From NCBI GenBank assembly GCA_022483465.1, contig JAKVNF010000003.1, forward strand, positions 536,001 to 600,000: 64,000 nt of DNA, in the 5' to 3' direction. A program made the position numbers and the translations under genes. Below the pieces are notes generated by a model that was given only the letters and a program-made list of their open reading frames with translations, was not told the origin of the DNA and searched no databases. Shown here piece after piece: positions 1 through 64,000 of this stretch; the stretch's first letter is position 1, and every line of letters starts with the position of its first letter. Source of the stretch: Lachnospiraceae bacterium. Its GTDB lineage: Bacteria > Bacillota > Clostridia > Lachnospirales > Lachnospiraceae.

Positions 1-173
1 CCAAGTACCCCGCAACCATCTTCGTCAAGCTGTCCATGGACTCCGATACCGGATTCAACTGGAACCGGGTCCTGGCCACGTCCCTGATCTCGATCATCCC
101 GAACATCTGCGTCTTCTTTGCCGCACAGAACCAGTTCGTGGAGGGCATCTCCGCGGGCGGCGTCAAGGGCTGA
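1..173 (+). CDS. Carbohydrate ABC transporter permease, C-terminal end (partial)
   Basis: Only the last 56 codons are present, entering in frame at base 3 and ending at the TGA at 171-173. The visible end carries one hydrophobic segment (LATSLISIIPNICVFFAA) followed by NQFVEGISAGGVKG. An EGI.aGaVKG end is typical of MalG/CUT1-type inner-membrane permeases that work with a binding protein to import oligosaccharides. The genes that follow degrade pectin, so an oligogalacturonide substrate is likely, but this is inferred from context. Confidence 0.75.
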   Translation, partial: KYPATIFVKLSMDSDTGFNWNRVLATSLISIIPNICVFFAAQNQFVEGISAGGVKG

Positions 174-181
174 TCTGACAT

Positions 182-212
182 ATTCCCAGGGCGAAGCTGC
201 TCTGGGAATTTT
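182..212 (+). terminator. Hairpin terminator or attenuator after the permease gene
   Basis: ATTCCCAG (182-189) pairs with CTGGGAAT (202-209) and a short T run follows. It lies between the permease stop and the YesL gene, so it may only partly reduce downstream transcription. Confidence 0.55.
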
Positions 213-236
213 GCATTGCACAAACAGGAGAAGGTT

Positions 237-995
237 ATGCACAGCATTTTTCATCCCAACAATCCGGTGGTCCGCTTTTTCGTCAAGCTCAGCTACCTCT
301 GGGGGCTGAACATCCTGTGGCTGGTCACGAGCCTCCCGATCTTCACGATCGGCGCCTCCACGACAGCCCTGCTCTACGCGGCGCAAAAGCTGTTGTGCGA
401 CGAGGGCACGCCGGCCAAAAACTTTTTCAAATCCTTCAGGGAGAATTTCAAACAGAGTACCGGGATCTTCCTGATCTACCTCGGCGTCGGCGCCCTCCTT
501 GCCCTGGACCTTGTCTACTGGAACCGGCAGGGGAGCGGGAACGGCATCAATGTCCCCTGGGCGCTCTCCCTGGCGGTCTGCATCCTGTACGGGATCTCCT
601 TCTCCTACGTCTTTGCGATCCAGTCCCGGTTTGTCAACACCGTGGCGAACACGATTCGCTATGCGCTGATCCTGCCCTTCCACCACATGAAGGAGACGCT
701 CCTCATCGCCCTGACCCTGGCGGCGGTGGGCTACCTCAACGTCGCCTTCTCCGCAGCGGTCAACTTCGTGACGCTGAACTTCGGGGTGGGCCTTGTCGCC
801 TACCTGTTTGCGGTCTTCTTCTCAAACATCTTTGCCCCGTATCTGGAGAAGGCAGAGCCGGTCCCGGATGAGGCCTACACCGCCTCACAGGACGGGGATC
901 CGGAGTTTGAGGAGGCGATCGCCGGGATCCTGGCGCGCAACGAGGAGGACGCCCGGATCGAAAAGGCACAGAAGCGCCAGAAGACGATGGCGTGA
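237..995 (+). CDS. YesL/DUF624 family membrane protein
   Basis: This 252-residue integral membrane protein has about six hydrophobic segments and the N-terminal pattern of the YesL family (F.KLSYLWGLNILWLVTSLPIFTIGASTTAL). YesL-like genes commonly accompany CUT1 sugar transporters and pectin or rhamnogalacturonan genes; their exact role is not settled. The ATG at 237 is preferred over an in-frame TTG at 216 because GGAG sits 7-10 bases upstream of it. The C-terminus is charged and cytoplasmic-looking (ARNEEDARIEKAQKRQKTMA). The gene sits between the permease and a broken sugar isomerase gene in one operon. Confidence 0.8.
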   Translation: MHSIFHPNNPVVRFFVKLSYLWGLNILWLVTSLPIFTIGASTTALLYAAQKLLCDEGTPAKNFFKSFRENFKQSTGIFLIYLGVGALLALDLVYWNRQGSGNGINVPWALSLAVCILYGISFSYVFAIQSRFVNTVANTIRYALILPFHHMKETLLIALTLAAVGYLNVAFSAAVNFVTLNFGVGLVAYLFAVFFSNIFAPYLEKAEPVPDEAYTASQDGDPEFEEAIAGILARNEEDARIEKAQKRQKTMA

Positions 996-1222
996 AATCC
1001 AAGTATGAGGGGGAGAACCATGTATTCCAACATTCAGCTGGGGCTGCGGCTCCATGACACCGACAAAAAACTCTCCTTTCCGGAGAGACTGGGCATCGCC
1101 CGCGCCCAGGGCTTTACCTGCGTGCATCTGGCCCTGTCCAAGATCCCGGGCCTTTGCGCGGACCCCGCGGCACTGACTCCGGGGTATGCGGCAGCGATTC
1201 GCCGCGCGTTTGACAAAGAGGG

Positions 1223-2738
1223 GTGTGTCATCCTTTAAATTGATCAATTCACGAGTCCTTTTTCAGCCCATGAATGATGTAGTTCCATTTGTTAGATGTC
1301 CCGATATTGATCCATTCAATATCAACTTTATCGTACTCTTCCTCAGAAGCCTTCAGACCTGTTTTATAGTCATTGTAATCAGGCTGACAGGTTACCTTCA
1401 GACCAGTTGTTGTAGTTGTTGATCCGATCAACTGAACTACAGTTTCAACACTGATTAGCGGTTTACCTGCCCAACTTTTTGATATCTCAGAGAAAAGGCG
1501 ATGCTCCACCTTGTTCCACTTTGATGTTCCCGGCGGGAAATGAGAGATCTGAATCGGAATCCCGATTTCCTCAACCAGCTTTGCCAGTTCCGTCTTGAAC
1601 ATTCGCACACGGCTGGAATTGCTTCCGCCTCCATCACACGTGATATAAATCATGGTCGCGTCAGGAAACGTGTTCTTGCCAACGGTGTACCACCAGGCAC
1701 GTATACTGGCGACTGCGAACTGGGAGGTGTCATGTGTGGTTCCAAGATTTACAAACCCAGTATTATTGTTGACGACGTAAACACCATATGGTGCAACCTG
1801 ACCAAGTTCCTTATCCAGAAAATCGTGGTCAAGCACCGCTCGAGGATCTTTGCTATGTCTGTACTCCTTGCCTTTGTTGGCATAGTCTCCTATGTTTTCC
1901 TTCTTTTTGCAATCGATGGAAATCATGGGATTCCCTGCAGCTAAAACCTCTTTACCCGTTGCATTGATGAATTCAAACTGCACATTTCTGTCTGGATGTT
2001 CCTTACCGACCTGCTTCAGCTTCTTGTTCTGTTGTTTGCTCCAACCGAGTGCCTTCAGCATTCGGTTGACGACATTTCTCCCAACTGAATAGCCCTTCTC
2101 AGCGAGCATAGCTGAGAGCTTGCGATCACTCAGGTTTGTATAAAGCAGCACGGATTCCGGATTACCATAGGTGTAGTCGTCAAGGATCTCCATCAATGCA
2201 GGAATCAGTTCCGGATTTTTCGCAGCTTCACTTTTTCTGCCACCACCCGCGCGGCGCTGTCTGCTTTCAAGTGAAGAAAGGCTGACGGAGCCATCATAAA
2301 GCCCGACAATCTGCTCTGGAGTTGCTTCCAGCAACATTTCAGAATCCTTATCGGTATCCGCAGTGCCAGAGTCTTCTGCTTCGTCACTTTTGGTTTCTGT
2401 CTCTGTGGAAGTAGAAGTCTCGCCGGCAGCATCAGCGATAATGAGCTTGAACTCTTCGTCGGACTTGCGCACGGTATTACGTGTCACACCGCATTTTTCA
2501 CTGATCGCAGACTTGCCGCCATAACCCAGTGCATCAGAAAGAGCTCCTATAATCAGCCGTCTCTGGCGCTCATTGACATAGGGCAAAATGACGGAAATAT
2601 TGGATAAAATATGATCAACGTGGTCGCTATCATATATTGGTGAAGCCATGAATCGACTGCCTCCGATCCGAGATATAAGGCTATTATAGCAGTCGATTTA
2701 TTACGTGCCAACTGATTAATTTATTATGTGTCAATTCC
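1223..2738 (-). mobile_element. ISAzo13-family insertion sequence
   Basis: The element of about 1.5 kb interrupts the isomerase gene. Imperfect inverted ends are visible: TGTCATCCTTTAAATTGATC near 1226 and, on the other strand from about 2732, TGACACATAATAAATTAATC. AGGG occurs at 1219-1222 and 2739-2742 and may be a 4-bp target duplication, so the outer limits are uncertain by a few bases. Removing the element rejoins the isomerase reading frame. Confidence 0.7.
1249..2649 (-). CDS. ISAzo13-family transposase
   Basis: This 466-residue DDE transposase belongs to the ISAzo13 group. The N-terminus has a helix-turn-helix (ALGYGGKSAISEKCGVTRNT, residues about 40-60). The catalytic region shows SIDCKKKE (first Asp), YVVNNNTGFVNLGTTHDTSQ, ITCDGGGSN (second Asp) and HFPPGTSKWNKVEHRLFSEI (Glu), all family signatures. 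An acidic, Thr/Glu-rich insert lies at about residues 75-105. It is transcribed opposite to the host operon. The ORF looks intact, so the element may still be mobile. Confidence 0.9.
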   Translation of the reverse strand: MASPIYDSDHVDHILSNISVILPYVNERQRRLIIGALSDALGYGGKSAISEKCGVTRNTVRKSDEEFKLIIADAAGETSTSTETETKSDEAEDSGTADTDKDSEMLLEATPEQIVGLYDGSVSLSSLESRQRRAGGGRKSEAAKNPELIPALMEILDDYTYGNPESVLLYTNLSDRKLSAMLAEKGYSVGRNVVNRMLKALGWSKQQNKKLKQVGKEHPDRNVQFEFINATGKEVLAAGNPMISIDCKKKENIGDYANKGKEYRHSKDPRAVLDHDFLDKELGQVAPYGVYVVNNNTGFVNLGTTHDTSQFAVASIRAWWYTVGKNTFPDATMIYITCDGGGSNSSRVRMFKTELAKLVEEIGIPIQISHFPPGTSKWNKVEHRLFSEISKSWAGKPLISVETVVQLIGSTTTTTGLKVTCQPDYNDYKTGLKASEEEYDKVDIEWINIGTSNKWNYIIHGLKKDS

Positions 2739-3405
2739 AGGGCCTTTCCCTGGCCGTCCTTGGCTGCTATCTAAACCTCGGAAACCCCGATGCGGCCGAG
2801 CAGAAGGCCATCCAGGAGCGGTATACCGCGCACCTTCGCTTTGCCTCCTACCTGGGGATGGGGGTGGTGGGCACCGAGACCGGCTGCCCCAACAGAACCT
2901 ACACCCCGGACCGGGAGGCCTGCCGGAGCGAGGACGCCCTGGAGCACTTTTTGAACAACCTGCGCCCGGTGGTCAAAAGCGCCGAGAAGTTCGGCACCGT
3001 CCTTGCGATCGAACCCGTTGCCTCCCACATCGTGTGGAATGCACAGCGCGCAAGAACCGTGCTGGACTCCTTCCACTCCCCGAACCTGCAGATCATCCTG
3101 GACCCGGTGAACCTTCTGGATGCGGAGAACGAGAGCCGCGCGGACGAGGTGTTCGAGGAGGCAATCGACCTTCTGGGAAAGGACGTCTGCGTCCTGCACC
3201 TCAAGGACTATGTCGTCGAGGGAAAGAAGCTTCGCTCCGTCGGCTGCGGGAAGGGGAAGATGAACTATGATCGGATTCTCCGCTTTGCCCTGACGCAGAA
3301 GCCCTGCATTCAGGCGACCCTGGAGAACACCACGCCGGAGGATGCGGCTAGCTGCCGGCAGTTTCTGGAGACGAAGATTGCAGACCTTACAGAGAGGGGT
3401 GTGTC

Positions 3406-4563
3406 ATGATCGAGCAGGCCACAAGAGAGAAGATATCGACCTACCTAGAATGGCTCCTGGCGGGTTCCACGGCCCAGGCGCCGCTCTGGAACCAGGAGAA
3501 GATCCGAAGCGGTAAGCCCAACACCTGGAACTACATCGACGGCTGCATGATCACCGCGGTGCTGGACCGGTACGCGGCGACAAAGGATCCCAGGTATCTT
3601 AACTTTGCGGACAGCTTCTGCAGCTGGTTTGTGCAGGAGAACGGGAGCATCCGCACCTATCATCCGGAGGATTACAACCTGGACAATGTCAACCCGGCGC
3701 GGAACCTGATCACCCTCTATGAGCTGACCGGGAAGGAGAAGTATCGAAAGGGTGTGGAGACCGTGCGCGCCCAGCTGTCCTCCCAGCCCCGAACGTCGGA
3801 GGGGAACTTCTGGCACAAAAAGATCTACCCGAGCCAGGTCTGGCTGGACGGCCTGTACATGGCCCAGCCCTTCTACATGACCTACGAGACCCGCTACCAC
3901 GGGATGCAGGGATGCGAGGACAGCTTCCGGCAGTTCGTGCACGTGCGGGAGCACATGCGGGATGAGAAGACCGGGCTCTACTACCACGGCTATGATGCCT
4001 CGAAGACCATGGACTGGGCGGACCCTGAGACGGGTTGCAGCAGGAACTTCTGGCTGCGCGCCGAGGGCTGGTTTGCCTGCGCCCTGGTGGACACCGCCGA
4101 GGTGATGGACGAGCAGCTCTACTACGAATACCGGACACTCCAGACGATGCTCCGGGAGCTTCTGGACGCCCTCGCCCCCTGGCAGGATGCAAGCGGCATG
4201 TTCTACCAGGTGATCGACCACCCGGAGGATCCCCGCAACTACCTGGAGACCTCCGGCACCGCCCTCATCGCCTATGCGGCGCTCAAGGGCGCGCGGCTCG
4301 GGTATCTGCCGCCGCGCTACGGCGACCTCGGGGCACGCGCGATGGAGGGAATCCTGAAAAAGCGTCTGATCACGAACCCTGACGGGACGCCGGGTCTGAC
4401 CGGCATCTGCCTGGTCGCCGGACTCGGCGGACCCCAGCACCGGGACGGATCCCTCTCGTACTACTTCAGCGAGCCCGTGGTGTCCAACGACGCCAAGGGC
4501 ACCGCACCCTTTTTGCTGGCATACACGGAGCTTGAGCGCAGACGGGACAGGTTATGGGAATGA
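3406..4563 (+). CDS. GH105/GH88-type unsaturated rhamnogalacturonyl hydrolase
   Basis: This 385-residue protein resembles YteR/YesR, an (alpha/alpha)6-barrel hydrolase that removes the unsaturated uronic acid left at the non-reducing end by pectate or rhamnogalacturonan lyases. The catalytic Asp is in SQVWLDGLYM (about residue 148). Other family landmarks are WNYIDGCMI near residue 41 and RAEGWFACALVD. There is no signal peptide, so it acts in the cytoplasm on imported oligosaccharides. Its ATG overlaps the stop of the isomerase gene and its own end overlaps the GH28 start by 10 bases, so the genes are translationally coupled. Confidence 0.9.
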   Translation: MIEQATREKISTYLEWLLAGSTAQAPLWNQEKIRSGKPNTWNYIDGCMITAVLDRYAATKDPRYLNFADSFCSWFVQENGSIRTYHPEDYNLDNVNPARNLITLYELTGKEKYRKGVETVRAQLSSQPRTSEGNFWHKKIYPSQVWLDGLYMAQPFYMTYETRYHGMQGCEDSFRQFVHVREHMRDEKTGLYYHGYDASKTMDWADPETGCSRNFWLRAEGWFACALVDTAEVMDEQLYYEYRTLQTMLRELLDALAPWQDASGMFYQVIDHPEDPRNYLETSGTALIAYAALKGARLGYLPPRYGDLGARAMEGILKKRLITNPDGTPGLTGICLVAGLGGPQHRDGSLSYYFSEPVVSNDAKGTAPFLLAYTELERRRDRLWE

Positions 4564-6125
4564 AATTGAAACTGACAGGAAGCTTTGCACGAAGCGCAGC
4601 CTTCGAGCTGGACGGGCCGGGGATCTACGAGCAGGACGTGCCCTTTGCGGTCACCTTAAACGGCACCAAGGTCCTGGAGACGAAACAAAACGTCTTCTCC
4701 CTCTATCACCTGGATCCCGATACCACGTACACCGTGGCGGCAGGAGAGGGAGAGCCCCTCACCTTCCGCACCCAAAAAGAGAGCGTCTTTCTGGACGTCA
4801 CCCGTTTCGGCGCCCTGGGAGACGGGAAAAAGGACAATACCACCTTTTTACAGGCGGCCCTCTCGGTCTGCCCGGAGAACGGGACGGTCTATATCCCCGC
4901 GGGGACGTACCTGACAGGCCCTCTGTTTCCCAAGAGTCATGAGACCATCTATCTTGAGCGGGGCGCGGTCCTTCTTGGAAAGACGGACCGGACGGCCTAC
5001 CCGGTGCTCCCCGGCACCACCCGGGGCACCGATGAAAACTCAGAGCTGTTTCTCGGCACCTGGGAGGGAAATCCCCTGGATGCCTTTGCCTCCCTCTTCA
5101 CCCTGATCGGGGTCACCGACACTGACATCACCGGGGAGGGGACGATCGACGGAAACGCCGCCTCCGGGGACTGGTGGGAGGACCCGAAGAAGAAGCGGAT
5201 CGCCTGGCGCCCGAACCTCGTGTTCCTGCTTTGCTGTGAGAGGGTCCGCTTTCAGGGCCTTTCCATCCAGAACTCCCCGTCCTGGACGGTGCACCCCTGC
5301 TACAGCAACGATCTCCTCTTTGCGGACCTTGCGATCCAGAATCCGCCCATCTCCCCCAACACCGACGGTTTTGACCCGGAGAGCTGCAAAAACGTGCAGC
5401 TTTTGGGGACGAGGATCAGCGTCGGGGACGACTGCGTCGCGATCAAGAGCGGCAAGTACTACATGGCGGCCTACCACCGGCAGCCCTGCACCGGGATCAC
5501 GATCCGCAACTGCCTCTTCGAGCGGGGCCATGGCTCGGTCACGATCGGCTCCGAGATCGCAGGCGGCGCGAGCAGCGTCTCGGTCTCCAAGTGCCTCTTT
5601 GTGGGAACCGACCGGGGCGTCCGCATCAAGACAAGGCGGGGCAGGGGCCAGAGCTCCGTTCTCACGGACCTTGTCTTTGAGGACATCGCGATGCGGGATG
5701 TGGCGATGCCCTTTACCATCAACATGTTTTACTTCTGCGATCCGGACGGCCACACCAGCTACGTGCAGGATCCCGACGCCCTCCCGGTGGATGAGCGGAC
5801 GCCGAAGATCGGCTCGGTCCTTCTTCGGAACATCACCTGCACCGGGACCGACGCGGTGGTTCTTGCCGCGGCGGGCCTTCCGGAGAGCCCCATCGGGGAC
5901 ATCCGGATGGAGCACGTCCGGGCGGAGTTCCTGCCGCCGGAGCAGCAGCTTCCCCGCGTTCCCCTGATGAGGGACAACTGCCCCGAGATGGCAGGGCGGG
6001 GGATCCTCGTGGAGAACGCAGAGCGGGTGCTCCTTCGGGATGTGGAGGTTCTGGGCTCCCAGGATACCGAGCCGGAGCTGACCGGTGTCAAAAACATCGT
6101 GCTGGATCAGACAAGATTTGCATGA
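4554..6125 (+). CDS. GH28 polygalacturonase (exo-type, cytoplasmic)
   Basis: The 523-residue protein has a short N-terminal beta-sandwich (about 1-85) and then a right-handed parallel beta-helix. The GH28 catalytic motifs are clear: NTDGFDP, GDDCVAIKSG, GHGSVTIGSE and RIKTRRGRG. They supply the three catalytic Asp, the His and the Arg-Lys of the family. No signal peptide is seen, so it probably trims galacturonate from imported oligomers, as bacterial exo-polygalacturonases do. An ATG at 4560 is an alternative start and gives an ATGA overlap with the GH105 stop. Confidence 0.92.
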   Translation: MGMKLKLTGSFARSAAFELDGPGIYEQDVPFAVTLNGTKVLETKQNVFSLYHLDPDTTYTVAAGEGEPLTFRTQKESVFLDVTRFGALGDGKKDNTTFLQAALSVCPENGTVYIPAGTYLTGPLFPKSHETIYLERGAVLLGKTDRTAYPVLPGTTRGTDENSELFLGTWEGNPLDAFASLFTLIGVTDTDITGEGTIDGNAASGDWWEDPKKKRIAWRPNLVFLLCCERVRFQGLSIQNSPSWTVHPCYSNDLLFADLAIQNPPISPNTDGFDPESCKNVQLLGTRISVGDDCVAIKSGKYYMAAYHRQPCTGITIRNCLFERGHGSVTIGSEIAGGASSVSVSKCLFVGTDRGVRIKTRRGRGQSSVLTDLVFEDIAMRDVAMPFTINMFYFCDPDGHTSYVQDPDALPVDERTPKIGSVLLRNITCTGTDAVVLAAAGLPESPIGDIRMEHVRAEFLPPEQQLPRVPLMRDNCPEMAGRGILVENAERVLLRDVEVLGSQDTEPELTGVKNIVLDQTRFA

Positions 6126-6172
6126 TTTTCGACCGGGAAACCAACAAAGCGGAAAATCATATCCCGTATAAT
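6122..6172 (+). promoter_or_regulatory. Inverted repeat and possible promoter before kduI
   Basis: ATGATTTTC (6122-6130) and GAAAATCAT (6152-6160) form a perfect 9-bp inverted repeat around a 21-base centre containing GGGAAACC. TATAAT at 6167-6172 could be a -10 box, but no good -35 box is seen at the right distance. The repeat could be an operator or an RNA hairpin after the GH28 stop. Confidence 0.35.
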
Positions 6173-6218
6173 GGACGTTGGGCAGGAGGGGAACGCCTGC
6201 ACCGGAAAGGAGAACACT

Positions 6219-7085
6219 ATGGAACTTCGCACTGCTTCCTCCCCCAGGGATGAGAAGCACTATGATACCCAGAGACTGCGCGAGGAGTACCTCGTGGAGA
6301 AGCTCTTTTTTGCAGACGACATCTATCTGGTCTACAGCCACATCGACCGCATCATCTTCGGCGGCGCCATGCCGGTGACCGGGCCCGTGACGCTCAAGGC
6401 GGGCGAGGAGCTTCGCGCCGACTACTTTCTGGAGCGGCGTGAGCTGGGCCTGATCAACATCGGCGGCGACGGCATCGTCACGGCGGACGGCGTCCGCTAT
6501 GAGGTGGCCGCCCGGGACGGCATGTACATCGGCCGCGGCACGAAGGACATCACCTTTGAGAGCGTGAGCAGCCAGAACCCGGCCAAGTTTTATCTCTGCT
6601 CCGGACCCGCCCACAAGACCTATCCCACCAAGCGGATCCTCAAGGATGCCAAGGCGCAGTATCCCTACGACGTGGAGATCAAGCCGGAGAACAAGAAGGA
6701 GCTGGGGTGCCTCGAGGACTCCAACCACCGCACGATCAACAAGTACATCCTGCCGGGACAGGTGGAGTCCTGCCAGTTGGAGATGGGCATGACCCATCTC
6801 GAGCCCGGGAGCGTCTGGAACACGATGCCCTGCCACACTCACGACCGGCGCATGGAGGTCTATCTGTACTTCGACCTGCCGGAGGATGCCTTTGTCATGC
6901 ACTACATGGGCGAGCCCCAGGAGACAAGACACCTGGTGGTGCGCAACGAGCAGGCGGTGATCTCGCCCTCCTGGTCCATCCACGCAGGGAGCGGCTCCCG
7001 CAACTACACCTTCATCTGGGGTATGGTCGGCGAGAATCAGGACTTCGACGACATGGATGAGGTCCGGATGCAGGACCTTCTGTGA
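6219..7085 (+). CDS. kduI: 5-dehydro-4-deoxy-D-glucuronate isomerase
   Basis: KduI converts 5-keto-4-deoxyuronate from unsaturated galacturonate into 3-deoxy-D-glycero-2,5-hexodiulosonate. The 288-residue cupin-like protein has the zinc-site pattern CHTHDRRMEVY (two His and a Glu) plus a later His in SPSWSIHAGSGSRNYTFIWG. Its length fits the family (about 275-285). The ATG at 6219 follows AAAGGAG. The gene is 21 bases before an RpiB-family gene, and the substrate comes from the GH105 and GH28 enzymes upstream. Confidence 0.93.
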   Translation: MELRTASSPRDEKHYDTQRLREEYLVEKLFFADDIYLVYSHIDRIIFGGAMPVTGPVTLKAGEELRADYFLERRELGLINIGGDGIVTADGVRYEVAARDGMYIGRGTKDITFESVSSQNPAKFYLCSGPAHKTYPTKRILKDAKAQYPYDVEIKPENKKELGCLEDSNHRTINKYILPGQVESCQLEMGMTHLEPGSVWNTMPCHTHDRRMEVYLYFDLPEDAFVMHYMGEPQETRHLVVRNEQAVISPSWSIHAGSGSRNYTFIWGMVGENQDFDDMDEVRMQDLL

Positions 7086-7106
7086 GAGAGGAGAAAGGAG
7101 AATGCG

Positions 7107-7745
7107 ATGCGCATTGCACTGATCAATGAGAATTCCCAGGCGGCCAAGAACGCCGTCATCTACGCTGCCCTGAAGAAGGTGGCAGACGAGAAGGGCTTTA
7201 CCGTCCGCAACTACGGCATGTACACGGCAGAGGATGCTGCCCAGCTCACCTACGTGCAGAACGGCATCCTGGCAGCGGTGCTCTTAAACTCCGGAGCCGC
7301 GGACTTCGTGGTCACGGGCTGCGGGACAGGAGAGGGCGCGATGCTCGCCCTCAACAGCTTCCCCGGCGTGATCTGCGGCCATGTGGAGACACCCCTCGAT
7401 GCCTTCACCTTCGCCCAGATCAACGACGGAAACGCGGTGGCGATTCCCTATGCCCTGGGCTTTGGCTGGGGCGGGGATCTGAACCTCCAGTACATCTTTG
7501 AGAAGCTCTGGAGTGAGCCCTTCGGAGGCGGCTATCCCAAGGAGAGAAGAGAGCCCGAGCAGCGGAACAAGAAGATCCTGGACGGCGTCCGGGCAGCAGC
7601 CTTCCGCCCGCTGCCGGAGATCTTAAAGAGCCTGGATCCGGAGCTGGTCCGGGGCGCTCTTGCCGGCGAGCACTTTGCGGAGTACTTCTTCGAAGACGCG
7701 AAGGATGAAAAGCTCAAAGACTTTGTCAAGGATCTGCTGGGATAA
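7107..7745 (+). CDS. RpiB/LacA/LacB-family isomerase, possibly DhuI-like
   Basis: This 212-residue protein has the RpiB/LacAB core, including VVTGCGTGEGAMLALNSFPG with the active-site Cys-Gly-x-Gly loop, but it is longer than RpiB (about 150) because of a C-terminal extension (residues about 150-212). The length and pectin context match DhuI, the RpiB-family isomerase described in streptococcal glycosaminoglycan clusters, which does the same reaction as KduI with an unrelated fold. This is an inference; a pentose or tagatose phosphate isomerase role is not excluded. It is the last gene of the operon. Confidence 0.8.
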   Translation: MRIALINENSQAAKNAVIYAALKKVADEKGFTVRNYGMYTAEDAAQLTYVQNGILAAVLLNSGAADFVVTGCGTGEGAMLALNSFPGVICGHVETPLDAFTFAQINDGNAVAIPYALGFGWGGDLNLQYIFEKLWSEPFGGGYPKERREPEQRNKKILDGVRAAAFRPLPEILKSLDPELVRGALAGEHFAEYFFEDAKDEKLKDFVKDLLG

Positions 7746-7787
7746 GACATCACCGGCAGGAAACCACAACTGGATACCCTCCTTATC

Positions 7788-7827
7788 GGGGGCCGCAGTT
7801 TCCCATCCGGGAGACCGCGGCCCCTTT
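7788..7827 (+). terminator. Terminator of the pectin operon
   Basis: GGGGCCGC (7789-7796) pairs with GCGGCCCC (7817-7824) and is followed by TTT. It ends the operon just before the IS1634-like insertion. Confidence 0.75.
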
Positions 7828-7840
7828 GATATGCTAAAAT

Positions 7841-9860
7841 CCTTAACTTATTCGCTGTTTACACCCCAGTGGGTGTAAACATAGTTGCCTAACGACCGGA
7901 TTTTCCGAGAAAATCAAGGAAAACTGGCCACAATCGTACACCACATGACACTTGAAAGTTGCTCTCAACTAGGGTATAATTAATCCCTAGTAAAGGAGCA
8001 ACTATGCCACGCATTGCAAAGACGGAAAACAACATCGTAGAGATACCAATCAGTGTATCTGTCAACAAGCTTGGGTATGTCTATGTCAATACATCCACCG
8101 AATGGGTGGACAGTAAAAACGGAACCGGCAAGCACGCAGATCACAAAAAGCAGTGTATCGGTATGGCACTGCATCCAGGTTCTGACTGGAAGAGCGACCG
8201 GCGGATGTATGCCAACGAGTCCTACTACAAGATCTACGGAAAAGCTCCCACGGGAGAGCCATCTCCTGCACAGGAGTTGCCTGCTCCTTCCGTTGATACG
8301 GAGTATCCGGAACGGTCCGACTGCATCTCGGTTGGCTTGTACTCCGTGGTGAAGGCCCTCGCTGGGGAATCTCAGCTGTTGGATCTTCTGACCGAGGTCT
8401 TTGGCAGCACCAACACAGAATTGATCATGGACCTTGCGATGTACATGCTGTCAGCAAGATCTGCTGTTTTTCAGCATTATCCCCATTGGGCAAAGAGCCA
8501 CGCGCTCTTTTCCGAATCCATCCGCAGCGACAGCTTCCTCTCGGATTTTGAGAAAGAAGAAATATCGGTCTCCAGGATCAATCTTTTTAAGAAGAAATGG
8601 GCATGCCACGTACTCGATGACGGCAGGGTGTTTGTCTGCTATGACTCTACCAACGTAAACTCGCAGGCAGAGGGCATCTTCATCGTGCAGAAGGGTCACG
8701 CCAAGGATGATCCGGATAAGGACCAGGTCAATACTGAATACACAATCCGTCAGCGGGATGGCATGCCCGTTACGTTCAAGAACTTCCCGGGCTCTCTGAA
8801 CGACATGTCCGAAGCATCTGACATGATCACCGAGCTGAAGAATCTGCAGGAGGGCCTGGACACAGGGGTAAAGTTCCACATCATTATGATCGCGGACCGT
8901 GGATATGTCTCGGAAGAAAATATCACCGAGATGCGGAATGCAGGTCTTGGATTCATCCTGATGCTTCGAAAGAACATGGGAATCGTGGATGAAGTCCTTG
9001 ATGCCCATGTCAGCGAAGTGAAGATGACGGAGAACTATGATGAGGAAACCGGAAGATTCGGCCTCTCATTTACGCAAAAGCTGTTCGAGGATGACGAACA
9101 GGATACCTGCTTTCACATCGTCTGGGACGGGGAGCTCGAGCGAAAACACCGTGACGACCTCATGAAGTGTGTCGCCGCTGCAGAGCATCGGCTGCAGAAC
9201 GCCGAGAAGCGGCACACCCGAATGACGAAACAGGAACTCGACAATGACCGCACCTATTTCGACATCCACTGCCACGAGGAGGGAACCCTCATTGTGAAGA
9301 AGCGTGGCCGCGGAGCAGGCGAGGACAAGGAGGTTCCGTCTTATGTGATCAATTCCTTCACCCGAAACCGGGAAGCCATTGATCATGCCAGCAGCAAATG
9401 CGGATACATGGTCCTTGTATCAAGTGAACCGATGTCTGCCAAAGAGGCAATGCTGGCGATGTCCAGGCGCGACTGCGTAGAGAAAACATTTCGCGCGCTG
9501 AAGAGCTCTCTCGGAATGGACAAGATGGGCGTTCACTTTGAGCCATCCCTGCACACCAAGAGCCTCATCTGGTTTGTAGCCTCCATCCTGCATGCCCTCA
9601 TCTTTTCCAAGACGGAAAAGCTTCGGGTTAAGGATCGCAAGCGAAGTACCGTTCCAGCGCTTGTAGAGCAGTACGAGGAGATTACAGCTGATCGGGATCT
9701 GACAACTGGAACCTATCAGCGCAGATACAAACTGACCAAGATGCAGCGTCAGGATCTTGCACCCTGCGACGTATCTCTGGACATGATCGATCAGGCAATA
9801 TCCGGCCTTCCTGGTAATGCCAGAAACATGCCTAGGGTGTAAAAGTTCAATAAGTTAAGG
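7841..9860 (+). mobile_element. IS1634/IS4-like insertion sequence with 6-bp target duplication
   Basis: The ends are a 26-bp inverted repeat with few mismatches: CCTTAACTTATTCGCTGTTT at 7841 against CCTTAACTTATTGAACTTTT read from 9860 on the other strand, both reaching TACACCC. TAAAAT flanks the element exactly on both sides (7835-7840 and 9861-9866). At 2,020 bp it is intact and sits between the pectin operon terminator and the rhomboid gene. Inside the left end, GTTTACACCC (7857-7866) and GGGTGTAAAC (7871-7880) form a perfect hairpin. Confidence 0.92.
8004..9842 (+). CDS. IS1634/IS4-superfamily DDE transposase
   Basis: The 612-residue transposase has DDE signatures: VCYDSTNVNSQ (first Asp), IIMIADRGYVSEENI (second Asp, the usual ADRG.yS.eNi of IS1634-like enzymes) and RRDCVEKTFRALKSSLGMDK (the C-terminal Glu motif). 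It fills the element and ends 18 bases before the right inverted repeat end. No frameshift is seen. It differs completely in sequence from the other two transposases in the window. Confidence 0.9.
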   Translation: MPRIAKTENNIVEIPISVSVNKLGYVYVNTSTEWVDSKNGTGKHADHKKQCIGMALHPGSDWKSDRRMYANESYYKIYGKAPTGEPSPAQELPAPSVDTEYPERSDCISVGLYSVVKALAGESQLLDLLTEVFGSTNTELIMDLAMYMLSARSAVFQHYPHWAKSHALFSESIRSDSFLSDFEKEEISVSRINLFKKKWACHVLDDGRVFVCYDSTNVNSQAEGIFIVQKGHAKDDPDKDQVNTEYTIRQRDGMPVTFKNFPGSLNDMSEASDMITELKNLQEGLDTGVKFHIIMIADRGYVSEENITEMRNAGLGFILMLRKNMGIVDEVLDAHVSEVKMTENYDEETGRFGLSFTQKLFEDDEQDTCFHIVWDGELERKHRDDLMKCVAAAEHRLQNAEKRHTRMTKQELDNDRTYFDIHCHEEGTLIVKKRGRGAGEDKEVPSYVINSFTRNREAIDHASSKCGYMVLVSSEPMSAKEAMLAMSRRDCVEKTFRALKSSLGMDKMGVHFEPSLHTKSLIWFVASILHALIFSKTEKLRVKDRKRSTVPALVEQYEEITADRDLTTGTYQRRYKLTKMQRQDLAPCDVSLDMIDQAISGLPGNARNMPRV

Positions 9861-9895
9861 TAAAATGACTCTCATCACCCTGCAAGGAGACACCC

Positions 9896-10501
9896 ATGCA
9901 AAAGAGAATTCCCGTTGTGACCTACATCCTGATCGGCATCAACGCCGCCGTCTTTTTCCTCGAGACCCTGATGGGGGGATCGGAGAACCTCCAGGTCGCC
10001 CTCTCCTTCGGCGCCCTGTACACGCCCCTGGTCACCGAATACGGCCAGTTGTGGCGGCTCTTCACCGCCATGTTCCTGCACTTTGGCATCCAGCATCTCG
10101 GTTCCAACATGATCTCCCTGTGGGCGATCGGCCCCTATGCGGAGACCTTCTTCGGCAAGGCGAGGTATCTTCTCCTGTACCTGGTGTCGGGCATCTGCGG
10201 GAACCTGCTCACCGTGGCGGTGGAACTGCACACCGGTTCCTATGCGCTCTCCGCCGGGGCCTCCGGTGCGATCTGCGGCCTGCTCTCGGTCTTTCTGATC
10301 TTTGCCCTGATGCCGCAGACAAGGCGCGCCTTTCCGCTCCCGAGAGTCCTAGCCGCCATCGCGCTGGTCCTTCTTCCCGGTCTCACCGACCAGTCGATCA
10401 GCATGACCGACCACCTGGGCGGCCTCATCGGCGGTTTCCTGCTCTCCGCCGTCATGACCCTGCTGATGCGGCACCGGATTCGGAGACAGCGTGGATTCTG
10501 A
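9896..10501 (+). CDS. Rhomboid-family intramembrane serine protease
   Basis: This 201-residue polytopic protein has six predicted membrane segments. The catalytic Ser is in LSAGASGAICG and the His in MTDHLGGLIGG, in the spacing expected of a rhomboid. WRLFTAMFLHFGIQHLGSN is the conserved L1/TM2 region (WR..Ta.FLH..i.Hl..N). It cleaves substrates inside the membrane; the targets are unknown. The IS1634-like element lies 35 bases upstream of its start and may have separated it from its promoter. Confidence 0.92.
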   Translation: MQKRIPVVTYILIGINAAVFFLETLMGGSENLQVALSFGALYTPLVTEYGQLWRLFTAMFLHFGIQHLGSNMISLWAIGPYAETFFGKARYLLLYLVSGICGNLLTVAVELHTGSYALSAGASGAICGLLSVFLIFALMPQTRRAFPLPRVLAAIALVLLPGLTDQSISMTDHLGGLIGGFLLSAVMTLLMRHRIRRQRGF

Positions 10502-10577
10502 GGAAGACGCGCGCAGCGCCCGGGGCCGGACAGAGCGGTTCCCCTCCCATCACAAAATCACCTTGCAGACAAAACAC

Positions 10578-10619
10578 GCGGTGTGGATCCATCCCCTGGG
10601 TCCGCACCGCCTTTCTTTT
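10578..10619 (+). terminator. Terminator after the rhomboid gene
   Basis: GCGGTGTGGA (10578-10587) pairs with TCCGCACCGC (10601-10610), one G-T mismatch, and a T-rich tract follows. Confidence 0.8.
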
Positions 10620-10684
10620 CCCAATCAATCGGCCTTTCCGGCATGATCATCACATTTCGACGATTGCAAAGTGAATATCGAATA

Positions 10685-10992
10685 GGCGTTAGTAAGAAAA
10701 CGGGTTGATAAGCGATCGCCTAGCATGAGACCACTAATACCTCACTTTGAGCTCGAGCTGGGTACACTCCTATCCGTGCTGTGTTGCATCATGTAACAAA
10801 GCATCACCTAGATTGCCTAAACACATACACTCACTTGCCGAGTATGTGACTATAAATAACAAGATAGGCATTATGCGGAGAAGAAAAGAGCTCCAAATGG
10901 GGATTCTATATCTTCATCGGACATTATCGCGTCGAGAGTTCACCATGGAGGTTGTGGTATGGAACCCATCAACCCGGTTCTTTACTAACGCC
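10685..10992 (+). mobile_element. 308-bp MITE-like element, copy 1 (subtype A)
   Basis: The element begins GGCGTTAGTAAGAAAACGGG and ends with the inverted counterpart (TTTACTAACGCC). TATCGAATA flanks it perfectly on both sides (10676-10684 and 10993-11001), a 9-bp target duplication. It carries no transposase. It is one of five copies and shares its variant bases (CACATACACTCA, CGGAGAAG) with the inner nested copy at 61016-61323. It lies just upstream of a small ORF and could affect that promoter. Confidence 0.92.
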
Positions 10993-11037
10993 TATCGAAT
11001 ATATAGATGGTACTGACGTTATATGGGGTAGGTGCTG

Positions 11038-11172
11038 ATGATGTGCGGTACAATCCTGGCCGCAGAGCTCTTGCTGGCGGTGGGCGCCCTGCACCCGAAG
11101 CGGGCGCTCTACAACAAGGTCTACCGAAAGACCACCTTTGGTCTGGGAGATCTCCTGAAATGGCTTCGGTAG
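11038..11172 (+). CDS. Small hypothetical protein (44 residues)
   Basis: The frame MMCGTILAAELLLAVGALHPKR... ends LKWLR at the TAG at 11170-11172. It has a hydrophobic first half and a basic second half. GGGG at 11025-11028 could be its ribosome binding site, and a GTG at 11032 is another start. I do not recognise a family. It sits in otherwise empty sequence between the MITE and the AEC transporter gene, so it may be a real small membrane peptide or chance. Confidence 0.3.
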   Translation: MMCGTILAAELLLAVGALHPKRALYNKVYRKTTFGLGDLLKWLR

Positions 11173-11400
11173 AGCCCACGCCGGGACAGACACCGTTCCG
11201 GGTTGAAAATAGGAGAGCGCCCGGCGGCATTCTTTCGTGAACATGACGCGTCTTTCGCGCAGGGGACGGGGCCGCTGCCCTGTCTTTTTTGTGCCTTGAC
11301 CTGCCAGAAAGGAAGATGCGGCCGCATGGCTTCTTGTCTTTCCTGGTTTCGGTTGGTATCGTTACTCGATAAGAAAAAGGAAAGTAAGGAGATCCCGGCG

Positions 11401-12318
11401 ATGCAGCTCTTGACACAGATGGTGGAGATGTTCCTGCTGATGGCAGTGGGGTACTTATTGGGAAAGATTGGCATGCTCGACAAGGGGAGTTCCAAGAAGA
11501 TCACGGCCCTCGTGGTGAACGTGTCGAATCCCGCCATCATCATTGTCTCCTGTGCGAACAAGGAGCGGGAATCCGGAAACATGCTCCTTCTCTGCGCCGT
11601 GCTGTCCGTCAGCATCTATGTCTACCTGTTTGCAGTCTCCTTCCTCCTGCCGCGCCTGCTTCGCATCCCGAAAAAGGACTGCGGCACCTATGAGGTCATG
11701 ACGATCTTTTCCAACATCGGTTTTCTCGGGCTCCCGCTGATTCTCTCCGTCTACGGGGAGACCGCCGTGCTCTATGCGACTTTGTTTCTGTTCCCCTACA
11801 ACGTCCTGATCTACACCCTCGGCATCCGCCTGCTGCAGAAGGGGACCGGGGTACAGAAGAAGCCCTTCTCCCTGCGAGACATCTTCAACATCGGAACCTG
11901 TTCCGCGATCCTCGCCCTGCTCCTCTACCTCTTCGGGGTACCGGTGCCGGGTGCGATTACCGGGACGCTCACCTATCTCTCGAACCTCTCGGCTCCGCTG
12001 TCCATGATTCTGATCGGCTACTCGATGACCACCTTCCCGATGCGAGAGATGTTCACGGACCGACGGTTGACTCTGTTCTGCCTGCTCCGACTCCTTCTGG
12101 TGCCGCTTGTAGCAATGCTCCTCATCCGCCAGGTCGTCACCGACCGGTACCTCCTCGGTGTCTGTCTCATCATGCTGGCAACCCCGGTGGGCTCCATGAC
12201 CGCCATGATGGCGGAACTGTACGGCGGGGACGAGGTGCTCGCCGGCAAGGGCGTTGCCCTCTCCACGGCCCTCTCGGTTGCGACGATCCCCGCCCTGAGC
12301 CTGCTCCTCGGCCTGTGA
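11401..12318 (+). CDS. AEC-family (auxin efflux carrier-like) transporter
   Basis: The 305-residue protein has about ten hydrophobic segments in two halves of five. Family landmarks include GYLLGKIGMLDKGSSKKITALVVNVSNPAI near the N-terminus, NIGFLGLPL in the middle and the ATPVGS motif in LIMLATPVGSMTAM near the C-terminus. AEC members in bacteria export or exchange organic acids; the substrate cannot be told here. ATG at 11401 follows AAGGAGAT. The gene is monocistronic, converges with the IclR gene and shares a terminator with it. Confidence 0.85.
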   Translation: MQLLTQMVEMFLLMAVGYLLGKIGMLDKGSSKKITALVVNVSNPAIIIVSCANKERESGNMLLLCAVLSVSIYVYLFAVSFLLPRLLRIPKKDCGTYEVMTIFSNIGFLGLPLILSVYGETAVLYATLFLFPYNVLIYTLGIRLLQKGTGVQKKPFSLRDIFNIGTCSAILALLLYLFGVPVPGAITGTLTYLSNLSAPLSMILIGYSMTTFPMREMFTDRRLTLFCLLRLLLVPLVAMLLIRQVVTDRYLLGVCLIMLATPVGSMTAMMAELYGGDEVLAGKGVALSTALSVATIPALSLLLGL

Positions 12319-12417
12319 TCTGGAGCAAAGAGGACAGATCGATCCCAGATTGGGGCGGGAATGCCCCCGCCGAAACCGGTGGGAGAGCCTCCACGAAATG
12401 AAGGAATCTATCCAACA

Positions 12418-12457
12418 AAGAAGAGAGAAGACCGCCCGGTCTTCTCTCTTCTTTATT
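12418..12457. terminator. Bidirectional terminator between convergent genes
   Basis: AAGAAGAGAGAAGACCG (12418-12434) is perfectly complementary to 12437-12453, with A and T runs on both sides, so it can stop both the AEC and the IclR transcript. Confidence 0.85.
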
Positions 12458-12499
12458 ACGATATGTTCTTTTCTCTTGGCCTGTCCGCGCTGCCAGCCT

Positions 12500-13309
12500 T
12501 CACGCCCCGGCGGGTTCCCTGCCGACGCGCACGCCGCGCAGCTCCCCCTCGATGGCCTCCTTTTCGGAGAACAGGTACCCGGAGAACTCCCGGATCCTGT
12601 CGTTGTCCATCCGGCTGATGGGGACGGAGATGCTGATCGCAAGGGAGGGCTGGGAACCGTAGAGATCCAGCGCGATGCCGATGCAGCGCACCCCCTGCTC
12701 GTTCTCCTCGTTGTCGAGGGCATAGCCCTTTCTGCGCACCTCGGAGAGGGCCTCCTGGAACTCCCCGTAGTCCGTGATCGTGTAGGGGGTCGTCCGCTCG
12801 ATGCGGCAGGCATCCCAGAGCTTTTTCACCTCCGGCTCTGGCATCGCTGCCGCCAGGGCCTTGCCCACGGCGGAGCGGTAGAAGGGGATGCGCCGGCCGA
12901 TCCGGCTCTCCATGCGCACCTTTTCGCCCTCAGGCTCCACCTTGTCGATGTAGACGACATCGGTCCCGTCGAGCTTGACGAAGTGGACCGTCTCCCCAGT
13001 CTCCTCGGAGAGCTCCTTCAGATGGGGCCGGATCTTTTCCGAGAGGTCCGCATTCCTCACCAGCCGGTTTGCCAGCTCCACCACCTTGAAGGTCGCCTCG
13101 TACCGGCTTGTTGCCTCGCTCTGGGTCACATAGCCCATGTATTGGAGGGAGGCCATGATCCGGTGGGCAGTGCTCTTGTTGAGCCCGATGGCGCCCGCAA
13201 TGTCCGAGAGCCCCGAGGGGCCGTTGTCCGCAAGATATTCCAGGGCGGCAAAGAGCCGCCCCGCCACCTGTATCGGATTTTTGTCCTGCGGTGTCTGCGC
13301 TGTCCCCAT
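12500..13309 (-). CDS. IclR-family transcriptional regulator (KdgR-type)
   Basis: The 269-residue protein has an N-terminal winged HTH (LSDIAGAIGLNKSTAHRIMA, residues about 34-55) and a C-terminal IclR effector-binding domain (GETVHFVKLDGTDVVYIDKV, RIPFYRSAVGKALAA). It is divergent from the KDG kinase gene, as KdgR-like regulators often are, so 2-keto-3-deoxygluconate or a related keto acid is the likely inducer. The ATG at 13309 with AAAGGAG upstream is chosen over longer frames. The intergenic region holds palindromes that may be its operators. Confidence 0.88.
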   Translation of the reverse strand: MGTAQTPQDKNPIQVAGRLFAALEYLADNGPSGLSDIAGAIGLNKSTAHRIMASLQYMGYVTQSEATSRYEATFKVVELANRLVRNADLSEKIRPHLKELSEETGETVHFVKLDGTDVVYIDKVEPEGEKVRMESRIGRRIPFYRSAVGKALAAAMPEPEVKKLWDACRIERTTPYTITDYGEFQEALSEVRRKGYALDNEENEQGVRCIGIALDLYGSQPSLAISISVPISRMDNDRIREFSGYLFSEKEAIEGELRGVRVGREPAGA

Positions 13310-13323
13310 GGTCTGCTCCTTTC

Positions 13324-13349
13324 GTTTCACGATACGAAACATTGTATCG
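13324..13349. promoter_or_regulatory. Probable IclR/KdgR operator
   Basis: GTTTC and GAAAC flank 13324-13340 and, overlapping, CGATAC (13330-13335) pairs with GTATCG (13344-13349). The site lies just upstream of the IclR start, where it could mediate autoregulation. A related sequence (CGTATCGTGAAAC) recurs at 13492-13504. Confidence 0.5.
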
Positions 13350-13413
13350 CATTGTGAAACGCTGCGCAAGGTTTCCCCTGCCAAAAATCTTGAGATTTTA
13401 TCGCGAAATGTCC

Positions 13414-13441
13414 TTGACATCCGGCGTGTGTTCCCTATAAT
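13414..13441 (+). promoter_or_regulatory. Promoter of the kdgK-kdgA operon
   Basis: TTGACA (13414-13419) and TATAAT (13436-13441) are separated by 16 bases. This is the strongest sigma-A-like promoter in the window. Transcription would start about 75 bases before the KDG kinase ATG. Confidence 0.8.
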
Positions 13442-13489
13442 GAAACTGTCGGCAGGAGAGAATCCGTTCCGACATGTGAAATGAATCAT

Positions 13490-13506
13490 TCCGTATCGTG
13501 AAACAT
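13490..13506. promoter_or_regulatory. Second candidate IclR operator, downstream of the promoter
   Basis: CCGTATCGTGAAAC at 13491-13504 is nearly the reverse complement of GTTTCACGATACG at 13324-13336. Lying after the transcription start, a bound repressor here could block elongation. Inferred from sequence only. Confidence 0.45.
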
Positions 13507-13525
13507 CCGGTGAAAGGGGTAGGAA

Positions 13526-14623
13526 ATGGAGCTGAATCTGAGAGATCCGAAGGACTGCACATTTGATGCGGTGTCACTGGGCGAGGTGATGCTGCGCCTG
13601 GATCCCGGTGAGAGAAGAATCCGCACCGCGAGATCCTTCCGCGCCTGGGAGGGCGGCGGAGAGTACAACGTCATCCGCGGCCTGCACAAATGCTTTGGCA
13701 TGAAGACAGCCGTGATCACCGCTTTTGCCGACAATGAGGTCGGAAAGCTCATGAAGGACTTCATCGAAGAGGGCGGTGTGGACACCTCCCTGATCTACTG
13801 GAAGAAGACCGATGGCATCGGCCGCATCTGCCGGAACGGTCTGAACTTCACCGAGCGCGGCTTTGGTGTGCGCGGCGCTGTCGGCTGCTCCGACCGTGCC
13901 AACACGGCCATCTCTCAGGCAACCGCAGAGGATCTGAACTTTGAGCACATCTTCGGCGAGCTCGGCGTCCGCTGGCTCCACACCGGCGGCATCTACGCAG
14001 CTCTCTCCGAGACCAGCTGCGAGACCGTCATCGAGGCCATCAAGACCGCAAAGAAGTACGGCACCGTGGTCTCCTACGACCTGAACTACCGTCCCTCCAT
14101 GTGGTCCGCCATCGGCGGCCTCGAGAAGTGCCAGGAGGTCAACAAGGAGATCGCCAAGTATGTCGATGTCATGATCGGCAACGAGGAGGACTTCACCGCC
14201 TGCCTCGGCCTCAAGATCGAGGGCCAGGAGGCCGGCCTCAAGAAGCTCAACATCGATGGCTACAAGAAGATGATCGACCACGCCGCTGAGGTGTATCCGA
14301 ACTTCAAGGCGATTGCCACCACGCTCCGCACCGTGAAGACCGCCACCGTCAATGACTGGAAGGCGATCTGCTGGGCAGACGGCCAGATCTACCAGTCCAA
14401 GGAGTACAACGGCCTGGAGATTCTCGACCGCGTCGGCGGCGGCGATTCCTTCGCCTCCGGCCTGGTGTACGGCCTGATGACCACAAAGGATCCGGAGAAG
14501 GCTGTCAACTACGGTGCTGCCCACGGCGCACTGGCAATGACCACCCCCGGTGACACCTCCATGGCCAGCGTCGATGAGGTGGAGGCCCTGATGGGCGGCG
14601 GCAGCGCAAGAGTGAAGCGCTGA
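13526..14623 (+). CDS. kdgK: 2-keto-3-deoxygluconate kinase (PfkB family)
   Basis: KDG kinase phosphorylates 2-keto-3-deoxygluconate to KDPG. The 365-residue protein has the PfkB N-terminal region (GEVMLRLDPG, GGGEYNVIRGL) and the C-terminal signature DRVGGGDSFASGLVYGL with the catalytic Asp at about residue 305. ATG at 13526 follows GGGGTAGG. The next gene is KDPG aldolase, which uses its product; divergent IclR gene and operators suggest induction by uronate breakdown. The codon use is strongly biased to C-ending codons, as expected for a well-expressed gene. Confidence 0.92.
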   Translation: MELNLRDPKDCTFDAVSLGEVMLRLDPGERRIRTARSFRAWEGGGEYNVIRGLHKCFGMKTAVITAFADNEVGKLMKDFIEEGGVDTSLIYWKKTDGIGRICRNGLNFTERGFGVRGAVGCSDRANTAISQATAEDLNFEHIFGELGVRWLHTGGIYAALSETSCETVIEAIKTAKKYGTVVSYDLNYRPSMWSAIGGLEKCQEVNKEIAKYVDVMIGNEEDFTACLGLKIEGQEAGLKKLNIDGYKKMIDHAAEVYPNFKAIATTLRTVKTATVNDWKAICWADGQIYQSKEYNGLEILDRVGGGDSFASGLVYGLMTTKDPEKAVNYGAAHGALAMTTPGDTSMASVDEVEALMGGGSARVKR

Positions 14624-14689
14624 TTTCGATACAAGCAGGTAGAGAATATTGCAAAGCATCACCCTGGATGGGTGGATGGGGAGAGAAAA

Positions 14690-15346
14690 ATGATCCAGTC
14701 CAAGAAGTTTGAAGACGCATACAAGAAGTTTTCCGAGGTCGGCATTATCCCGGTCGTGGTCTTAAACAGCGCTGACGATGCAGTTCCGCTCGCCAAGTGC
14801 CTGATGGAGGGCGGCCTTCCGGCTGCCGAGGTGACCTTCCGCACCGATGCGGCAGAGGAGTCCATCCGCCGCATTGCCAACGCCTATCCCGACATGCTGG
14901 TGGGCGCCGGCACGGTTCTCACCAAGGACCAGGTCGACCGCGCTGTCGCAGCCGGTGCAAAGTTCATCGTCTCCTGCGGCTTTGATCCCGAGATCGTGAA
15001 GTACTGCATCGACAAGGACATCCCGGTCTGCCCCGGCACCGCAACCCCGTCTGAGATGATGGGCGCCATGAAGCTCGGCCTCGACCATGTGAAGTTCTTC
15101 CCCGCTGAGTTAAACGGCGGCCTGAAGATGATCAAGGCCATCACCGCTGCCCTGGTCAACCTCAAGATCATGCCCACCGGCGGTATCAACGCCGACAACG
15201 TCCGCGACTACCTGGCAAACGACAAGATCTTCTGCGCCGGCGGATCCTGGATGGTCAAGGGCGATCTGATCAAGGCCCACGACTGGGACACCATCACCGC
15301 AAAGGTGAAGGAGGCCGCTGCCATCGTCAAGGAGGTCCGGGGATAA
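14690..15346 (+). CDS. kdgA: KDPG aldolase
   Basis: The 218-residue class I aldolase splits KDPG into pyruvate and glyceraldehyde 3-phosphate. Visible hallmarks are the Glu in GLPAAEVTFRT, the GAGTVL loop, FIVSCGFDPEIV, CPGTATPSE and the Schiff-base Lys in GLDHVKFFPAE (about residue 135), then MPTGGI. ATG at 14690 follows GGGGAGAG; a GTG at 14672 is an alternative. It is cotranscribed with kdgK and ends at a strong terminator. Confidence 0.93.
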   Translation: MIQSKKFEDAYKKFSEVGIIPVVVLNSADDAVPLAKCLMEGGLPAAEVTFRTDAAEESIRRIANAYPDMLVGAGTVLTKDQVDRAVAAGAKFIVSCGFDPEIVKYCIDKDIPVCPGTATPSEMMGAMKLGLDHVKFFPAELNGGLKMIKAITAALVNLKIMPTGGINADNVRDYLANDKIFCAGGSWMVKGDLIKAHDWDTITAKVKEAAAIVKEVRG

Positions 15347-15426
15347 GCTTCCCGGCACACAAACTGCCCTTTTCGGAGGGAATTTTCCTTCCGTTTCCGT
15401 TCCTGATTCGATATGTTTCCTGCAAG

Positions 15427-15457
15427 ATTCCCCGGGCCTTTGGCCCGGGGAATTTTG
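15427..15457 (+). terminator. Terminator of kdgK-kdgA
   Basis: ATTCCCCGGGCC (15427-15438) pairs perfectly with GGCCCGGGGAAT (15442-15453) around a TTT loop, and a T run follows. Confidence 0.9.
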
Positions 15458-15500
15458 CGTCTCCACATGTGGTATACTGCCATCACAGAAAGGGGGCACC

Positions 15501-16094
15501 ATGGACCACACTTTTTTTGCCACCATCTCCAGAATGAAGTACATCAACCGCTGGGCGCTGATGCGCAACACCCGGGAGGAGAACCTCTCGGAGCACGCCC
15601 TTGAGACCGCGGTGATTGCCCATGCGCTCTGCGTCATCGGGAACCGGCGCTTCGGCAAAGATCTGGACGAGAAGGAGGCCGCGCTGATCGGCATGTATCA
15701 CGACGCCTCCGAGATCATCACCGGCGACATGCCCACCCCGGTCAAGTACTGCAACGGGGAGATCCGGGACGCCTACAAGGCGGTGGAGGAGCACGCGCAG
15801 GACACGCTCCTTGCGCGCCTGCCAGAGGACCTTCGCCCCGACTACGAAGAGATCTTCCAGGGCACCGGCACCGAGAAGGACCGGTACCTCCGGCGCCTGG
15901 TCAAGGCGGCGGACAAGCTCTCCGCCCTGATCAAGTGCATCGAGGAGGAGAAGTCCGGGAACGAGGAGTTTAAGACCGCCATGGAGAGCACCAAAAAGGC
16001 GGTGGATGCGATGCAGGAGGAGCTCCCGGAGGTCCGGGTCTTCTGCGAGGAATTCCTGCCGCCCTATGGCCGCACCCTCGATGAGCTCTCGTGA
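15501..16094 (+). CDS. YfbR-like HD-domain 5'-nucleotidase
   Basis: The 197-residue HD hydrolase matches the YfbR family of 5'-deoxynucleotidases. Metal ligands are the His in LSEHALETAVIAHAL, the HD pair in GMYHDASEIITGD and a distal Asp in VKAADKLSALIKC. IN.RWALMRNTREENLSEH is a conserved family N-terminus. It removes phosphate from deoxynucleoside monophosphates. ATG at 15501 follows GAAAGGGGG. The next gene starts seven bases after its stop, so the two were cotranscribed. Confidence 0.88.
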   Translation: MDHTFFATISRMKYINRWALMRNTREENLSEHALETAVIAHALCVIGNRRFGKDLDEKEAALIGMYHDASEIITGDMPTPVKYCNGEIRDAYKAVEEHAQDTLLARLPEDLRPDYEEIFQGTGTEKDRYLRRLVKAADKLSALIKCIEEEKSGNEEFKTAMESTKKAVDAMQEELPEVRVFCEEFLPPYGRTLDELS

Positions 16095-16100
16095 GGTCCC

Positions 16101-17334
16101 ATGAAGAAAACCCGCTTTTCCAAGGCGCTGCGAAAGCTGGTCCGCTTTGTGCGGCGCAACAAAAAAGCTCTTGCCATCCGGGCACTGGTCATCGCCGTTC
16201 CGGTTCTTGTGGTTGGCGTTAGTAAAGAACCGGGTTGACGGGTTCCATACCACAACCTCCATGGTGAACTCTCGACGCGATAATGTCTGATGAAGATATA
16301 GAATCCCCATTTGGAGCTCTTTTCTTCTCTGCATAATGCCTATCTTGTTATTTATAGTCACATGCTCGGCAAGTGGGTGTATGCTTTTAGGCAATCTAGG
16401 TGATGCTTTGTTACATGATGCAACACAGCACGGATAGGAGTGTACCCAGCTCGAGCTCAAAGTGAGGGATTAGTGGTCTCATGCTAGGCGATCGCTTATC
16501 AACCCGTTTCTTAACTAACGCCTTGTGGTTTTTTGCCTTGTTCACTTCCTCCGCCCCGCCGCAAAGAGCAGTACCGAGGAGACGTCGGCAGAGGCCGTGA
16601 CCGTGCCCGCCTGGGAGAGCATCACCTACGTAAACCCCGCTGCCGCCTATGACAGCAGCAAGTTTGTCAAAAACGGCTCCCTGATGTCCTATCAGGACGA
16701 GAACTACGTCTCCGTCCAGGGAATCGACGTCTCCTCCTACACCGGGGACATCGACTGGGCGAAGGTGAAGGCCGCGGGCATCCGCTTTGCCTTCGTGCGC
16801 CTCGGCTACCGGGGCTACACCGAGGGCGGCATCAGCCTGGATTCCCACTTTGTCCAAAACATGGATGCCTGCAAGGTGCAGGGGATCCCGGTGGGAGTCT
16901 ATTTCTTCTCCCAGGCGGTGAGCGAGGACGAGGCCCGGGAGGAGGCGGCCTTCTGCATCCAGAACCTCTCGGGGTACGATCTCGCCCTCCCCATCATCTA
17001 TGACCCCGAGGACGCCCCGGACGACACCGCATGAACCGCAAATCTGACCGGGACGCAGATCACCGCCAACGCCTTGGCCTTTGTCAAGGCCATCGAGGAT
17101 GCAGGCTACACCGCAGGAATCTACGCCAACAGGGAGTGGCAGAAGAACGTCCTCGACATGACCCAGTTTCAGAACACCATCGTCTGGTTTGCGGGCTTTA
17201 CCGACACGCCCCAGACCGCGTATCACTTTGAGTACTGGCAGTACAGCCACACGGGATCCGTGGACGGCATCGCCTCCGACGTGGATGTGGACATGGACAT
17301 CCGCATGGTCCCCACCGGCAGTCTGACCAATTAG
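16101..17334 (+). pseudogene. GH25 lysozyme-like gene, split by a MITE and by an in-frame stop
   Basis: The N-terminus (16101-16214) encodes a basic start and a signal anchor (KKALAIRALVIAVPVLVV). A 308-bp element then interrupts the gene. From 16523 the frame runs through a GH25 domain: QGIDVSSYTGDIDWAKVK, FAFVRLGYRGYTEGG and VGVYFFSQAVSEDEA. A TGA at 17032-17034 follows PDDTA. The same frame continues after it (TANLTGTQITANALAFVKAI, FEYWQYSHTGSVDGI) to 17334. The DVSS Asp and the Glu in YDPEDA are family active-site positions. GH25 enzymes cleave peptidoglycan. Two independent lesions make this non-functional. Confidence 0.88.
16215..16522 (-). mobile_element. 308-bp MITE-like element, copy 2 (subtype B)
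   Basis: The element is in reverse orientation to copy 1, running from GGCGTTAGTAAAGAACCGGG to TTAACTAACGCC. TTGTGGTT flanks it on both sides (16207-16214 and 16523-16530), an 8-bp duplication. It is nearly identical to copy 3 at 47343. It splits the GH25 gene within the signal-anchor region. Confidence 0.93.
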
Positions 17335-17350
17335 AAAAGGAGCACGCCTC

Positions 17351-18250
17351 ATGCTGACCACCGAATCCGCAGCAGAGAGTACCACCATTGCCTCGCTGAC
17401 CGAGAGTGCGGCGGATCTTGCCGACACCGCAAAGGAGCAGTTCACCTGGTTCTCGGGCATGACCGAGAAGCTCATCACCTTTGCGATCAAACTCGGCATC
17501 TGCATCGCCATCTACTTTATCGTCACAAGACTCCTCAAAAAGATCCTGAAGAACTTCGATGCCCACCTGGAGAAGCGGGGCGTCGAGACGACCGCGCGCA
17601 AGTTTTTCGGGCGGCTGATCTACTACAGCGTCACGATCCTCGTGGTGGTCACAATCATCGTCCAGCTCAACATCGTGGAGGGCTCCACGATCGCCGCGCT
17701 GATCGCTTCCGCCGGCGTCGCCATCTCCCTGGCCATGCAGGGCGTGCTGTCCAACTTTGCGGGGGGCGTCCTGCTCCTGGTGCTCCATCCCTTCCGGGTG
17801 GGGGACTACATCCGCCTCAAGGACTCCTCCCTGGAGGGCACGGTGACCGAGATCGACATGTATTACACCCAGATCGTGGACGTGTACGGGGACAAGATCT
17901 CAATTCCCAACTCGGAGCTCACCGGAAAGTCCGTGGAAAACCTGGTGGGCGGAGGTCTGAAGGGCCTCATCGTCACCGTGGGGGTTGCCTACGGCACGGA
18001 CCTTGCCAAAGCGCAGGCGATCCTGCAGGAGATCAAGGACGGGGAGCCGCGCCTTGTTCCGGACAAGGGCCGCGTCTACGTGGACAGCCTGGGGGACAGC
18101 GCCATCGTCTTGGGAATCCGGGGCCTGGTGAAGGCGAGTGAATACCTGGACACCCTGTGGGATCTGAATGAGACCGTCCACCGGCGCCTCACTGAAGCGG
18201 GCATCGAGATTCCCTTCAACCAGCTGGATGTGCACATCCGAAAGGACTGA
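17351..18250 (+). CDS. mscS: MscS-family small-conductance mechanosensitive channel
   Basis: The 299-residue protein has three membrane segments. The pore-lining helix with its Gly/Ala pattern is IASAGVAISLAMQGVLSNFA, followed by GGVLLLVLHPFRVGDYIRL of the beta domain. The soluble domain includes YTQIVDVYGDKISIPNSEL. These proteins open on hypo-osmotic shock to release solutes. The N-terminal 35 residues are Ser/Thr/Ala rich and probably periplasmic. The gene starts 17 bases after the GH25 pseudogene and four bases separate it from the PfkB kinase gene. Confidence 0.92.
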   Translation: MLTTESAAESTTIASLTESAADLADTAKEQFTWFSGMTEKLITFAIKLGICIAIYFIVTRLLKKILKNFDAHLEKRGVETTARKFFGRLIYYSVTILVVVTIIVQLNIVEGSTIAALIASAGVAISLAMQGVLSNFAGGVLLLVLHPFRVGDYIRLKDSSLEGTVTEIDMYYTQIVDVYGDKISIPNSELTGKSVENLVGGGLKGLIVTVGVAYGTDLAKAQAILQEIKDGEPRLVPDKGRVYVDSLGDSAIVLGIRGLVKASEYLDTLWDLNETVHRRLTEAGIEIPFNQLDVHIRKD

Positions 18251-18254
18251 GATC

Positions 18255-19223
18255 ATGGGATTTGAGATCAGGCAAAGAACGGGCGCCGTCCTCTCCATCG
18301 GCATGGCGGTGACAGACCTCATCGCAGGGCCGGTGACCCGGGACCTGTTTGACCGGGATTCCATCCCGGTGCAGCTCTCCACCCACCCCGGCGGGGATGC
18401 GGTGAACGTGTGCCTGAACGCGGCGGCGCTTAGCATGAAGGCCAGCCTCTGCTCCGCCGTCGGGAAGGACCCGAACGGGACCCTGCTTCTTACCTCGCTC
18501 CAGAATGCCGGGGTGGACACGTCCCTTGTCCGGATTCTTCCGGACACCGCCACCGCCGCCTGCATCGTGGTGACAGAGCCCTCCGGCGAGCGGCACTTTC
18601 TGACCTGTCAGGACAGCTTTGCCAGGATCACCCCCGAGGGGATCCCGGATGCCCTCCTTTCCAAGGTCGGCTTCGTGTCCCTCAACAGCTACTACCGCAT
18701 GCCCCGGGTGGACGGGGCGCCTGCGGCAGAGCTCTTTCACAGGGCGCGGGAGCACGGCGCCTGCACGGTCCTCGACACCATGATCTGCCGGACGGGAAAT
18801 GCGATGGACCAGATCCGAGAGGTCCTGCGGGAGACCGACCTCTTTCTCCCCTCCTATGAGGAGGCAAAGCAGATCACCGGGGCGTCGGATCCCAGGAAGA
18901 TGGCAGAGGTCCTCGCCGGCACCGGGATTCGGGCCTTTGCGGTCAAGCTCGGGGAGAAGGGAAGCTTTGTGACAGACTTCGTCCGGGAGAAGTTCGTCCC
19001 CGCCGACGAGACGACCCGGGTTGTCGGCACCGTGGGCTGCGGGGACACCTACTGCGCCGGCATGATGGCGGCCCTTGCAAGAGGAGCGGACCTCTTTGCC
19101 GCTGCTGCCTTTGCGACCTGCGCCGCCGCCTGCACCGCCGAGGTGCCGGGGGCAAACGGCGGGATCCGTTCCCTTGCGCAGGTGGAGGCGCGCTGCCGCG
19201 CCTACCAGGAACGCCACTTCTAA
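18255..19223 (+). CDS. PfkB-family carbohydrate kinase
   Basis: The 322-residue ribokinase-type kinase has HPGGDAVNVCLNAAALSMK (substrate-side GG motif), VGKDPNGTLLLTSLQNAGVDT and the catalytic VGTVGCGDTYCAGMM. The usual GAGD anion hole is GCGD here. The substrate is unknown; ribose, fructose, adenosine or a deoxy-sugar are all possible. Four bases separate it from mscS. It is not closely similar to kdgK at 13526. Confidence 0.85.
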   Translation: MGFEIRQRTGAVLSIGMAVTDLIAGPVTRDLFDRDSIPVQLSTHPGGDAVNVCLNAAALSMKASLCSAVGKDPNGTLLLTSLQNAGVDTSLVRILPDTATAACIVVTEPSGERHFLTCQDSFARITPEGIPDALLSKVGFVSLNSYYRMPRVDGAPAAELFHRAREHGACTVLDTMICRTGNAMDQIREVLRETDLFLPSYEEAKQITGASDPRKMAEVLAGTGIRAFAVKLGEKGSFVTDFVREKFVPADETTRVVGTVGCGDTYCAGMMAALARGADLFAAAAFATCAAACTAEVPGANGGIRSLAQVEARCRAYQERHF

Positions 19224-19254
19224 ATCATCAGAACCGTTTCAACAGGAGGAAAAC

Positions 19255-20385
19255 ATGGCCACGTTGCAAATGCGGCACTGCATGGCCTGCGGTGCCAAAC
19301 TGGAGATGAAATACCACGAGCAGGAGAAGAAGGAGGTTCCCTGGTGCCCGGTCTGCAAGGACTGGCGCTTTCCCGTCTTCTCGACGGCGGTCAGCATGAT
19401 CGTGATGGATGAGGCAAAGACGAAGATTCTCCTCATCAAGCAGTACGGGCGGGACGCCTTCATCCTGGTGGCGGGGTACGTGAACCAGGGGGAGGACGCG
19501 GAGCACGCGGCGGTGCGGGAAGTTTGGGAGGAGACGGGTCTTTGTGTGACCTCTCTCCACTTCAACAGGAGCCGCTACTTTGCCCCCTCCAACACCCTGA
19601 TGCTGAACTTCACGGTCACCGTGCGGGAGGATCTGCCCCATCCCAACGAGGAGGTGGACGCCTGGTCCATCTTCACCAGGGAGCAGGCAAGGGGCGCCAT
19701 CAAGCGCCCCTCCCTGGCGGCGGACTTTCTTGACGCGGCGCTCGATGAGATGGAGACCGAAAAGAAGCCGGAAGCGGCCCCCGGCCAAGGGCGCCCGCAA
19801 AAAGAGGAGACGTACCTCATCGCCTCGGATCTGCACGGGTCTGCAAAGTTTACAGGGGAGCTCCTTGCGGCCTTCCGGCGGGAGGGCGCGGATCGGCTCC
19901 TCCTTCTGGGGGATCTGCTCTACCACGGGCCGCGCAACGACCTGCCGGAGGGGTACGCCCCGAAGGAGGTGATCCGGCTTCTCTCTCCCCTTGCGGACCG
20001 GATTCTGTGTGTGCGGGGCAACTGCGAGGCCGAGGTGGACCAGATGGTGCTGCCCTTCCCGGTCCTTGCGGACTACGCCGTCCTCGATTACGGGAGACAG
20101 GTGTTCTACGCAACCCACGGCCATCACTACCACCCGGACCAGCTGCCGCCCATGGCAAAGGGGGACATCCTGCTCTACGGCCACACCCACGTGCCCGACT
20201 GGCGGCGGGACGGGAGCGGGGTTTTGTGCTGCAACCCAGGGAGCGTCTCTTTGCCAAAGCAGGACTCCGCGCGGGGATACATCCTGCTGCAGGGGAAAAC
20301 CCTGACCTGGAAGACCCTGGAGGGGAAGCCCTACCACCGGCTGGTCCTCGGCAAGGAGGGGGAGGAGACCAGCGAAAACCTGTGA
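19255..20385 (+). CDS. Fusion of zinc-ribbon Nudix hydrolase and YfcE-like phosphodiesterase
   Basis: The 376-residue protein joins two enzymes. The first part has a zinc ribbon (Cys 9, 12, 31, 34) and a Nudix box, GEDAEHAAVREVWEETGL, as in NudC-like nucleotide pyrophosphatases. After a linker (about 170-185), the second part is a YfcE/MJ0936-type metallophosphoesterase: IASDLHGS, LLLGDLLYHGPRN, VRGNCE, ATHGHHYHP and LYGHTHVP supply the two-metal site. There is no stop or frameshift between them. In E. coli the separate genes yfcD (Nudix) and yfcE are neighbours. The substrate of the combined enzyme is unknown. ATG at 19255 follows AGGAGG. Confidence 0.88.
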   Translation: MATLQMRHCMACGAKLEMKYHEQEKKEVPWCPVCKDWRFPVFSTAVSMIVMDEAKTKILLIKQYGRDAFILVAGYVNQGEDAEHAAVREVWEETGLCVTSLHFNRSRYFAPSNTLMLNFTVTVREDLPHPNEEVDAWSIFTREQARGAIKRPSLAADFLDAALDEMETEKKPEAAPGQGRPQKEETYLIASDLHGSAKFTGELLAAFRREGADRLLLLGDLLYHGPRNDLPEGYAPKEVIRLLSPLADRILCVRGNCEAEVDQMVLPFPVLADYAVLDYGRQVFYATHGHHYHPDQLPPMAKGDILLYGHTHVPDWRRDGSGVLCCNPGSVSLPKQDSARGYILLQGKTLTWKTLEGKPYHRLVLGKEGEETSENL

Positions 20386-20410
20386 CAGCAGAGTGATCAT
20401 ACGGTACAAT
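20383..20410 (+). promoter_or_regulatory. Possible promoter of the GGDEF gene
   Basis: TGACAG (20383-20388) and TACAAT (20405-20410) lie 16 bases apart, about 60 bases before the GGDEF start. Confidence 0.4.
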
Positions 20411-20471
20411 AAGAACATCACTTTTGGCCTGTACTGTTGTGGCCACATAAAAAAGGGAGAGGAAGGAAACT

Positions 20472-22238
20472 TTGGGGAGAGTTACCGATGAGGCGGGTAA
20501 GGCGCGGCTTTCGGACGCCTTTGCCCACCTATGCCTTGCGGCAGACACCCACCGGGTGCTGACTGCCGACGAGAGCGGATACCGATTTATCGGAAACGAC
20601 ATGTTTTCGCCGTTTGAGTCCCACCTGACGGGAGAGAGTCAGGAGATGTTCCGCGCCCTGGTGGATGAGGGGAACGAGGCGTGGAAGACGGCATATCTTT
20701 TGCGGGGAGAGGCCAGGAGCCCGGTGCTGCTTCGGGTGCAGCGGCGGGAGAGGGAGGGGAGCCTTCTCGTCACCCTGGCGGACCCGGAGGAGCTTGCGGA
20801 GCAGGCGAGCCTTGTGATGCAGCAGGAGGGCTTTACGGAGGCGATCCGCACCCTCTACGGGGACACCTGGTGGACCTGGAACCCGCAGACAAGAAAGGTG
20901 ATGGTCTACGCCTCCTCCGCATCTCTGATCTCCTCAGGGAGCTACTCCGAGGAGGAGATCCACGAGGCGCTGGGGCGCCGGGTGGACCGGGAGGACCTGC
21001 AGAAGGCGATGGCCCTGCTGGAGGGGATTCGGACCAGCCCCGCCGCGTTTCACGCGGACCTTGCGCTCCCGGATCCCAACGACCCGGGGCACTGCCGCCT
21101 CTTTGGGCTTCCCACCGTGGGGGAGGATGGGAGCGAGTACCTTGTCGGGACGATGCACCGCTTTCAGGTGCGGGCGAACGAGCTGCCGGGGGCCGCGCTG
21201 GATCCCCTGACCGGACTTTTGAACAAGACCGAGATTCGGCGCTGCGCCCTGCGGCACATCCGGGAGGGGCGGCGCATCGCCCTGGTCATGGTGGACCTCG
21301 ACTTTTTCAAAAACGTCAATGACCGCTTCGGCCACGCGCAGGGCGACGAGGTGCTCCGGCGCACGGCGGAGGCGATGCGCAGCGCGGTCCGGGGCGCCGG
21401 CTGTGCCGGCCGCTGCGGCGGCGACGAGTTTCTCCTGATCCTGGATGCCTTCCGGGATGAGGACGACATCCGGCACATCCTTCGGAATCTGCGCAACACC
21501 GTGCGCTCCCTCTATCCGGACACCGGAACCTGCGCGGCGCCGGTAGTCACCCTGTCCATGGGCTGTGCCCTGTACCCGGACCACGCCAGCAAGTACCACG
21601 ACCTCTTCTCCCTGGCGGACGCCTGTCTCTACCTTGCCAAGGAGAAGGGGAGAAACCGCTACACCATCTTCACGCCGGAAAAGCACGGCGCCCCGGAGGC
21701 ATTCCTGCGCACCATGCTGGCAAAACAGCAGGGTGTGAATGACCGGCCGGGCACCAACCCCGACGAGGTGCTGGTGTCCCTGGCCTACGACATCCGCTAC
21801 GGCACAAGGCCCCGCCTCTCCGCAGCGGTGTCCCGCTATGCCCGGGTGATGGAGCTTCCCGGCGCGGCGGTCCTTGCCGGGGATCCCCTCCAGGTCGCCG
21901 TCGAGGCGGGCGAGGGGAGTTCCCTCCCCGCAGGGAGCCTCGAAAAGGCAGCGGCCCTTCTTGCCGACATTGAGGATCTCTGGCGCGGCGCGCCGCTTGC
22001 GGTCGACAACATGGACCAGCTCCCCGGAAAGACCGGGGAGGCGCTGGCAAGGATGGGCTTTGGGTCCCTTTTGCTCTTTGGCTTTTGGGATGCCCGTGGG
22101 GAGAAGGCGCTTCTTCTTTTCTACCGCGCGGGCGGCTCCCTGCAGTGGAATCGGCAGCACTTTTCCTCCCACCGCCTGTTTGCGGACGTCCTCGGCCAGT
22201 ATGACCTCTCGGCGGGGCTGCCCGGCCAAAATGGGTGA
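20472..22238 (+). CDS. Diguanylate cyclase-like GGDEF protein
   Basis: The 588-residue protein has a PAS-like middle part (about 135-235) and a GGDEF domain (about 240-400: LDPLTGLLNKTEIRR, DLDFFKNVNDRFGHAQGDEV, RCGGDEFLLILDA, LSMGCALYPDH). The intact GGDEF motif suggests it makes cyclic di-GMP. An RxxD inhibitory site is not present just before it. The last 180 residues (about 405-588) are not recognised. No membrane segment is seen, so it is probably cytosolic. A TTG start follows GGAAGG; no in-frame ATG is close by. Confidence 0.82.
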   Translation: MGRVTDEAGKARLSDAFAHLCLAADTHRVLTADESGYRFIGNDMFSPFESHLTGESQEMFRALVDEGNEAWKTAYLLRGEARSPVLLRVQRREREGSLLVTLADPEELAEQASLVMQQEGFTEAIRTLYGDTWWTWNPQTRKVMVYASSASLISSGSYSEEEIHEALGRRVDREDLQKAMALLEGIRTSPAAFHADLALPDPNDPGHCRLFGLPTVGEDGSEYLVGTMHRFQVRANELPGAALDPLTGLLNKTEIRRCALRHIREGRRIALVMVDLDFFKNVNDRFGHAQGDEVLRRTAEAMRSAVRGAGCAGRCGGDEFLLILDAFRDEDDIRHILRNLRNTVRSLYPDTGTCAAPVVTLSMGCALYPDHASKYHDLFSLADACLYLAKEKGRNRYTIFTPEKHGAPEAFLRTMLAKQQGVNDRPGTNPDEVLVSLAYDIRYGTRPRLSAAVSRYARVMELPGAAVLAGDPLQVAVEAGEGSSLPAGSLEKAAALLADIEDLWRGAPLAVDNMDQLPGKTGEALARMGFGSLLLFGFWDARGEKALLLFYRAGGSLQWNRQHFSSHRLFADVLGQYDLSAGLPGQNG

Positions 22239-22308
22239 GCACTTTCTCGTCACAGACTTTTCAGATTTGCCAAATAGCCCGCATGCTATAATACGGGAGT
22301 CAGAGATG

Positions 22309-22338
22309 CCGGACAGATCCGCTCTGTCCGGTTTTTTT
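22309..22338 (+). terminator. Strong terminator after the GGDEF gene
   Basis: CCGGACAGA (22309-22317) pairs with TCTGTCCGG (22323-22331), followed by seven T. A TATAAT (22287-22292) lies only 17 bases upstream, so the hairpin may also act as an attenuator for the following genes. Confidence 0.85.
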
Positions 22339-22370
22339 GTATGACCAAACCATAACATGGGTGAAAGACA

Positions 22371-22997
22371 TTGGAGAGTATTTACGGAGCACACCGGCAG
22401 GAACTGGAGGAAACCAGGGATTACCTGCTGGAGGAGATACAGAAGATCCGGGAGGATATGGCCAAAAAGACGGGTGGAGAGGACCCGGTGGAGCACTTCC
22501 TGGCCCGGATCAAGTCAGAGGAGTCCATGCGGGAGAAGTGCCGGCGCAAGGGCCTGCCGGAGAATGAGCACTCCGCACTGGAGGAGATCCACGATGCGGT
22601 GGGGATCCGGATCGTCTGCTCGTTTCTGAGCGATGTGTACACGATCCGGGACGGCCTGGCAGGCCTTCCCGCCTGTGAGGTGGTGGAGGAGAAGGACTAC
22701 ATCCGTCACGCCAAGCCCAACGGCTACCGCAGCTATCACCTGATCCTGAAGGTGGAGCGGGGTCCGCAGCCCGTCTATGCGGAGATTCAGCTGCGCACGA
22801 TCTCCCAGGACACCTGGGCTGCCCTGGAACACCACATGAAGTACAAGAAGGCGATGTCCGGAGATGACGCCCTCATCAGCGCCGAGCTCAAGCGCTGCGC
22901 AGACGAGCTTGCCTCCACGGATCTGTCCATGCAGACGATCCGGGACATGATCTACCAGGATAAGAAGGAGACAACCGATGAAAATACTGCTGGCTGA
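22371..22997 (+). CDS. Small alarmone synthetase (RelA/SpoT synthetase domain only)
   Basis: The 208-residue protein is a single-domain (p)ppGpp synthetase of the RelQ/RelP type. Motifs seen are GIRIVCSFLSDVY, KDYIRHAKPNGYRSYHLIL and the AEIQLRT.sQDTWAALEHHMKYK signature with the catalytic Glu and Gln. It lacks the HD hydrolase and TGS/ACT domains of long RelA proteins. The start is a TTG (22371) with only a weak ribosome binding site. Its last 20 bases overlap a response regulator gene, tying alarmone synthesis to a two-component operon. Confidence 0.88.
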   Translation: MESIYGAHRQELEETRDYLLEEIQKIREDMAKKTGGEDPVEHFLARIKSEESMREKCRRKGLPENEHSALEEIHDAVGIRIVCSFLSDVYTIRDGLAGLPACEVVEEKDYIRHAKPNGYRSYHLILKVERGPQPVYAEIQLRTISQDTWAALEHHMKYKKAMSGDDALISAELKRCADELASTDLSMQTIRDMIYQDKKETTDENTAG

Positions 22998-23658
22998 AGA
23001 CACCCAGGATTTGAACCGGGTCATCACGGCGATGCTGACCCACGAGGGATATGAGGTGGACAGTGCGCTGGACGGGGCACAGGCCCTGGACTATCTGGAG
23101 AAGGACAGCTATGACGCCGCCATCCTCGACATCATGATGCCCAAGGTGAGCGGCATCGAGGTGCTGCAACAGATGCGGAAGGTCCACAACGTGACCCCGG
23201 TCCTGATGCTGACCGCCAAGGCGGAGGTGGACGACCGGGTGGCGGGACTCGACGCCGGGGCTGATGACTATCTGACCAAGCCCTTTGCGATGAAGGAGCT
23301 CCTGGCAAGACTCCGGGCCATGACAAGGCGCCGGAACGAGTACAGCGGGGAGGATCTCTCCTTCGGGGATCTGACCCTGTCTGCCGACAGCTTCGAGCTC
23401 TCCTCGGAGAACTCAGTGCGGCTGTCGGTCAAGGAGTTTGAGCTGCTCCAGTGCCTGATCCTGCACGCGGGAAAGCCCCTCTCCACGGCGTTTCTTTTGG
23501 AGCACGTCTGGGAGAACGCGGAGGGCGCCAACGGGGACACCGTCTGGCTCTACATCTCGTACCTGCGCAGCAAGCTGACGGCCATCGCCTCCCAGGTGAC
23601 GATCGAGGGCACCCGGGGCGGGAGCTTTACGCTCCTTGGCGGGGAGCGCCATGAGTGA
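22978..23658 (+). CDS. OmpR-family response regulator
   Basis: The 226-residue regulator has a receiver domain (acidic pair at 7-8, phospho-acceptor Asp51, Lys101 in DYLTKPF) and a C-terminal winged helix (about 130-222: VRLSVKEFELLQCLILHAGK, NGDTVWLYISYLRSKL). It starts inside the alarmone synthetase gene and overlaps the kinase gene by eight bases (ATGAGTGA), a sign of translational coupling. Target genes are not known. Confidence 0.93.
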   Translation: MKILLAEDTQDLNRVITAMLTHEGYEVDSALDGAQALDYLEKDSYDAAILDIMMPKVSGIEVLQQMRKVHNVTPVLMLTAKAEVDDRVAGLDAGADDYLTKPFAMKELLARLRAMTRRRNEYSGEDLSFGDLTLSADSFELSSENSVRLSVKEFELLQCLILHAGKPLSTAFLLEHVWENAEGANGDTVWLYISYLRSKLTAIASQVTIEGTRGGSFTLLGGERHE

Positions 23659-24976
23659 GAAGATGATCCGCGCCCTTCGAAGGCGCTTCATCCTGATCTC
23701 CTTCGTCTCCCTGCTGGGGGCGATGCTGGTCATCGGCATCCTGATGTACGCCGCCAACTACACCATGACCCAGCACTCCGTGAAAAACACGCTGGACCTC
23801 ATCGTGGACAGCAAGGGCCTGCTCTCCGGGGCCAGGTCCATCCATGATGAGTCGGACAGCGAGGAGGATCCCTCCTCCTGGAACTACACGGTGAACCGGT
23901 TTCTGAATGAGATCTTCAACATCTCGGACCCGGACGCTTCCTCCCCGGAGTTCTACTACTCCACCAGGTACTTCGCGGTCCTCTACGACGAGAATGGCGA
24001 CATCTCCCAGGTCATCACCAACCACATCGCGGCGGTGACGGAGCAGGAGGCCACCACCTACGGTGAGGCCGCGCGCAACTCCGGCCGGAGCTTCGGCCGG
24101 GACGGCATGTACTACTACGAGGTCGCCGGGTACGACGACGGCACCTCCATCGTCGTCTACCTCGACAGCGAGGCCAGCGTCAAGAGCTCCGGGCGGCTCT
24201 TCTACATCCTGCTCTCGATGATCTTTCTCGGGGTCATCCTGGTGGGGGTGTTCGCGCGAATGCTCTCGGAGAAGGCGGTACAGCCCGAGATCCGCAACGT
24301 CGAGCTCCAGAAGCAGTTCATCACCAACGCAAGCCATGAGCTCAAGACCCCGCTCTCCGTCATCCGGGCCAACACCGAGATGCAGGAGATGCTCGGCGGG
24401 GCAAACGAGTGGACCGCGTCGACCCTGCGCCAGGTGGATCGGATGAACGGCCTCATCCAAAACCTGGTGATGATCTCCCGGGCCCAGGAGAAGCAGAGCG
24501 AGCAGGTCCTCTCCGACTGCAGCATCACCGACGCCGTGAAGGAGACCGCGGAGACCTTCCGCTCCGTCGCGGAGTCCGAGCGAAAGACCATGGAGATCCA
24601 CGTCCAGGAGGACGTCGTCATGCGGGCCGAGGATGCCTCCGTCCGCCAGCTCACCTCGCTTCTTGTGGACAACGCGATCAAGTACTGCGACGAGAAGGGC
24701 TGCGTGCAGGTCTTTCTCTCCCAGAAGGGCAGGGGAAAGGCCGTCACCCTCCAGGTCTCCAACAACTTCAAGGACGGCAAAGATGTGGACTACAGCCACT
24801 TCTTTGAGCGGTTCTACCGGGCGGACACCTCCCACAACACGGACCGGGGCGGCTACGGCATCGGCCTCTCCATCGCCGAGGCGATCACGGAGCAGTGCCG
24901 GGGATCCATCGACGCTGCCTGGATGAACGGCATCATCACCTTCACCTGCGTGCTGCGCCCCTTCCTCAAGACGTGA
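23651..24976 (+). CDS. Membrane sensor histidine kinase
   Basis: The 441-residue kinase has two membrane segments (about 15-35 and 185-210) bracketing an extracytoplasmic sensor region of about 145 residues. The DHp helix has NASHELKTPLSVIRANTEM with the phospho-His. The ATPase domain has DNAIKYC (N box), ERFYRAD and GGYGIGLSIAEAI (G box). It pairs with the OmpR-type regulator directly upstream. The signal is not identifiable from sequence. Confidence 0.93.
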   Translation: MSEKMIRALRRRFILISFVSLLGAMLVIGILMYAANYTMTQHSVKNTLDLIVDSKGLLSGARSIHDESDSEEDPSSWNYTVNRFLNEIFNISDPDASSPEFYYSTRYFAVLYDENGDISQVITNHIAAVTEQEATTYGEAARNSGRSFGRDGMYYYEVAGYDDGTSIVVYLDSEASVKSSGRLFYILLSMIFLGVILVGVFARMLSEKAVQPEIRNVELQKQFITNASHELKTPLSVIRANTEMQEMLGGANEWTASTLRQVDRMNGLIQNLVMISRAQEKQSEQVLSDCSITDAVKETAETFRSVAESERKTMEIHVQEDVVMRAEDASVRQLTSLLVDNAIKYCDEKGCVQVFLSQKGRGKAVTLQVSNNFKDGKDVDYSHFFERFYRADTSHNTDRGGYGIGLSIAEAITEQCRGSIDAAWMNGIITFTCVLRPFLKT

Positions 24977-25059
24977 GATGGCATCACGTACCAGAAGGCA
25001 TTTGAAAAGGCGCACTTTTTTGGGCCGGAATGCCCCCGCATCCGGTCAGACCGCGGCAC

Positions 25060-25087
25060 AAAAAGGTCCGGATCTCCGGACCTTTTT
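25060..25087. terminator. Bidirectional hairpin terminator
   Basis: AAAAAGGTCCGGA (25060-25072) is perfectly complementary to TCCGGACCTTTTT (25075-25087). It ends the alarmone/two-component operon. Confidence 0.85.
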
Positions 25088-25212
25088 GTGCACCTTGTAC
25101 AGCTCCGTGTGCGTGTGGGTACATATCCGCCAAAACTTCGGCGGGTTCTCCCAATGACGCCCACTCCCTCCTGTCATATGATGTCCGCCATGAGTTGACA
25201 GGAGGGATTGGA

Positions 25213-26091
25213 ATGAGAGCGGGGAGATTTCTGTTTGTGTCATTTGCGGTGCAGGGGCCGGTGCTGGAGGTGGACCTTCTGGCGTACAACTACGGCCACA
25301 TCATCCTGCAAAAGCGCGAGAAGCTGATGGCGATGCCCTACCCGGGGCCCGCCCTGCCAAGCGCCGTCTCCTTCGACCGCTTCTGGGAGGAGCATGCGCC
25401 CTATTTCCACGAGTTCGAGGTGGTGGGGTGCGGCCTTGCCTCCTCCTTCCAGAAGGTCCGAAGGCTCCTTGCCAGGTGGGGGATCCGCATCCGCATCCCG
25501 CGCCTTTCCTGCACGGACCTTACAGACCTCGCCGCAAGGTGCCTCTCCCCGGCCTACGCCAGCGCTGCCGGCCTTGCCATCGCGGCGGGCATCGCCCCGG
25601 TGCCCCAGACGCCGGGCGCGGAGGCGCTCTTTCAGATGGCGGAGTTTCTGCGGGGGAGGATCCGGCAGATCCCCGGCGAGGCCGCCCTGTTCGAGACCTG
25701 CCGCATGGAGCAGAGCCTTGACACCGCGCCGGCGCCCCGCATCCGGCGGCACCTCCCCGCAAGGCGGGAGATGGCAGCGCATCTTACCCTCTCCGGAAAG
25801 CGCGTGGTGCTGGCCGGGACCTTCCGCTATGGCTCGAAAAAGAGCGTGCGAAGGGCCCTCATCCTCATGGGCGCCATCGTGGAGCCGCAGCTTCGCGGGG
25901 ACACGGACTTTGTCATCGTGGGGGCGGAGAGCGAAAAGGCGAGCGGCAGCGCCGCCGCCGCGCTCTTTCACGATGCCCTGCGGCGGACACGCCGCAGGGG
26001 CAAACCCAAGATCCTCTCCGAGCAGCGGGTGTTCCCCCCGTCCTGCCGGTCTGATATACTTTGGTTGCCGCAATACGGAAATCGGAGGTAA
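25213..26091 (+). CDS. DnaQ-like exonuclease-fold protein with a C-terminal BRCT domain
   Basis: The last 90 residues of this 292-residue protein are a BRCT domain like that of bacterial DNA ligase (LSGKRVVLAGTFRYGSKKSV, GDTDFVIVG, then KILSEQRVF). The first 150 resemble the layout of DnaQ-type 3'-5' exonucleases, but the expected acidic motifs are lost: the first motif reads VSFAVQG instead of a D.E pair and the second reads VGCGLASSF instead of HNA.FD. It therefore looks catalytically dead and may bind DNA or a partner. The N-terminal call is weak. ATG at 25213 follows GGAGGG. Confidence 0.65.
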   Translation: MRAGRFLFVSFAVQGPVLEVDLLAYNYGHIILQKREKLMAMPYPGPALPSAVSFDRFWEEHAPYFHEFEVVGCGLASSFQKVRRLLARWGIRIRIPRLSCTDLTDLAARCLSPAYASAAGLAIAAGIAPVPQTPGAEALFQMAEFLRGRIRQIPGEAALFETCRMEQSLDTAPAPRIRRHLPARREMAAHLTLSGKRVVLAGTFRYGSKKSVRRALILMGAIVEPQLRGDTDFVIVGAESEKASGSAAAALFHDALRRTRRRGKPKILSEQRVFPPSCRSDILWLPQYGNRR

Positions 26092-26101
26092 CCTGCCGCT
26101 C

Positions 26102-27460
26102 ATGAGAGCCAAGAACGGGAAGAGAAATTTCAACTGGTACCGTCTGGACAATGCCGCCACCATCATGCCCTCCACCACGAGGGGGCCGGACACCCGCTGC
26201 TTTCGCATCACCTGCACTCTGAAGGAGGCAGTGGATCCCAACATCCTGCAGCACGCCCTGGACCGGGTGATGGAGGAGTTTCCCCACCTGCAGACCGTGC
26301 TGCGCAAGGGCCTGTTCTGGTACTACTTCGACGAGACCCAGGAAAAGCCCGTGGTGGAAGAGGACCGGGGCGGGATCTGCCGGGCCCTCTATGTCCCCGG
26401 CAGGCGAAGCCTCCTCTTTCGGGTCCTCTACGCCGGCTCTCAGATCAGCCTCGAGATGTACCACGCGATCGCCGACGGCACCGGCGGCCTCATGATCTTA
26501 AAGAGCCTCGTCCTCCACTACCTGAGCGAAAAGCACGGGATCTCCCTGGAGCAGGCGGTGGAGGGCGATGCCTCCGCCGCCCAGAAGTCCGACGATGCCT
26601 TTGCAAGGTACTACCAGAAGGGGTCGGCCCCGAAGGTTCACAACTTCGATCCCGCCGATGCCGGAAAGGCTGCCAGGCATCCAAAGGAGCAGCCCTCCCG
26701 GAAAAAGCACCGCCGCCAGTGGGCGCAGTTTGCCCTGCAGAAGGCCTACCAGATCCCGATGGAGAAGGACTTCTCCCTCCAGTGCCACTACCTGGAGGCC
26801 ACGGCGAAGACCTCCGAGGTCCGGGCGCTGGCGGCCAAGAATAAGACGACGATCGGCGTCTTTGTCGTCTCCGTCTTCATCCAGTCCCTGATTGAGACCA
26901 TGCGGGCCGGGGCGGCCAGACATCCCATCGTCATCAGCGTCCCGGTGAACCTTCGGCAGTACTTTCCCTCCCGCACCGCAAGGAACTTCTTTGGCGTCAT
27001 CAGCGTCGCCTACCGCCCCGGAGACTACGACGGGACGCTGGAGAGCATCCTTCGCCCCGTGGCGCAGCAGTTCTCGGAGCAGCTCACCCGGGAGGCGATC
27101 GAGAAGACGATGAACGGCTACTCGGGGCTTGTCCACAACCTGGCGATCCAGGCGGTTCCCCTGTTTCTCAAGGACATCGGCCTCTCCCGGATCACGCTCC
27201 TGACAAGGCGCGGCACCACCGCGGTGGTCTCAAACCTGGGGGCCGTGCGCCTGCCCGAGGAGGCGGCCCCCTTTGTGGACCGCTTCAGCGCCTACATGAC
27301 CGCGCCAAGGCTCCAGATGTGCATCTCCAGCTTTGGCGAGAAGATGGTCTTCGGCGTGGTCACCGCCTACGACGAGAAGGCCCTGCTGCCCGCTTTTTTC
27401 CGGAAGTTCACCGGGGCGGGGCTGTCCCTGGAGATCGGCTCCAGCGACTTCGACGCCTGA
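26102..27460 (+). CDS. Condensation/acyltransferase-like protein (alcohol acetyltransferase type)
   Basis: The 452-residue protein belongs to the CoA-dependent acyltransferase/condensation fold. The active-site HxxxDG is in EMYHAIADGTGGLMILKSL (about residue 120-140) and later sections read VSVPVNLRQYFPSRTARNFFG and VVSNLGAVRLP, typical of alcohol acyltransferase and PapA-like enzymes. It probably moves an acyl group from CoA to an alcohol; neither partner is known. Ten bases separate it from the BRCT gene and 16 from a zinc-ribbon membrane gene. Confidence 0.75.
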   Translation: MRAKNGKRNFNWYRLDNAATIMPSTTRGPDTRCFRITCTLKEAVDPNILQHALDRVMEEFPHLQTVLRKGLFWYYFDETQEKPVVEEDRGGICRALYVPGRRSLLFRVLYAGSQISLEMYHAIADGTGGLMILKSLVLHYLSEKHGISLEQAVEGDASAAQKSDDAFARYYQKGSAPKVHNFDPADAGKAARHPKEQPSRKKHRRQWAQFALQKAYQIPMEKDFSLQCHYLEATAKTSEVRALAAKNKTTIGVFVVSVFIQSLIETMRAGAARHPIVISVPVNLRQYFPSRTARNFFGVISVAYRPGDYDGTLESILRPVAQQFSEQLTREAIEKTMNGYSGLVHNLAIQAVPLFLKDIGLSRITLLTRRGTTAVVSNLGAVRLPEEAAPFVDRFSAYMTAPRLQMCISSFGEKMVFGVVTAYDEKALLPAFFRKFTGAGLSLEIGSSDFDA

Positions 27461-27476
27461 AGCGAAAGGAGACTGC

Positions 27477-28166
27477 ATGCAGTACTGCCCCAGATGCCAC
27501 GTATATATCCGCGGACACAAGACCTGCTGTCCGCTCTGTAGGAATCCCCTGATCGAGAAGGAGACGCCGCCCGATATGGACCCCGCCCCCGCCTTTCCGG
27601 TGCCGGAAAAGCACCGGGTGTCCGGGGTCTCCCTGACCAGGATTCTGACCTTTCTGATGCTCCTCTGCGAGATCCTGATGGTGTTCTTTGCCCTGCAGAA
27701 CCGGGAGGCGGGCGTCTCCGCCCACTGGCCCTACGTCTGCGGATTTTTGTGCTTTTTTGCCTGGGTGGACTTTCTCATCGCCCGGTACTTTCGGAGCAAC
27801 CTGATCTTTCTCGTCACCTTTGAGGCGTACCTGGGCATGGCCCTGTGCCTTGCCGCAGATCACCTGACGGTGCCCTACCGGGGCTGGGCCGTTGCCTGGT
27901 GCGTCCCCTTCGGGATGATCGCCCTGGAGGCCGCCACCGTGCTCCTTGGCTGGTCCGAGGGCCTGCACATGGTGGACTACGCCGTGTACCTGTTTGTGGA
28001 CACGATCCTGGGCCTCCTGCAGCTGATCCCGATCCAGCGCCACACGAACCCCCAGCCGCTCCCCGCCCTCATCAGCCTGGCGGTGCTCCTCGCGTACCTG
28101 GCCTTCATCCTGGTCTTCCGCGGGCGGGACCTTCGCAACGCGATCACCAAGTTTTTGAATTTCTGA
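27477..28166 (+). CDS. DUF6320-like zinc-ribbon membrane protein
   Basis: The 229-residue protein begins with a zinc ribbon (CPRCHVYIRGHKTCCPLCRNP) followed by about six hydrophobic segments from residue 50 to 220. It resembles the DUF6320 proteins found beside acyltransferase genes in Lachnospiraceae. The function is unknown. Its position between an acyltransferase-like and an esterase-like gene suggests a part in the same ester-related process. Confidence 0.65.
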   Translation: MQYCPRCHVYIRGHKTCCPLCRNPLIEKETPPDMDPAPAFPVPEKHRVSGVSLTRILTFLMLLCEILMVFFALQNREAGVSAHWPYVCGFLCFFAWVDFLIARYFRSNLIFLVTFEAYLGMALCLAADHLTVPYRGWAVAWCVPFGMIALEAATVLLGWSEGLHMVDYAVYLFVDTILGLLQLIPIQRHTNPQPLPALISLAVLLAYLAFILVFRGRDLRNAITKFLNF

Positions 28167-28194
28167 CCGGCAGCCGAACAACGGAGTGAACCAC

Positions 28195-29439
28195 TTGAAC
28201 AAAGACGCATTCAACCAAAGCAGCATACAGCACGGCCTCTTTCTCCTGCACCGGGCAAGGCAGGAGAGGAGAGGGGACTTTTTGGAGCGGGCCGGGGACC
28301 TGGTGGAGAAGACCATCGGCGCCGGCATCGCCCACTCCCGGCTGGAGGCGCCGGTCCTGGCGCCGGAGGCGGCCATCGTGCCCGCCGCGCTCTCGGATCC
28401 CGGGGTCTGGTACCGGCTCCCGATCCCGGAGGGCCTCTCCGGGGACGGCTCCGAGTACCACATCTACGTGCGCCGGGGGACTTGCGACAACCTCTGCGTC
28501 TTTTTGTCCGGCGGGGGCGTCGCCTGGAACGCCTTCACGGCGGCGCACCCCGTGACCTACGGGAAGATGGCAAGCGGGCGCCCCAACTACTACTGGAATA
28601 ACCTGCGCCCCTTCACCCAGGCCATGAACATCCACGTGGGGATCACCTCCAACACCCGGGCAAACCCCTTCCACGACTGGAACTTCATCGTGATCACCTA
28701 CTCCACGGGGGACTTCCACGTGGGGGACGGGGACTTTGCCTACGAGGACACCAGGGGAGAGGAGGAGGTGCTGCACTTTCGGGGGCACCGGAACTTCCGC
28801 GCGGCGATGGACCGGGCGGCAAAGCTCTTTCCCTCCTGCCAAAAGCTCCTCATTGCCGGCAACTCCGCCGGAGCCTTTGCGGTCCCCGCCCTCACCCCGG
28901 AGATCGTGGAGAACTACTACCCGGATGCCGCGGACGTGACCCTTCTCTCCGACTCGGGGCAGCTCTTGTACCACAAGTGGCGGGAGACCGCAAGGGACAT
29001 CTGGAAGGCCGAAAAGCGCTTCTTTGAGGTCCTCTACAGCGACAACATCACCCTGGACTGGTACGAGGCGCTGACAGCGCGCTTTGGGGATAAGCTCCGG
29101 TACCTGTACGCGAGCTCCACCCACGACTTTCTGCTGTCCGCCTACTACAGTGACGTGACCAACAAGGTCTATGAGTCGGATGCCGAGGTGCAGGACGCCT
29201 ATTTCCAGCAGCTCAAGGAGATGGTGCGTTCCCTGCGCCAGATGGCGCCCGGCATCAGCTTTTACTTCAACAGATGGAAGAACCCGGTGACCATGGGCGG
29301 CACGATCCACACCGCGGTGCGGGAGCCCTACTTCTTTGCCGCGGAGCCGGGCCGGCCCTCGATGGCAAAGTGGCTCATCGACGCGGTGCACGGCGCCACA
29401 GCGGATGTGGGGGATGACCTGCTTGCCAGGGCGCACTGA
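28195..29439 (+). CDS. Pectinacetylesterase-family hydrolase (NOTUM-like fold)
   Basis: The 414-residue protein shows pectinacetylesterase landmarks: VFLSGGGVAWNAF (oxyanion region), ITYSTGDFHVGD and the nucleophile elbow IAGNSAGAFAV. A late His in YASSTHDFLLSAYY may complete the triad. The family removes acetyl or acyl esters from sugars or proteins. No signal peptide is seen, so it may be cytoplasmic. A TTG at 28195 with GGAG eight bases upstream is chosen over a GTG at 28186. Confidence 0.75.
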   Translation: MNKDAFNQSSIQHGLFLLHRARQERRGDFLERAGDLVEKTIGAGIAHSRLEAPVLAPEAAIVPAALSDPGVWYRLPIPEGLSGDGSEYHIYVRRGTCDNLCVFLSGGGVAWNAFTAAHPVTYGKMASGRPNYYWNNLRPFTQAMNIHVGITSNTRANPFHDWNFIVITYSTGDFHVGDGDFAYEDTRGEEEVLHFRGHRNFRAAMDRAAKLFPSCQKLLIAGNSAGAFAVPALTPEIVENYYPDAADVTLLSDSGQLLYHKWRETARDIWKAEKRFFEVLYSDNITLDWYEALTARFGDKLRYLYASSTHDFLLSAYYSDVTNKVYESDAEVQDAYFQQLKEMVRSLRQMAPGISFYFNRWKNPVTMGGTIHTAVREPYFFAAEPGRPSMAKWLIDAVHGATADVGDDLLARAH

Positions 29440-29456
29440 GCCGGAAAGGAGGAGAT

Positions 29457-30035
29457 ATGAGCGAAGACAATACGGCGCTGCCGATGCCGGAGGCGGCGGA
29501 TTTCGAGGGGGCCCTGGCCGCGGTCTTTCTCGCCTTCCGCATCAACGGCATCTCCCCCGCCGACGTCGGGCGGGACTTCATGGCGGAGTTCACCAGGACC
29601 TTTGAGGGGGACCCGGAAAAGCTCCTGGAAGGGCTCCACGGGAGTTTAGAGACCCAGTCCGCCTACTTCTCCCGGGACGGCATGAACTGCCTGCAGATCC
29701 TCTACCTGGAGCTGGGAAAAACCGCGAAAAACCTGCAGGAGGTCTCCGTGCAGACCATGCGGATGATGCTGCTCTACTGCCTGGTGAACTTTGCGGTGGG
29801 AAAGGGCACGAAGGAGCCCTACGTGCTCTGCGTCTGTTCCTCCTTTGTATCGCTCCTTCTCACGATCCAGACAAGAGCCCTGCAGGAGCTTGCGGAGAAG
29901 AACCACATCTTCCTGCACGTGGACCTTCGGAAGGAGAAGGACTTCACCAGCATCCTCGCCCGGGTGGCCTTTGCCAGGGAGGACGCGGGGTGGCTCCATC
30001 CCGGGGAGAGCGAAAATCCCGGGAACGGGAAGTAA
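29457..30035 (+). CDS. Hypothetical protein
   Basis: I do not recognise this 192-residue protein. It has an acidic N-terminus, a predicted helical middle and two moderately hydrophobic stretches (MRMMLLYCLVNFAVG and YVLCVCSSFVSLLLTIQ, about 100-140), which could be membrane or core helices. The C-terminus is polar. The ATG at 29457 follows AAAGGAGGAG and lies 17 bases after the esterase gene. It ends the acyltransferase-led row of genes. Confidence 0.6.
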   Translation: MSEDNTALPMPEAADFEGALAAVFLAFRINGISPADVGRDFMAEFTRTFEGDPEKLLEGLHGSLETQSAYFSRDGMNCLQILYLELGKTAKNLQEVSVQTMRMMLLYCLVNFAVGKGTKEPYVLCVCSSFVSLLLTIQTRALQELAEKNHIFLHVDLRKEKDFTSILARVAFAREDAGWLHPGESENPGNGK

Positions 30036-30047
30036 AGAGAAAAAGAA

Positions 30048-30090
30048 AGAAACCGGTCTGCGGTGTGATTCCGCAGACCGGTTTTCTTTT
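30048..30090 (+). terminator. Terminator of the acyltransferase gene row
   Basis: AACCGGTCTGCGG (30051-30063) pairs perfectly with CCGCAGACCGGTT (30071-30083), followed by TTTCTTTT. Confidence 0.9.
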
Positions 30091-30103
30091 GCCTCTGGAC
30101 ATG

Positions 30104-30134
30104 AAAAAAGCAGAAGCGAAACGCTTCTGCTTTT
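30104..30134 (-). terminator. Terminator of tRNA-Thr
   Basis: On the minus strand AAAAGCAGAAGCG (from 30134) pairs with CGCTTCTGCTTTT, just after the tRNA 3' end, with a T run. Confidence 0.8.
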
Positions 30135-30137
30135 CCG

Positions 30138-30210
30138 AGCTGGCACCGGGAATCGGACCCGGGACCTCCACACTACCAATGTGACGCTCTACCGACTGAG
30201 CCATGCCAGC
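30138..30210 (-). tRNA. tRNA-Thr (anticodon GGT)
   Basis: On the minus strand the acceptor arms GCTGGCA (30210-30204) and TGCCAGC (30145-30139) pair perfectly. The D arm (CTCAGTCGGTAGAG), the anticodon loop TTGGTAG giving GGT, and the T arm (GTCCGATTC loop) are all present. The anticodon GGT reads ACC and ACU. CCA is not encoded. Confidence 0.93.
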
Positions 30211-30248
30211 TTGTTGCTTTGTTTTGCTCCCTGTTGGGCGCAGAAAGA

Positions 30249-30277
30249 ATACTACCATACCCCGAGAGATCGCGCAA
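30249..30277 (-). promoter_or_regulatory. Promoter of tRNA-Thr
   Basis: On the minus strand TTGCGC (30277-30272) and TAGTAT (30254-30249) lie 17 bases apart, about 40 bases before the tRNA. Confidence 0.7.
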
Positions 30278-30345
30278 GGCAAAATCCAAGAAAAAATTAT
30301 TTACGCACGAATTTCGTAACTGTCTGACAAGAATGGCAGAACGCC

Positions 30346-32229
30346 TCAGGCAACGGTCACCGGCGTTTCGCCCCCGTGGGAAGCGGCGTACCCGGCAAGA
30401 TAGTCCCCGATCGCGGCAAGAAACGCGTCCCCGTAGGCCTCGAGCTTCTTCTCGCCCACCCCGGAGACCTCCCGCATCTCGTCCCGGCTGCGGGGGAGCT
30501 TCACCACAAGGTCGGTCAGGGTCTTGTCGGAGAAGACCATGTAGGGGGGAATGCCCTGTTTTCTTGCAAGCTGGAGGCGAAGGCTCCGAAGCTGCGCAAA
30601 GAGCTCGATCCCCTCGGCGGAGAGGATGGTGGTCCCCTTCGGGAGCTTGGCGCGCTTTCTGGAGGAGGCGGCCTCCCCCTCTGCGGCCTCGGGGACCCGG
30701 ATCACGACCGGTTTCCCGGCATGGACCGCTGCCGCGTCCTTTCCCGGCACCACAAGGCCATACCGGTCCATTGTGCGGGCGATGACCCCGGCCTCCTCAA
30801 GAGAGGTGAGGAGGGCGCGGATCTCTCCCTCCGGCATTGCGGCAAGGGCGCCATAGCCCGGCTTTTCGGAAAGGCCGGCATCGAGAATCCGCTTTGTCCT
30901 GTCCCCGTGGAGGGCGGAGGCGACAACAGCAGGTCCAAAGCGCCCCGGGATCGCCCGAACGAGGGTCAGGACCGCCTGAGCGCTTCTTGTGACGTCCCGC
31001 TCCTCGTAGTGCTTTGCGCAGTTTCCGCAGGCGCCGCAGGGCTCCCCGACCTTCTCCCCGAAGTAGGAGAGGATCTCGTTTCGAAGGCAGCTGGTGCAGG
31101 TGCAGTAGTGCTCCATCCGCCGAAGGCGCACCACGTCCTGCTGCTGCACCGTGGCGAGCTCCTCGGCGGTCATCTGCTCGTTTCCCGTCTTGCCCTCGAG
31201 CATCACCCTGCCGATCACCACGTCCTGGGGCGAGTAGAGCAGGATGCACTCGGCGCTCTCACCGTCCCGCCCGGCCCGGCCCGCCTCCTGGTAGTAGTTT
31301 TCCAGGGAGGAGGGCATGTTGTAGTGGATGACGAAGCGGACGTTGGACTTGTCGATCCCCATGCCGAAGGCGTTGGTCGCCACCATCACGGAGATGTTGT
31401 CGTAGATGAAGTCATCCTGGCTGCGCACGCGCTCCTCCTGCTCCATTCCCGCGTGGTAGCGGCCCGCCGGGATCCGCTCATCCCGCAGGATCCCGTAGAG
31501 CTGGTCCACGTTCTTTCTGGTGTTGCAGTAGATGATGCCGGACTCGTTCTCGTGGGCGCGCAGATAGGAGAGGACAAAGTCCGTCTTGTTCCGCGGCTGC
31601 TCCACCCGCCAGTAGAGATTCTTGCGGTCAAACCCCGTCACCTTGACGAGGGGATTGGAAAGTTCCAGGGCACGGATGATGTCCTCCCGCACCTCTTTGG
31701 TCGCGGTCGCCGTGAAGGCGGCCACGGCGGGGCGCTTCTTCAGGGTCTTCACGTAGTCGGCAATCGCAAGGTAGGAGGGCCGAAAGTCCTGCCCCCACTG
31801 GGAGACGCAGTGAGTCTCATCCACGCAAACCAGCGGGATCTCGATCTGCCGGGAGAGCCACAAAAACCGCTGCGTCAAGAGCCGCTCCGGGGCCACATAG
31901 ATGATCTTGTAGCGCCCGCCGGCAGCAAGCGAGATGGCCTTTGCGATCTGGTTCTCCGAGAGGGAACTGTTCAAGTAGGCCGCGTGGACTCCCGCCGCGT
32001 TCAGCGCCTGCACCTGGTCCTTCATCAGCGAGATGAGGGGCGAGACCACGATGGAGACGCCAGGCAGGCACAGGGCCGGCACCTGGTAGCAGAGGGACTT
32101 GCCGGCGCCGGTGGGCATGATGCCCAGAACGTCCCGCCCGGCGAGAATCCCGTCGATGAGCTCCTCCTGCCCCGGCCGAAAGTGCTCGTATCCGAATGTT
32201 GTCTTGAGTACCTCCCGTTTGTCCATCAT
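30346..32229 (-). CDS. recQ: ATP-dependent DNA helicase RecQ
   Basis: The 627-residue helicase has the RecQ order of domains. The helicase core shows GYEHFRPGQEELIDGILAGR (motif 0), MPTGAGKSLCYQ (Walker A), DETHCVSQWGQDFRPSY (DExH and RecQ motif Ib) and GRAGRDG. Zinc ligands are in CTCTSCLRNEI and EPCGACGNC. An HRDC domain ends the protein (LRSLRLQLARKQGIPPYMVF, SGVGEKKLEAYGDAFLAAI). It unwinds DNA in recombination repair. The tandem ATGs at 32229 and 32226 follow GAGGG. It lies downstream of queT, beyond a terminator. Confidence 0.95.
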   Translation of the reverse strand: MMDKREVLKTTFGYEHFRPGQEELIDGILAGRDVLGIMPTGAGKSLCYQVPALCLPGVSIVVSPLISLMKDQVQALNAAGVHAAYLNSSLSENQIAKAISLAAGGRYKIIYVAPERLLTQRFLWLSRQIEIPLVCVDETHCVSQWGQDFRPSYLAIADYVKTLKKRPAVAAFTATATKEVREDIIRALELSNPLVKVTGFDRKNLYWRVEQPRNKTDFVLSYLRAHENESGIIYCNTRKNVDQLYGILRDERIPAGRYHAGMEQEERVRSQDDFIYDNISVMVATNAFGMGIDKSNVRFVIHYNMPSSLENYYQEAGRAGRDGESAECILLYSPQDVVIGRVMLEGKTGNEQMTAEELATVQQQDVVRLRRMEHYCTCTSCLRNEILSYFGEKVGEPCGACGNCAKHYEERDVTRSAQAVLTLVRAIPGRFGPAVVASALHGDRTKRILDAGLSEKPGYGALAAMPEGEIRALLTSLEEAGVIARTMDRYGLVVPGKDAAAVHAGKPVVIRVPEAAEGEAASSRKRAKLPKGTTILSAEGIELFAQLRSLRLQLARKQGIPPYMVFSDKTLTDLVVKLPRSRDEMREVSGVGEKKLEAYGDAFLAAIGDYLAGYAASHGGETPVTVA

Positions 32230-32260
32230 CCATCCCTCTTCTGAAAAAATAACGGGCAGC

Positions 32261-32306
32261 AAAAAACGCCGCTCCGGGCGCTATTGTAGCACACGGAAGC
32301 GGCGTT
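32261..32306 (-). terminator. Terminator between queT and recQ
   Basis: On the minus strand AACGCCGCTTCCG (32306-32294) pairs with CGGAGCGGCGTT (32276-32265), one bulge, followed by a T run. Its loop contains TACAAT, which may serve as a -10 for recQ. Confidence 0.8.
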
Positions 32307-32329
32307 CTCCTGCCGGATTGCAGCGGCGC

Positions 32330-32857
32330 TCAGGCCGCAGTGGTTTTCTCTTTTTTCGGCGCCTCCTCTGATCCAAAGAGCCGTCCCCGGATCGGACAGA
32401 GAACCCGAAGCAGAATCTCGCCGAAGACGCAGACCGAGAGGACTTCTCCCGCTCCGACGGTCAGCATGAAGAAGGGGATACCGCCCGGGATGTGGTAGGC
32501 ATAAGTCAGAATCAGCGGCACGATGACGGCGTTGGAGATCACCGGCGGCAGGGTGCAGAGGAACTTGTGCCTGCAAAGTGCCCGCGTCCCGAGGGCCCCC
32601 AGGAGGGTTGCCAGGGAGCCGAAGATGATGTCGGGGAGCGCTGCCCCGGTCACCAGGTTGGCGACCAGACACCCCACAAACAGGCCCGGCACCGCCGCCG
32701 GGGTGAAGAAGGGCAGGACGCAGAGCGCCTCGGAGATGCGCACCTGGATTGCCCCGCTTGCCAGGTCAAAGCCCGCGGCCACCATGGTCAGGACGACGTA
32801 GAGGGCGGCGATGAGGCCTCCCTGGACGAGCTGCTGCGTTTTCTTGAAATGTTTCAT
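32330..32857 (-). CDS. queT: QueT-family queuosine-precursor ECF transporter S component
   Basis: The 175-residue membrane protein starts LVQGGLIAALYVVLTMVAAG and contains IQVRISEALCVLPFFTPAAVPGLF, the QueT signature, with about five membrane segments. QueT proteins pair with a shared ECF energizing module to import queuosine precursors such as preQ1. A preQ1-I-like aptamer in its leader supports the call independently. ATG at 32857 follows AAAGGAG. Confidence 0.92.
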   Translation of the reverse strand: MKHFKKTQQLVQGGLIAALYVVLTMVAAGFDLASGAIQVRISEALCVLPFFTPAAVPGLFVGCLVANLVTGAALPDIIFGSLATLLGALGTRALCRHKFLCTLPPVISNAVIVPLILTYAYHIPGGIPFFMLTVGAGEVLSVCVFGEILLRVLCPIRGRLFGSEEAPKKEKTTAA

Positions 32858-32960
32858 GGATTCTGTTCTCCTTTCGAGTTGATGGATTTGCCGGTAAAAT
32901 CCCCCGAAAGAAGTGCGGCTGATGGCCGGAAGGTTCTGATTCGAATGAAGATTTTATCCG

Positions 32961-32998
32961 CTTAGTTTTGGCGAGTGGGAAGGGATGCTAACACTCGG
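32961..32998 (-). ncRNA. preQ1-I-like riboswitch
   Basis: On the minus strand a stem CGAGTG/CACTCG (32997-32992 and about 32978-32973) encloses the loop TTAGCATCCCTTCC, then CCAAAACTAA follows. The tail CTAA can pair with TTAG in the loop, giving the pseudoknot typical of preQ1-I aptamers with an A-rich tail. TTTGGCG further upstream can pair with CGCCAAA across the stem end and tail, a possible competing fold. It lies about 100 bases before queT. Confidence 0.65.
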
Positions 32999-33026
32999 GC
33001 CTATGTTCCGCCAAAGGCCAGATGGC

Positions 33027-33055
33027 ATCGTACCGCAGGCGGCGCCGGTGTGCAA
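33027..33055 (-). promoter_or_regulatory. Promoter of queT and its leader
   Basis: On the minus strand TTGCAC (33055-33050) and TACGAT (33032-33027) lie 17 bases apart, placing the transcript start about 20-25 bases before the riboswitch. Confidence 0.7.
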
Positions 33056-33090
33056 GTCCTTTTGTAAAATTAGAACGCATGTTCCTGACA

Positions 33091-33119
33091 TTGCGGAAAA
33101 TACCGCCATTTGGTACAAT
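33091..33119 (+). promoter_or_regulatory. Promoter of the MATE gene
   Basis: TTGCGG (33091-33096) and TACAAT (33114-33119) are separated by 17 bases, about 55 bases before the MATE start. Confidence 0.6.
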
Positions 33120-33178
33120 TAATCAGTTTGACAATTGTTTCGGCACCGTCGAAAAAAGCCGCGGAAGGAGGAAAAACG

Positions 33179-34540
33179 ATGGCAGCAGCAAAGTCACAGA
33201 GCATAGACATGACAACCGGTGTGATCTGGAAAAAGCTCCTTGCATTCTTTTTCCCGCTTCTGTTCGGGACCTTCTTCCAGACCCTCTACAACACCGTGGA
33301 CGCGATGATCGTGGGCCAGTTCGTGGGAAAGGAAGGACTCTCCGCAGTCGGCGGGGCCTCCGCGATGCTGATCAACCTCCTGGTGGGCTTTTTTGTCGGC
33401 ATCTCCTCCGGGGCCACCGTGGTGATCTCCCAGTACCGCGGGGCGGGAAGAAGCAAAGAGGTGGAGGCGGCCGTCCACACCTCTATCGCCGTCGCCCTCG
33501 CCGGGGGCCTGATCATGACGCTCCTTGGCCTTTTTGCGGCGCCGCCCTTTCTCACCCTCATGAATACACCGGAGGACACAATGGCGGGGTCCGTCCTCTA
33601 CCTGCGGATCTACTCCCTGGGCATGATCCCGAACTTTCTCTACAACATGGCCTCCGGGATCCTGCGCGCCGCCGGGGACTCGAAGAATCCGACCCGGTTC
33701 CTCATCGTCGGCGCCCTGGTCAACATCGGCCTGGACCTTCTGTTTGTCTACAGCTTCCACCAGGGGGTCGGCGGCGCCGCGGTGGCGACGATCCTCTCCC
33801 AGGCGGTCTGCGCGGTGCTGACGCTTCGGCTTCTTTGCCGGGTGCCGGATGACTACCGGCTGACCCTGCGCCATGTGCGCTTTGAGAAGGTCTACCTGGA
33901 GAAGATCCTCTCCATCGGCATCCCGGCGGGCCTTCGCTCCTCGATGTACTCCCTCTCCAACCTGGTCATCCAGGCCTCGATCAACAGCTTCGGCACTGAC
34001 ACCGTGGCCGCCTGGGCGGCGGACGGAAGGATCGATTCCCTCTACTGGATGCTGACAAGCTCCCTGGGCGCCTCCATCACCACCGTGGTGGGGCAGAACT
34101 ACGGGGCCGGAAAGCACCACCGGGTGCGGGAGTGCGTGTGGCAGTCGGCCGTCCTGATGATCATCATCACCCTGGTCTTCTCGATCCCGGTCTACTTCCT
34201 GTGCCCGGTGCTGTTTCGGATCTTCACCTCCGATGCGGGCGTCATAAAGATCGGCATCGTGATGGCGCGCTACTTCTGCATGGTGTACCTGACCTATGTC
34301 CTGATCGAGGTGATCTCCGGGACCCTGATCGGCATGGGGGATGCCCTGATCCCCACAGTCATCACGATCTTAGGAGTCTGCGTCCTTCGGATCGTCTGGT
34401 GCGCGGCCGCCGTGCCGAGAATCGGCACGATCCAGAGCGTCATGTTTTCCTATCCGCTGACCTGGACCGTGACGAGTGCCGCCTTTCTTATTTACTACCT
34501 GCACGTGTCCCGGAAACTGCGCCGGGCGGCAAAAAGCTAA
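33179..34540 (+). CDS. MATE-family efflux transporter
   Basis: The 453-residue protein has twelve predicted membrane segments in two related halves. Family landmarks include LLFGTFFQTLYNTVDAMIVG, GASAMLINLLVGFFVGISSG, ASGILRAAGDSKNP and VVGQNYGAGK. MATE proteins use sodium or proton gradients to export drugs or metabolites; the substrate is not predictable. ATG at 33179 follows AAGGAGG. Confidence 0.92.
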   Translation: MAAAKSQSIDMTTGVIWKKLLAFFFPLLFGTFFQTLYNTVDAMIVGQFVGKEGLSAVGGASAMLINLLVGFFVGISSGATVVISQYRGAGRSKEVEAAVHTSIAVALAGGLIMTLLGLFAAPPFLTLMNTPEDTMAGSVLYLRIYSLGMIPNFLYNMASGILRAAGDSKNPTRFLIVGALVNIGLDLLFVYSFHQGVGGAAVATILSQAVCAVLTLRLLCRVPDDYRLTLRHVRFEKVYLEKILSIGIPAGLRSSMYSLSNLVIQASINSFGTDTVAAWAADGRIDSLYWMLTSSLGASITTVVGQNYGAGKHHRVRECVWQSAVLMIIITLVFSIPVYFLCPVLFRIFTSDAGVIKIGIVMARYFCMVYLTYVLIEVISGTLIGMGDALIPTVITILGVCVLRIVWCAAAVPRIGTIQSVMFSYPLTWTVTSAAFLIYYLHVSRKLRRAAKS

Positions 34541-34545
34541 AAAAC

Positions 34546-34577
34546 TGCCCCAAAACCGGGCAGAATCCGACGGATTT
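34546..34577 (+). terminator. Weak hairpins after the MATE gene
   Basis: CTGCCC (34546-34551) can pair with GGGCAG at about 34558-34563, and AATCC/GGATT follows with TTTT. This is a modest terminator candidate. Confidence 0.4.
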
Positions 34578-34687
34578 TTGGTCCAGATTTGCCTGATGGT
34601 TTCGAGTGTAGTAAGATGGATTTTCGGGAGGGGAAACTTTGTTCGCATCTCTCCCGCATAGACTGCCAGGGAAACGGATTTTACAGC

Positions 34688-37600
34688 ATGAGATTTGACC
34701 AGGAGAGCGTCCTTCGGCGCGAGGAAGAACTGAATGCAAAGGGGCCGCGCAGGCTGGCCGGCATCTGGCTGATGCTGCGATGGATGATCCTGATCGCGAT
34801 CGTCGGCACCATCGCCTTTTTGTGCTTTGCGGTCTACGGCGGCTTTCAGGCCGTCCTTGACTGCGCCCCCGACATCTCCAACATCGATGTCACCCCCACC
34901 GGCTTTTCCACCTTTGTCTACGACAGCGACGGCAACCAGACCGCCCGCCTCGTTTCCACCGACTCCAACCGCATCCCGGTGACCCTGGACATGGTCCCCA
35001 CGGACCTGCAGCACGCCTTCGTCGCCATCGAGGACGCCAGGTTCTACGAGCACCGGGGCATCGACATCGAGGGCATCCTGCGGGCGGGTGTGACGGGACT
35101 GACCTCCGGGAGTTTCTCTCAGGGCGCCTCCACCATCACCCAGCAGCTGATCAAGAACAACGTCTTTGAGGGCTGGACCAACGAGACCTTCTCCGAGAGC
35201 GTGCGCCGCAAGATCCAGGAGCAGTACCTGGCGGTGGAGCTGGAGAAGACGATGTCCAAGGACGACATCCTGCTGAACTACCTGAACACGATCAACCTGG
35301 GGCACAACACCCTGGGCGTGCAGGCGGCCTCCCTGCGCTACTTCGGCCGCTCCGTCTCCACGCTGAACCTTTCCGAATGCGCCGTCATCGCCGGCATCAC
35401 CCAAAATCCAACCAAATATGACCCCATCACCTATCCGGAGAACAACAACCGCCGGCGCCTGGTGGTCCTGGACCGCATGCTGGACCAGGGATACATCACC
35501 AAGGAGCAGCACGACGAGGCCGCCAAGGACAATCCCTATGAGCGGATCCGGATCATCGATGAGGAGACCAACGACAACGAGATCCAGTCCTACTTTGTGG
35601 ACGCCCTGACCGAACAGGTCCTCGCCGATCTGCAGGCCAAGGGGTACACCGAGCAGCAGGCCTACACCCTGCTCTACAGCGGCGGTCTCAAGATCTACTC
35701 CACGCAGGACACCGACATCCAGAAGATCTGCGACGATGTGGTGGCCGATGAGAACAACTACCCGGGCGGCACCAAGTGGTACCTGCAGATCCAGCTTTCC
35801 GTGCAGGACAAGGACGGAAACATCACCAACTACAGCACGGAGATGTTCAAGCAGTACCTGAAGGAGAACGGGATCCAGAGCTCCCTGATCTTTTCCTCCA
35901 AGGACGCGGCCAAGGAGGCCTATGAGAAGTACAAGGCCTCGGTCGTCTCCGACACCGACAAGGTGGTGGGAGAGAAGACCAACTACCAGCCGCAGCCCCA
36001 GATCTCCCTCACCGTGGAGGACCAGCACACCGGAAATGTGGTGGCCATCGTCGGCGGCCGGGGCGAGAAGACCGCAAACCGGACCTTAAACCGCGCCTAC
36101 GACGTGGTGCGCCAGCCCGGTTCTACCTTCAAGGTGGTCTCCACCTACGCACCCGCCCTGGATGCCGGGAACAAGACCCTGGCCTCCACGCAGCTCGATG
36201 CGCCCTACGCCTATGAAAACGGAACGCCCGTCCGCAACTGGTACGGAGAGGCCTACCGCGGCCTCTCCACCGTGCGGGAGGGTATTCAGAATTCCATGAA
36301 CATCGTGGCGGTCAAGACGCTGACGGACATCACGCCGCGGCTTGGCTATGAATACCTGAAGGATCTTGGCATCACGACGCTCGTGGACAACGAGGAGATC
36401 GGCGGCCAGATCTACTCCGACGTACAGCAGACGCTGGCCCTGGGCGGCATCACCAACGGCGTCTCCAACTTTGAGTTAAATGGTGCCTATGCGACTATCG
36501 CAAACGGCGGCACCTATCTGGAGCCCCGGCTCTACACCAAGGTGACAGATCACGACGGGAACGTCATCCTGGGAGACGATGACCGGGTAACAAGGCGCGT
36601 CCTCGACGAGGACACCGCCTGGCTTCTCACCTCCGCCATGGAGGACGTGGTCACCAAGGGCACCGGCACCGCCTGCCAGCTCGGCAACCAGCCGGTCGCC
36701 GGCAAGACCGGAACGACCTCCGATGAGAACGATGTCTGGTTCGCGGGCTACACCGACTACTACACCTGCACCACCTGGGCAGGCTATGATGAGAACACCG
36801 ACCTGGTCGGCGTCGAGTCCGGCTATGCCAAGACCATCTGGAAGCAGGCGATGGCAAAGATCCACGAAAACCTTCCCACAAGGGATTTCACGATTCCTTC
36901 GGGCATTGTGGAGAAAGAGGTCTGCGCCTCCTCCGGCAAGCTTCCGGTGGAGGGCCGCTGCTCTGACATCGTGACCGAGTACTTTGCGGGGAACTCTGTT
37001 CCCACCGAGTACTGCGACATCCACTATTCCGGATACATCTGCTCGGAGACCGGACTCCCTGCCCGGCCCACCTGCCCTTATGCCGTCAAGGGAAGCAGTT
37101 CCTTTGCACAGTCCGGAGAGCTCTGCCCGCATGACGCGGCGTTCATGGCCCAGGACGACCTTTCCGGCATCCTGGACAAGCAGAAGCAGTACGCCGCCAA
37201 CCGGCGAGCGCAGGAGGAGGCAGCGGCAAAGGCCCGGGCACAGCAGCAGCTCGAGGACAACATCAGTGAGATGACCGCCTCTGAGCAGGCCGCGGTGACA
37301 AACGCCCAGTCCACTCTCGATGCAGCGCAAACGACGCTTGCCAATGAGGCAGCCACCCTGCAGGCCGCGCAGGACCGCCTGGTGGCCGCCAGAGAGTCCG
37401 GCGACCAGAGCCAGATCGACACCTGGACCGCTGCCGTGAATCAGCAGACGGAAGTGTACAACAACGCCTCTGCTGCCGTCTCCAGCGCCCAGTCCGCCCT
37501 CGACGCCGCAAACGCCGAACTGGATGCGGCAAAGGAAGCCGCCCGCTCACAGCTAAACGGCGGGACCGGAACCGCCAGCACCACCGACGCCTCCCAGGGG

Positions 37601-37708
37601 GAGAGCGCGGCAACAGCAGGCGAGCGTGCCGGAGCCCAGACCCAGGGCGAGAGCAGCGCGCAGACGCCGCCTGCAGATGCGAGCGCCCAGACGCCGGCAC
37701 AGCCGTAA
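34688..37708 (+). CDS. Class A penicillin-binding protein (PBP1A-type) with coiled-coil tail
   Basis: The bifunctional peptidoglycan synthase of about 1,006 residues has one N-terminal membrane anchor. The GT51 motifs are EDARFYEHRGID, GASTITQQLIKN and KDDILLNYLNTINLG. The transpeptidase motifs are GSTFK (SxxK), SMN (SxN) and KTGTT. A Cys-containing module follows (CASSGKLPVEGRC). The last 190 residues are an Ala/Gln/Glu-rich coiled coil and a Ser/Thr/Pro/Gln tail, unusual for PBPs. The ATG at 34688 begins a typical N-terminus; an in-frame ATG at 34616 is an alternative and neither has a strong ribosome binding site. Confidence 0.92.
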   Translation: MRFDQESVLRREEELNAKGPRRLAGIWLMLRWMILIAIVGTIAFLCFAVYGGFQAVLDCAPDISNIDVTPTGFSTFVYDSDGNQTARLVSTDSNRIPVTLDMVPTDLQHAFVAIEDARFYEHRGIDIEGILRAGVTGLTSGSFSQGASTITQQLIKNNVFEGWTNETFSESVRRKIQEQYLAVELEKTMSKDDILLNYLNTINLGHNTLGVQAASLRYFGRSVSTLNLSECAVIAGITQNPTKYDPITYPENNNRRRLVVLDRMLDQGYITKEQHDEAAKDNPYERIRIIDEETNDNEIQSYFVDALTEQVLADLQAKGYTEQQAYTLLYSGGLKIYSTQDTDIQKICDDVVADENNYPGGTKWYLQIQLSVQDKDGNITNYSTEMFKQYLKENGIQSSLIFSSKDAAKEAYEKYKASVVSDTDKVVGEKTNYQPQPQISLTVEDQHTGNVVAIVGGRGEKTANRTLNRAYDVVRQPGSTFKVVSTYAPALDAGNKTLASTQLDAPYAYENGTPVRNWYGEAYRGLSTVREGIQNSMNIVAVKTLTDITPRLGYEYLKDLGITTLVDNEEIGGQIYSDVQQTLALGGITNGVSNFELNGAYATIANGGTYLEPRLYTKVTDHDGNVILGDDDRVTRRVLDEDTAWLLTSAMEDVVTKGTGTACQLGNQPVAGKTGTTSDENDVWFAGYTDYYTCTTWAGYDENTDLVGVESGYAKTIWKQAMAKIHENLPTRDFTIPSGIVEKEVCASSGKLPVEGRCSDIVTEYFAGNSVPTEYCDIHYSGYICSETGLPARPTCPYAVKGSSSFAQSGELCPHDAAFMAQDDLSGILDKQKQYAANRRAQEEAAAKARAQQQLEDNISEMTASEQAAVTNAQSTLDAAQTTLANEAATLQAAQDRLVAARESGDQSQIDTWTAAVNQQTEVYNNASAAVSSAQSALDAANAELDAAKEAARSQLNGGTGTASTTDASQGESAATAGERAGAQTQGESSAQTPPADASAQTPAQP

Positions 37709-37726
37709 GCAGCACATGCATAACCG

Positions 37727-37755
37727 CCCTCCGGGATTCCTCCCGGAGGGTTTTT
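37727..37755 (+). terminator. Terminator of the PBP gene
   Basis: CCCTCCGGGA (37727-37736) pairs perfectly with TCCCGGAGGG (37741-37750), then TTTTT. Confidence 0.92.
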
Positions 37756-37773
37756 CAGAGGATGGAGAACGCC

Positions 37774-38403
37774 ATGGCAGAGTTTCGGACGATCACAAAG
37801 AGGGGAGAGGGAACCTACGAGGAGAAAAAGTCCCGCTTTCTCGGGGAGGCCATCCCCGCCCACAGTGAGGAGGAGGTGCAGGCGGCGCTCCAGGCCGCGA
37901 AAAAGCGCTACTTTGACGCCAAGCACCACTGCTATGCCTGCATCCTGGGGGAGCGGGGCGAGACAAAGCGCTGCAGCGACGACGGAGAGCCCCAGGGCAC
38001 CGCGGGAAAGCCCATCCTGCAGATCCTGGAGGGGGAGCAGATGCAGAACGTCTGCCTCATTGTAACCCGGTACTTCGGCGGAACCCTGCTGGGGACCGGC
38101 GGCCTTGCCAGGGCCTACCGCGAGGCCGCAAAGCGCGCCCTGGAGGATGCCGGGCCCTGCACCATGGAATCGGGAAAAATCGTCCTGATTTCCATGGACT
38201 ACTCCCTTCTTGACAAGGTAAACTGGTACCTGAGGCAGCAGCAGATCAAGACGCTGGACGCCACCTACACACAGAACGCCGCGGTCCGGGTACTGGTCCG
38301 GGAGGGAGAGTATCCCGCCCTCCTGCAGTTTTTGGCCCAGGCGGGAAGCGGCAGCATTCAGGCAGACATCGTGACAGAAGGGTATTTCGGCTTCGGTTCT
38401 TAG
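37774..38403 (+). CDS. YigZ/IMPACT-family protein
   Basis: The 209-residue protein has the UPF0029/IMPACT N-terminal domain: KKSRFLGEAIPAHSEEEVQ, AKHHCYACILGE, RCSDDGEPQGTAGKPIL and VTRYFGGTLLGTGGLARAYREA, then a small C-terminal domain. The family is widely conserved and binds nucleic acid or GTP-related factors, without an established role here. ATG at 37762 is an alternative start four codons upstream. Confidence 0.9.
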   Translation: MAEFRTITKRGEGTYEEKKSRFLGEAIPAHSEEEVQAALQAAKKRYFDAKHHCYACILGERGETKRCSDDGEPQGTAGKPILQILEGEQMQNVCLIVTRYFGGTLLGTGGLARAYREAAKRALEDAGPCTMESGKIVLISMDYSLLDKVNWYLRQQQIKTLDATYTQNAAVRVLVREGEYPALLQFLAQAGSGSIQADIVTEGYFGFGS

Positions 38404-38431
38404 AAGCAGCCCGGAAACGGAGGCAGGTGAG

Positions 38432-39793
38432 ATGGATCCAAGAGAAGAAGAACGGCAGAATGAATCGCTCCTTCGGGAGCTTCTGGAGACCAGACAGTAC
38501 ACAAAACTCCGACAGACCGCCGAGGACATGCAGGATGCCGACATCGCCTCCGTCATGGACGACATGGAGGACGAGGAGTCGCTGAAGATGTTCCGGATCC
38601 TGCCCAAGAACAAGGCAGCGGATGTCTTCGCCCAGCTCGACCTGGATGCCCAGCAGTACATCATCCAGTCCCTCTCCGAGAAGGAGGCCTCCAACATCAT
38701 CGACAACCTGCAGGCGGACGATGCGACGGACCTTCTCGAGGAGATGCCCGCCAACGTGGTCAAAAAGATCCTCGCCAACGCAAGGCCCGACACCCGGGCG
38801 GACATCAACCACCTGCTCCGCTACCCGGAGGACTCCGCCGGCTCCATCATGACGGTGGAGTACGTGGACCTCAAGGAGAGCATGACCGTGCAGGATGCGA
38901 TCAACCGCATCCGGGAGATCGGCCTCGACTCCGAGACCATCAACACCTGCTACGTGCTGGATGCCCAGCGGGTGCTGGTCGGCATTGTCGCCCTGCGCTA
39001 CCTGCTGATCCGAAAACCCGATGAGGTGATCGGGGACATCATGAATGAGAACGTGATCTCCATCAACACGATGACCGACCAGGAGGAAGCCGCCAGGATG
39101 TTCCAGAAGTACGACTTCATGGCCATGCCCGTCGTGGACAATGAGAACCGCATGGTCGGCATCATCACCATCGACGACGTGGTGGACATCATGGAAGAGG
39201 AGGCCACCGAGGATATCGAGAAGATGGCCGCCATCGTGCCCAGCGACAAGACCTATTTCCGCACCACGATCCTGGAGACCTACAAGCACCGGATGCCCTG
39301 GCTCCTGCTCCTGATGATCTCGGCGACCTTCACTGGTGCCATCATCACCAACTACGAGAACGCCCTGGCCTCCTACGTGGTCCTGACCGCCTACATCCCG
39401 ATGCTGATGGACACCGGCGGCAATGCGGGCTCCCAGGCCTCCGTCTCCGTCATCCGCGGCATCTCCCTGGGGGAGATCGAGTTCAACGAGCTTCCGAAGG
39501 CTCTGTGGAAGGAGATCCGGGTCGCCGTGCTCTGCGGCATCACCCTCTCCGGCGTCAACTTCCTGAAGCTCCTGTTTCTCGACCGGGTGGGCGCGGAGAT
39601 CGCCCTGATCGTCTGCGCGACACTGGTGGTGGTCGTGATCTTCGCCAAGGCCATCGGCTGCCTTCTGCCGCTGCTTGCGAACAAGATCCATCTGGACCCT
39701 GCCGTTATGGCTTCGCCCCTGATCACCACGATTGTGGACGCGGTCTCGCTCCTCACCTACTTCCAGATCGCAACCCACGTCCTGCATCTGTAG
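38432..39793 (+). CDS. mgtE: MgtE magnesium transporter
   Basis: The 453-residue protein has the MgtE layout: an N-terminal superhelical domain (about 1-125), paired CBS domains (about 130-255, with GSIMTVEYVDL and AMPVVDNENRMVGIITIDDVV) and five membrane helices. TYIPMLMDTGGNAGSQASVSVIR is the family pore signature (the window reads TAYIPMLMDTGGNAGSQ). The cytosolic domains close the channel when magnesium is high. ATG at 38432 follows GGAGGCAGG. Confidence 0.95.
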   Translation: MDPREEERQNESLLRELLETRQYTKLRQTAEDMQDADIASVMDDMEDEESLKMFRILPKNKAADVFAQLDLDAQQYIIQSLSEKEASNIIDNLQADDATDLLEEMPANVVKKILANARPDTRADINHLLRYPEDSAGSIMTVEYVDLKESMTVQDAINRIREIGLDSETINTCYVLDAQRVLVGIVALRYLLIRKPDEVIGDIMNENVISINTMTDQEEAARMFQKYDFMAMPVVDNENRMVGIITIDDVVDIMEEEATEDIEKMAAIVPSDKTYFRTTILETYKHRMPWLLLLMISATFTGAIITNYENALASYVVLTAYIPMLMDTGGNAGSQASVSVIRGISLGEIEFNELPKALWKEIRVAVLCGITLSGVNFLKLLFLDRVGAEIALIVCATLVVVVIFAKAIGCLLPLLANKIHLDPAVMASPLITTIVDAVSLLTYFQIATHVLHL

Positions 39794-39936
39794 GCAGAGC
39801 CTCACAGACTTTTCACAGAAGAGACACGGACAGGACACAGGGGACTGGTATTCTGATCCTTGTCCGAAGGGAAATGACAAAACCCTTTGGAGGCTGCAAA
39901 CAGCTTTTTCATAACAATTACTCCCCCCTCACACGG

Positions 39937-39962
39937 CCGGCTCCGAAAGGAGCCGGTTTTTT
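39937..39962 (+). terminator. Terminator after mgtE
   Basis: CCGGCTCC (39937-39944), GAAA loop, GGAGCCGG (39949-39956) and six T. Confidence 0.88.
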
Positions 39963-39974
39963 GTGTGCAGGCAC

Positions 39975-40009
39975 CAAAAACGCCCCGCATTCGGTGAGAA
40001 TGCAGGGCG
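39975..40009 (-). terminator. Terminator of the MFS pseudogene
   Basis: On the minus strand CGCCCTGCATTC (40009-39998) pairs with GAATGCGGGGCG (39992-39981), one mismatch, followed by TTTTTG. Confidence 0.82.
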
Positions 40010-40055
40010 GGAAGGAAATCAACGGGACGGTCAGCACGGGATCTTGGAGAAAGAG

Positions 40056-41218
40056 TTACGACTCTGCTGCGGCTTCTTCCTTCCCCGCTGTGCGCAGCGC
40101 CATCACCAGGGAGAGGACAAACATGCCGATACAGGGGATCAGGTTGGCGGCCATGCCGGCGCGAAGGCCGATGCTGTCTGCAAGAATGCCGATGATAAGC
40201 GGCATGACAATGGCACCGATGCCGGAGATGGGGAGCAGGATTCCCATGCTGACGGCACTCATCTGCTCCCCGACACCTGCAACCGCGAGAGGGTTCACCC
40301 CGCTCATGGCAAAGGAGAAGGCAAAGAGCGCGGCGATGGCCGCGACCGGGGTCCTCGCCTGCACCAGAAACAGGTACAAAGCGGTGCAGAAAGCGCCCAT
40401 CACGGTGAGCGCCCGGAAGATGTTCCGGATCCGGAAGGCAAAGGCGATGAGGAGCCTTCCCGCAAGCGTTGCGCCCCACATGATGGTGATCGTATAGGCG
40501 GAGAGGGCACCTGTCAGAATGCCTTCATTGCGAAAGTACGTCACAAGCCAGCCGTTGACGCTCTGCTCTGCTGCATTCTGGCAGAACACGAGTGCAGTGA
40601 GGATCCAGAAGGAGGGGGCTTTTAAAAAGGAGAGGTCCGTTTTTCCTGTCCCCGTCTGCTTCCCGCCGCTGCCCATGGGAAGCCCTGCCGCAAGGCAGAG
40701 AAGCCAGAGAAAAAGGCCTGCCGCACTGACGCCGAGGACGGGCAGGATGGGAGAGATGCCCTGCAGGGCAGAGAGGAAAAACGGGCAGAGGAGCGCCCCT
40801 GCTGCATAGCAGCAGTGCATCGCGGTCACGCTCCTGGCGCGGTTCTTCGCGTGATTTCCGACAAGAACCGTACAGGTATTGAGGGCATTGCCCTTGGCGA
40901 TGCCGACGAGGAAAAACGCCGCCATCAAAACGCCGGCAGCGCCGAAGAGGGACATGAGCCCATATCCCACAAAGTATCCGGGAAGGAGCAGGAGGACCGT
41001 CCTTCGCATGCCGATCTTTTCCCCAAATATGCCGGAGAGCCTCCTGCCGCCATGTTTCCAATGCTGAGAAGCGACAAAAGCGTTCCCGTCATGGAAAAGG
41101 ACAGGCCGTACCGATCCTTTCAGAGCGAGACGATGACGCCGCTTGAGATGGCGCAGATCCCGCTCAGAAAAAACGCAAGAAAGCCTGTCCTCCGATCGTG
41201 CTGATCCAGTGTATTCAT
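40056..41218 (-). pseudogene. MFS transporter gene, decayed
   Basis: Most of the gene encodes a major-facilitator protein (GEKIGMRRTVLLLLPGYFVG, AKGNALNTCTVLVGN, GIGAIVMPLIIGILADSIGL) with many membrane segments. The ATG is at 41218, and the frame reads MNTLDQHDRRTGFLAFFLSG. A TGA interrupts it after VIVSL and the frame continues KDRYGLSFSMTGTLLSLLSI. Near 41047 a single-base loss after NMAAG shifts to the frame of the rest of the protein. Both lesions are near the N-terminus. Substrate unknown. Confidence 0.82.
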
Positions 41219-41345
41219 GCCCCTGACTCCCTCCCTCTGCGCTGCAGCCGCCACGCATTCCGGCGGCAGTCTGCTTCTCTGTTGTCGTAAGCCAGGTGCA
41301 CACTGTCAACAATAGAAAATATTTTACCTTTTTCCAGGTTCCGTC

Positions 41346-42866
41346 TCAGACCCCTTCTTTCTCTTCCTTTTCCTCCTCCATGGCGGCGGCACAGCGCAGC
41401 AGCTCCTTCTGTGAGCGGACCCCGAGCTTGCTGTAGAGGTTCCGGTTGTGGTAGCGGAGCGTCGACTCCCGGATGCCCTTGCGCGCAAGGATCTCCTTCG
41501 TCCCCAGGCCCCTGACGTACAGATCGAAGATCTCCCGCTCTGTCGGCGTGAGGCTTTTCAGTCCCTCTGCAAACAGTTCGACCTGCTCCCTGTCCACCGA
41601 AGCTTCCTGACGGGTTAAAAGGCGCTTCCTCTCTTTCGCAAATTCCTGAGATCTCTCCGATAGGAGCGCGGACAGCTCGTCCATCTCCTGTACGGAGGAG
41701 GTGCTCCTTGTTCCCTCCCGGCAGTCCGAGATGCTTCCAAGAAGCGGCTTTGCAAATATCCGGCTCAGGAGCAGGGAGAGGAGCACCGCGGTGGCGGCGG
41801 GAAGCAGAAGGAAAAGAGCGTTTCCCAGAAAGTCCTGCATACAAGCCTCCTGATACACCCTCTCCGGAATAAGGACACCAAGCTCCAGGGTCCCCAGATC
41901 CTGCGAAAGGGAGAGGCTTTCCTGCATCCCGACAAAAGCGTCCCCTTCCTCCGCATACCGGTACAGGCCATCCCCCAGATCCTCCCGGGAGAGCGTCCCG
42001 GACAGGGCGGGATCTTCGCCGCTCACAAAGCACTGCCCAGGATCGATCCCCTCCGCCCTGTCCCCAAAGGCAAGGAGCGCAGCGGTGTTCCTGGAATCAT
42101 CCTGCACGAGAGCAGGGCGAAAACAGTCTTCTGAGAGCGCAAAACCGCAGACGCCAAGAAAGGTTCCATCCTCCAGGGAAAGCGGTGCATAGAGCAGCAC
42201 TTCCTTCTCTGATGTGCCGGGCAGCGCAGACATCGGAGAAAGGCACACCTTCCCAGAGGGCAGAAGGCTCTCTCCGAAGGCAAAGGGAAGCGCTGCGGTG
42301 TCAAACTCCTGCTGCCAGCTCTTCTCCTTCGAGAGGGAAAAGATCTCTGCAGGCTCTGCCTCCCCGCGGTACAAAAGAAGCTCCCCGTCGGTGCTGTCTG
42401 CGTCCTTCTTTCGAATGAAGATTCCGCTTCGAGATATCCCGCTCCCGGCGTCTTCCGCCGCATTCAGGATGAGAAAGACGCCGGAACAGCACTCCTTCCT
42501 GGCCTCTTCGAGCATCAGCGGGAAAAGCGTTCCCTCGAGGCCGGAGACCGCCTCTTCGCTGCCTTCAAGATCAGAGAGCAGAAGGTCCTCCGATACAAGA
42601 TACCGCTCTGCTTTTTCTCTCACCTCCAGGGACAACAGGGCCGTGCTCTGTGAGAGGTGATCCAGCAGGGCCTCTGTATCCCGGGAGCAGCTCTCCATGC
42701 GGTGGGAGAGCGCCTGCCGGAGCGCCTCCTTTCTGCTCGTTCTCCCTGTCAGGAGGGAAAGGCTTCCCGCAGCCACCGCGGCACCAAGTGCTGCGAGCAG
42801 CATGCCCAGAAAGAGTCTCCCCCGAAGCGTATAAAAAAAGGCTGTTTTCCGCCTGCCGTCCCTCAT
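41346..42866 (-). CDS. Membrane-anchored LuxR-type regulator with extracytoplasmic sensor
   Basis: The protein has about 506 residues: an N-terminal membrane segment (LFLGMLLAALGAAVAAGSL), an outside Cache-like domain of about 270 residues, a second membrane segment (ALFLLLPAATAVLLSLLLSRI) and a C-terminal LuxR/GerE HTH (LTPTEREIFDLYVRGLGTKEI then STLRYHNRNLYSKLGVRSQK). It would sense a ligand outside and regulate DNA directly, without a separate kinase. It is paralogous to 53135-54694: both have CSGVFLIL and SRSG in the sensor part. An in-frame start as far as 42953 exists; the ISL3 element begins just upstream. Confidence 0.8.
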   Translation of the reverse strand: MRDGRRKTAFFYTLRGRLFLGMLLAALGAAVAAGSLSLLTGRTSRKEALRQALSHRMESCSRDTEALLDHLSQSTALLSLEVREKAERYLVSEDLLLSDLEGSEEAVSGLEGTLFPLMLEEARKECCSGVFLILNAAEDAGSGISRSGIFIRKKDADSTDGELLLYRGEAEPAEIFSLSKEKSWQQEFDTAALPFAFGESLLPSGKVCLSPMSALPGTSEKEVLLYAPLSLEDGTFLGVCGFALSEDCFRPALVQDDSRNTAALLAFGDRAEGIDPGQCFVSGEDPALSGTLSREDLGDGLYRYAEEGDAFVGMQESLSLSQDLGTLELGVLIPERVYQEACMQDFLGNALFLLLPAATAVLLSLLLSRIFAKPLLGSISDCREGTRSTSSVQEMDELSALLSERSQEFAKERKRLLTRQEASVDREQVELFAEGLKSLTPTEREIFDLYVRGLGTKEILARKGIRESTLRYHNRNLYSKLGVRSQKELLRCAAAMEEEKEEKEGV

Positions 42867-42972
42867 CCCACATCCCCCGTCCGGAGCCCTCTGCGCCAGC
42901 AAAAACGCGAAAAAGCCCCGACTACTACAAAGAATTAGATGAATAGTGAACAAAAATGCTACTCAAAAGTAG

Positions 42973-44725
42973 GGTCTTTCATTTTTCTTGTGTGATGCAC
43001 TAAAAGAAGGCAGCCTATAGAGAATATCATCTATTTACAAAAAGAGATTTCCTGATATCATCTCGATTGCACGTCGCCCAAGATATGCAATACGGGATAA
43101 AAAGGAAACCTCTTATGAATCAGAATTATACATACACCGAGGCGAATGGGCAAATGTCTTTTGCTGCCCGGACTCAAAATGACTATCTGATGTTCCCAAG
43201 CCACCTGACGGGGTTCCATCAGGAGAGCGTTGAAGAGGTTCCTATTCGAGACGTCAGGCCCTTCCACTCCATGCGGAAGAGCAAACTGAGTGAGAATACC
43301 TTCAAAAGGGCTTATATTCTGCGCGGTAAATTGGACCAGCTGGACCATCCTGTATGCTCTTGCTGCGGGCGCAGGATGTACAAGAATCAGACCTACCACA
43401 CGAAGATCAAACACATTCCCTTTCAGGCATGCCAAACCATCATTGAGTGCGACAAGTACCAGTGGAGATGCAATCTCTGTGGCAAGACCATCACACCGGA
43501 TGTCGCGTTCAAGGCAGATGATTCGATGATTACAAAGGAGCTTGAGCAGCTGATCATCCGCTATCTTTCTATGGATGAATTTACCCTTACGGACACGGCA
43601 ATCATTACTGGCGTCAACATCAATACGATCAAGAAGATCGATCTTAAGCGTCTGAAGGGTCTTTACGCGGATGAGAATGGCAAGCTCAAAAAGCCTGCCG
43701 CCTATGCAAGGTATCTTGCCATTGACGAGTTCAAGCTGCATAACGGACACAAATATGCGACGCACATCATAGACCTGATAACCGGTGCGGTGCTGTTCAT
43801 CCGAGCAGGCAAAACAAAGGCCGTTGTAGAAGAATTCATGGAGCTGGTGGGTGACGACTGGATGCATCATGTAGAGGCCGTTGCCATGGATATGAACAGC
43901 GACTTCCAGGAGGCTTTCAAGGCAAAATGCGGTTGGATCCAGATCGTTTATGATCATTTCCACATCGTCAAGAACTTCAACGAGAAGGTCATTGCCGAGG
44001 TTCGGAAGGAGGAACAGATCCGCCTGAAGAAGGAAGGCCTGGTCGAGGAAGCTACTGTTCTGAAGGGGTCAAGGAAGATACTCTGTGCCAGCAGGGAGTC
44101 CCTGCAGAAACACGATCAGGAAGCCCGTGAGGGCAAGGTGTGCCGCAAGGGATCTGCGATCTTCGGTACGACCGATTACAGGCATACCCATGACGATTTC
44201 GAGCGGCGATACGACGACATCATCAACTCGAACAAGCTGCTGTTCACCTGTGATCTGATCAAGCAGGCCATGCAGGAAGCATATGCCTCAGCCAATCAGG
44301 CGACGATGATCGAGAAGTTTACAGATATCATCGACTGGTGCAGGGGCACGAAAAATGAGCACTTTCTCTGGTTTGCCAGGCTCATTGAGAACCACTTTGA
44401 CGGCATTGTGGGATACGGGCTCTATCCGATCAGCTCCGGGAAGATAGAGGGGATCAACGCACACATCAAGGTCATTCGCAGGAAAGCCTATGGCCTTCCA
44501 GATGATGAGTACTTTTTCCTAAAGATCATGGATGCATCCAGAAATCCGTACAAGAGGATCTGATGGATAAAGCTGTTCCGAGACCGTGGGCCCCTCGGCG
44601 ATGCTCCCACGGTCCGCCCGGGAGTACAGATGCACGGAGAGCAGAAGGCACCTGTGGAGGACCGGGGCAGAGGACCTCGGAGACGGTCAGGAAGGGCTCA
44701 TCCCACAAAAAAAGTGAAAGGGCCC
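42973..44725 (+). mobile_element. ISL3-family insertion sequence
   Basis: The ends form an imperfect inverted repeat of about 24 bases: GGTCTTTCATTTTTCTTGTG at the left and, read inward from the right, GGGCCCTTTCACTTTTTTTG. AAAAGTAG flanks it on both sides (42965-42972 and 44726-44733), the 8-bp duplication expected of ISL3. It lies between the divergent membrane LuxR gene and a lipoprotein gene. Near its right end GACCGTGGG and CCCACGGTC (about 44581-44613) form a hairpin. Confidence 0.9.
43115..44563 (+). CDS. ISL3-family transposase
   Basis: This 482-residue transposase has the ISL3 layout: an N-terminal zinc finger (CSCCGRRM, CNLCGKTITPD), an HTH (TITGVNINTIKKID region) and a DDE catalytic domain. 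The acidic residues sit in YLAIDEFKLHNGHKYAT, VEAVAMDMNSDFQEAF and IEGINAHIKVIRRKAYGL. IVYDHFHIVKNFNE is a family signature. ATG at 43115 follows AAAAAGGA. The gene looks intact. Confidence 0.92.
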   Translation: MNQNYTYTEANGQMSFAARTQNDYLMFPSHLTGFHQESVEEVPIRDVRPFHSMRKSKLSENTFKRAYILRGKLDQLDHPVCSCCGRRMYKNQTYHTKIKHIPFQACQTIIECDKYQWRCNLCGKTITPDVAFKADDSMITKELEQLIIRYLSMDEFTLTDTAIITGVNINTIKKIDLKRLKGLYADENGKLKKPAAYARYLAIDEFKLHNGHKYATHIIDLITGAVLFIRAGKTKAVVEEFMELVGDDWMHHVEAVAMDMNSDFQEAFKAKCGWIQIVYDHFHIVKNFNEKVIAEVRKEEQIRLKKEGLVEEATVLKGSRKILCASRESLQKHDQEAREGKVCRKGSAIFGTTDYRHTHDDFERRYDDIINSNKLLFTCDLIKQAMQEAYASANQATMIEKFTDIIDWCRGTKNEHFLWFARLIENHFDGIVGYGLYPISSGKIEGINAHIKVIRRKAYGLPDDEYFFLKIMDASRNPYKRI

Positions 44726-44861
44726 AAAAGTAGATGATATCCCGTCAGATTGTCCCATTCCGACGGGGAAAGCGCCGGTGGAACCTGTTATGGTGATCCC
44801 GTAGCAAATCCATCCTACAGTGGAATCGCAATCAAGGCAACAAAAATGAAAGGAGTAGTCT

Positions 44862-46406
44862 ATGAAAAGAAAAATGCTGTCATTCCTTGTGACCTTTGCA
44901 CTCACGCCTGTCCTGGTGATGGGCTGCGGATCCTCAGAGAATGCAACAAAGGAGGACACGACTGCGGCGACGCAGGCTTCCACACAAGCGCCGGCTGTAG
45001 CAGACACGGCAAAGGAGGCTGCCACCGAAGCTGCCACCGAAGCCGCCACCGAAGCCGCCACAGAAGCAGCCGCTGCCGGAACCGAGCTCAAGACGGCACT
45101 GTTCTCGGTTTCCTATTCGGATGACTGGGCCATCAATGAGGACGACACCTCCGACAGTGACGACTACTGCTATGCGGACCTTACGATCCCGGACGGGGAC
45201 AGCTCGCTTGTCGAGTGCACCATCAGTGCCTCCGTGGAAAGTCCATCCACCTACCGGAACAGCTTAAACAGCAGCGGCATCGATGCCTACCAGCTGGTTG
45301 AGGAGAAGAGCATTGAGACCGACAGCATCGGCGGCATCGAGCTCGTGCACTATGAGAGCACCTCCTGGGGAGAGCCGGTCCTGTACTATCTTGGCCGCGA
45401 TGAGGCAGCGGGAACAACGGTCAACATCTCGGTCTACGGCGACTTCGAGGATACCAGAGTCACAGACCTCTTACACTCCATAACCTTCACCCTGACGGAT
45501 ACCGGAAACGTGGATCCGCCGTGGCCCTGGAACGGAGAGCCCTGGTCGACGGAAAAGGAGCACACCTACGGCGTGGGAAGCCTGACCGTGACCTCCGAGT
45601 GGCTGAAGCTCGAAGAGCCCGTGCTGTCTGATGACATCTTCTCGGGCCGCGTGGAAGTGACCGGCGATACCGTATGGATTCTCTCCGACGACGTTCTCTA
45701 TGCGTACACCTACAGCGATGGTGTCCTGACCTATGAGAGCGAGATGGATCTCAAGGAGGAGGGCGACTACGAGGAACTGTCCTCGGATGAAAGCGGAAGG
45801 CTCTATGTCACCGGCTTCATGGAAAGAATGCTCGTTATTGAGGACGGAGAAATCAAGAGCCGCATCGACGGCGTGGACGTTGCCCTCATGCATGAGAGCG
45901 GAACCTGGGGCGTCGCCTCCTTCTATGGCGATACCGTAAAGAAGGTCAAATTGAACGGCGACAGCGCCTCCCTTGAGGAGTGGCCGCTGAAGCCCGCAGA
46001 GGAGACCGCAGCCGCCTTCATTTCCAAGAATCACGTCTATGTGAGCGGCACCTCCAGCGACAAGGACAATGAGACCGTGTGGGTCTTTGACACGGACGGC
46101 AATCCGGAGTATGAGTTCGGCAACGCCAGCATGGGAGAGCCCGGCTGGATGGGTTCTGTCACCGATGTGGCAGAGACGGAGAACGGCTTTATCGTCCTCG
46201 ACGGAAACATGAGATGTCTCTTCTTCTACGACACGGACGGCGCCCTCATTGCGACAGTCGAAGCTGATGAACTCTTCGGCAGCAGCTATCCCTGGATCAG
46301 CTCTGCAGCGAAGATGTCCGACGGAAGCGTTCTGGTCTGCCTCGTCGATGAGCGGGCAGACGAATCCGCAGACGAGCTGGTGGTCTTCCGGCTCAGCGGC
46401 TATTGA
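44862..46406 (+). CDS. Secreted lipoprotein, beta-propeller-like
   Basis: The 514-residue protein has a lipoprotein signal (MKRKMLSFLVTFALTPVLVMGCG, Cys22). A Thr/Ala-rich linker includes four copies of AATE. The mature part has a first domain (about 80-225; LFSVSYSDDWAINEDD) and then repeated strand-rich blocks (YEELSSDESGRLYVTG, VTDVAETENGFIVLDG) resembling a propeller. I cannot assign a function. ATG follows AAAGGAG. Its promoter region was the insertion site of the ISL3 element. Confidence 0.75.
   Translation: MKRKMLSFLVTFALTPVLVMGCGSSENATKEDTTAATQASTQAPAVADTAKEAATEAATEAATEAATEAAAAGTELKTALFSVSYSDDWAINEDDTSDSDDYCYADLTIPDGDSSLVECTISASVESPSTYRNSLNSSGIDAYQLVEEKSIETDSIGGIELVHYESTSWGEPVLYYLGRDEAAGTTVNISVYGDFEDTRVTDLLHSITFTLTDTGNVDPPWPWNGEPWSTEKEHTYGVGSLTVTSEWLKLEEPVLSDDIFSGRVEVTGDTVWILSDDVLYAYTYSDGVLTYESEMDLKEEGDYEELSSDESGRLYVTGFMERMLVIEDGEIKSRIDGVDVALMHESGTWGVASFYGDTVKKVKLNGDSASLEEWPLKPAEETAAAFISKNHVYVSGTSSDKDNETVWVFDTDGNPEYEFGNASMGEPGWMGSVTDVAETENGFIVLDGNMRCLFFYDTDGALIATVEADELFGSSYPWISSAAKMSDGSVLVCLVDERADESADELVVFRLSGY
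45018..45065 (+). repeat. 12-bp coding tandem repeat
   Basis: Four units of GCTGCCACCGAA (or close variants with GCC or ACA) encode AATE repeats in the lipoprotein linker. Copy number could vary between strains. Confidence 0.9.
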
Positions 46407-46467
46407 GAAATATTTCAAAGAGAGAAGAGGCAGGGAATTTCCCATCTGAGAAAGGAGAACAGGACGT

Positions 46468-47148
46468 ATGAGATACGAGATTAAGGGCGGAAATCTTCCG
46501 GTTGTCGAGTGCCACCTCGAGAGCGGGGAGAGCATGATCACCGAGAGCGGCAGCATGAGCTGGATGTCTCCCAACATGAAGATGGAGACGAAGGCAGGCG
46601 GCGCGAAGAAGATCTTCGGAAGGATGCTGTCCGGCGAGAACATCTTCCAGAACGTCTACCGGGCACAGGGCGGTCCCGGCATGATTGCCTTTGCCTCCAG
46701 CTTCCCGGGCTCCATCAGGGCCTGCGAGATCGGACCTGGCAGGTCGATGATCGTGCAGAAGAAGGCCTTCCTCGCATCGGAAGAGGGCATTGAGCTCTCC
46801 GTCGCCTTCAACAAAAAGATCGGCGCCGGGTTCTTCGGCGGAGAGGGCTTCATCATGCAAAAGCTCTCCGGTCAGGGCACCGCGTTCATCGAGGTCGACG
46901 GCTCCGCCTGCGAGTATGAGCTTGCATCCGGAGAGCAGCTCATCGTGGACACCGGATATCTTGCCGCCATGGAGGAGACCTGCACGATGGACATCGTCCA
47001 GGTCCCAGGTGTCAAAAACATGCTCTTTGGCGGAGAGGGAATCTTCAACACTGTGGTCACCGGCCCCGGGAAGATCATCCTGCAGTCCATGCCGATTACG
47101 AACGTGGCGGCACTTCTTGAGCCCTACATCAACCCGAAGAAAAATTAA
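46468..47148 (+). CDS. TIGR00266/AIM24-family protein
   Basis: The 226-residue protein matches the bacterial AIM24-like family: MRYEIKGGNLPVVECHLESGESM, GSMSWMSPNMKMET, FASSFPGSIRACEI, QKKAFLASEEGIELSVAFNKK and GEQLIVDTGYLAAME. It is predicted to be an all-beta cytosolic protein. The family is broadly conserved with no firm biochemical role. ATG follows AAAGGAG. Its neighbours are a lipoprotein and the sensory cluster. Confidence 0.88.
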   Translation: MRYEIKGGNLPVVECHLESGESMITESGSMSWMSPNMKMETKAGGAKKIFGRMLSGENIFQNVYRAQGGPGMIAFASSFPGSIRACEIGPGRSMIVQKKAFLASEEGIELSVAFNKKIGAGFFGGEGFIMQKLSGQGTAFIEVDGSACEYELASGEQLIVDTGYLAAMEETCTMDIVQVPGVKNMLFGGEGIFNTVVTGPGKIILQSMPITNVAALLEPYINPKKN

Positions 47149-47185
47149 GGCAAAACCAATCTCAGCGCGCCGCGAAGGCGCAGGG

Positions 47186-47217
47186 GCTGCCGCACCGGAG
47201 GGTGCGGCGGCTCTTTT
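47186..47217 (+). terminator. Terminator after the AIM24-like gene
   Basis: GCCGCACC (47189-47196) pairs with GGTGCGGC (47201-47208) around GGAG, then CTCTTTT. Confidence 0.82.
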
Positions 47218-47342
47218 GCGTTTCGTGACAGATGCCGGAAACTTGCAATCCGGTCTCCGTTACGGCAATATATTCACAGGTGAACAGATTCCGGATCATC
47301 TGCACAGCGCTCCGGGATCAGGAGCCGCTTTTTTATCTGGTT

Positions 47343-47650
47343 GGCGTTAGTTAAGAAACGGGTTGATAAGCGATCGCCTAGCATGAGACCACTAATCCCT
47401 CACTTTGAGCTCGAGCTGGGTACACTCCTATCCGTGCTGTGTTGCATCATGTAACAAAGCATCACCTAGATTGCCTAAAAGCATACACCCACTTGCCGAG
47501 CATGTGACTATAAATAACAAGATAGGCATTATGCAGAGAAGAAAAGAGCTCCAAATGGGGATTCTATATCTTCATCAGACATTATCGCGTCGAGAGTTCA
47601 CCATGGAGGTTGTGGTATGGAACCCGTCAACCCGGTTCTTTACTAACGCC
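47343..47650 (+). mobile_element. 308-bp MITE-like element, copy 3 (subtype B)
   Basis: The ends are GGCGTTAGTTAAGAAACGGG and, on the other strand, GGCGTTAGTAAAGAACCGGG. TATCTGGTT flanks it perfectly (47334-47342 and 47651-47659). It lies 26 bases before the start of the 7TM sensor gene, just after a leader hairpin (GCTCC/GGAGC) and a T run ending at 47334. It is nearly identical to copy 2. Confidence 0.93.
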
Positions 47651-47676
47651 TATCTGGTTTCAAAGGGGAGTAGGAG

Positions 47677-49296
47677 ATGCTGCACAGTACCAGAAAAACT
47701 ATCCGGGCAACGGCCATCGCAGTCTGTCTGATTCTGCTGGTGATTGCGCTCCGCTACGTCCGCATCGGCACATGGTGGGGCTACGATGTGCCCCTTGCCT
47801 GTATCGCGCCGATGGTCTACGTGGGGCTTCTCCTCTACTGGGGGATCACGCTCGAGATCCGGCTGACAAACGCACGGGTAAAGCACCTCCTCTTTGCCTC
47901 CATCGGCCTTATGATTCTCTGGTTCGTTCTGCGCTGTGCAAAGTATGACTTCTTCTACCCTTACGGCGATATCTGCCGGTACCTCTGGTACGGCTACTAC
48001 ATCCCCTTAAACTTCCTTCCCATCCTGTCCCTGATGGCGGCATGGCACATCGGAAGAAGGGGGCATGCGCGCGCTCTCTGGCTCCTCCTTGTTCCGGACA
48101 GCATATTTACCGCTCTTGTCTTTTCCAACGACCTGCATCAGTGGATCTTCCGCTTCCCCTCTGGGGCTCTCAGTGACAGCTTCTACGAGCAGCGCCCGCT
48201 GTTTTTTGTCATGTGCGCCTGGATGGCGGTGCAGTACCTTGCCGCCCTCCTTATCATCTTTCATCAGTGCCGCATCTCCCGGAGCCGGCGCCTTGTGTGG
48301 CTCCCGGTTCTGTGGATTCTTGGCATCATTGCCTTCTTTTTCTGGTACAACGCCTTTCAGTTTCTCCCCATCCGAAAGCCCCTCCAGGTGACAGAGGCAG
48401 CCGGGATTGTCCTCGCCGCGGTCTGGGAGAGCTGTATCCAGACCGGCCTCATCCCCTCCAACATCGGCTACCAGGAGTTCTTTTCTGCCTCCACCGTGGA
48501 TGCGCAGATCGAAGACAACGGCGGAAACGTCTGCTATTCCTCCCTGGGAGCCAGAGCACTGACCGAAAAGGAGCGGCGCGCCGCGATGGATACGCCTGTG
48601 TTTCTGGAGCCCGATGTCCGTCTGCAGAGCAGAGCCATTCACGGAGGACGCGTGTACTGGGAGGATGACCTCTCCGCGATTCACAGCCTGAGCCGGGATC
48701 TTGAAGAGGCGCGGGCGGCTCTTGCGGAGGAAAACGATCTGATCCGGGAGGAGAACAAAATCCGGGAGGAACAGGCACATCTCGAGGAACATAACCGCCT
48801 CTACGACAGCATGGCGGAAGCAGCAAGGCCGGCGCTGTTAAAGATCCGAATCCTTCTTCTGAATCTTACCCCGGATGCAGAGGACTTCTCCCGGCGCCTT
48901 GGCATGGCCTGCGTTCTCTGCGCGTACGTAAAGCGCTCGAGCAACCTGATGCTGCTGGCGGAGAGGGAGGAGCGTGCGGATGCAAAGGAGCTTGCCCTGT
49001 GCCTTCGCGAGTCCCTCGATTACCTGTCCGCCTGCGGCGTCCTCTGCAGTCTGACAGAGGAGGGGGAGGGCAGAATCCCGCTTGACGGGATCCGAAACGC
49101 CTATGCCTTCTTTGAGGAGACCATCGAATCGGTCCTCCCGGACCTTTCTGCCCTTGTGGCAAATCTCTCCGTGGAGCGGGAAACCATCACCCTCCGGCTC
49201 ATGCTGGACGGGCCAGAGCGCGTGCCGGAGGCGGAGGAGATCGACGGAACTTTTTACCGCAGCTTTACAGCAAAGGAGAAAAGAGATGATCTGTGA
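47677..49296 (+). CDS. 7TM sensor protein with degenerate histidine-kinase tail
   Basis: The 539-residue protein has seven or eight membrane segments in the first 270 residues, like the 7TM N-terminal domain of some sensor kinases. A helical linker (about 345-385) and a C-terminal region follow. The expected H box reads LEEHNRLYDSMAEAARPALL and the later ATP-binding part lacks clear N and G boxes, so it looks like a pseudokinase sensor. It overlaps the true kinase gene by 11 bases and may form a pair with it. ATG follows AAAGGGGAGTAGGAG. Confidence 0.72.
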   Translation: MLHSTRKTIRATAIAVCLILLVIALRYVRIGTWWGYDVPLACIAPMVYVGLLLYWGITLEIRLTNARVKHLLFASIGLMILWFVLRCAKYDFFYPYGDICRYLWYGYYIPLNFLPILSLMAAWHIGRRGHARALWLLLVPDSIFTALVFSNDLHQWIFRFPSGALSDSFYEQRPLFFVMCAWMAVQYLAALLIIFHQCRISRSRRLVWLPVLWILGIIAFFFWYNAFQFLPIRKPLQVTEAAGIVLAAVWESCIQTGLIPSNIGYQEFFSASTVDAQIEDNGGNVCYSSLGARALTEKERRAAMDTPVFLEPDVRLQSRAIHGGRVYWEDDLSAIHSLSRDLEEARAALAEENDLIREENKIREEQAHLEEHNRLYDSMAEAARPALLKIRILLLNLTPDAEDFSRRLGMACVLCAYVKRSSNLMLLAEREERADAKELALCLRESLDYLSACGVLCSLTEEGEGRIPLDGIRNAYAFFEETIESVLPDLSALVANLSVERETITLRLMLDGPERVPEAEEIDGTFYRSFTAKEKRDDL

Positions 49297-50521
49297 GATC
49301 ACACCCGCTGCCCTCGGCCTGCTTCTTTCCATAACACTCCTTCTTCTGTTTGCGGAGATCTTCTGCGTGATCTTTCTCTTCCTGCTGCACCGGGACAGGA
49401 GGAAGACCCTGTGCTCTTGTATCCTGCTCTTTTGCACCTTTGTTCTCTTTGAGCTGCAGGAGAGTGTAGCAGAGAAGGAGCCGATTCCCCACATCCCGGA
49501 TTTTGGCAGGCAGCGCACAGCACTTCCTGTTCTCTTCCTCCTTCTCTTCTCCGGGCTCACCCTGTGGGAGCTGTTTTCGGTCTTTCGGTGGCGGAAGGAG
49601 CAGTTCAGCCCTGACACCATCCGGGAGAGCATCAACCAGCTCCCCACAGGCCTCTGCTTTGGGGCGAAAAACGGGAGCGTCCTTCTTGCAAACCACGTGA
49701 TGGAGGAAATCTCCCTATCCGCCACCGGAGAGGCCCTGCTCGATGCCAACGCGTTCTGGGAGGCGGCTGGAAAAAGCGGTTTTCTGACCCTTGAGGATGG
49801 CACCGTCTGGAGTCTGGACCGCAGGGTCCTGCCCACGGAACTGGGAGATGTGTACCAGATCACGGCGTCGGATGTGACGAAAACGCACGCCCTGATGCAG
49901 GAGCTTAAAAGGGAGCAGCAGCACCTGAAAGAGGTTAACAAAAGGCTTTTGCAGTATGGAGACTCTGTTGCGGTTCTGACGAGGGAGAAGGAGATTCTCT
50001 CCGCCAGGATCCGCGTCCACGACAGTCTGGGAGAGTGCCTTCTCGCCGCAAAGCGCTGCATCCTGACACCGGTTGACAGAAGGGACAAAGAGGAGGCACT
50101 CCGCCTCTGGCAGCAGGCGATCACCCTGATGGAGACCCCGCAGGAAGAGGAAAAGAGCGACTCCCTCGGAGAACTTCTCAAGGCAGCAAGGGCGGTTGGC
50201 GTCGGGGTCGTTTTTCAGGGAGCGGTTCCCCCTGCAGGCACTGCCGCAAGGGCCCTCACCGAGGCGGCAATCCATACCTGTGTGACCAACACCGTGCGCC
50301 ATGCAAAAGGGACCAGGCTCTTCGTCCTCCTCGAGAGGACCGGGACCCTGTGGACCATCCGCTGCACCAACAACGGCGCGGCACCTTCGGGGCCGATCCG
50401 GGAGGGCGGGGGCCTGTCGTCCCTTCGCAGGCAGGTGGAGCGGGAGGGCGGCACAATGACCGTGGAGAGCACGCCCCGCTTTGTTCTGACGATTCTGACA
50501 GAGGAAGGAGGTCTCTCATGA
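49286..50521 (+). CDS. Sensor histidine kinase of the sensory cluster
   Basis: The 411-residue protein has a few N-terminal membrane segments (about 8-100), a PAS-like region (about 125-205), a coiled coil (about 205-250) and a kinase core. The phospho-His is likely in SARIRVHDSLGECLL, similar to HisKA_3. The ATP-binding N box is HTCVTNTVRHAKG and the G box GGGLSSLRRQVEREGG. It overlaps both neighbours, including an ATGA overlap with the response regulator gene. Confidence 0.82.
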   Translation: MICEITPAALGLLLSITLLLLFAEIFCVIFLFLLHRDRRKTLCSCILLFCTFVLFELQESVAEKEPIPHIPDFGRQRTALPVLFLLLFSGLTLWELFSVFRWRKEQFSPDTIRESINQLPTGLCFGAKNGSVLLANHVMEEISLSATGEALLDANAFWEAAGKSGFLTLEDGTVWSLDRRVLPTELGDVYQITASDVTKTHALMQELKREQQHLKEVNKRLLQYGDSVAVLTREKEILSARIRVHDSLGECLLAAKRCILTPVDRRDKEEALRLWQQAITLMETPQEEEKSDSLGELLKAARAVGVGVVFQGAVPPAGTAARALTEAAIHTCVTNTVRHAKGTRLFVLLERTGTLWTIRCTNNGAAPSGPIREGGGLSSLRRQVEREGGTMTVESTPRFVLTILTEEGGLS

Positions 50522-51177
50522 AACGATATCGGGTGCTCGTGGTAGAGGACCAGGCGATGCCGCGGCAGCTCTTTGAGATGTTCATCAGCTCCTCCGCGCA
50601 GTTCACCCTGGCCGCCTCGATTGACAGCGCTGCCCTGGCAGATATCTACTGCGCAGGCGGCGGGATTGACCTGGTCCTGATGGACGTGGTGACAAAAAAC
50701 GGTGCCAACGGCCTGGACGCCGCCGGGGCCATCAAAGCGCGCTGGCCGAAGATCCGGATCATCATTGTAACCTCCATGCCGGAGTGCTCCTATCTCGAAA
50801 AGGTGCGGCGCATCGGTGTGGACAGCTTTTGGTACAAAGAGATCAGTCGGGAGCCGATTCTCTCCCTCATGGAGCGGACGATGGCGGGGGAGTCCGTCTA
50901 CCCGGAGACCACGCCAAAGATCCAGCTGGGGCTTGCATCGAGCGACGAATTCACCGAGACAGAGCTTCTGATTCTCCGGGAGCTCACCGGCGGCTACACC
51001 GATGCGGAGATCGGGGAGCACCTCCACATGTCCCGCTTTACCGTGCGCGACTATGTAAAGGCCATGCGGGAGAAGACGGGCTTTCGCTCCCGGACCGAGC
51101 TTGCCGTCAAGGCAAGGCAGAGCGGGCTTGTGATCCTGGAGCCGAATCCGGAAGGCTCCTCCAAAAAGCCGGAATAG
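50518..51177 (+). CDS. NarL/LuxR-type response regulator
   Basis: The 219-residue protein has a receiver (acidic pair at 10-11, phospho-acceptor Asp56, Lys107 in FWYKE) and a LuxR-type HTH (TETELLILRELTGGYTDAEI, MSRFTVRDYVKAMREKTGF). It is coupled to the kinase upstream and ends at a strong terminator. Its targets probably include nearby genes. Confidence 0.9.
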   Translation: MKRYRVLVVEDQAMPRQLFEMFISSSAQFTLAASIDSAALADIYCAGGGIDLVLMDVVTKNGANGLDAAGAIKARWPKIRIIIVTSMPECSYLEKVRRIGVDSFWYKEISREPILSLMERTMAGESVYPETTPKIQLGLASSDEFTETELLILRELTGGYTDAEIGEHLHMSRFTVRDYVKAMREKTGFRSRTELAVKARQSGLVILEPNPEGSSKKPE

Positions 51178-51205
51178 TGCCCCTTTACACTCCGATACAG
51201 AAATG

Positions 51206-51246
51206 AAAACGCTCTGTCCCCTTTCGGGACGGAGCGTTTTTTTACG
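51206..51246 (+). terminator. Strong terminator within the sensory cluster
   Basis: AAAACGCTCTGTCCC (51206-51220) pairs with GGGACGGAGCGTTTT (51226-51240), one mismatch, and a T run follows. It separates the two-component genes from the orphan receiver and solute-binding genes. Confidence 0.9.
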
Positions 51247-51329
51247 CCCAAAGACCCTTCAAAAGAAGGGTGTGCCGCAGAAAGGGAAACGGTACGATGA
51301 AGGTACCACAGGGGGAAAAGGGGGAAAAC

Positions 51330-51716
51330 GTGAAACGGATCGTGCTCAGTATTCAGAACCAGCTCTTGTCCGAAGCTCTGTCCAGGGCGCTTTCAGGGAC
51401 CGGGAACTTCCGGCCTGTGCAGGTGCCGACCGACAGGCTGCAGGATACCGCGTACCTGTGCCAGGCAATGCAGGCACAGATCCTTCTGATGGACGTTGCC
51501 AATTCGCCGGCTGCCGCCATGGCGCGGCGGCTCGAGATGGGGCAGAAGGTGCGCGGGGAGGTGCCCTCCTGCAGGCTGGTCCTCTTGTGCGACGAGAACG
51601 CAGATCCCCTGATTGCGCAGCAGGTCAAGGAGGCAAAGCAGGTGGGAAGGATCGATGCATTCTTCTACGCCTCGGTCACCACTGCCTACCTGACCGCAGC
51701 ACTGGATGCACTCTGA
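51330..51716 (+). CDS. Stand-alone receiver-like protein, degenerate
   Basis: The 128-residue protein starts KRIVLSIQNQLLSEAL and keeps the Asp of ILLMDVANSP (residue 55), but the acidic pair near residue 10 is replaced by Asn-Gln and the conserved Lys is missing (IDAFFYASVT). It has no output domain. It may be a non-phosphorylated adaptor. A GTG at 51330 with GGGGG upstream is preferred; an ATG at 51297 is an alternative. Twelve bases separate it from the solute-binding gene. Confidence 0.62.
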   Translation: MKRIVLSIQNQLLSEALSRALSGTGNFRPVQVPTDRLQDTAYLCQAMQAQILLMDVANSPAAAMARRLEMGQKVRGEVPSCRLVLLCDENADPLIAQQVKEAKQVGRIDAFFYASVTTAYLTAALDAL

Positions 51717-51729
51717 GGAGGAACCTGTC

Positions 51730-53112
51730 ATGAGAAAAATCCCGGCACTCTGGTGCCTTCTGCTCCTTTTCCCCGCCCTGCTCCTTGCAGGGTGCGCATG
51801 GGAAAAGGCGCCGGCGGCGCCCGTTTCCCTTATGATCTGGCACGTCTACGGCGAGCAGACCGATTCCCCATTAAACCGCATGATTGAGGATTTCAATGAG
51901 ACGGAAGGCGCGGAAAAGGGGATCCGCGTCGAGGTGACCTCCGTGTCCAACACCAACGTGATCCACGATGCCGTGCTTGCCGCCGAGAGCGGCCAGCCGG
52001 GTGCTGGAGATCTGCCGGATCTCTTTGTCTCGTATCCAAAGACCGTGCTTGCCATGCAGGATGCCTCGATCCTCGCGAATTACGAGGACTATCTGTCAGA
52101 GGAGGAGCTCTCCTCCTTCATTCCCTCGTTTCTGGAGGAGGGCTATGTAGACGGAAGGCTTGTCATCCTCCCGGTGGCAAAGTCCACCGAGATCCTCTTT
52201 CTGAACCAGACCGCATACGACGCATTCTCGGAGGAGACGGGTGCCCGGCGCGAAGATCTTGCGACCTGGGAGGGGCTCTTTCGGCAGGCGCAGCAGTACT
52301 ATGCCTGGACCGACGCAAAGACGCCGGACACGCCGCTTGACGGAAAGGCCTTTTTCGTCCACGACTACCACTTCGACTACTTTCAGGTCGGCACAGAATC
52401 GCTCGGGGAGGACTTCTTTGACGGCGATGGCCTTGCCTTTGGCCCCGCCTTCCACGAGGTCTTTGTTCCCTATGCAAGGGCTGCGATCTCCGGCGGGCTG
52501 TGGCTCGGCGACGGATACGCAACAGAGCCCCTCCGCACCGGGGATGCGATCTGCGCGGCGGCCTCCTCCGCAGGCGTTCTCTACTACAGCGACGTCATCA
52601 CAAGCGAGGACAACACCTCGGAGCAGATCACCTTCTCCGCGATGCCCTGTCCCGTCTTTGAGGACGGCAGGAAGCTGGTGATGCAGCGGGGTGCCGGCAT
52701 CTGCCTTGTGAAGTCGGAGAAAGCAAGGGAAGAGGCTGCCGTTGCGTTCCTCTCCTGGCTCACAGACCCCTCCCGAAACGTGGACTTTGTGACAAAGGCC
52801 GGCTACATGCCGGTAAAGACGCAGTCCTTTTCGTACCTCGGCGATGCCATCGGAGACCTCTCGGATCCCAAATACGTGGCCATGTATCAGGCCCTTCTGA
52901 AGACCCAGAAGGACTACAGCTACTACACGACGCCGCAGCTGGATTCGTACCTCACTCTGGAAACCGCATTCGAGAAGAACATCCGCCAGGTGATGCGAAG
53001 TGCCAGAAAGCAGTACATCAGCCAGGGCGCGGATCCCGCGGTGCTGGACCTTCTCGTGGAGGACTCCTATACGTCGTTCCTGTCTGTCATGCAGCGGGGA
53101 ACATCCAACTGA
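51730..53112 (+). CDS. Extracellular solute-binding lipoprotein (family 1 type)
   Basis: The 460-residue protein has a lipoprotein signal (LLLLFPALLLAGCAW, Cys22) and a periplasmic-binding fold typical of sugar-binding proteins: LMIWHVYGEQTDS, DLFVSYPKTVL, GRLVILPVAKSTEILFLN, GAGICLVKSEKAREEAAVAFLSWL. No ABC permease or ATPase gene is near. Its position between a receiver-like gene and a membrane LuxR gene suggests ligand capture for sensing rather than uptake. Confidence 0.82.
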   Translation: MRKIPALWCLLLLFPALLLAGCAWEKAPAAPVSLMIWHVYGEQTDSPLNRMIEDFNETEGAEKGIRVEVTSVSNTNVIHDAVLAAESGQPGAGDLPDLFVSYPKTVLAMQDASILANYEDYLSEEELSSFIPSFLEEGYVDGRLVILPVAKSTEILFLNQTAYDAFSEETGARREDLATWEGLFRQAQQYYAWTDAKTPDTPLDGKAFFVHDYHFDYFQVGTESLGEDFFDGDGLAFGPAFHEVFVPYARAAISGGLWLGDGYATEPLRTGDAICAAASSAGVLYYSDVITSEDNTSEQITFSAMPCPVFEDGRKLVMQRGAGICLVKSEKAREEAAVAFLSWLTDPSRNVDFVTKAGYMPVKTQSFSYLGDAIGDLSDPKYVAMYQALLKTQKDYSYYTTPQLDSYLTLETAFEKNIRQVMRSARKQYISQGADPAVLDLLVEDSYTSFLSVMQRGTSN

Positions 53113-53134
53113 CAGAAGAAGAAAGGCGGGGCAA

Positions 53135-54694
53135 ATGGAAAATCAGTCTTGTGTTCTGACCCTTACCACTGCAGGCAAAACCATCCGGCAGGGGGTGGCA
53201 ATGCGGAAGAAGCTCCTTTCGTACTGGATTCTCACAGTGCTCCTTGTGTTCGCCCTGTTTCTTGCGGTTCTGTCCCTGACCGGGGTGTTTTCCCACCCCG
53301 CAAGGAGGCTCCATCAGGACCTTGCCGTGAGTCTTGCAGACACCGGATCCGATGTGACCGGGCACTTTGACACCCTTGAGGCAAGAAGTATCCAGCTCTC
53401 GCGCAAAACCTCCGAGGAGCTTGGCAGTGTCCTGGAACCGGGAGAGCGCATCCGGAGTCTGAATGACCGGCAGGAAGCACTCCAGGCGCTGGAAAAGACG
53501 CTGCTCCCTTCGCTCGAATCGATCCTTCGGACCGGGCAGTGCAGCGGCGTCTTTCTGATTCTCGATGCCACCGTCAACACCAAGGCACCCAATGCTTCGC
53601 ACTCGAGAAGCGGCCTGTACCTTCGCTGCCAGGGTCTCTATGCGGCAAATCCGGTGAATCAGAGCATCACCTGCTACCGGGGCTTTGCAAGTGCTGCCCG
53701 CTCCGCGGGAATCGAGCTGCACAACCGCTGGAATCCCGAGTTTGACATCGATTCCCTTCCCGGCTTTTCCGCCCTGATGGGGCAGAACATCTCCTCGCTC
53801 TCCGGGAGCCTCTTCTGGACAAGAGGGCTTACGATCCCGGGCACCTGGGAGAACGTCCTGCTTCTGTGCGTTCCGGTCACCCTGGGAGACGGCACCGTCT
53901 GCGGCCTGTGCGGCATCGAGATCAGTGCGCTGTACTTTCGGCTCTCGTACCCCGCAAAGGAGGGGGAGTTTGGAAACCGCATCACCGCCCTTTGCTTTTC
54001 GGAGGACGGGGCTCTCTCCCTGAAAGGCGGAATGATCGGCAGGCAGGAGGGAAGCGCCGTTGACACGGAGCAGGACCTTGCGGAAGAAAAGGGCCAATAT
54101 TTCAGCACCTTCACCGCGCAGGATGCCGCCTACGCAGGGCTTGAAAAGAGCCTTCCCTTCCGCACGCTGGACGGGAGCACGATGACGCTCGCCGTACTGG
54201 TGCCCCTGGAGGGCTACCGGTACGCGGCGGCAAAAAACACCATCACCTGGGTGGCAGGGTCTGCTGCCATCCTCGCTGCCATGCTCCTTCTTGGCCTTCT
54301 CTTTACGGGAAGGTTTGTGCGCCCGATTGAAAAGCGCCTGCAGACTGCAAAACAGGACGGAGGCACCTGCGGGATCCTGGAGATCGATGCGCTGCTGGAG
54401 GCCATGCAGGCAGGAAACAGCGAGGGGCTCCCGCCAAAGGTCGCGTCCTTCCTGGATGAATTCCGGGACAGGGTAAAGACGCTGACGCCCATGGAGCGGA
54501 CGGTCCTGCAGTACTACATCGACGGATACGGCATTGAGGAGATTGCAGCAAAGGCCTTTATCAGCGTCAACACCGTCAAAAAGCACAACACCAACTTAAA
54601 CCGGAAGCTTGGCGTCTCCACAAGGGAGGAGCTCCGGGTCTACATCGAGATCTTCCGCAGGAGCGGAAGAATCGACGAGATCTCCTATCCCTGA
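53135..54694 (+). CDS. Membrane-anchored LuxR-type regulator, paralogue of 41346-42866
   Basis: The 519-residue protein has an N-terminal membrane segment (LSYWILTVLLVFALFLAVLS), a Cache-like outside domain of about 280 residues (CSGVFLILDATVN, SRSGLYLRCQG, GTVCGLCGIEIS), a second membrane segment (WVAGSAAILAAMLLLGLLF) and a LuxR HTH (LTPMERTVLQYYIDGYGIEE, ISVNTVKKHNTNLNRKLG). It could read a signal outside and act on DNA directly. An ATG at 53201 has an even better ribosome binding site and would give a tidier N-terminus. It starts 22 bases after the solute-binding gene. Confidence 0.82.
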   Translation: MENQSCVLTLTTAGKTIRQGVAMRKKLLSYWILTVLLVFALFLAVLSLTGVFSHPARRLHQDLAVSLADTGSDVTGHFDTLEARSIQLSRKTSEELGSVLEPGERIRSLNDRQEALQALEKTLLPSLESILRTGQCSGVFLILDATVNTKAPNASHSRSGLYLRCQGLYAANPVNQSITCYRGFASAARSAGIELHNRWNPEFDIDSLPGFSALMGQNISSLSGSLFWTRGLTIPGTWENVLLLCVPVTLGDGTVCGLCGIEISALYFRLSYPAKEGEFGNRITALCFSEDGALSLKGGMIGRQEGSAVDTEQDLAEEKGQYFSTFTAQDAAYAGLEKSLPFRTLDGSTMTLAVLVPLEGYRYAAAKNTITWVAGSAAILAAMLLLGLLFTGRFVRPIEKRLQTAKQDGGTCGILEIDALLEAMQAGNSEGLPPKVASFLDEFRDRVKTLTPMERTVLQYYIDGYGIEEIAAKAFISVNTVKKHNTNLNRKLGVSTREELRVYIEIFRRSGRIDEISYP

Positions 54695-54710
54695 GACGGG
54701 CCTTTCCCCC

Positions 54711-54757
54711 TACTACCGGGTAGTATTTCCTCTCCTGACGGGAAAGTTACTACCGGG
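54711..54757. promoter_or_regulatory. Palindromic operator candidate with a second half-site
   Basis: TACTACC-G-GGTAGTA (54711-54725) is a perfect 7-1-7 inverted repeat. ACTACCGGG occurs again at 54749-54757. They lie after the LuxR regulator gene and before a lipoprotein gene, where a regulator such as this LuxR protein could bind. Confidence 0.45.
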
Positions 54758-54868
54758 GGCCATTCTGATCCCGCCGCCATCATGATACACAGAAGGAGAA
54801 GCAAACAGAAAGGCAAAAGACAGCGGCCAGGACATGGAAGCTGTCCCAGATGGGGAAAGGAGTCAGAG

Positions 54869-55500
54869 ATGAAAAGAAAGAGCAGTGCGTGGAAAAGGAT
54901 TCTGGTCATGCTTGCGGTACCGGTGATGGGCGCTGCCCTCACCGCCTGCGGTGCAAAGGGGAGCGGAAACGCCGCCGGCACAGAGCAGGTCAAAGAGACG
55001 CCGCAGGAGGATGGAAGCTACCTTCTGTATGAGATAACCGATGATGGCGAGACCTACGACAGGGCGATGCTTGTGAGCATGGATATGGGGTCCTGTGCCT
55101 TGGTTCTGGAGGAGGACGGCACCGGGTGGATGGATATGGATGAGAGGGAAACCCTCACCTGGAAGGACGGCGTGATCACGCTTGACAGCGACAGCACAAA
55201 GTGTCCCTACGAGCTCTCAGAGGACACCATCACCCTGACCGAGGACTCCGGCACCGTCACCACCTTCATGAGGGCCGATGCCCTTCCTGAGGAGTAGAGT
55301 GATGCCGCGGCGACCGAAGAAGAAGCGGTCTCCTTCCTCCCGGAGGAGATAGAAGGCGCCTCGGATCTGTACGAGGAGACCGCTTCCGAGAAAGAGACGG
55401 ATTTTCAGCGCTGCTGGAACGGTGACTGGTACGGCTGAGGCGGCTCGTTCTCTGCCCCCGGCGAAGTGCCGGATGAGGAGATGGAAAAACAGAAAGCCGC
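54869..55500 (+). pseudogene. Lipoprotein gene with in-frame stop codons
   Basis: The first 142 codons (54869-55297) encode a lipoprotein (LAVPVMGAALTACGAKG) with an acidic mature part (YLLYEITDDGETYDRAMLVS), ending at TAG. The same frame continues without a shift: SDAAATEEEAVSFLPEE, then RCWNGDWYG, TGA, and GGSFSAPGEVPDEEM. WNGDWYGW-type motifs occur in clostridial lipoproteins, so both stops look like nonsense mutations in a longer protein. The short product could still be made. Function unknown. Confidence 0.6.
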
Positions 55501-55529
55501 AGACGCAGGGACCCAGAGAGGAGGTTTGT

Positions 55530-57218
55530 ATGAAGAGAGCCATTGCTGTTCTCATCGCCTGCATGATGAGCACTGCCCTTTCGGCCTGCGCCGGAGCGCC
55601 AAAGGAGGCAGCGGAGGCTGTCACGGATCATCAGAACACAGAGGAGACCAAAGCCTCCGGCACAGAGTCTTCTGCGGAGGCCAAAGCGCCGGCAGAAGCG
55701 CCGGCAGAGGAAACTCTTTTGAAAGCGACAGAGGCCTTCCCTGTCGACAAAAAGAAGGAAGCAAAAGAAAAAGCCTCCCTCCCGGAACTGGAAGTTACGC
55801 GCCACGTCGTTACGCTTGACAATCTGGGAGACACCGCATTTGAGGGGACGTATTCCGAGGCAGTCCTTACGGATGCGTGTGAAAAAATCTATCCTGCGCT
55901 CTCGGAATCCATCCGATTCGCCTGTGTGAGCGCTGCGGCAGAAGTGGAGCTTGCCCTTGCTACGACCGCGCAGGACATCGAGGAATACGGATATGACGGC
56001 GGTGCGTACGCGTACAACACATCGCTCTCCATCACAAGAGCGGACCGTAGGATCATGAGCCTGTGTTTTACCTGCCAGTCCTTTTTTGGAGGGTTCCACC
56101 CGAGTCATCTCTATTTCCCCTGCAATTTCGATGCCGCAACCGGGGAGGAGATCCGCGCAGGCACTGTCATCAGGGACATGGACGGCTTCCTTGAGGCACT
56201 CGGGGAAGTGCTTTGGGAGGAAGGAAGCTTTGCGGACATGAGCCAAAAGGAGCTCTCGGATTCCATCCGGCAGAACATCGACGCGCAGACCCTGCTCTAC
56301 GGCCTTGGGGAAGATGCCTTCCTCGTGTACCTCGACGATTACGCGCCTGGGTCTTATGCGCAGGGCCTCCATATCGCAGAGCTCCCCTTTTCGGAGTACG
56401 GAGATCTCTTCAACACGGCGTACACAGAAGCGGATCCGGACATGGACCTTTCTTCCCAGATCCAATATCTGCCTGACATGGAAGAGCCGCACGACATCAG
56501 CGAATATCTCACCGAGGGATACGGCTACCGTGAGACGGACGATGAAATCTTCGTGGTGGAGAACCCGGGCTGGAAGCGGTATGTGAGTGACAGCGCCTGG
56601 CCCACCGGGTATCAGCCGCCGCTCACGAAGATCTCAGAGGAGAGCTGTTTTGCAGAGGACTGGTATTCCGGGTACGGCATGACAGTCCCGACGCTCTCCA
56701 GGTACGCAGACGGGTACACCTACATTCCCCTGGACAGTCCCGCAACGTCAATCCGGCTCGTCGATGATGCGGGAAATGGAAAGATTTTTGACTTCTCGCA
56801 GTTTGTCACCCCGAAGGATGCGGACTGGAGCAACCCGTTTTCGGACTATACGGAGGAATCCATCCTCTATGCCCTCGAGGATCAGGGGGTCCTCTACGTG
56901 AGCATCGGACACAGAACCTACGCAAACGCCGCGCCCTCAACGGGATTCCTGCTTGCCGTGGACATGGAGGACGGGAGTGTCCTGTGGATGAGCGATCCCC
57001 AGGTCGCAAACGCGCAGTCCTTTGTCAGGATCTACGACAGCATCGTCTGCGGCTACGGCTTTTCCGCTGAGGATGACTACATCTACATCCTCGACATCGG
57101 CGATGGGCACACCGCAGGCAGGATCCGCGTGAAGACCGCCCCCAAGCTCTTCACGCTCCTTGGCAGCTATCTCTACGTTGCCTGCTATGATACGGGATAT
57201 GTGTACCGGTACCAGTAA
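55530..57218 (+). CDS. Secreted lipoprotein, DUF3298/RsiV-like
   Basis: The 562-residue protein has a lipoprotein signal (VLIACMMSTALSACAG, Cys20), an Ala/Glu-rich linker, and a central part resembling DUF4163/DUF3298 domains (YNTSLSITRADRRIMSLCF, HPSHLYFPCNFDAATGEEI, GSFADMSQKELSDSIRQNI). The C-terminal 200 residues look like a small beta-propeller (GFLLAVDMEDGSVLW, YIYILDIGDGHTAGRI). Function unknown. ATG follows GAGAGGAGG. Confidence 0.7.
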   Translation: MKRAIAVLIACMMSTALSACAGAPKEAAEAVTDHQNTEETKASGTESSAEAKAPAEAPAEETLLKATEAFPVDKKKEAKEKASLPELEVTRHVVTLDNLGDTAFEGTYSEAVLTDACEKIYPALSESIRFACVSAAAEVELALATTAQDIEEYGYDGGAYAYNTSLSITRADRRIMSLCFTCQSFFGGFHPSHLYFPCNFDAATGEEIRAGTVIRDMDGFLEALGEVLWEEGSFADMSQKELSDSIRQNIDAQTLLYGLGEDAFLVYLDDYAPGSYAQGLHIAELPFSEYGDLFNTAYTEADPDMDLSSQIQYLPDMEEPHDISEYLTEGYGYRETDDEIFVVENPGWKRYVSDSAWPTGYQPPLTKISEESCFAEDWYSGYGMTVPTLSRYADGYTYIPLDSPATSIRLVDDAGNGKIFDFSQFVTPKDADWSNPFSDYTEESILYALEDQGVLYVSIGHRTYANAAPSTGFLLAVDMEDGSVLWMSDPQVANAQSFVRIYDSIVCGYGFSAEDDYIYILDIGDGHTAGRIRVKTAPKLFTLLGSYLYVACYDTGYVYRYQ

Positions 57219-57268
57219 CAACGTTTTCAAATATACAGCGAACCACCACAATTCAGGAGGAGGAAGTT

Positions 57269-58120
57269 ATGGGACTGTTTGACAAGAAATACTGCGATGT
57301 GTGCGGAGAGAAGATCGGGCTCCTTGGAAACCGGAAGCTCGAGGACGGGAACCTGTGCAAGAGCTGTGCATCGAAGCTCTCACCCTGGTTCTCGGAACGC
57401 AGAAAGAGCACGGTGGAGGAGATCAAAGAGCAGCTCGCCTACCGGGAGGAAAACCAGGAGAAAGTTGCGGCGTTCCATGCAACCCGCACCCTTGGGAGTG
57501 ACACAAAAGTGATCCTGGATGAGGATGCCGGCACCTTCATGGTGGCACGGAGCAGAAATATCAGGGAGGAGAATCCGGATGTGCTCTCCTTCTCGGATGT
57601 GACAGGGTGCAATCTCGACATCGATGAGGACAGGACGGAGATCCAGTACCGGGACAAAGAGGGAAAACGCCAGAGCTTCAACCCGAGGCGCTATGCCTAC
57701 GCCTATGACTTCTACATCACCATCCACGTGAACAACCCATATTTCAATGAAATCCGCTTCCAGCTGAACAGCTCCCGCGTTGACAACAACGAGCAGACGC
57801 TCCTCGACTCCCCGCAGGCGATGCCGGGGCATAGAGGCGCGGTTCCCGCAGGAAGGCCGGGCCCCATGCGGCCGCAGATGATGGGTGGAAGGGATCTCAC
57901 CTCCAACCGGGAGGAAGTGCGCTCGAGCGTCGAGTACCGGCAGTATGAGGAGATGGGGCAGGAGATCCGGGACGCCCTCCTCCAGGTAAGGCAGAATGCG
58001 CGGGACTCTGCCGCTGCGGCCGCCGCACCAAAGAGCGCCGTGACCTGCCCGTACTGCGGTGCGACCACCGTGCCGGATGCTTCCGGAAGGTGCGAGTACT
58101 GCGGCGGCGCGATCGGATAA
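57269..58120 (+). CDS. DUF4428 protein with two zinc ribbons
   Basis: The 283-residue protein begins with a DUF4428 zinc ribbon (YCDVCGEKIGLLGNRKLEDG, then CKSCASKL), has a PH-like beta-rich middle (DEDAGTFMVARSRNIREENP, RYAYAYDFYITIHVNNPYF), and ends with a second ribbon (CPYCGATTVPDASGRCEYCG). Such proteins often lie with SPFH and TPM genes. ATG follows AGGAGGAGG. It starts the membrane-stress-like operon with about 50-base gaps. Confidence 0.82.
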   Translation: MGLFDKKYCDVCGEKIGLLGNRKLEDGNLCKSCASKLSPWFSERRKSTVEEIKEQLAYREENQEKVAAFHATRTLGSDTKVILDEDAGTFMVARSRNIREENPDVLSFSDVTGCNLDIDEDRTEIQYRDKEGKRQSFNPRRYAYAYDFYITIHVNNPYFNEIRFQLNSSRVDNNEQTLLDSPQAMPGHRGAVPAGRPGPMRPQMMGGRDLTSNREEVRSSVEYRQYEEMGQEIRDALLQVRQNARDSAAAAAAPKSAVTCPYCGATTVPDASGRCEYCGGAIG

Positions 58121-58178
58121 CAGGGATCCCCAAAAGAGAGGATCCTGCAGCAGACAGGTATAAAGGAGGAGACAGGTT

Positions 58179-59456
58179 ATGGGACTGATCAAGGCAGCAC
58201 TCGGCGCAGCAGGCGGCGTACTGGCAGATCAATGGAAGGAGTATTTCTACTGCGAGGCACTCCCCGCAGACACCCTGGCGGTCAAGGGGAAAAAGCGCAG
58301 TTCGGGGCGCTCTTCCAACACCCGGGGGAGTGAGAACATCATCTCAAACGGATCCGTGATCGCGGTGGCGGACGGACAGTGCATGCTCATCGTGGACCAG
58401 GGAAAGGTCGCAGAGATATGCGCAGAGCCTGGAGAATTCACCTACGATTCCTCCACAGAGCCCTCCGTGTTCACGGGAGAGCTCGGGGATTCCGTAAAGG
58501 CCGTCTTCGGTGAGATCGGAAAGCGGTTCACCTTCGGCGGAGAGGCGCCGAAGGACCAGCGCGTCTACTACTTCAACATCAAGGAGATCATCGGAAACAA
58601 GTACGGGACCGCATCCCCTGTTCCGTTCCGTGTGGTGGATCAGCGGGCGGGAATCGACATCGACATCAGCATCCGGTGCTTCGGGGAGTACAGCTACCGG
58701 GTGACCGACCCGATTCTGTTCTACACAAACGTGTGCGGGAACGTGGAGCGGGACTACAAGAGGGACCTCATCGACAGCCAGTTAAAGACAGAGCTCCTTA
58801 CCGCCCTGCAGCCCGCCTTTGCAAGGATCTCCGAGCAGGGCATCCGCTATTCGGCGCTTCCCGGCCATACGGAGGAGATCGCAGAAGCGCTCAACGACAT
58901 CCTGAGCAAGAAGTGGAAGAACCTTCGAGGCATCGAGATCGTCTCGTTCGGCGTCTCCTCCGTGAAGGCAAGCGAAGAAGACGAGCAGATGATCAAGGAC
59001 CTTCAGAAGAATGCGGCCTACACGAATCCGAACCTTGCGGCGGCAACGCTGGTCGGTGCCCAGGCCGATGCGATGAAGGCGGCAGCCGCAAACAGGGGCG
59101 GTGCGATGACGGGATTCATGGGCATGAACATGGCCATGAACGCGGGCGGCGTAAACGCACAGAACCTCTACGCGATGGGAGCGCAGGCGCAGCAGCAGGC
59201 GCCTCAGAGGAGCTGGAACCAGGCCCCCGCTCCCTCACAGCAGACACAGGGCAGCAGCGCCCAGGGCTGGACCTGTCCCACCTGCGGTGCCCTGAACCAG
59301 GGAAAGTTCTGCATGGAGTGCGGAACGAAGAAGCCCGCCGGCGCGCCCCTCTATAAGTGCGACAAGTGCGGCTGGATGCCGCCGGATCCGACCCATCCGC
59401 CGAAGTTCTGCCCCCAGTGCGGGGATCCCTTCAACGACGGGGATATCCAGGGCTGA
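58179..59456 (+). CDS. SPFH-domain protein with C-terminal zinc ribbons (YdjI-like)
   Basis: The 425-residue protein has an SPFH/virion-core-like domain (about 30-290; FYCEALPADTLAVKGK, ISIRCFGEYSYRVTDP), a Gln/Ala-rich linker and two C-terminal zinc ribbons (CPTCGALNQGKFCMECG, CDKCGWMPPD then CPQCGDPF). It matches the layout of B. subtilis YdjI, which works with YdjG and YdjH at the membrane. Those neighbours are present here. Confidence 0.88.
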   Translation: MGLIKAALGAAGGVLADQWKEYFYCEALPADTLAVKGKKRSSGRSSNTRGSENIISNGSVIAVADGQCMLIVDQGKVAEICAEPGEFTYDSSTEPSVFTGELGDSVKAVFGEIGKRFTFGGEAPKDQRVYYFNIKEIIGNKYGTASPVPFRVVDQRAGIDIDISIRCFGEYSYRVTDPILFYTNVCGNVERDYKRDLIDSQLKTELLTALQPAFARISEQGIRYSALPGHTEEIAEALNDILSKKWKNLRGIEIVSFGVSSVKASEEDEQMIKDLQKNAAYTNPNLAAATLVGAQADAMKAAAANRGGAMTGFMGMNMAMNAGGVNAQNLYAMGAQAQQQAPQRSWNQAPAPSQQTQGSSAQGWTCPTCGALNQGKFCMECGTKKPAGAPLYKCDKCGWMPPDPTHPPKFCPQCGDPFNDGDIQG

Positions 59457-59509
59457 GGCAGCAGACCGCAGAACATCCGGAAACCCCGGAAGAAGGAGGT
59501 TCCGTACCG

Positions 59510-60634
59510 ATGGCAGAACAGGTTCTGGAATACAAGTGTCCCGCCTGTACGGGGCCTCTTCATTTTGACAGTGAGAGCGGAAAGCTTACATGCGACTACT
59601 GCGGCTCCTCCTACACGGTGGAGGAGATTGAAGCGCGCTATGGCAAAAAGCAGGAGGAGGCAGAGAACGCTTTTTCGAAGGCAGCAAAGGAGCCCTCCTG
59701 GGATACCTCCTCCCTGCAGGAGGACTGGGGTGAGGACGGTGCGAAGATGAAAATGTACACCTGTCCCTCCTGCGGCGCGCAGATCCTCTGCGAAGAGACC
59801 ACCGCCGCCACAAGCTGTCCCTACTGCGGCAATAACACCATCGTGCCGGGGCAGTTCGAAGGCATCCTGAAGCCGGACTTTGTCCTGCCCTTTCAGCTGG
59901 ATAAGGATGCCGCCATCGCGGCCTTAAAGCGCCACTGCAGGAGAAAGTTTCTGCTCCCCCGCAGCTTCACTGCGGAAAACCACCTGGAGGAGATCAAAGG
60001 CATCTACGTGCCGTTCTGGCTCTTTGATGCCGACGCGGATGCGGACTGCTATTACCACGCGACCCGCTCCCATTCCCACACGGAAGGGGACTACCGCGTG
60101 ACGGTCACGGAGCACTTTGACGTGCGGCGAAGCGGCAGCATGCAGTTCTCGCACATCCCGCCCGACGGCTCCAAAAAGATGCCCGATGACTACATGGATT
60201 CCATCGAGCCCTTTGACTATGGGGCGTTAAAGCCCTTCTCCATCGCCTATCTTCCTGGATACCTCGCGGACAAGTACGATGTCAGCGCAGATGCCTGCAT
60301 GGCAAGGGTGGATACCCGCATGAAAAACGCTGCTGCGGAGAGGCTGCGGCGCGAGGTCACAGGATACGAGACGGTCGCCTCCGCGGGGGCTGACATCCGC
60401 CTGCGGCACAAAGAGGTGCACTACACCCTCCTTCCCGTCTGGACGCTCCGCACGAAGTGGCAGAATGAGGACTACCTCTTCATGATGAACGGGGAGACGG
60501 GAAAGATGGTGGGAAATCTTCCCGTCTCCATGGCAAAGGCAGGTGCGCTCTTTGCCGTCCTTGCCGCCGCTCTGTGTGCCCTGTTTTTAAAGACGGGACT
60601 TGGGCAGTTCCTGGCGAAGATCTTCTTTGCCTGA
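59510..60634 (+). CDS. TFIIB-type zinc-ribbon membrane protein (YdjG-like)
   Basis: The 374-residue protein has two zinc ribbons (CPACTGPLHFDSESGKLTCDYCG and CPSCGAQILC...CPYCGN), a long beta-rich region with YVPFWLFDADADADCYYHA, and one C-terminal membrane segment (AGALFAVLAAALCALFL). It resembles B. subtilis YdjG. ATG follows AGAAGGAGG. The next gene, a TPM protein, starts 19 bases later. Confidence 0.86.
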   Translation: MAEQVLEYKCPACTGPLHFDSESGKLTCDYCGSSYTVEEIEARYGKKQEEAENAFSKAAKEPSWDTSSLQEDWGEDGAKMKMYTCPSCGAQILCEETTAATSCPYCGNNTIVPGQFEGILKPDFVLPFQLDKDAAIAALKRHCRRKFLLPRSFTAENHLEEIKGIYVPFWLFDADADADCYYHATRSHSHTEGDYRVTVTEHFDVRRSGSMQFSHIPPDGSKKMPDDYMDSIEPFDYGALKPFSIAYLPGYLADKYDVSADACMARVDTRMKNAAAERLRREVTGYETVASAGADIRLRHKEVHYTLLPVWTLRTKWQNEDYLFMMNGETGKMVGNLPVSMAKAGALFAVLAAALCALFLKTGLGQFLAKIFFA

Positions 60635-60877
60635 GTAAGAGGAGGACGACGCCATGAGAAAGGGCATTCATTTCCTGGTTTTGCTGGCCGCGGCTCTGCT
60701 TTTGTTCTCCCTCCCGGTAAGGGCGTCGGATTTTGAGGACGACAGGCTGGACTTTGTCACCGACGAGGCGGGACTTCTTACGGACGAGGAGTGGACAGCG
60801 CTGGAGACGCGGGCAGAGGAGCTCTCCACGGAGTATGCCTGCGGCATCTACGTCATCACGGTGGATGATTTTCGAAA

Positions 60878-61501
60878 GGCGTTAGTAAAGAACCGGGTTG
60901 ATGGGTTCCATACCACAACCTCCATGGTGAACTCTCGACGCGATAATGTCTGATGAAGATATAGAATCCCCATTTGGAGCTCTTTTCTTCTCTGCATAAT
61001 GCCTATCTTGTTATTGGCGTTAGTAAAGAACCGGGTTGATGGGTTCCATACCACAACCTCCATGGTGAACTCTCGACGCGATAATGTCCGATGAAGATAT
61101 AGAATCCCCATTTGGAGCTCTTTTCTTCTCCGCATAATGCCTATCTTGTTATTTATAGTCACATACTCGGCAAGTGAGTGTATGTGTTTAGGCAATCTAG
61201 GTGATGCTTTGTTACATGATGCAACACAGCACGGATAGGAGTGTACCCAGCTCGAGCTCAAAGTGAGGTATTAGTGGTCTCATGCTAGGCGATCGCTTAT
61301 CAACCCGTTTCTTAACTAACGCCTTGTTATTTATAGTCACATGCTCGGCAAGTAGGTGTATGCTTTTAGGCAATCTAGGTGATACTTTGTTACATGATGC
61401 AACACAGCACGGATAGAAGTGTACCCAGCTCGAGCTCAAAGTGAGGGATTAGTGGTCTCATGCTAGGCGATCGCTTATCAACCCGTTTCTTAACTAACGC
61501 C
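60878..61501 (-). mobile_element. 308-bp MITE-like element, outer copy (subtype B), carrying an insertion
   Basis: The outer copy runs from GGCGTTAGTAAAGAACCGGG at 60878 to the inverted end at 61501. TTTTCGAAA flanks it perfectly (60869-60877 and 61502-61510). The total of 624 bases equals 308 plus the nested 308-bp copy and its 8-bp duplication. It has B-type variant bases and two private changes. Confidence 0.93.
61016..61323 (-). mobile_element. 308-bp MITE-like element, inner nested copy (subtype A)
   Basis: This complete copy lies inside the outer element, flanked by TTGTTATT (61008-61015 and 61324-61331), an 8-bp duplication. Its variant bases match copy 1 (CACATACACTCA in the forward sense) and not the outer copy, so it came from a different source copy. 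Confidence 0.93.
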
Positions 61502-62153
61502 TTTTCGAAACTACACCACGGACGAGGACGTCTATGAGGCGGCAAAGAGCCTGTACCAGGAGTACCGCCTGGGATACGGAGAGGAGCAGAGCGGAGAGCT
61601 CCTCCTTCTGTCCATGGAGGAGCGGGACTATGCGCTCATTGCCTACGGATACGGGAACACGGCGTTTACGGACTACGGAAAGGACAAGCTTTCCGAGAAT
61701 TTCCTTGACGACTTCGGGGAGAGCAGCTGGTACAAGGGTTTTTCCGATTACCTCGAAAAGAGCGGTTCCATGCTCCGGCAAGCGTGCGAGGGAAACCCTC
61801 TGGATGTGAGTTCGAATCCCCTGATCCGCAACGCCGGGATCCTGATCTCCATCGTGACAGCCCTTGTGATCGCCCTGGTGATCACAGCCCTTGCGGCAAA
61901 GTATTCCATGCAGTCCGTATCGCGCGCACACACCGCCGCGGCCTACCTGGATGCGGGGAGTGTCACCATCACGGGAAGGGAGGATCGTTTCTCCCACGTG
62001 ACAGAGGCGAGGGAGCGGATCGAATCCGATCACAGCAGCGGCGGCACAACCATCGACAGTGACGGCTTTTCCGGAAAGAGCGGGAAGTTCTGAAAGGCAG
62101 AACAGAACAGTCTGCTCCCCATGGATGAAAGCCGTGTAGAAAGGGGAAAACAG

Positions 62154-63812
62154 ATGAAGACCAGAACGAATGCTTATCTGCCCATACTGCTCGTCCTTCC
62201 TGCTCTTCTTGCTGGCTGCGGGCAGACGTACTCGCAGCCTGCAGAAGCGGAGACAGGACCTGTACAGGAATCGCAGCAGGAGACCGTGCGCCTGCAGGAA
62301 GAGGCAGAGGAAGAAGATACTGTCATCCTGCAGGAGGAGGAAACAGACACTGCTGTGACGGCCCTCCCCCTTCCGGAGGAGGAAGAAGGAAAAGCGGAGG
62401 TTTCCGTCTCCGAGATCTTCAACAAAGAGGGGGATGCCCTGACGCAGGAGGGCGGCGAATATCACTACGCCTACCATATCCCGAAGATCGAAGATGACAC
62501 AGCGGCTGCGGCAGAGATCAATGCAAAGATCAACAGCTATGCCAGTTTTGCAGAGGAGTGCTATGACAGCATCCAGAGCGGGGAAGAGCCCTATCTTGCA
62601 AGCATCACTTATGAAACCTTTCAAAGCGGGGACGTGTTAAGCCTCCTCCTTTCCTGCACCGGCTACTATGACGGCTCTGATTCCTATGATGTCTTCCACT
62701 ACGACACGAAAAAGGGGGAATGCCTTGAAAACAGGGACATCCTCTCCCTCTCCGGCATGTCGGATGCGGAATACGGCGCCGCCCTTTGCCGCGCTGAGGC
62801 AGCCTTCTTTGACGATTTCTGTTTTCCCGGATGGGACCTTCTGAATCCGGATCCAGGGTTTTACGAGCTTCGCGCCCAAACCCTTACCTATGGGAACGAA
62901 GACCTTTCCTATCCCATCTGGCTTGACGGGGACGAGCTCCACACGATCGCAAAGATCGCCTCTCCTGCCGGGGAGGGGTTCTTCTTCCGGGATCTTCTGA
63001 TCCGGAAAGAACAGGAAACGGAGAGAAAGACCGCCCAGCTTGGAGACTACCTGATGGCAGCCCTTCAGCAAGATCAGGTGGTGCTGCGGCTACGGCAGAC
63101 CGAGCGCCTCAAGGAGATCCTCGGAGATACGATCTTCCTCGTCGATGGAGACCTCTTTGGAAAGGATCTGGCAGTTGACGGCCTTTACAGCAGCTATGAG
63201 GAGATCGTCTGCGCGGAGATGGGAGAGGAGAGACGCCCCTATGTCCTCCTTCTGACAGGGGAAGGAAGGGTTGAGGCCATCGATGTCCTCTCCTGCCTGT
63301 GGGGCAATTATTTCTGCGGGAGCGGCCCAATCCCTGGCATTTCCAATGGAATGAAACTTGTCAGGGGAGGAGACGGCTCCTACGATGTCACAGTCCTCAC
63401 AGAGGACGGGAAGGAGGTTTCCCTCTGCGATTCCGTATTTTCCCTCCGGGAGGTTCTTACGGGATCGCTGACAGATTCCGAATGGACCGGAGACATGTAT
63501 GACGATACCGGGACGCTGCGCTTTCTCTCCTTTCAGGGAGGAAACGGGGAGGACATCTTCGTTACTGCCTCCACCGGTAAGGACACGGAGCTTACAAGTG
63601 GGACCTTCCGCTATCTCGGCACCTGTGAGAAGGGGCTTGTGTATTCCTACTGCCTGGAAACGGACGAAGTGCTCTGCGGAACCATTGCCCTGAATCCGGT
63701 TTACGACGAAGAGAGCTGGGATCCCGTGCTTCTTGTCACAGAACTTGGCGGTACCCCGCTCTTTGGAGAACAGACAGGGGATGAGACGAAGCTTGTGAGA
63801 AGTTTTGGATGA
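62154..63812 (+). CDS. Secreted lipoprotein, unknown function
   Basis: The 552-residue protein has a lipoprotein signal (LPILLVLPALLAGCGQ, Cys23), an acidic Glu/Gln-rich linker and a DUF3298/RsiV-like part (YHYAYHIPKIEDDTAAAAEI, YDVFHYDTKKGECLENRDIL, RAEAAFFDDFCFPGW). The C-terminal 250 residues are unassigned. It resembles 55530-57218 in layout. ATG at 62154 follows AAAGGGG and is preferred over an upstream in-frame ATG at 62121. Confidence 0.68.
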   Translation: MKTRTNAYLPILLVLPALLAGCGQTYSQPAEAETGPVQESQQETVRLQEEAEEEDTVILQEEETDTAVTALPLPEEEEGKAEVSVSEIFNKEGDALTQEGGEYHYAYHIPKIEDDTAAAAEINAKINSYASFAEECYDSIQSGEEPYLASITYETFQSGDVLSLLLSCTGYYDGSDSYDVFHYDTKKGECLENRDILSLSGMSDAEYGAALCRAEAAFFDDFCFPGWDLLNPDPGFYELRAQTLTYGNEDLSYPIWLDGDELHTIAKIASPAGEGFFFRDLLIRKEQETERKTAQLGDYLMAALQQDQVVLRLRQTERLKEILGDTIFLVDGDLFGKDLAVDGLYSSYEEIVCAEMGEERRPYVLLLTGEGRVEAIDVLSCLWGNYFCGSGPIPGISNGMKLVRGGDGSYDVTVLTEDGKEVSLCDSVFSLREVLTGSLTDSEWTGDMYDDTGTLRFLSFQGGNGEDIFVTASTGKDTELTSGTFRYLGTCEKGLVYSYCLETDEVLCGTIALNPVYDEESWDPVLLVTELGGTPLFGEQTGDETKLVRSFG

Positions 63813-63830
63813 GGACAGACAAAGGGGAAA

Positions 63831-64000
63831 ATGATGAAGAGAACGTTCGCAATTGTGCTGCCGCTGCTCGTTGCCGCATCCTGCGGAAGTCCAAACATGA
63901 CTGCAGCTGCAAAAACCGCAAAGACAGCAAAGCCCGCCAAAACCGCTGTGAAAAAGAAAACGGCGGCTAAGGAGAGTGACAGTGTCAGGGACCCGGCAGC
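63831..64000 (+). CDS. Lipoprotein, N-terminus only (partial)
   Basis: The frame MMKRTFAIVLPLLVAASCGS has a lipoprotein signal (lipobox LVAASCG) followed by a Lys/Ala/Thr-rich linker (AAAKTAKTAKPAKTAVKKKT). It runs off the end of the window. GGGG upstream of the ATG is the ribosome binding site. Nothing else can be said. Confidence 0.7.
   Translation, partial: MMKRTFAIVLPLLVAASCGSPNMTAAAKTAKTAKPAKTAVKKKTAAKESDSVRDPA

Follow-up and report, generated by a model that had tools for sequence, protein, structure and literature searches.

MITEs of the IS1595 family, nested elements and MITE-bounded composites are known already. In the archaeon Haloquadratum walsbyi, an IS1595-family MITE tied to ISHwa6 is described as 165 bp long and present in seven copies, with inverted repeats of 25 bp and direct repeats of 8 bp, and in the same account nested elements are treated as Russian dolls (PMC3852290). 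The composites called TIME-COMPs belong to the Tn3 family and have 5-bp repeats; two MITEs surround a passenger, and the whole moves as a unit (PMC13367494). Among the IS1595/Merlin elements, an N-terminal zinc domain is reported in all IS1595 groups except IS1016 (PMC8101967). MITEPsy1 of Pseudomonas syringae pv. phaseolicola, which is 100 bp long with a 4-nucleotide duplication and six copies, is reported to transpose in vivo (PMC3189936).

The MITE analyzed here, found in a 64,000-nucleotide stretch of a Lachnospiraceae genome (the window), resembles the H. walsbyi element, as that account gives it, in its IS1595 affiliation, 25-bp inverted repeats, 8-bp direct repeats and multiple copies, but it is 308 bp long, has more than 110 copies and occurs in nested, tandem and hybrid forms. 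As in the TIME-COMPs, MITE ends appear to move the stretch that they enclose, the evidence being direct repeats that flank the unit; in contrast to what is described for them, the passenger is a copy from the same MITE family and one element provides both outer ends. The DDE_Tnp_IS1595 domain, GG ends and target duplications (TSDs) of 8 or 9 bp are held in common with IS1595/Merlin, whereas the MITE is only a derivative, without a transposase. Like MITEPsy1, it is a short non-autonomous element with some copies within mobile elements and one in tandem with an IS, though it differs from MITEPsy1 in its length and copy number and in having duplications of 8-9 bp. The modest novelty would be that a MITE nested in its own kind moves as a whole; in the four papers cited here, subscription literature lying outside the scope, no such MITE was found described from two sites whose duplications differ.

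An earlier note on this DNA had claimed that a 308-bp MITE lies inside a copy of itself at positions 60878-61501 of the window and that the lengths add up exactly. An exact audit of the element ends and duplications bore this out: the 624 bp (308+308+8) contain one complete MITE within another, both in the same orientation. The whole unit is preceded and followed by TTTTCGAAA, and TTGTTATT stands on both sides of the inner element. Once the outer halves (60878-61015 and 61324-61501) are rejoined, they give 138+178-8 = 308 bp. When the copies were aligned and the diagnostic bases mapped, the inner element was letter for letter haplotype A and the rejoined outer element letter for letter haplotype B, two haplotypes that differ at 10 sites, as the note had said of the subtypes. 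The different subtypes inside and outside also support its claim that at least two source copies moved, the outer one being in place before the inner. The note's count of five copies in the window was right. Its two subtypes can be refined: the copies at 16215 and 47343 belong to a third subtype, B', and the one at 10685 is an A copy with an IS-type tip. The features in the window are as follows.

10685-10992, minus strand: single MITE, subtype A with IS1-type right tip, 9-bp duplication TATTCGATA
16215-16522, plus strand: single MITE, subtype B' (T25C), duplication TTGTGGTT
47343-47650, minus strand: single MITE, subtype B' (T25C), 9-bp duplication AACCAGATA
60654-60877, plus strand: TPM-domain gene, 5' part, with the frame ending inside the composite at 60951
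60869-60877, plus strand: target duplication TTTTCGAAA, left; one copy in the relative G261
60878-61015, plus strand: left 138 bp of the outer MITE (subtype B), ending in the target TTGTTATT (61008-61015)
61016-61323, plus strand: inner MITE (subtype A, haplotype A), complete, 308 bp
61324-61501, plus strand: outer MITE, right part, 178 bp, opening with the duplicated TTGTTATT (61324-61331)
61502-61510, plus strand: target duplication TTTTCGAAA, right
61511-62093, plus strand: TPM-domain gene, 3' part

The composite disrupts the TPM-domain gene after codon 74, and the remaining frame stops within the composite. In a close relative, G261, the intact orthologue has 268 amino acids and the Pfam domain TPM_phosphatase. 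A check of relatives for an empty site, proposed in the earlier note, succeeded in this genome, which reads GTGGATGATTTTCGAAACTACACC at the locus, with a single copy of the 9-mer TTTTCGAAA and no insert, in flanks that are 97.9% and 98.8% identical to those of the focal locus on the two sides. This uninterrupted site indicates that the insertion at 60878-61501 is real; as a comparison of sequences it proves the insertion there, though not its nested nature. The nesting, as opposed to the insertion as such, depends on the assembly. One sub-threshold Rfam match at the locus was put down to chance.

The genome itself (G000; 4.3 Mb in 4 contigs, of which C1, C2 and C3 are named below, L numbers being locus labels) contained 112 single copies that could be located, every one of 308 bp; they were found by near-exact patterns of the terminal inverted repeats (TIRs), so that copies with mutated tips are under-sampled in this number. 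It is the sum of 87 copies with the TIR pattern, 23 with T25C and two (window 10685 and L138) whose right tip is of the IS type. The TIR-to-TIR pattern matched 87 times against 0 for a reversed-pattern control, which excludes chance. The copies fall into only seven haplotypes (66 A, 22 B', 16 B, 4 B2, 2 IS-tip and 2 singletons), which points to a recent burst. All 66 A copies, including the inner copy of the nested pair, are identical to one another, as are the 16 B copies. The TIRs are 25 bp long and 92% complementary, and subtype A has stops in each of its three forward frames, so there is no transposase gene. In other words, the element is short, lacks a transposase gene, has TIRs and TSDs, is present in many near-identical copies and has a possible autonomous partner, as expected of a MITE.

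Duplications of 8 bp flank 98 of the 112 copies and duplications of 9 bp another 11; the three without one are a copy in a hybrid unit that has its own TSD, a copy whose flanks match at 7 of 8 bases, and L138, which has none. The motif WWNNNNWW was found in 96 of the 98 8-bp TSDs (some copies share a site), compared with 3.2% of window positions. The insertion places are not all independent. Six A copies occupy one identical position of a larger repeat (C3:700230, C2:767518, C1:1445168, C1:1270588, C1:810760 and C1:770237; the set includes loci L144 and L145) and seem to have been taken there by another repeated element; two other pairs of copies have long flanks in common. Two A copies, at window 10685-10992 and L138:759-1066, have a right tip turned IS1-type by three changes in four bases. 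A diverged copy, L072 (G000:C3:417228), has 18 differences from A and helps to sort older from newer bases. A truncated MITE at L137:1024-1159 (G000:C1:1119223) retains the right part only (element positions 173-308). At least 338 TIR-like ends were counted, of which 331 are accounted for; an additional nested copy may be among the approximately seven unplaced ends.

The candidate partners of the MITE are two insertion sequences of this genome, labeled IS1 (1214 bp) and IS2 (1187 bp, 72% identical to IS1). Both transposases scored above the cut-off for PF12762 (Pfam) and NF033547 (NCBIfam), which places them in the IS1595 family. The IS1 transposase has 342 amino acids, and 44 of 65 matches to it are full length without stops; for IS2, two matches span residues 2-342 without stops and the other IS2-like ones are partial. 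L143:2500-3504 (G000:C1:1610999-1612003) contains another transposase gene of the IS1595 family, the third, with 37% identity to the one in IS1. Against the left tip of IS2, the MITE agrees at 24 of 25 positions with its left tip and at 27 of 28 with its right tip. TSDs were examined for 40 of the 44 full-length IS1 copies: 37 have one of 8 or 9 bp and three have none, and 35 of the 37 carry A/T at both end dinucleotides.

Inside the MITE, positions 72-212 align with IS1 249-389, within the transposase gene, at about 63% identity and with a score of 28, compared with 11 for the reverse strand and a mean of 11.1 (sd 1.4, maximum 18) for 200 dinucleotide shuffles. The same interior scored 14 against IS2 (shuffle maximum 17), which is not significant. 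The level of identity to IS1 indicates that the true parent is a diverged relative, and the MITE looks like what remains, after internal deletion and decay, of a diverged IS1595 element. Because the ends are related and the target rule is common to the MITE and the IS, the IS1 (or IS2) transposase is the likely, putative mover of the MITE in trans.

A letter-for-letter duplicate of the 624 bp is present at G000:C1:1610334-1610957, about 40 bp from the third transposase gene, with TTCAAAAA on either side. The two composites agree for only 2 bp past one element end and 4 bp past the other, and their flanks are unrelated; segmental duplication as the source was rejected, since identity stops at the element ends. 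An empty site for the second composite was sought in 62 same-genus genomes, of which one, the genome itself, matched the left flank. Direct repeats thus surround the same 624 bp at both places (TTTTCGAAA here and TTCAAAAA on C1), a picture that gene conversion would give as well. With a target model built from 88 TSDs, about 1.05 nestings are expected by chance during growth of the family to 107 copies, which makes nesting an ordinary event and the duplicated nested unit the informative part. Since the nested pair stands at two places with different TSDs, the focal locus is not necessarily where the nesting arose. Most likely the nested pair moved as a unit, copying by recombination being the alternative.

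Other combinations of ends were found in the same genome. An IS1 of 2478 bp (L181, G000:C1:1014618-1017095, TSD TCAGGAAA) bears four tandem MITEs near one end, in the order B2, B, B2, B, every copy being flanked on either side by TAAGCAAT. Neighboring copies in this array differ in subtype, which is better explained by repeated use of one 8-bp target and later duplication of a dimer, in an order of events that we infer, than by slippage of a single copy. Two A copies occupy C2:928411-929034, where AAATTGTT separates them and also stands at the outer end of each. A 340-bp hybrid at C3:522817-523156 (L074:669-1008) consists of an IS1 tip, TAAGCAAT and one MITE of subtype B; the tip is the same as in the IS1 with the four-copy array, and a TSD of its own, TTTTTATA, flanks the hybrid on either side. 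This indicates that one IS end was paired with one MITE end, and hence that non-standard end pairs are usable.

The explanation that we consider probable as a whole is that subtype A nested into subtype B and that the resulting 624-bp composite was then moved as a unit by one or more IS1595 transposases. According to it, a 308-bp non-autonomous MITE of the IS1595 family, mobilized in trans by the IS1595 transposase or transposases of this genome, would recently have reached more than 110 places; subtype A would have entered a WWNNNNWW target, TTGTTATT, at element positions 131-138 of a B copy; and the transposase would then have used the outermost pair of ends, moving the composite at least once, so that it ended up both in the TPM-domain gene and at C1:1610334. 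The part concerning unit movement is based on the two identical composites with different flanks and TSDs. It could instead be supposed that there was a single nesting, and that the inner element was then copied into another, previously inserted B copy through gene conversion or homologous recombination. The B copies would provide identical arms of 138 and 170 bp beside the nesting site, and because they are identical to one another the sequence at C1:1610334 is compatible with conversion, which would leave the TSDs as they were; in addition, the two IS1-tipped A copies and a B' copy in which position 254 has the base of A could be the products of short exchanges. However, not one of the 112 copies is an A/B mosaic despite the 10 sites at which A and B differ, and the 26 biallelic sites yield only two incompatible pairs, both due to the copy changed at 254. 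The A bases that B' carries at 161, 191 and 224 are also found in the diverged copy L072, and are therefore read as an older state and not as a mosaic. Copying by recombination is accordingly judged unlikely.

Identical composites at two places would likewise result if subtype A had inserted twice, independently, hitting the same 8 bp of two B copies in one and the same orientation. Targets are reused locally in this genome, as in the four-copy array at C1:1014650 and the two-copy array at C2:928411, each with the same 8 bp between all of its copies, but TTGTTATT is only the tenth-ranked target in B, with 3.2% of the target weight, and under the target model the probability that a second nesting would hit this site in this orientation is about 0.016; we regard this reading as very improbable. 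An assembly artefact, in which one or both composites are plain elements wrongly resolved, is less remote than that and still quite improbable. The family is highly repetitive, a composite that replaced a plain copy during assembly would retain the TSDs of the latter, and both known instances of the composite come from a single assembly, the one on C1 lying near a contig end (about 8.5 kb away). Against this, the inner copy has an exact 8-bp duplication of its own, the unit recurs identically at two places, which makes a one-off mis-join less likely, and 4 contigs for 4.3 Mb suggest that the assembly crossed 308-bp repeats. The empty site in G261 and the second composite ease the doubt only partly.

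Outside this genome, the MITE was not found in viral contigs, plasmids or phages, nor was the junction pattern found in the collection of genome contigs, searches from which near records were perhaps left out. Among 41 relatives and 62 same-genus genomes it was present in its own genome only, and 200 genomes of the family added one 24-bp match in G229 that was judged to be chance; this absence is weak evidence, because the genome sets overlap and drafts often lose repeats. A MAG titled Eubacterium sp. UW_Xyl_LCO2 has an IS 98.4% identical to IS1, and Fusobacterium naviforme ATCC 25832 has one with 83% identity to IS2; in the stretches with these relatives the IS stands alone, without the MITE. 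The located copies have almost no private mutations, which suggests recent events, and sister strains might still display intermediate steps.

If nested composite and hybrid did arise by transposition, the genome would be a natural record of the end pairs that an IS1595-family transposase can use: the two ends of one element, the outermost ends of a nested pair, and a MITE end together with an IS tip. It is about an even question whether this can be generalized, that is, whether the transposase pairs inverted ends irrespective of any ends between them, so that self-nesting and insertion into IS tips keep making larger mobile units, by which are meant the 624-bp composite, the 340-bp IS/MITE hybrid, the IS-tipped MITEs and the tandem arrays at one target. 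Were this true, self-nesting would be a route from a MITE without a passenger to a transposon that carries cargo. The TSDs also provide a clear target rule (WWNNNNWW, duplications of 8-9 bp) for IS1595 elements in this host. Elements lie end to end, 7-10 bp apart, at five junctions, three within the four-copy array, one in the A pair and one between two insertion sequences; in this last case (L039:17-2424), IS1 and IS2 are in tandem with 7 bp (TTCTGAT) between them.
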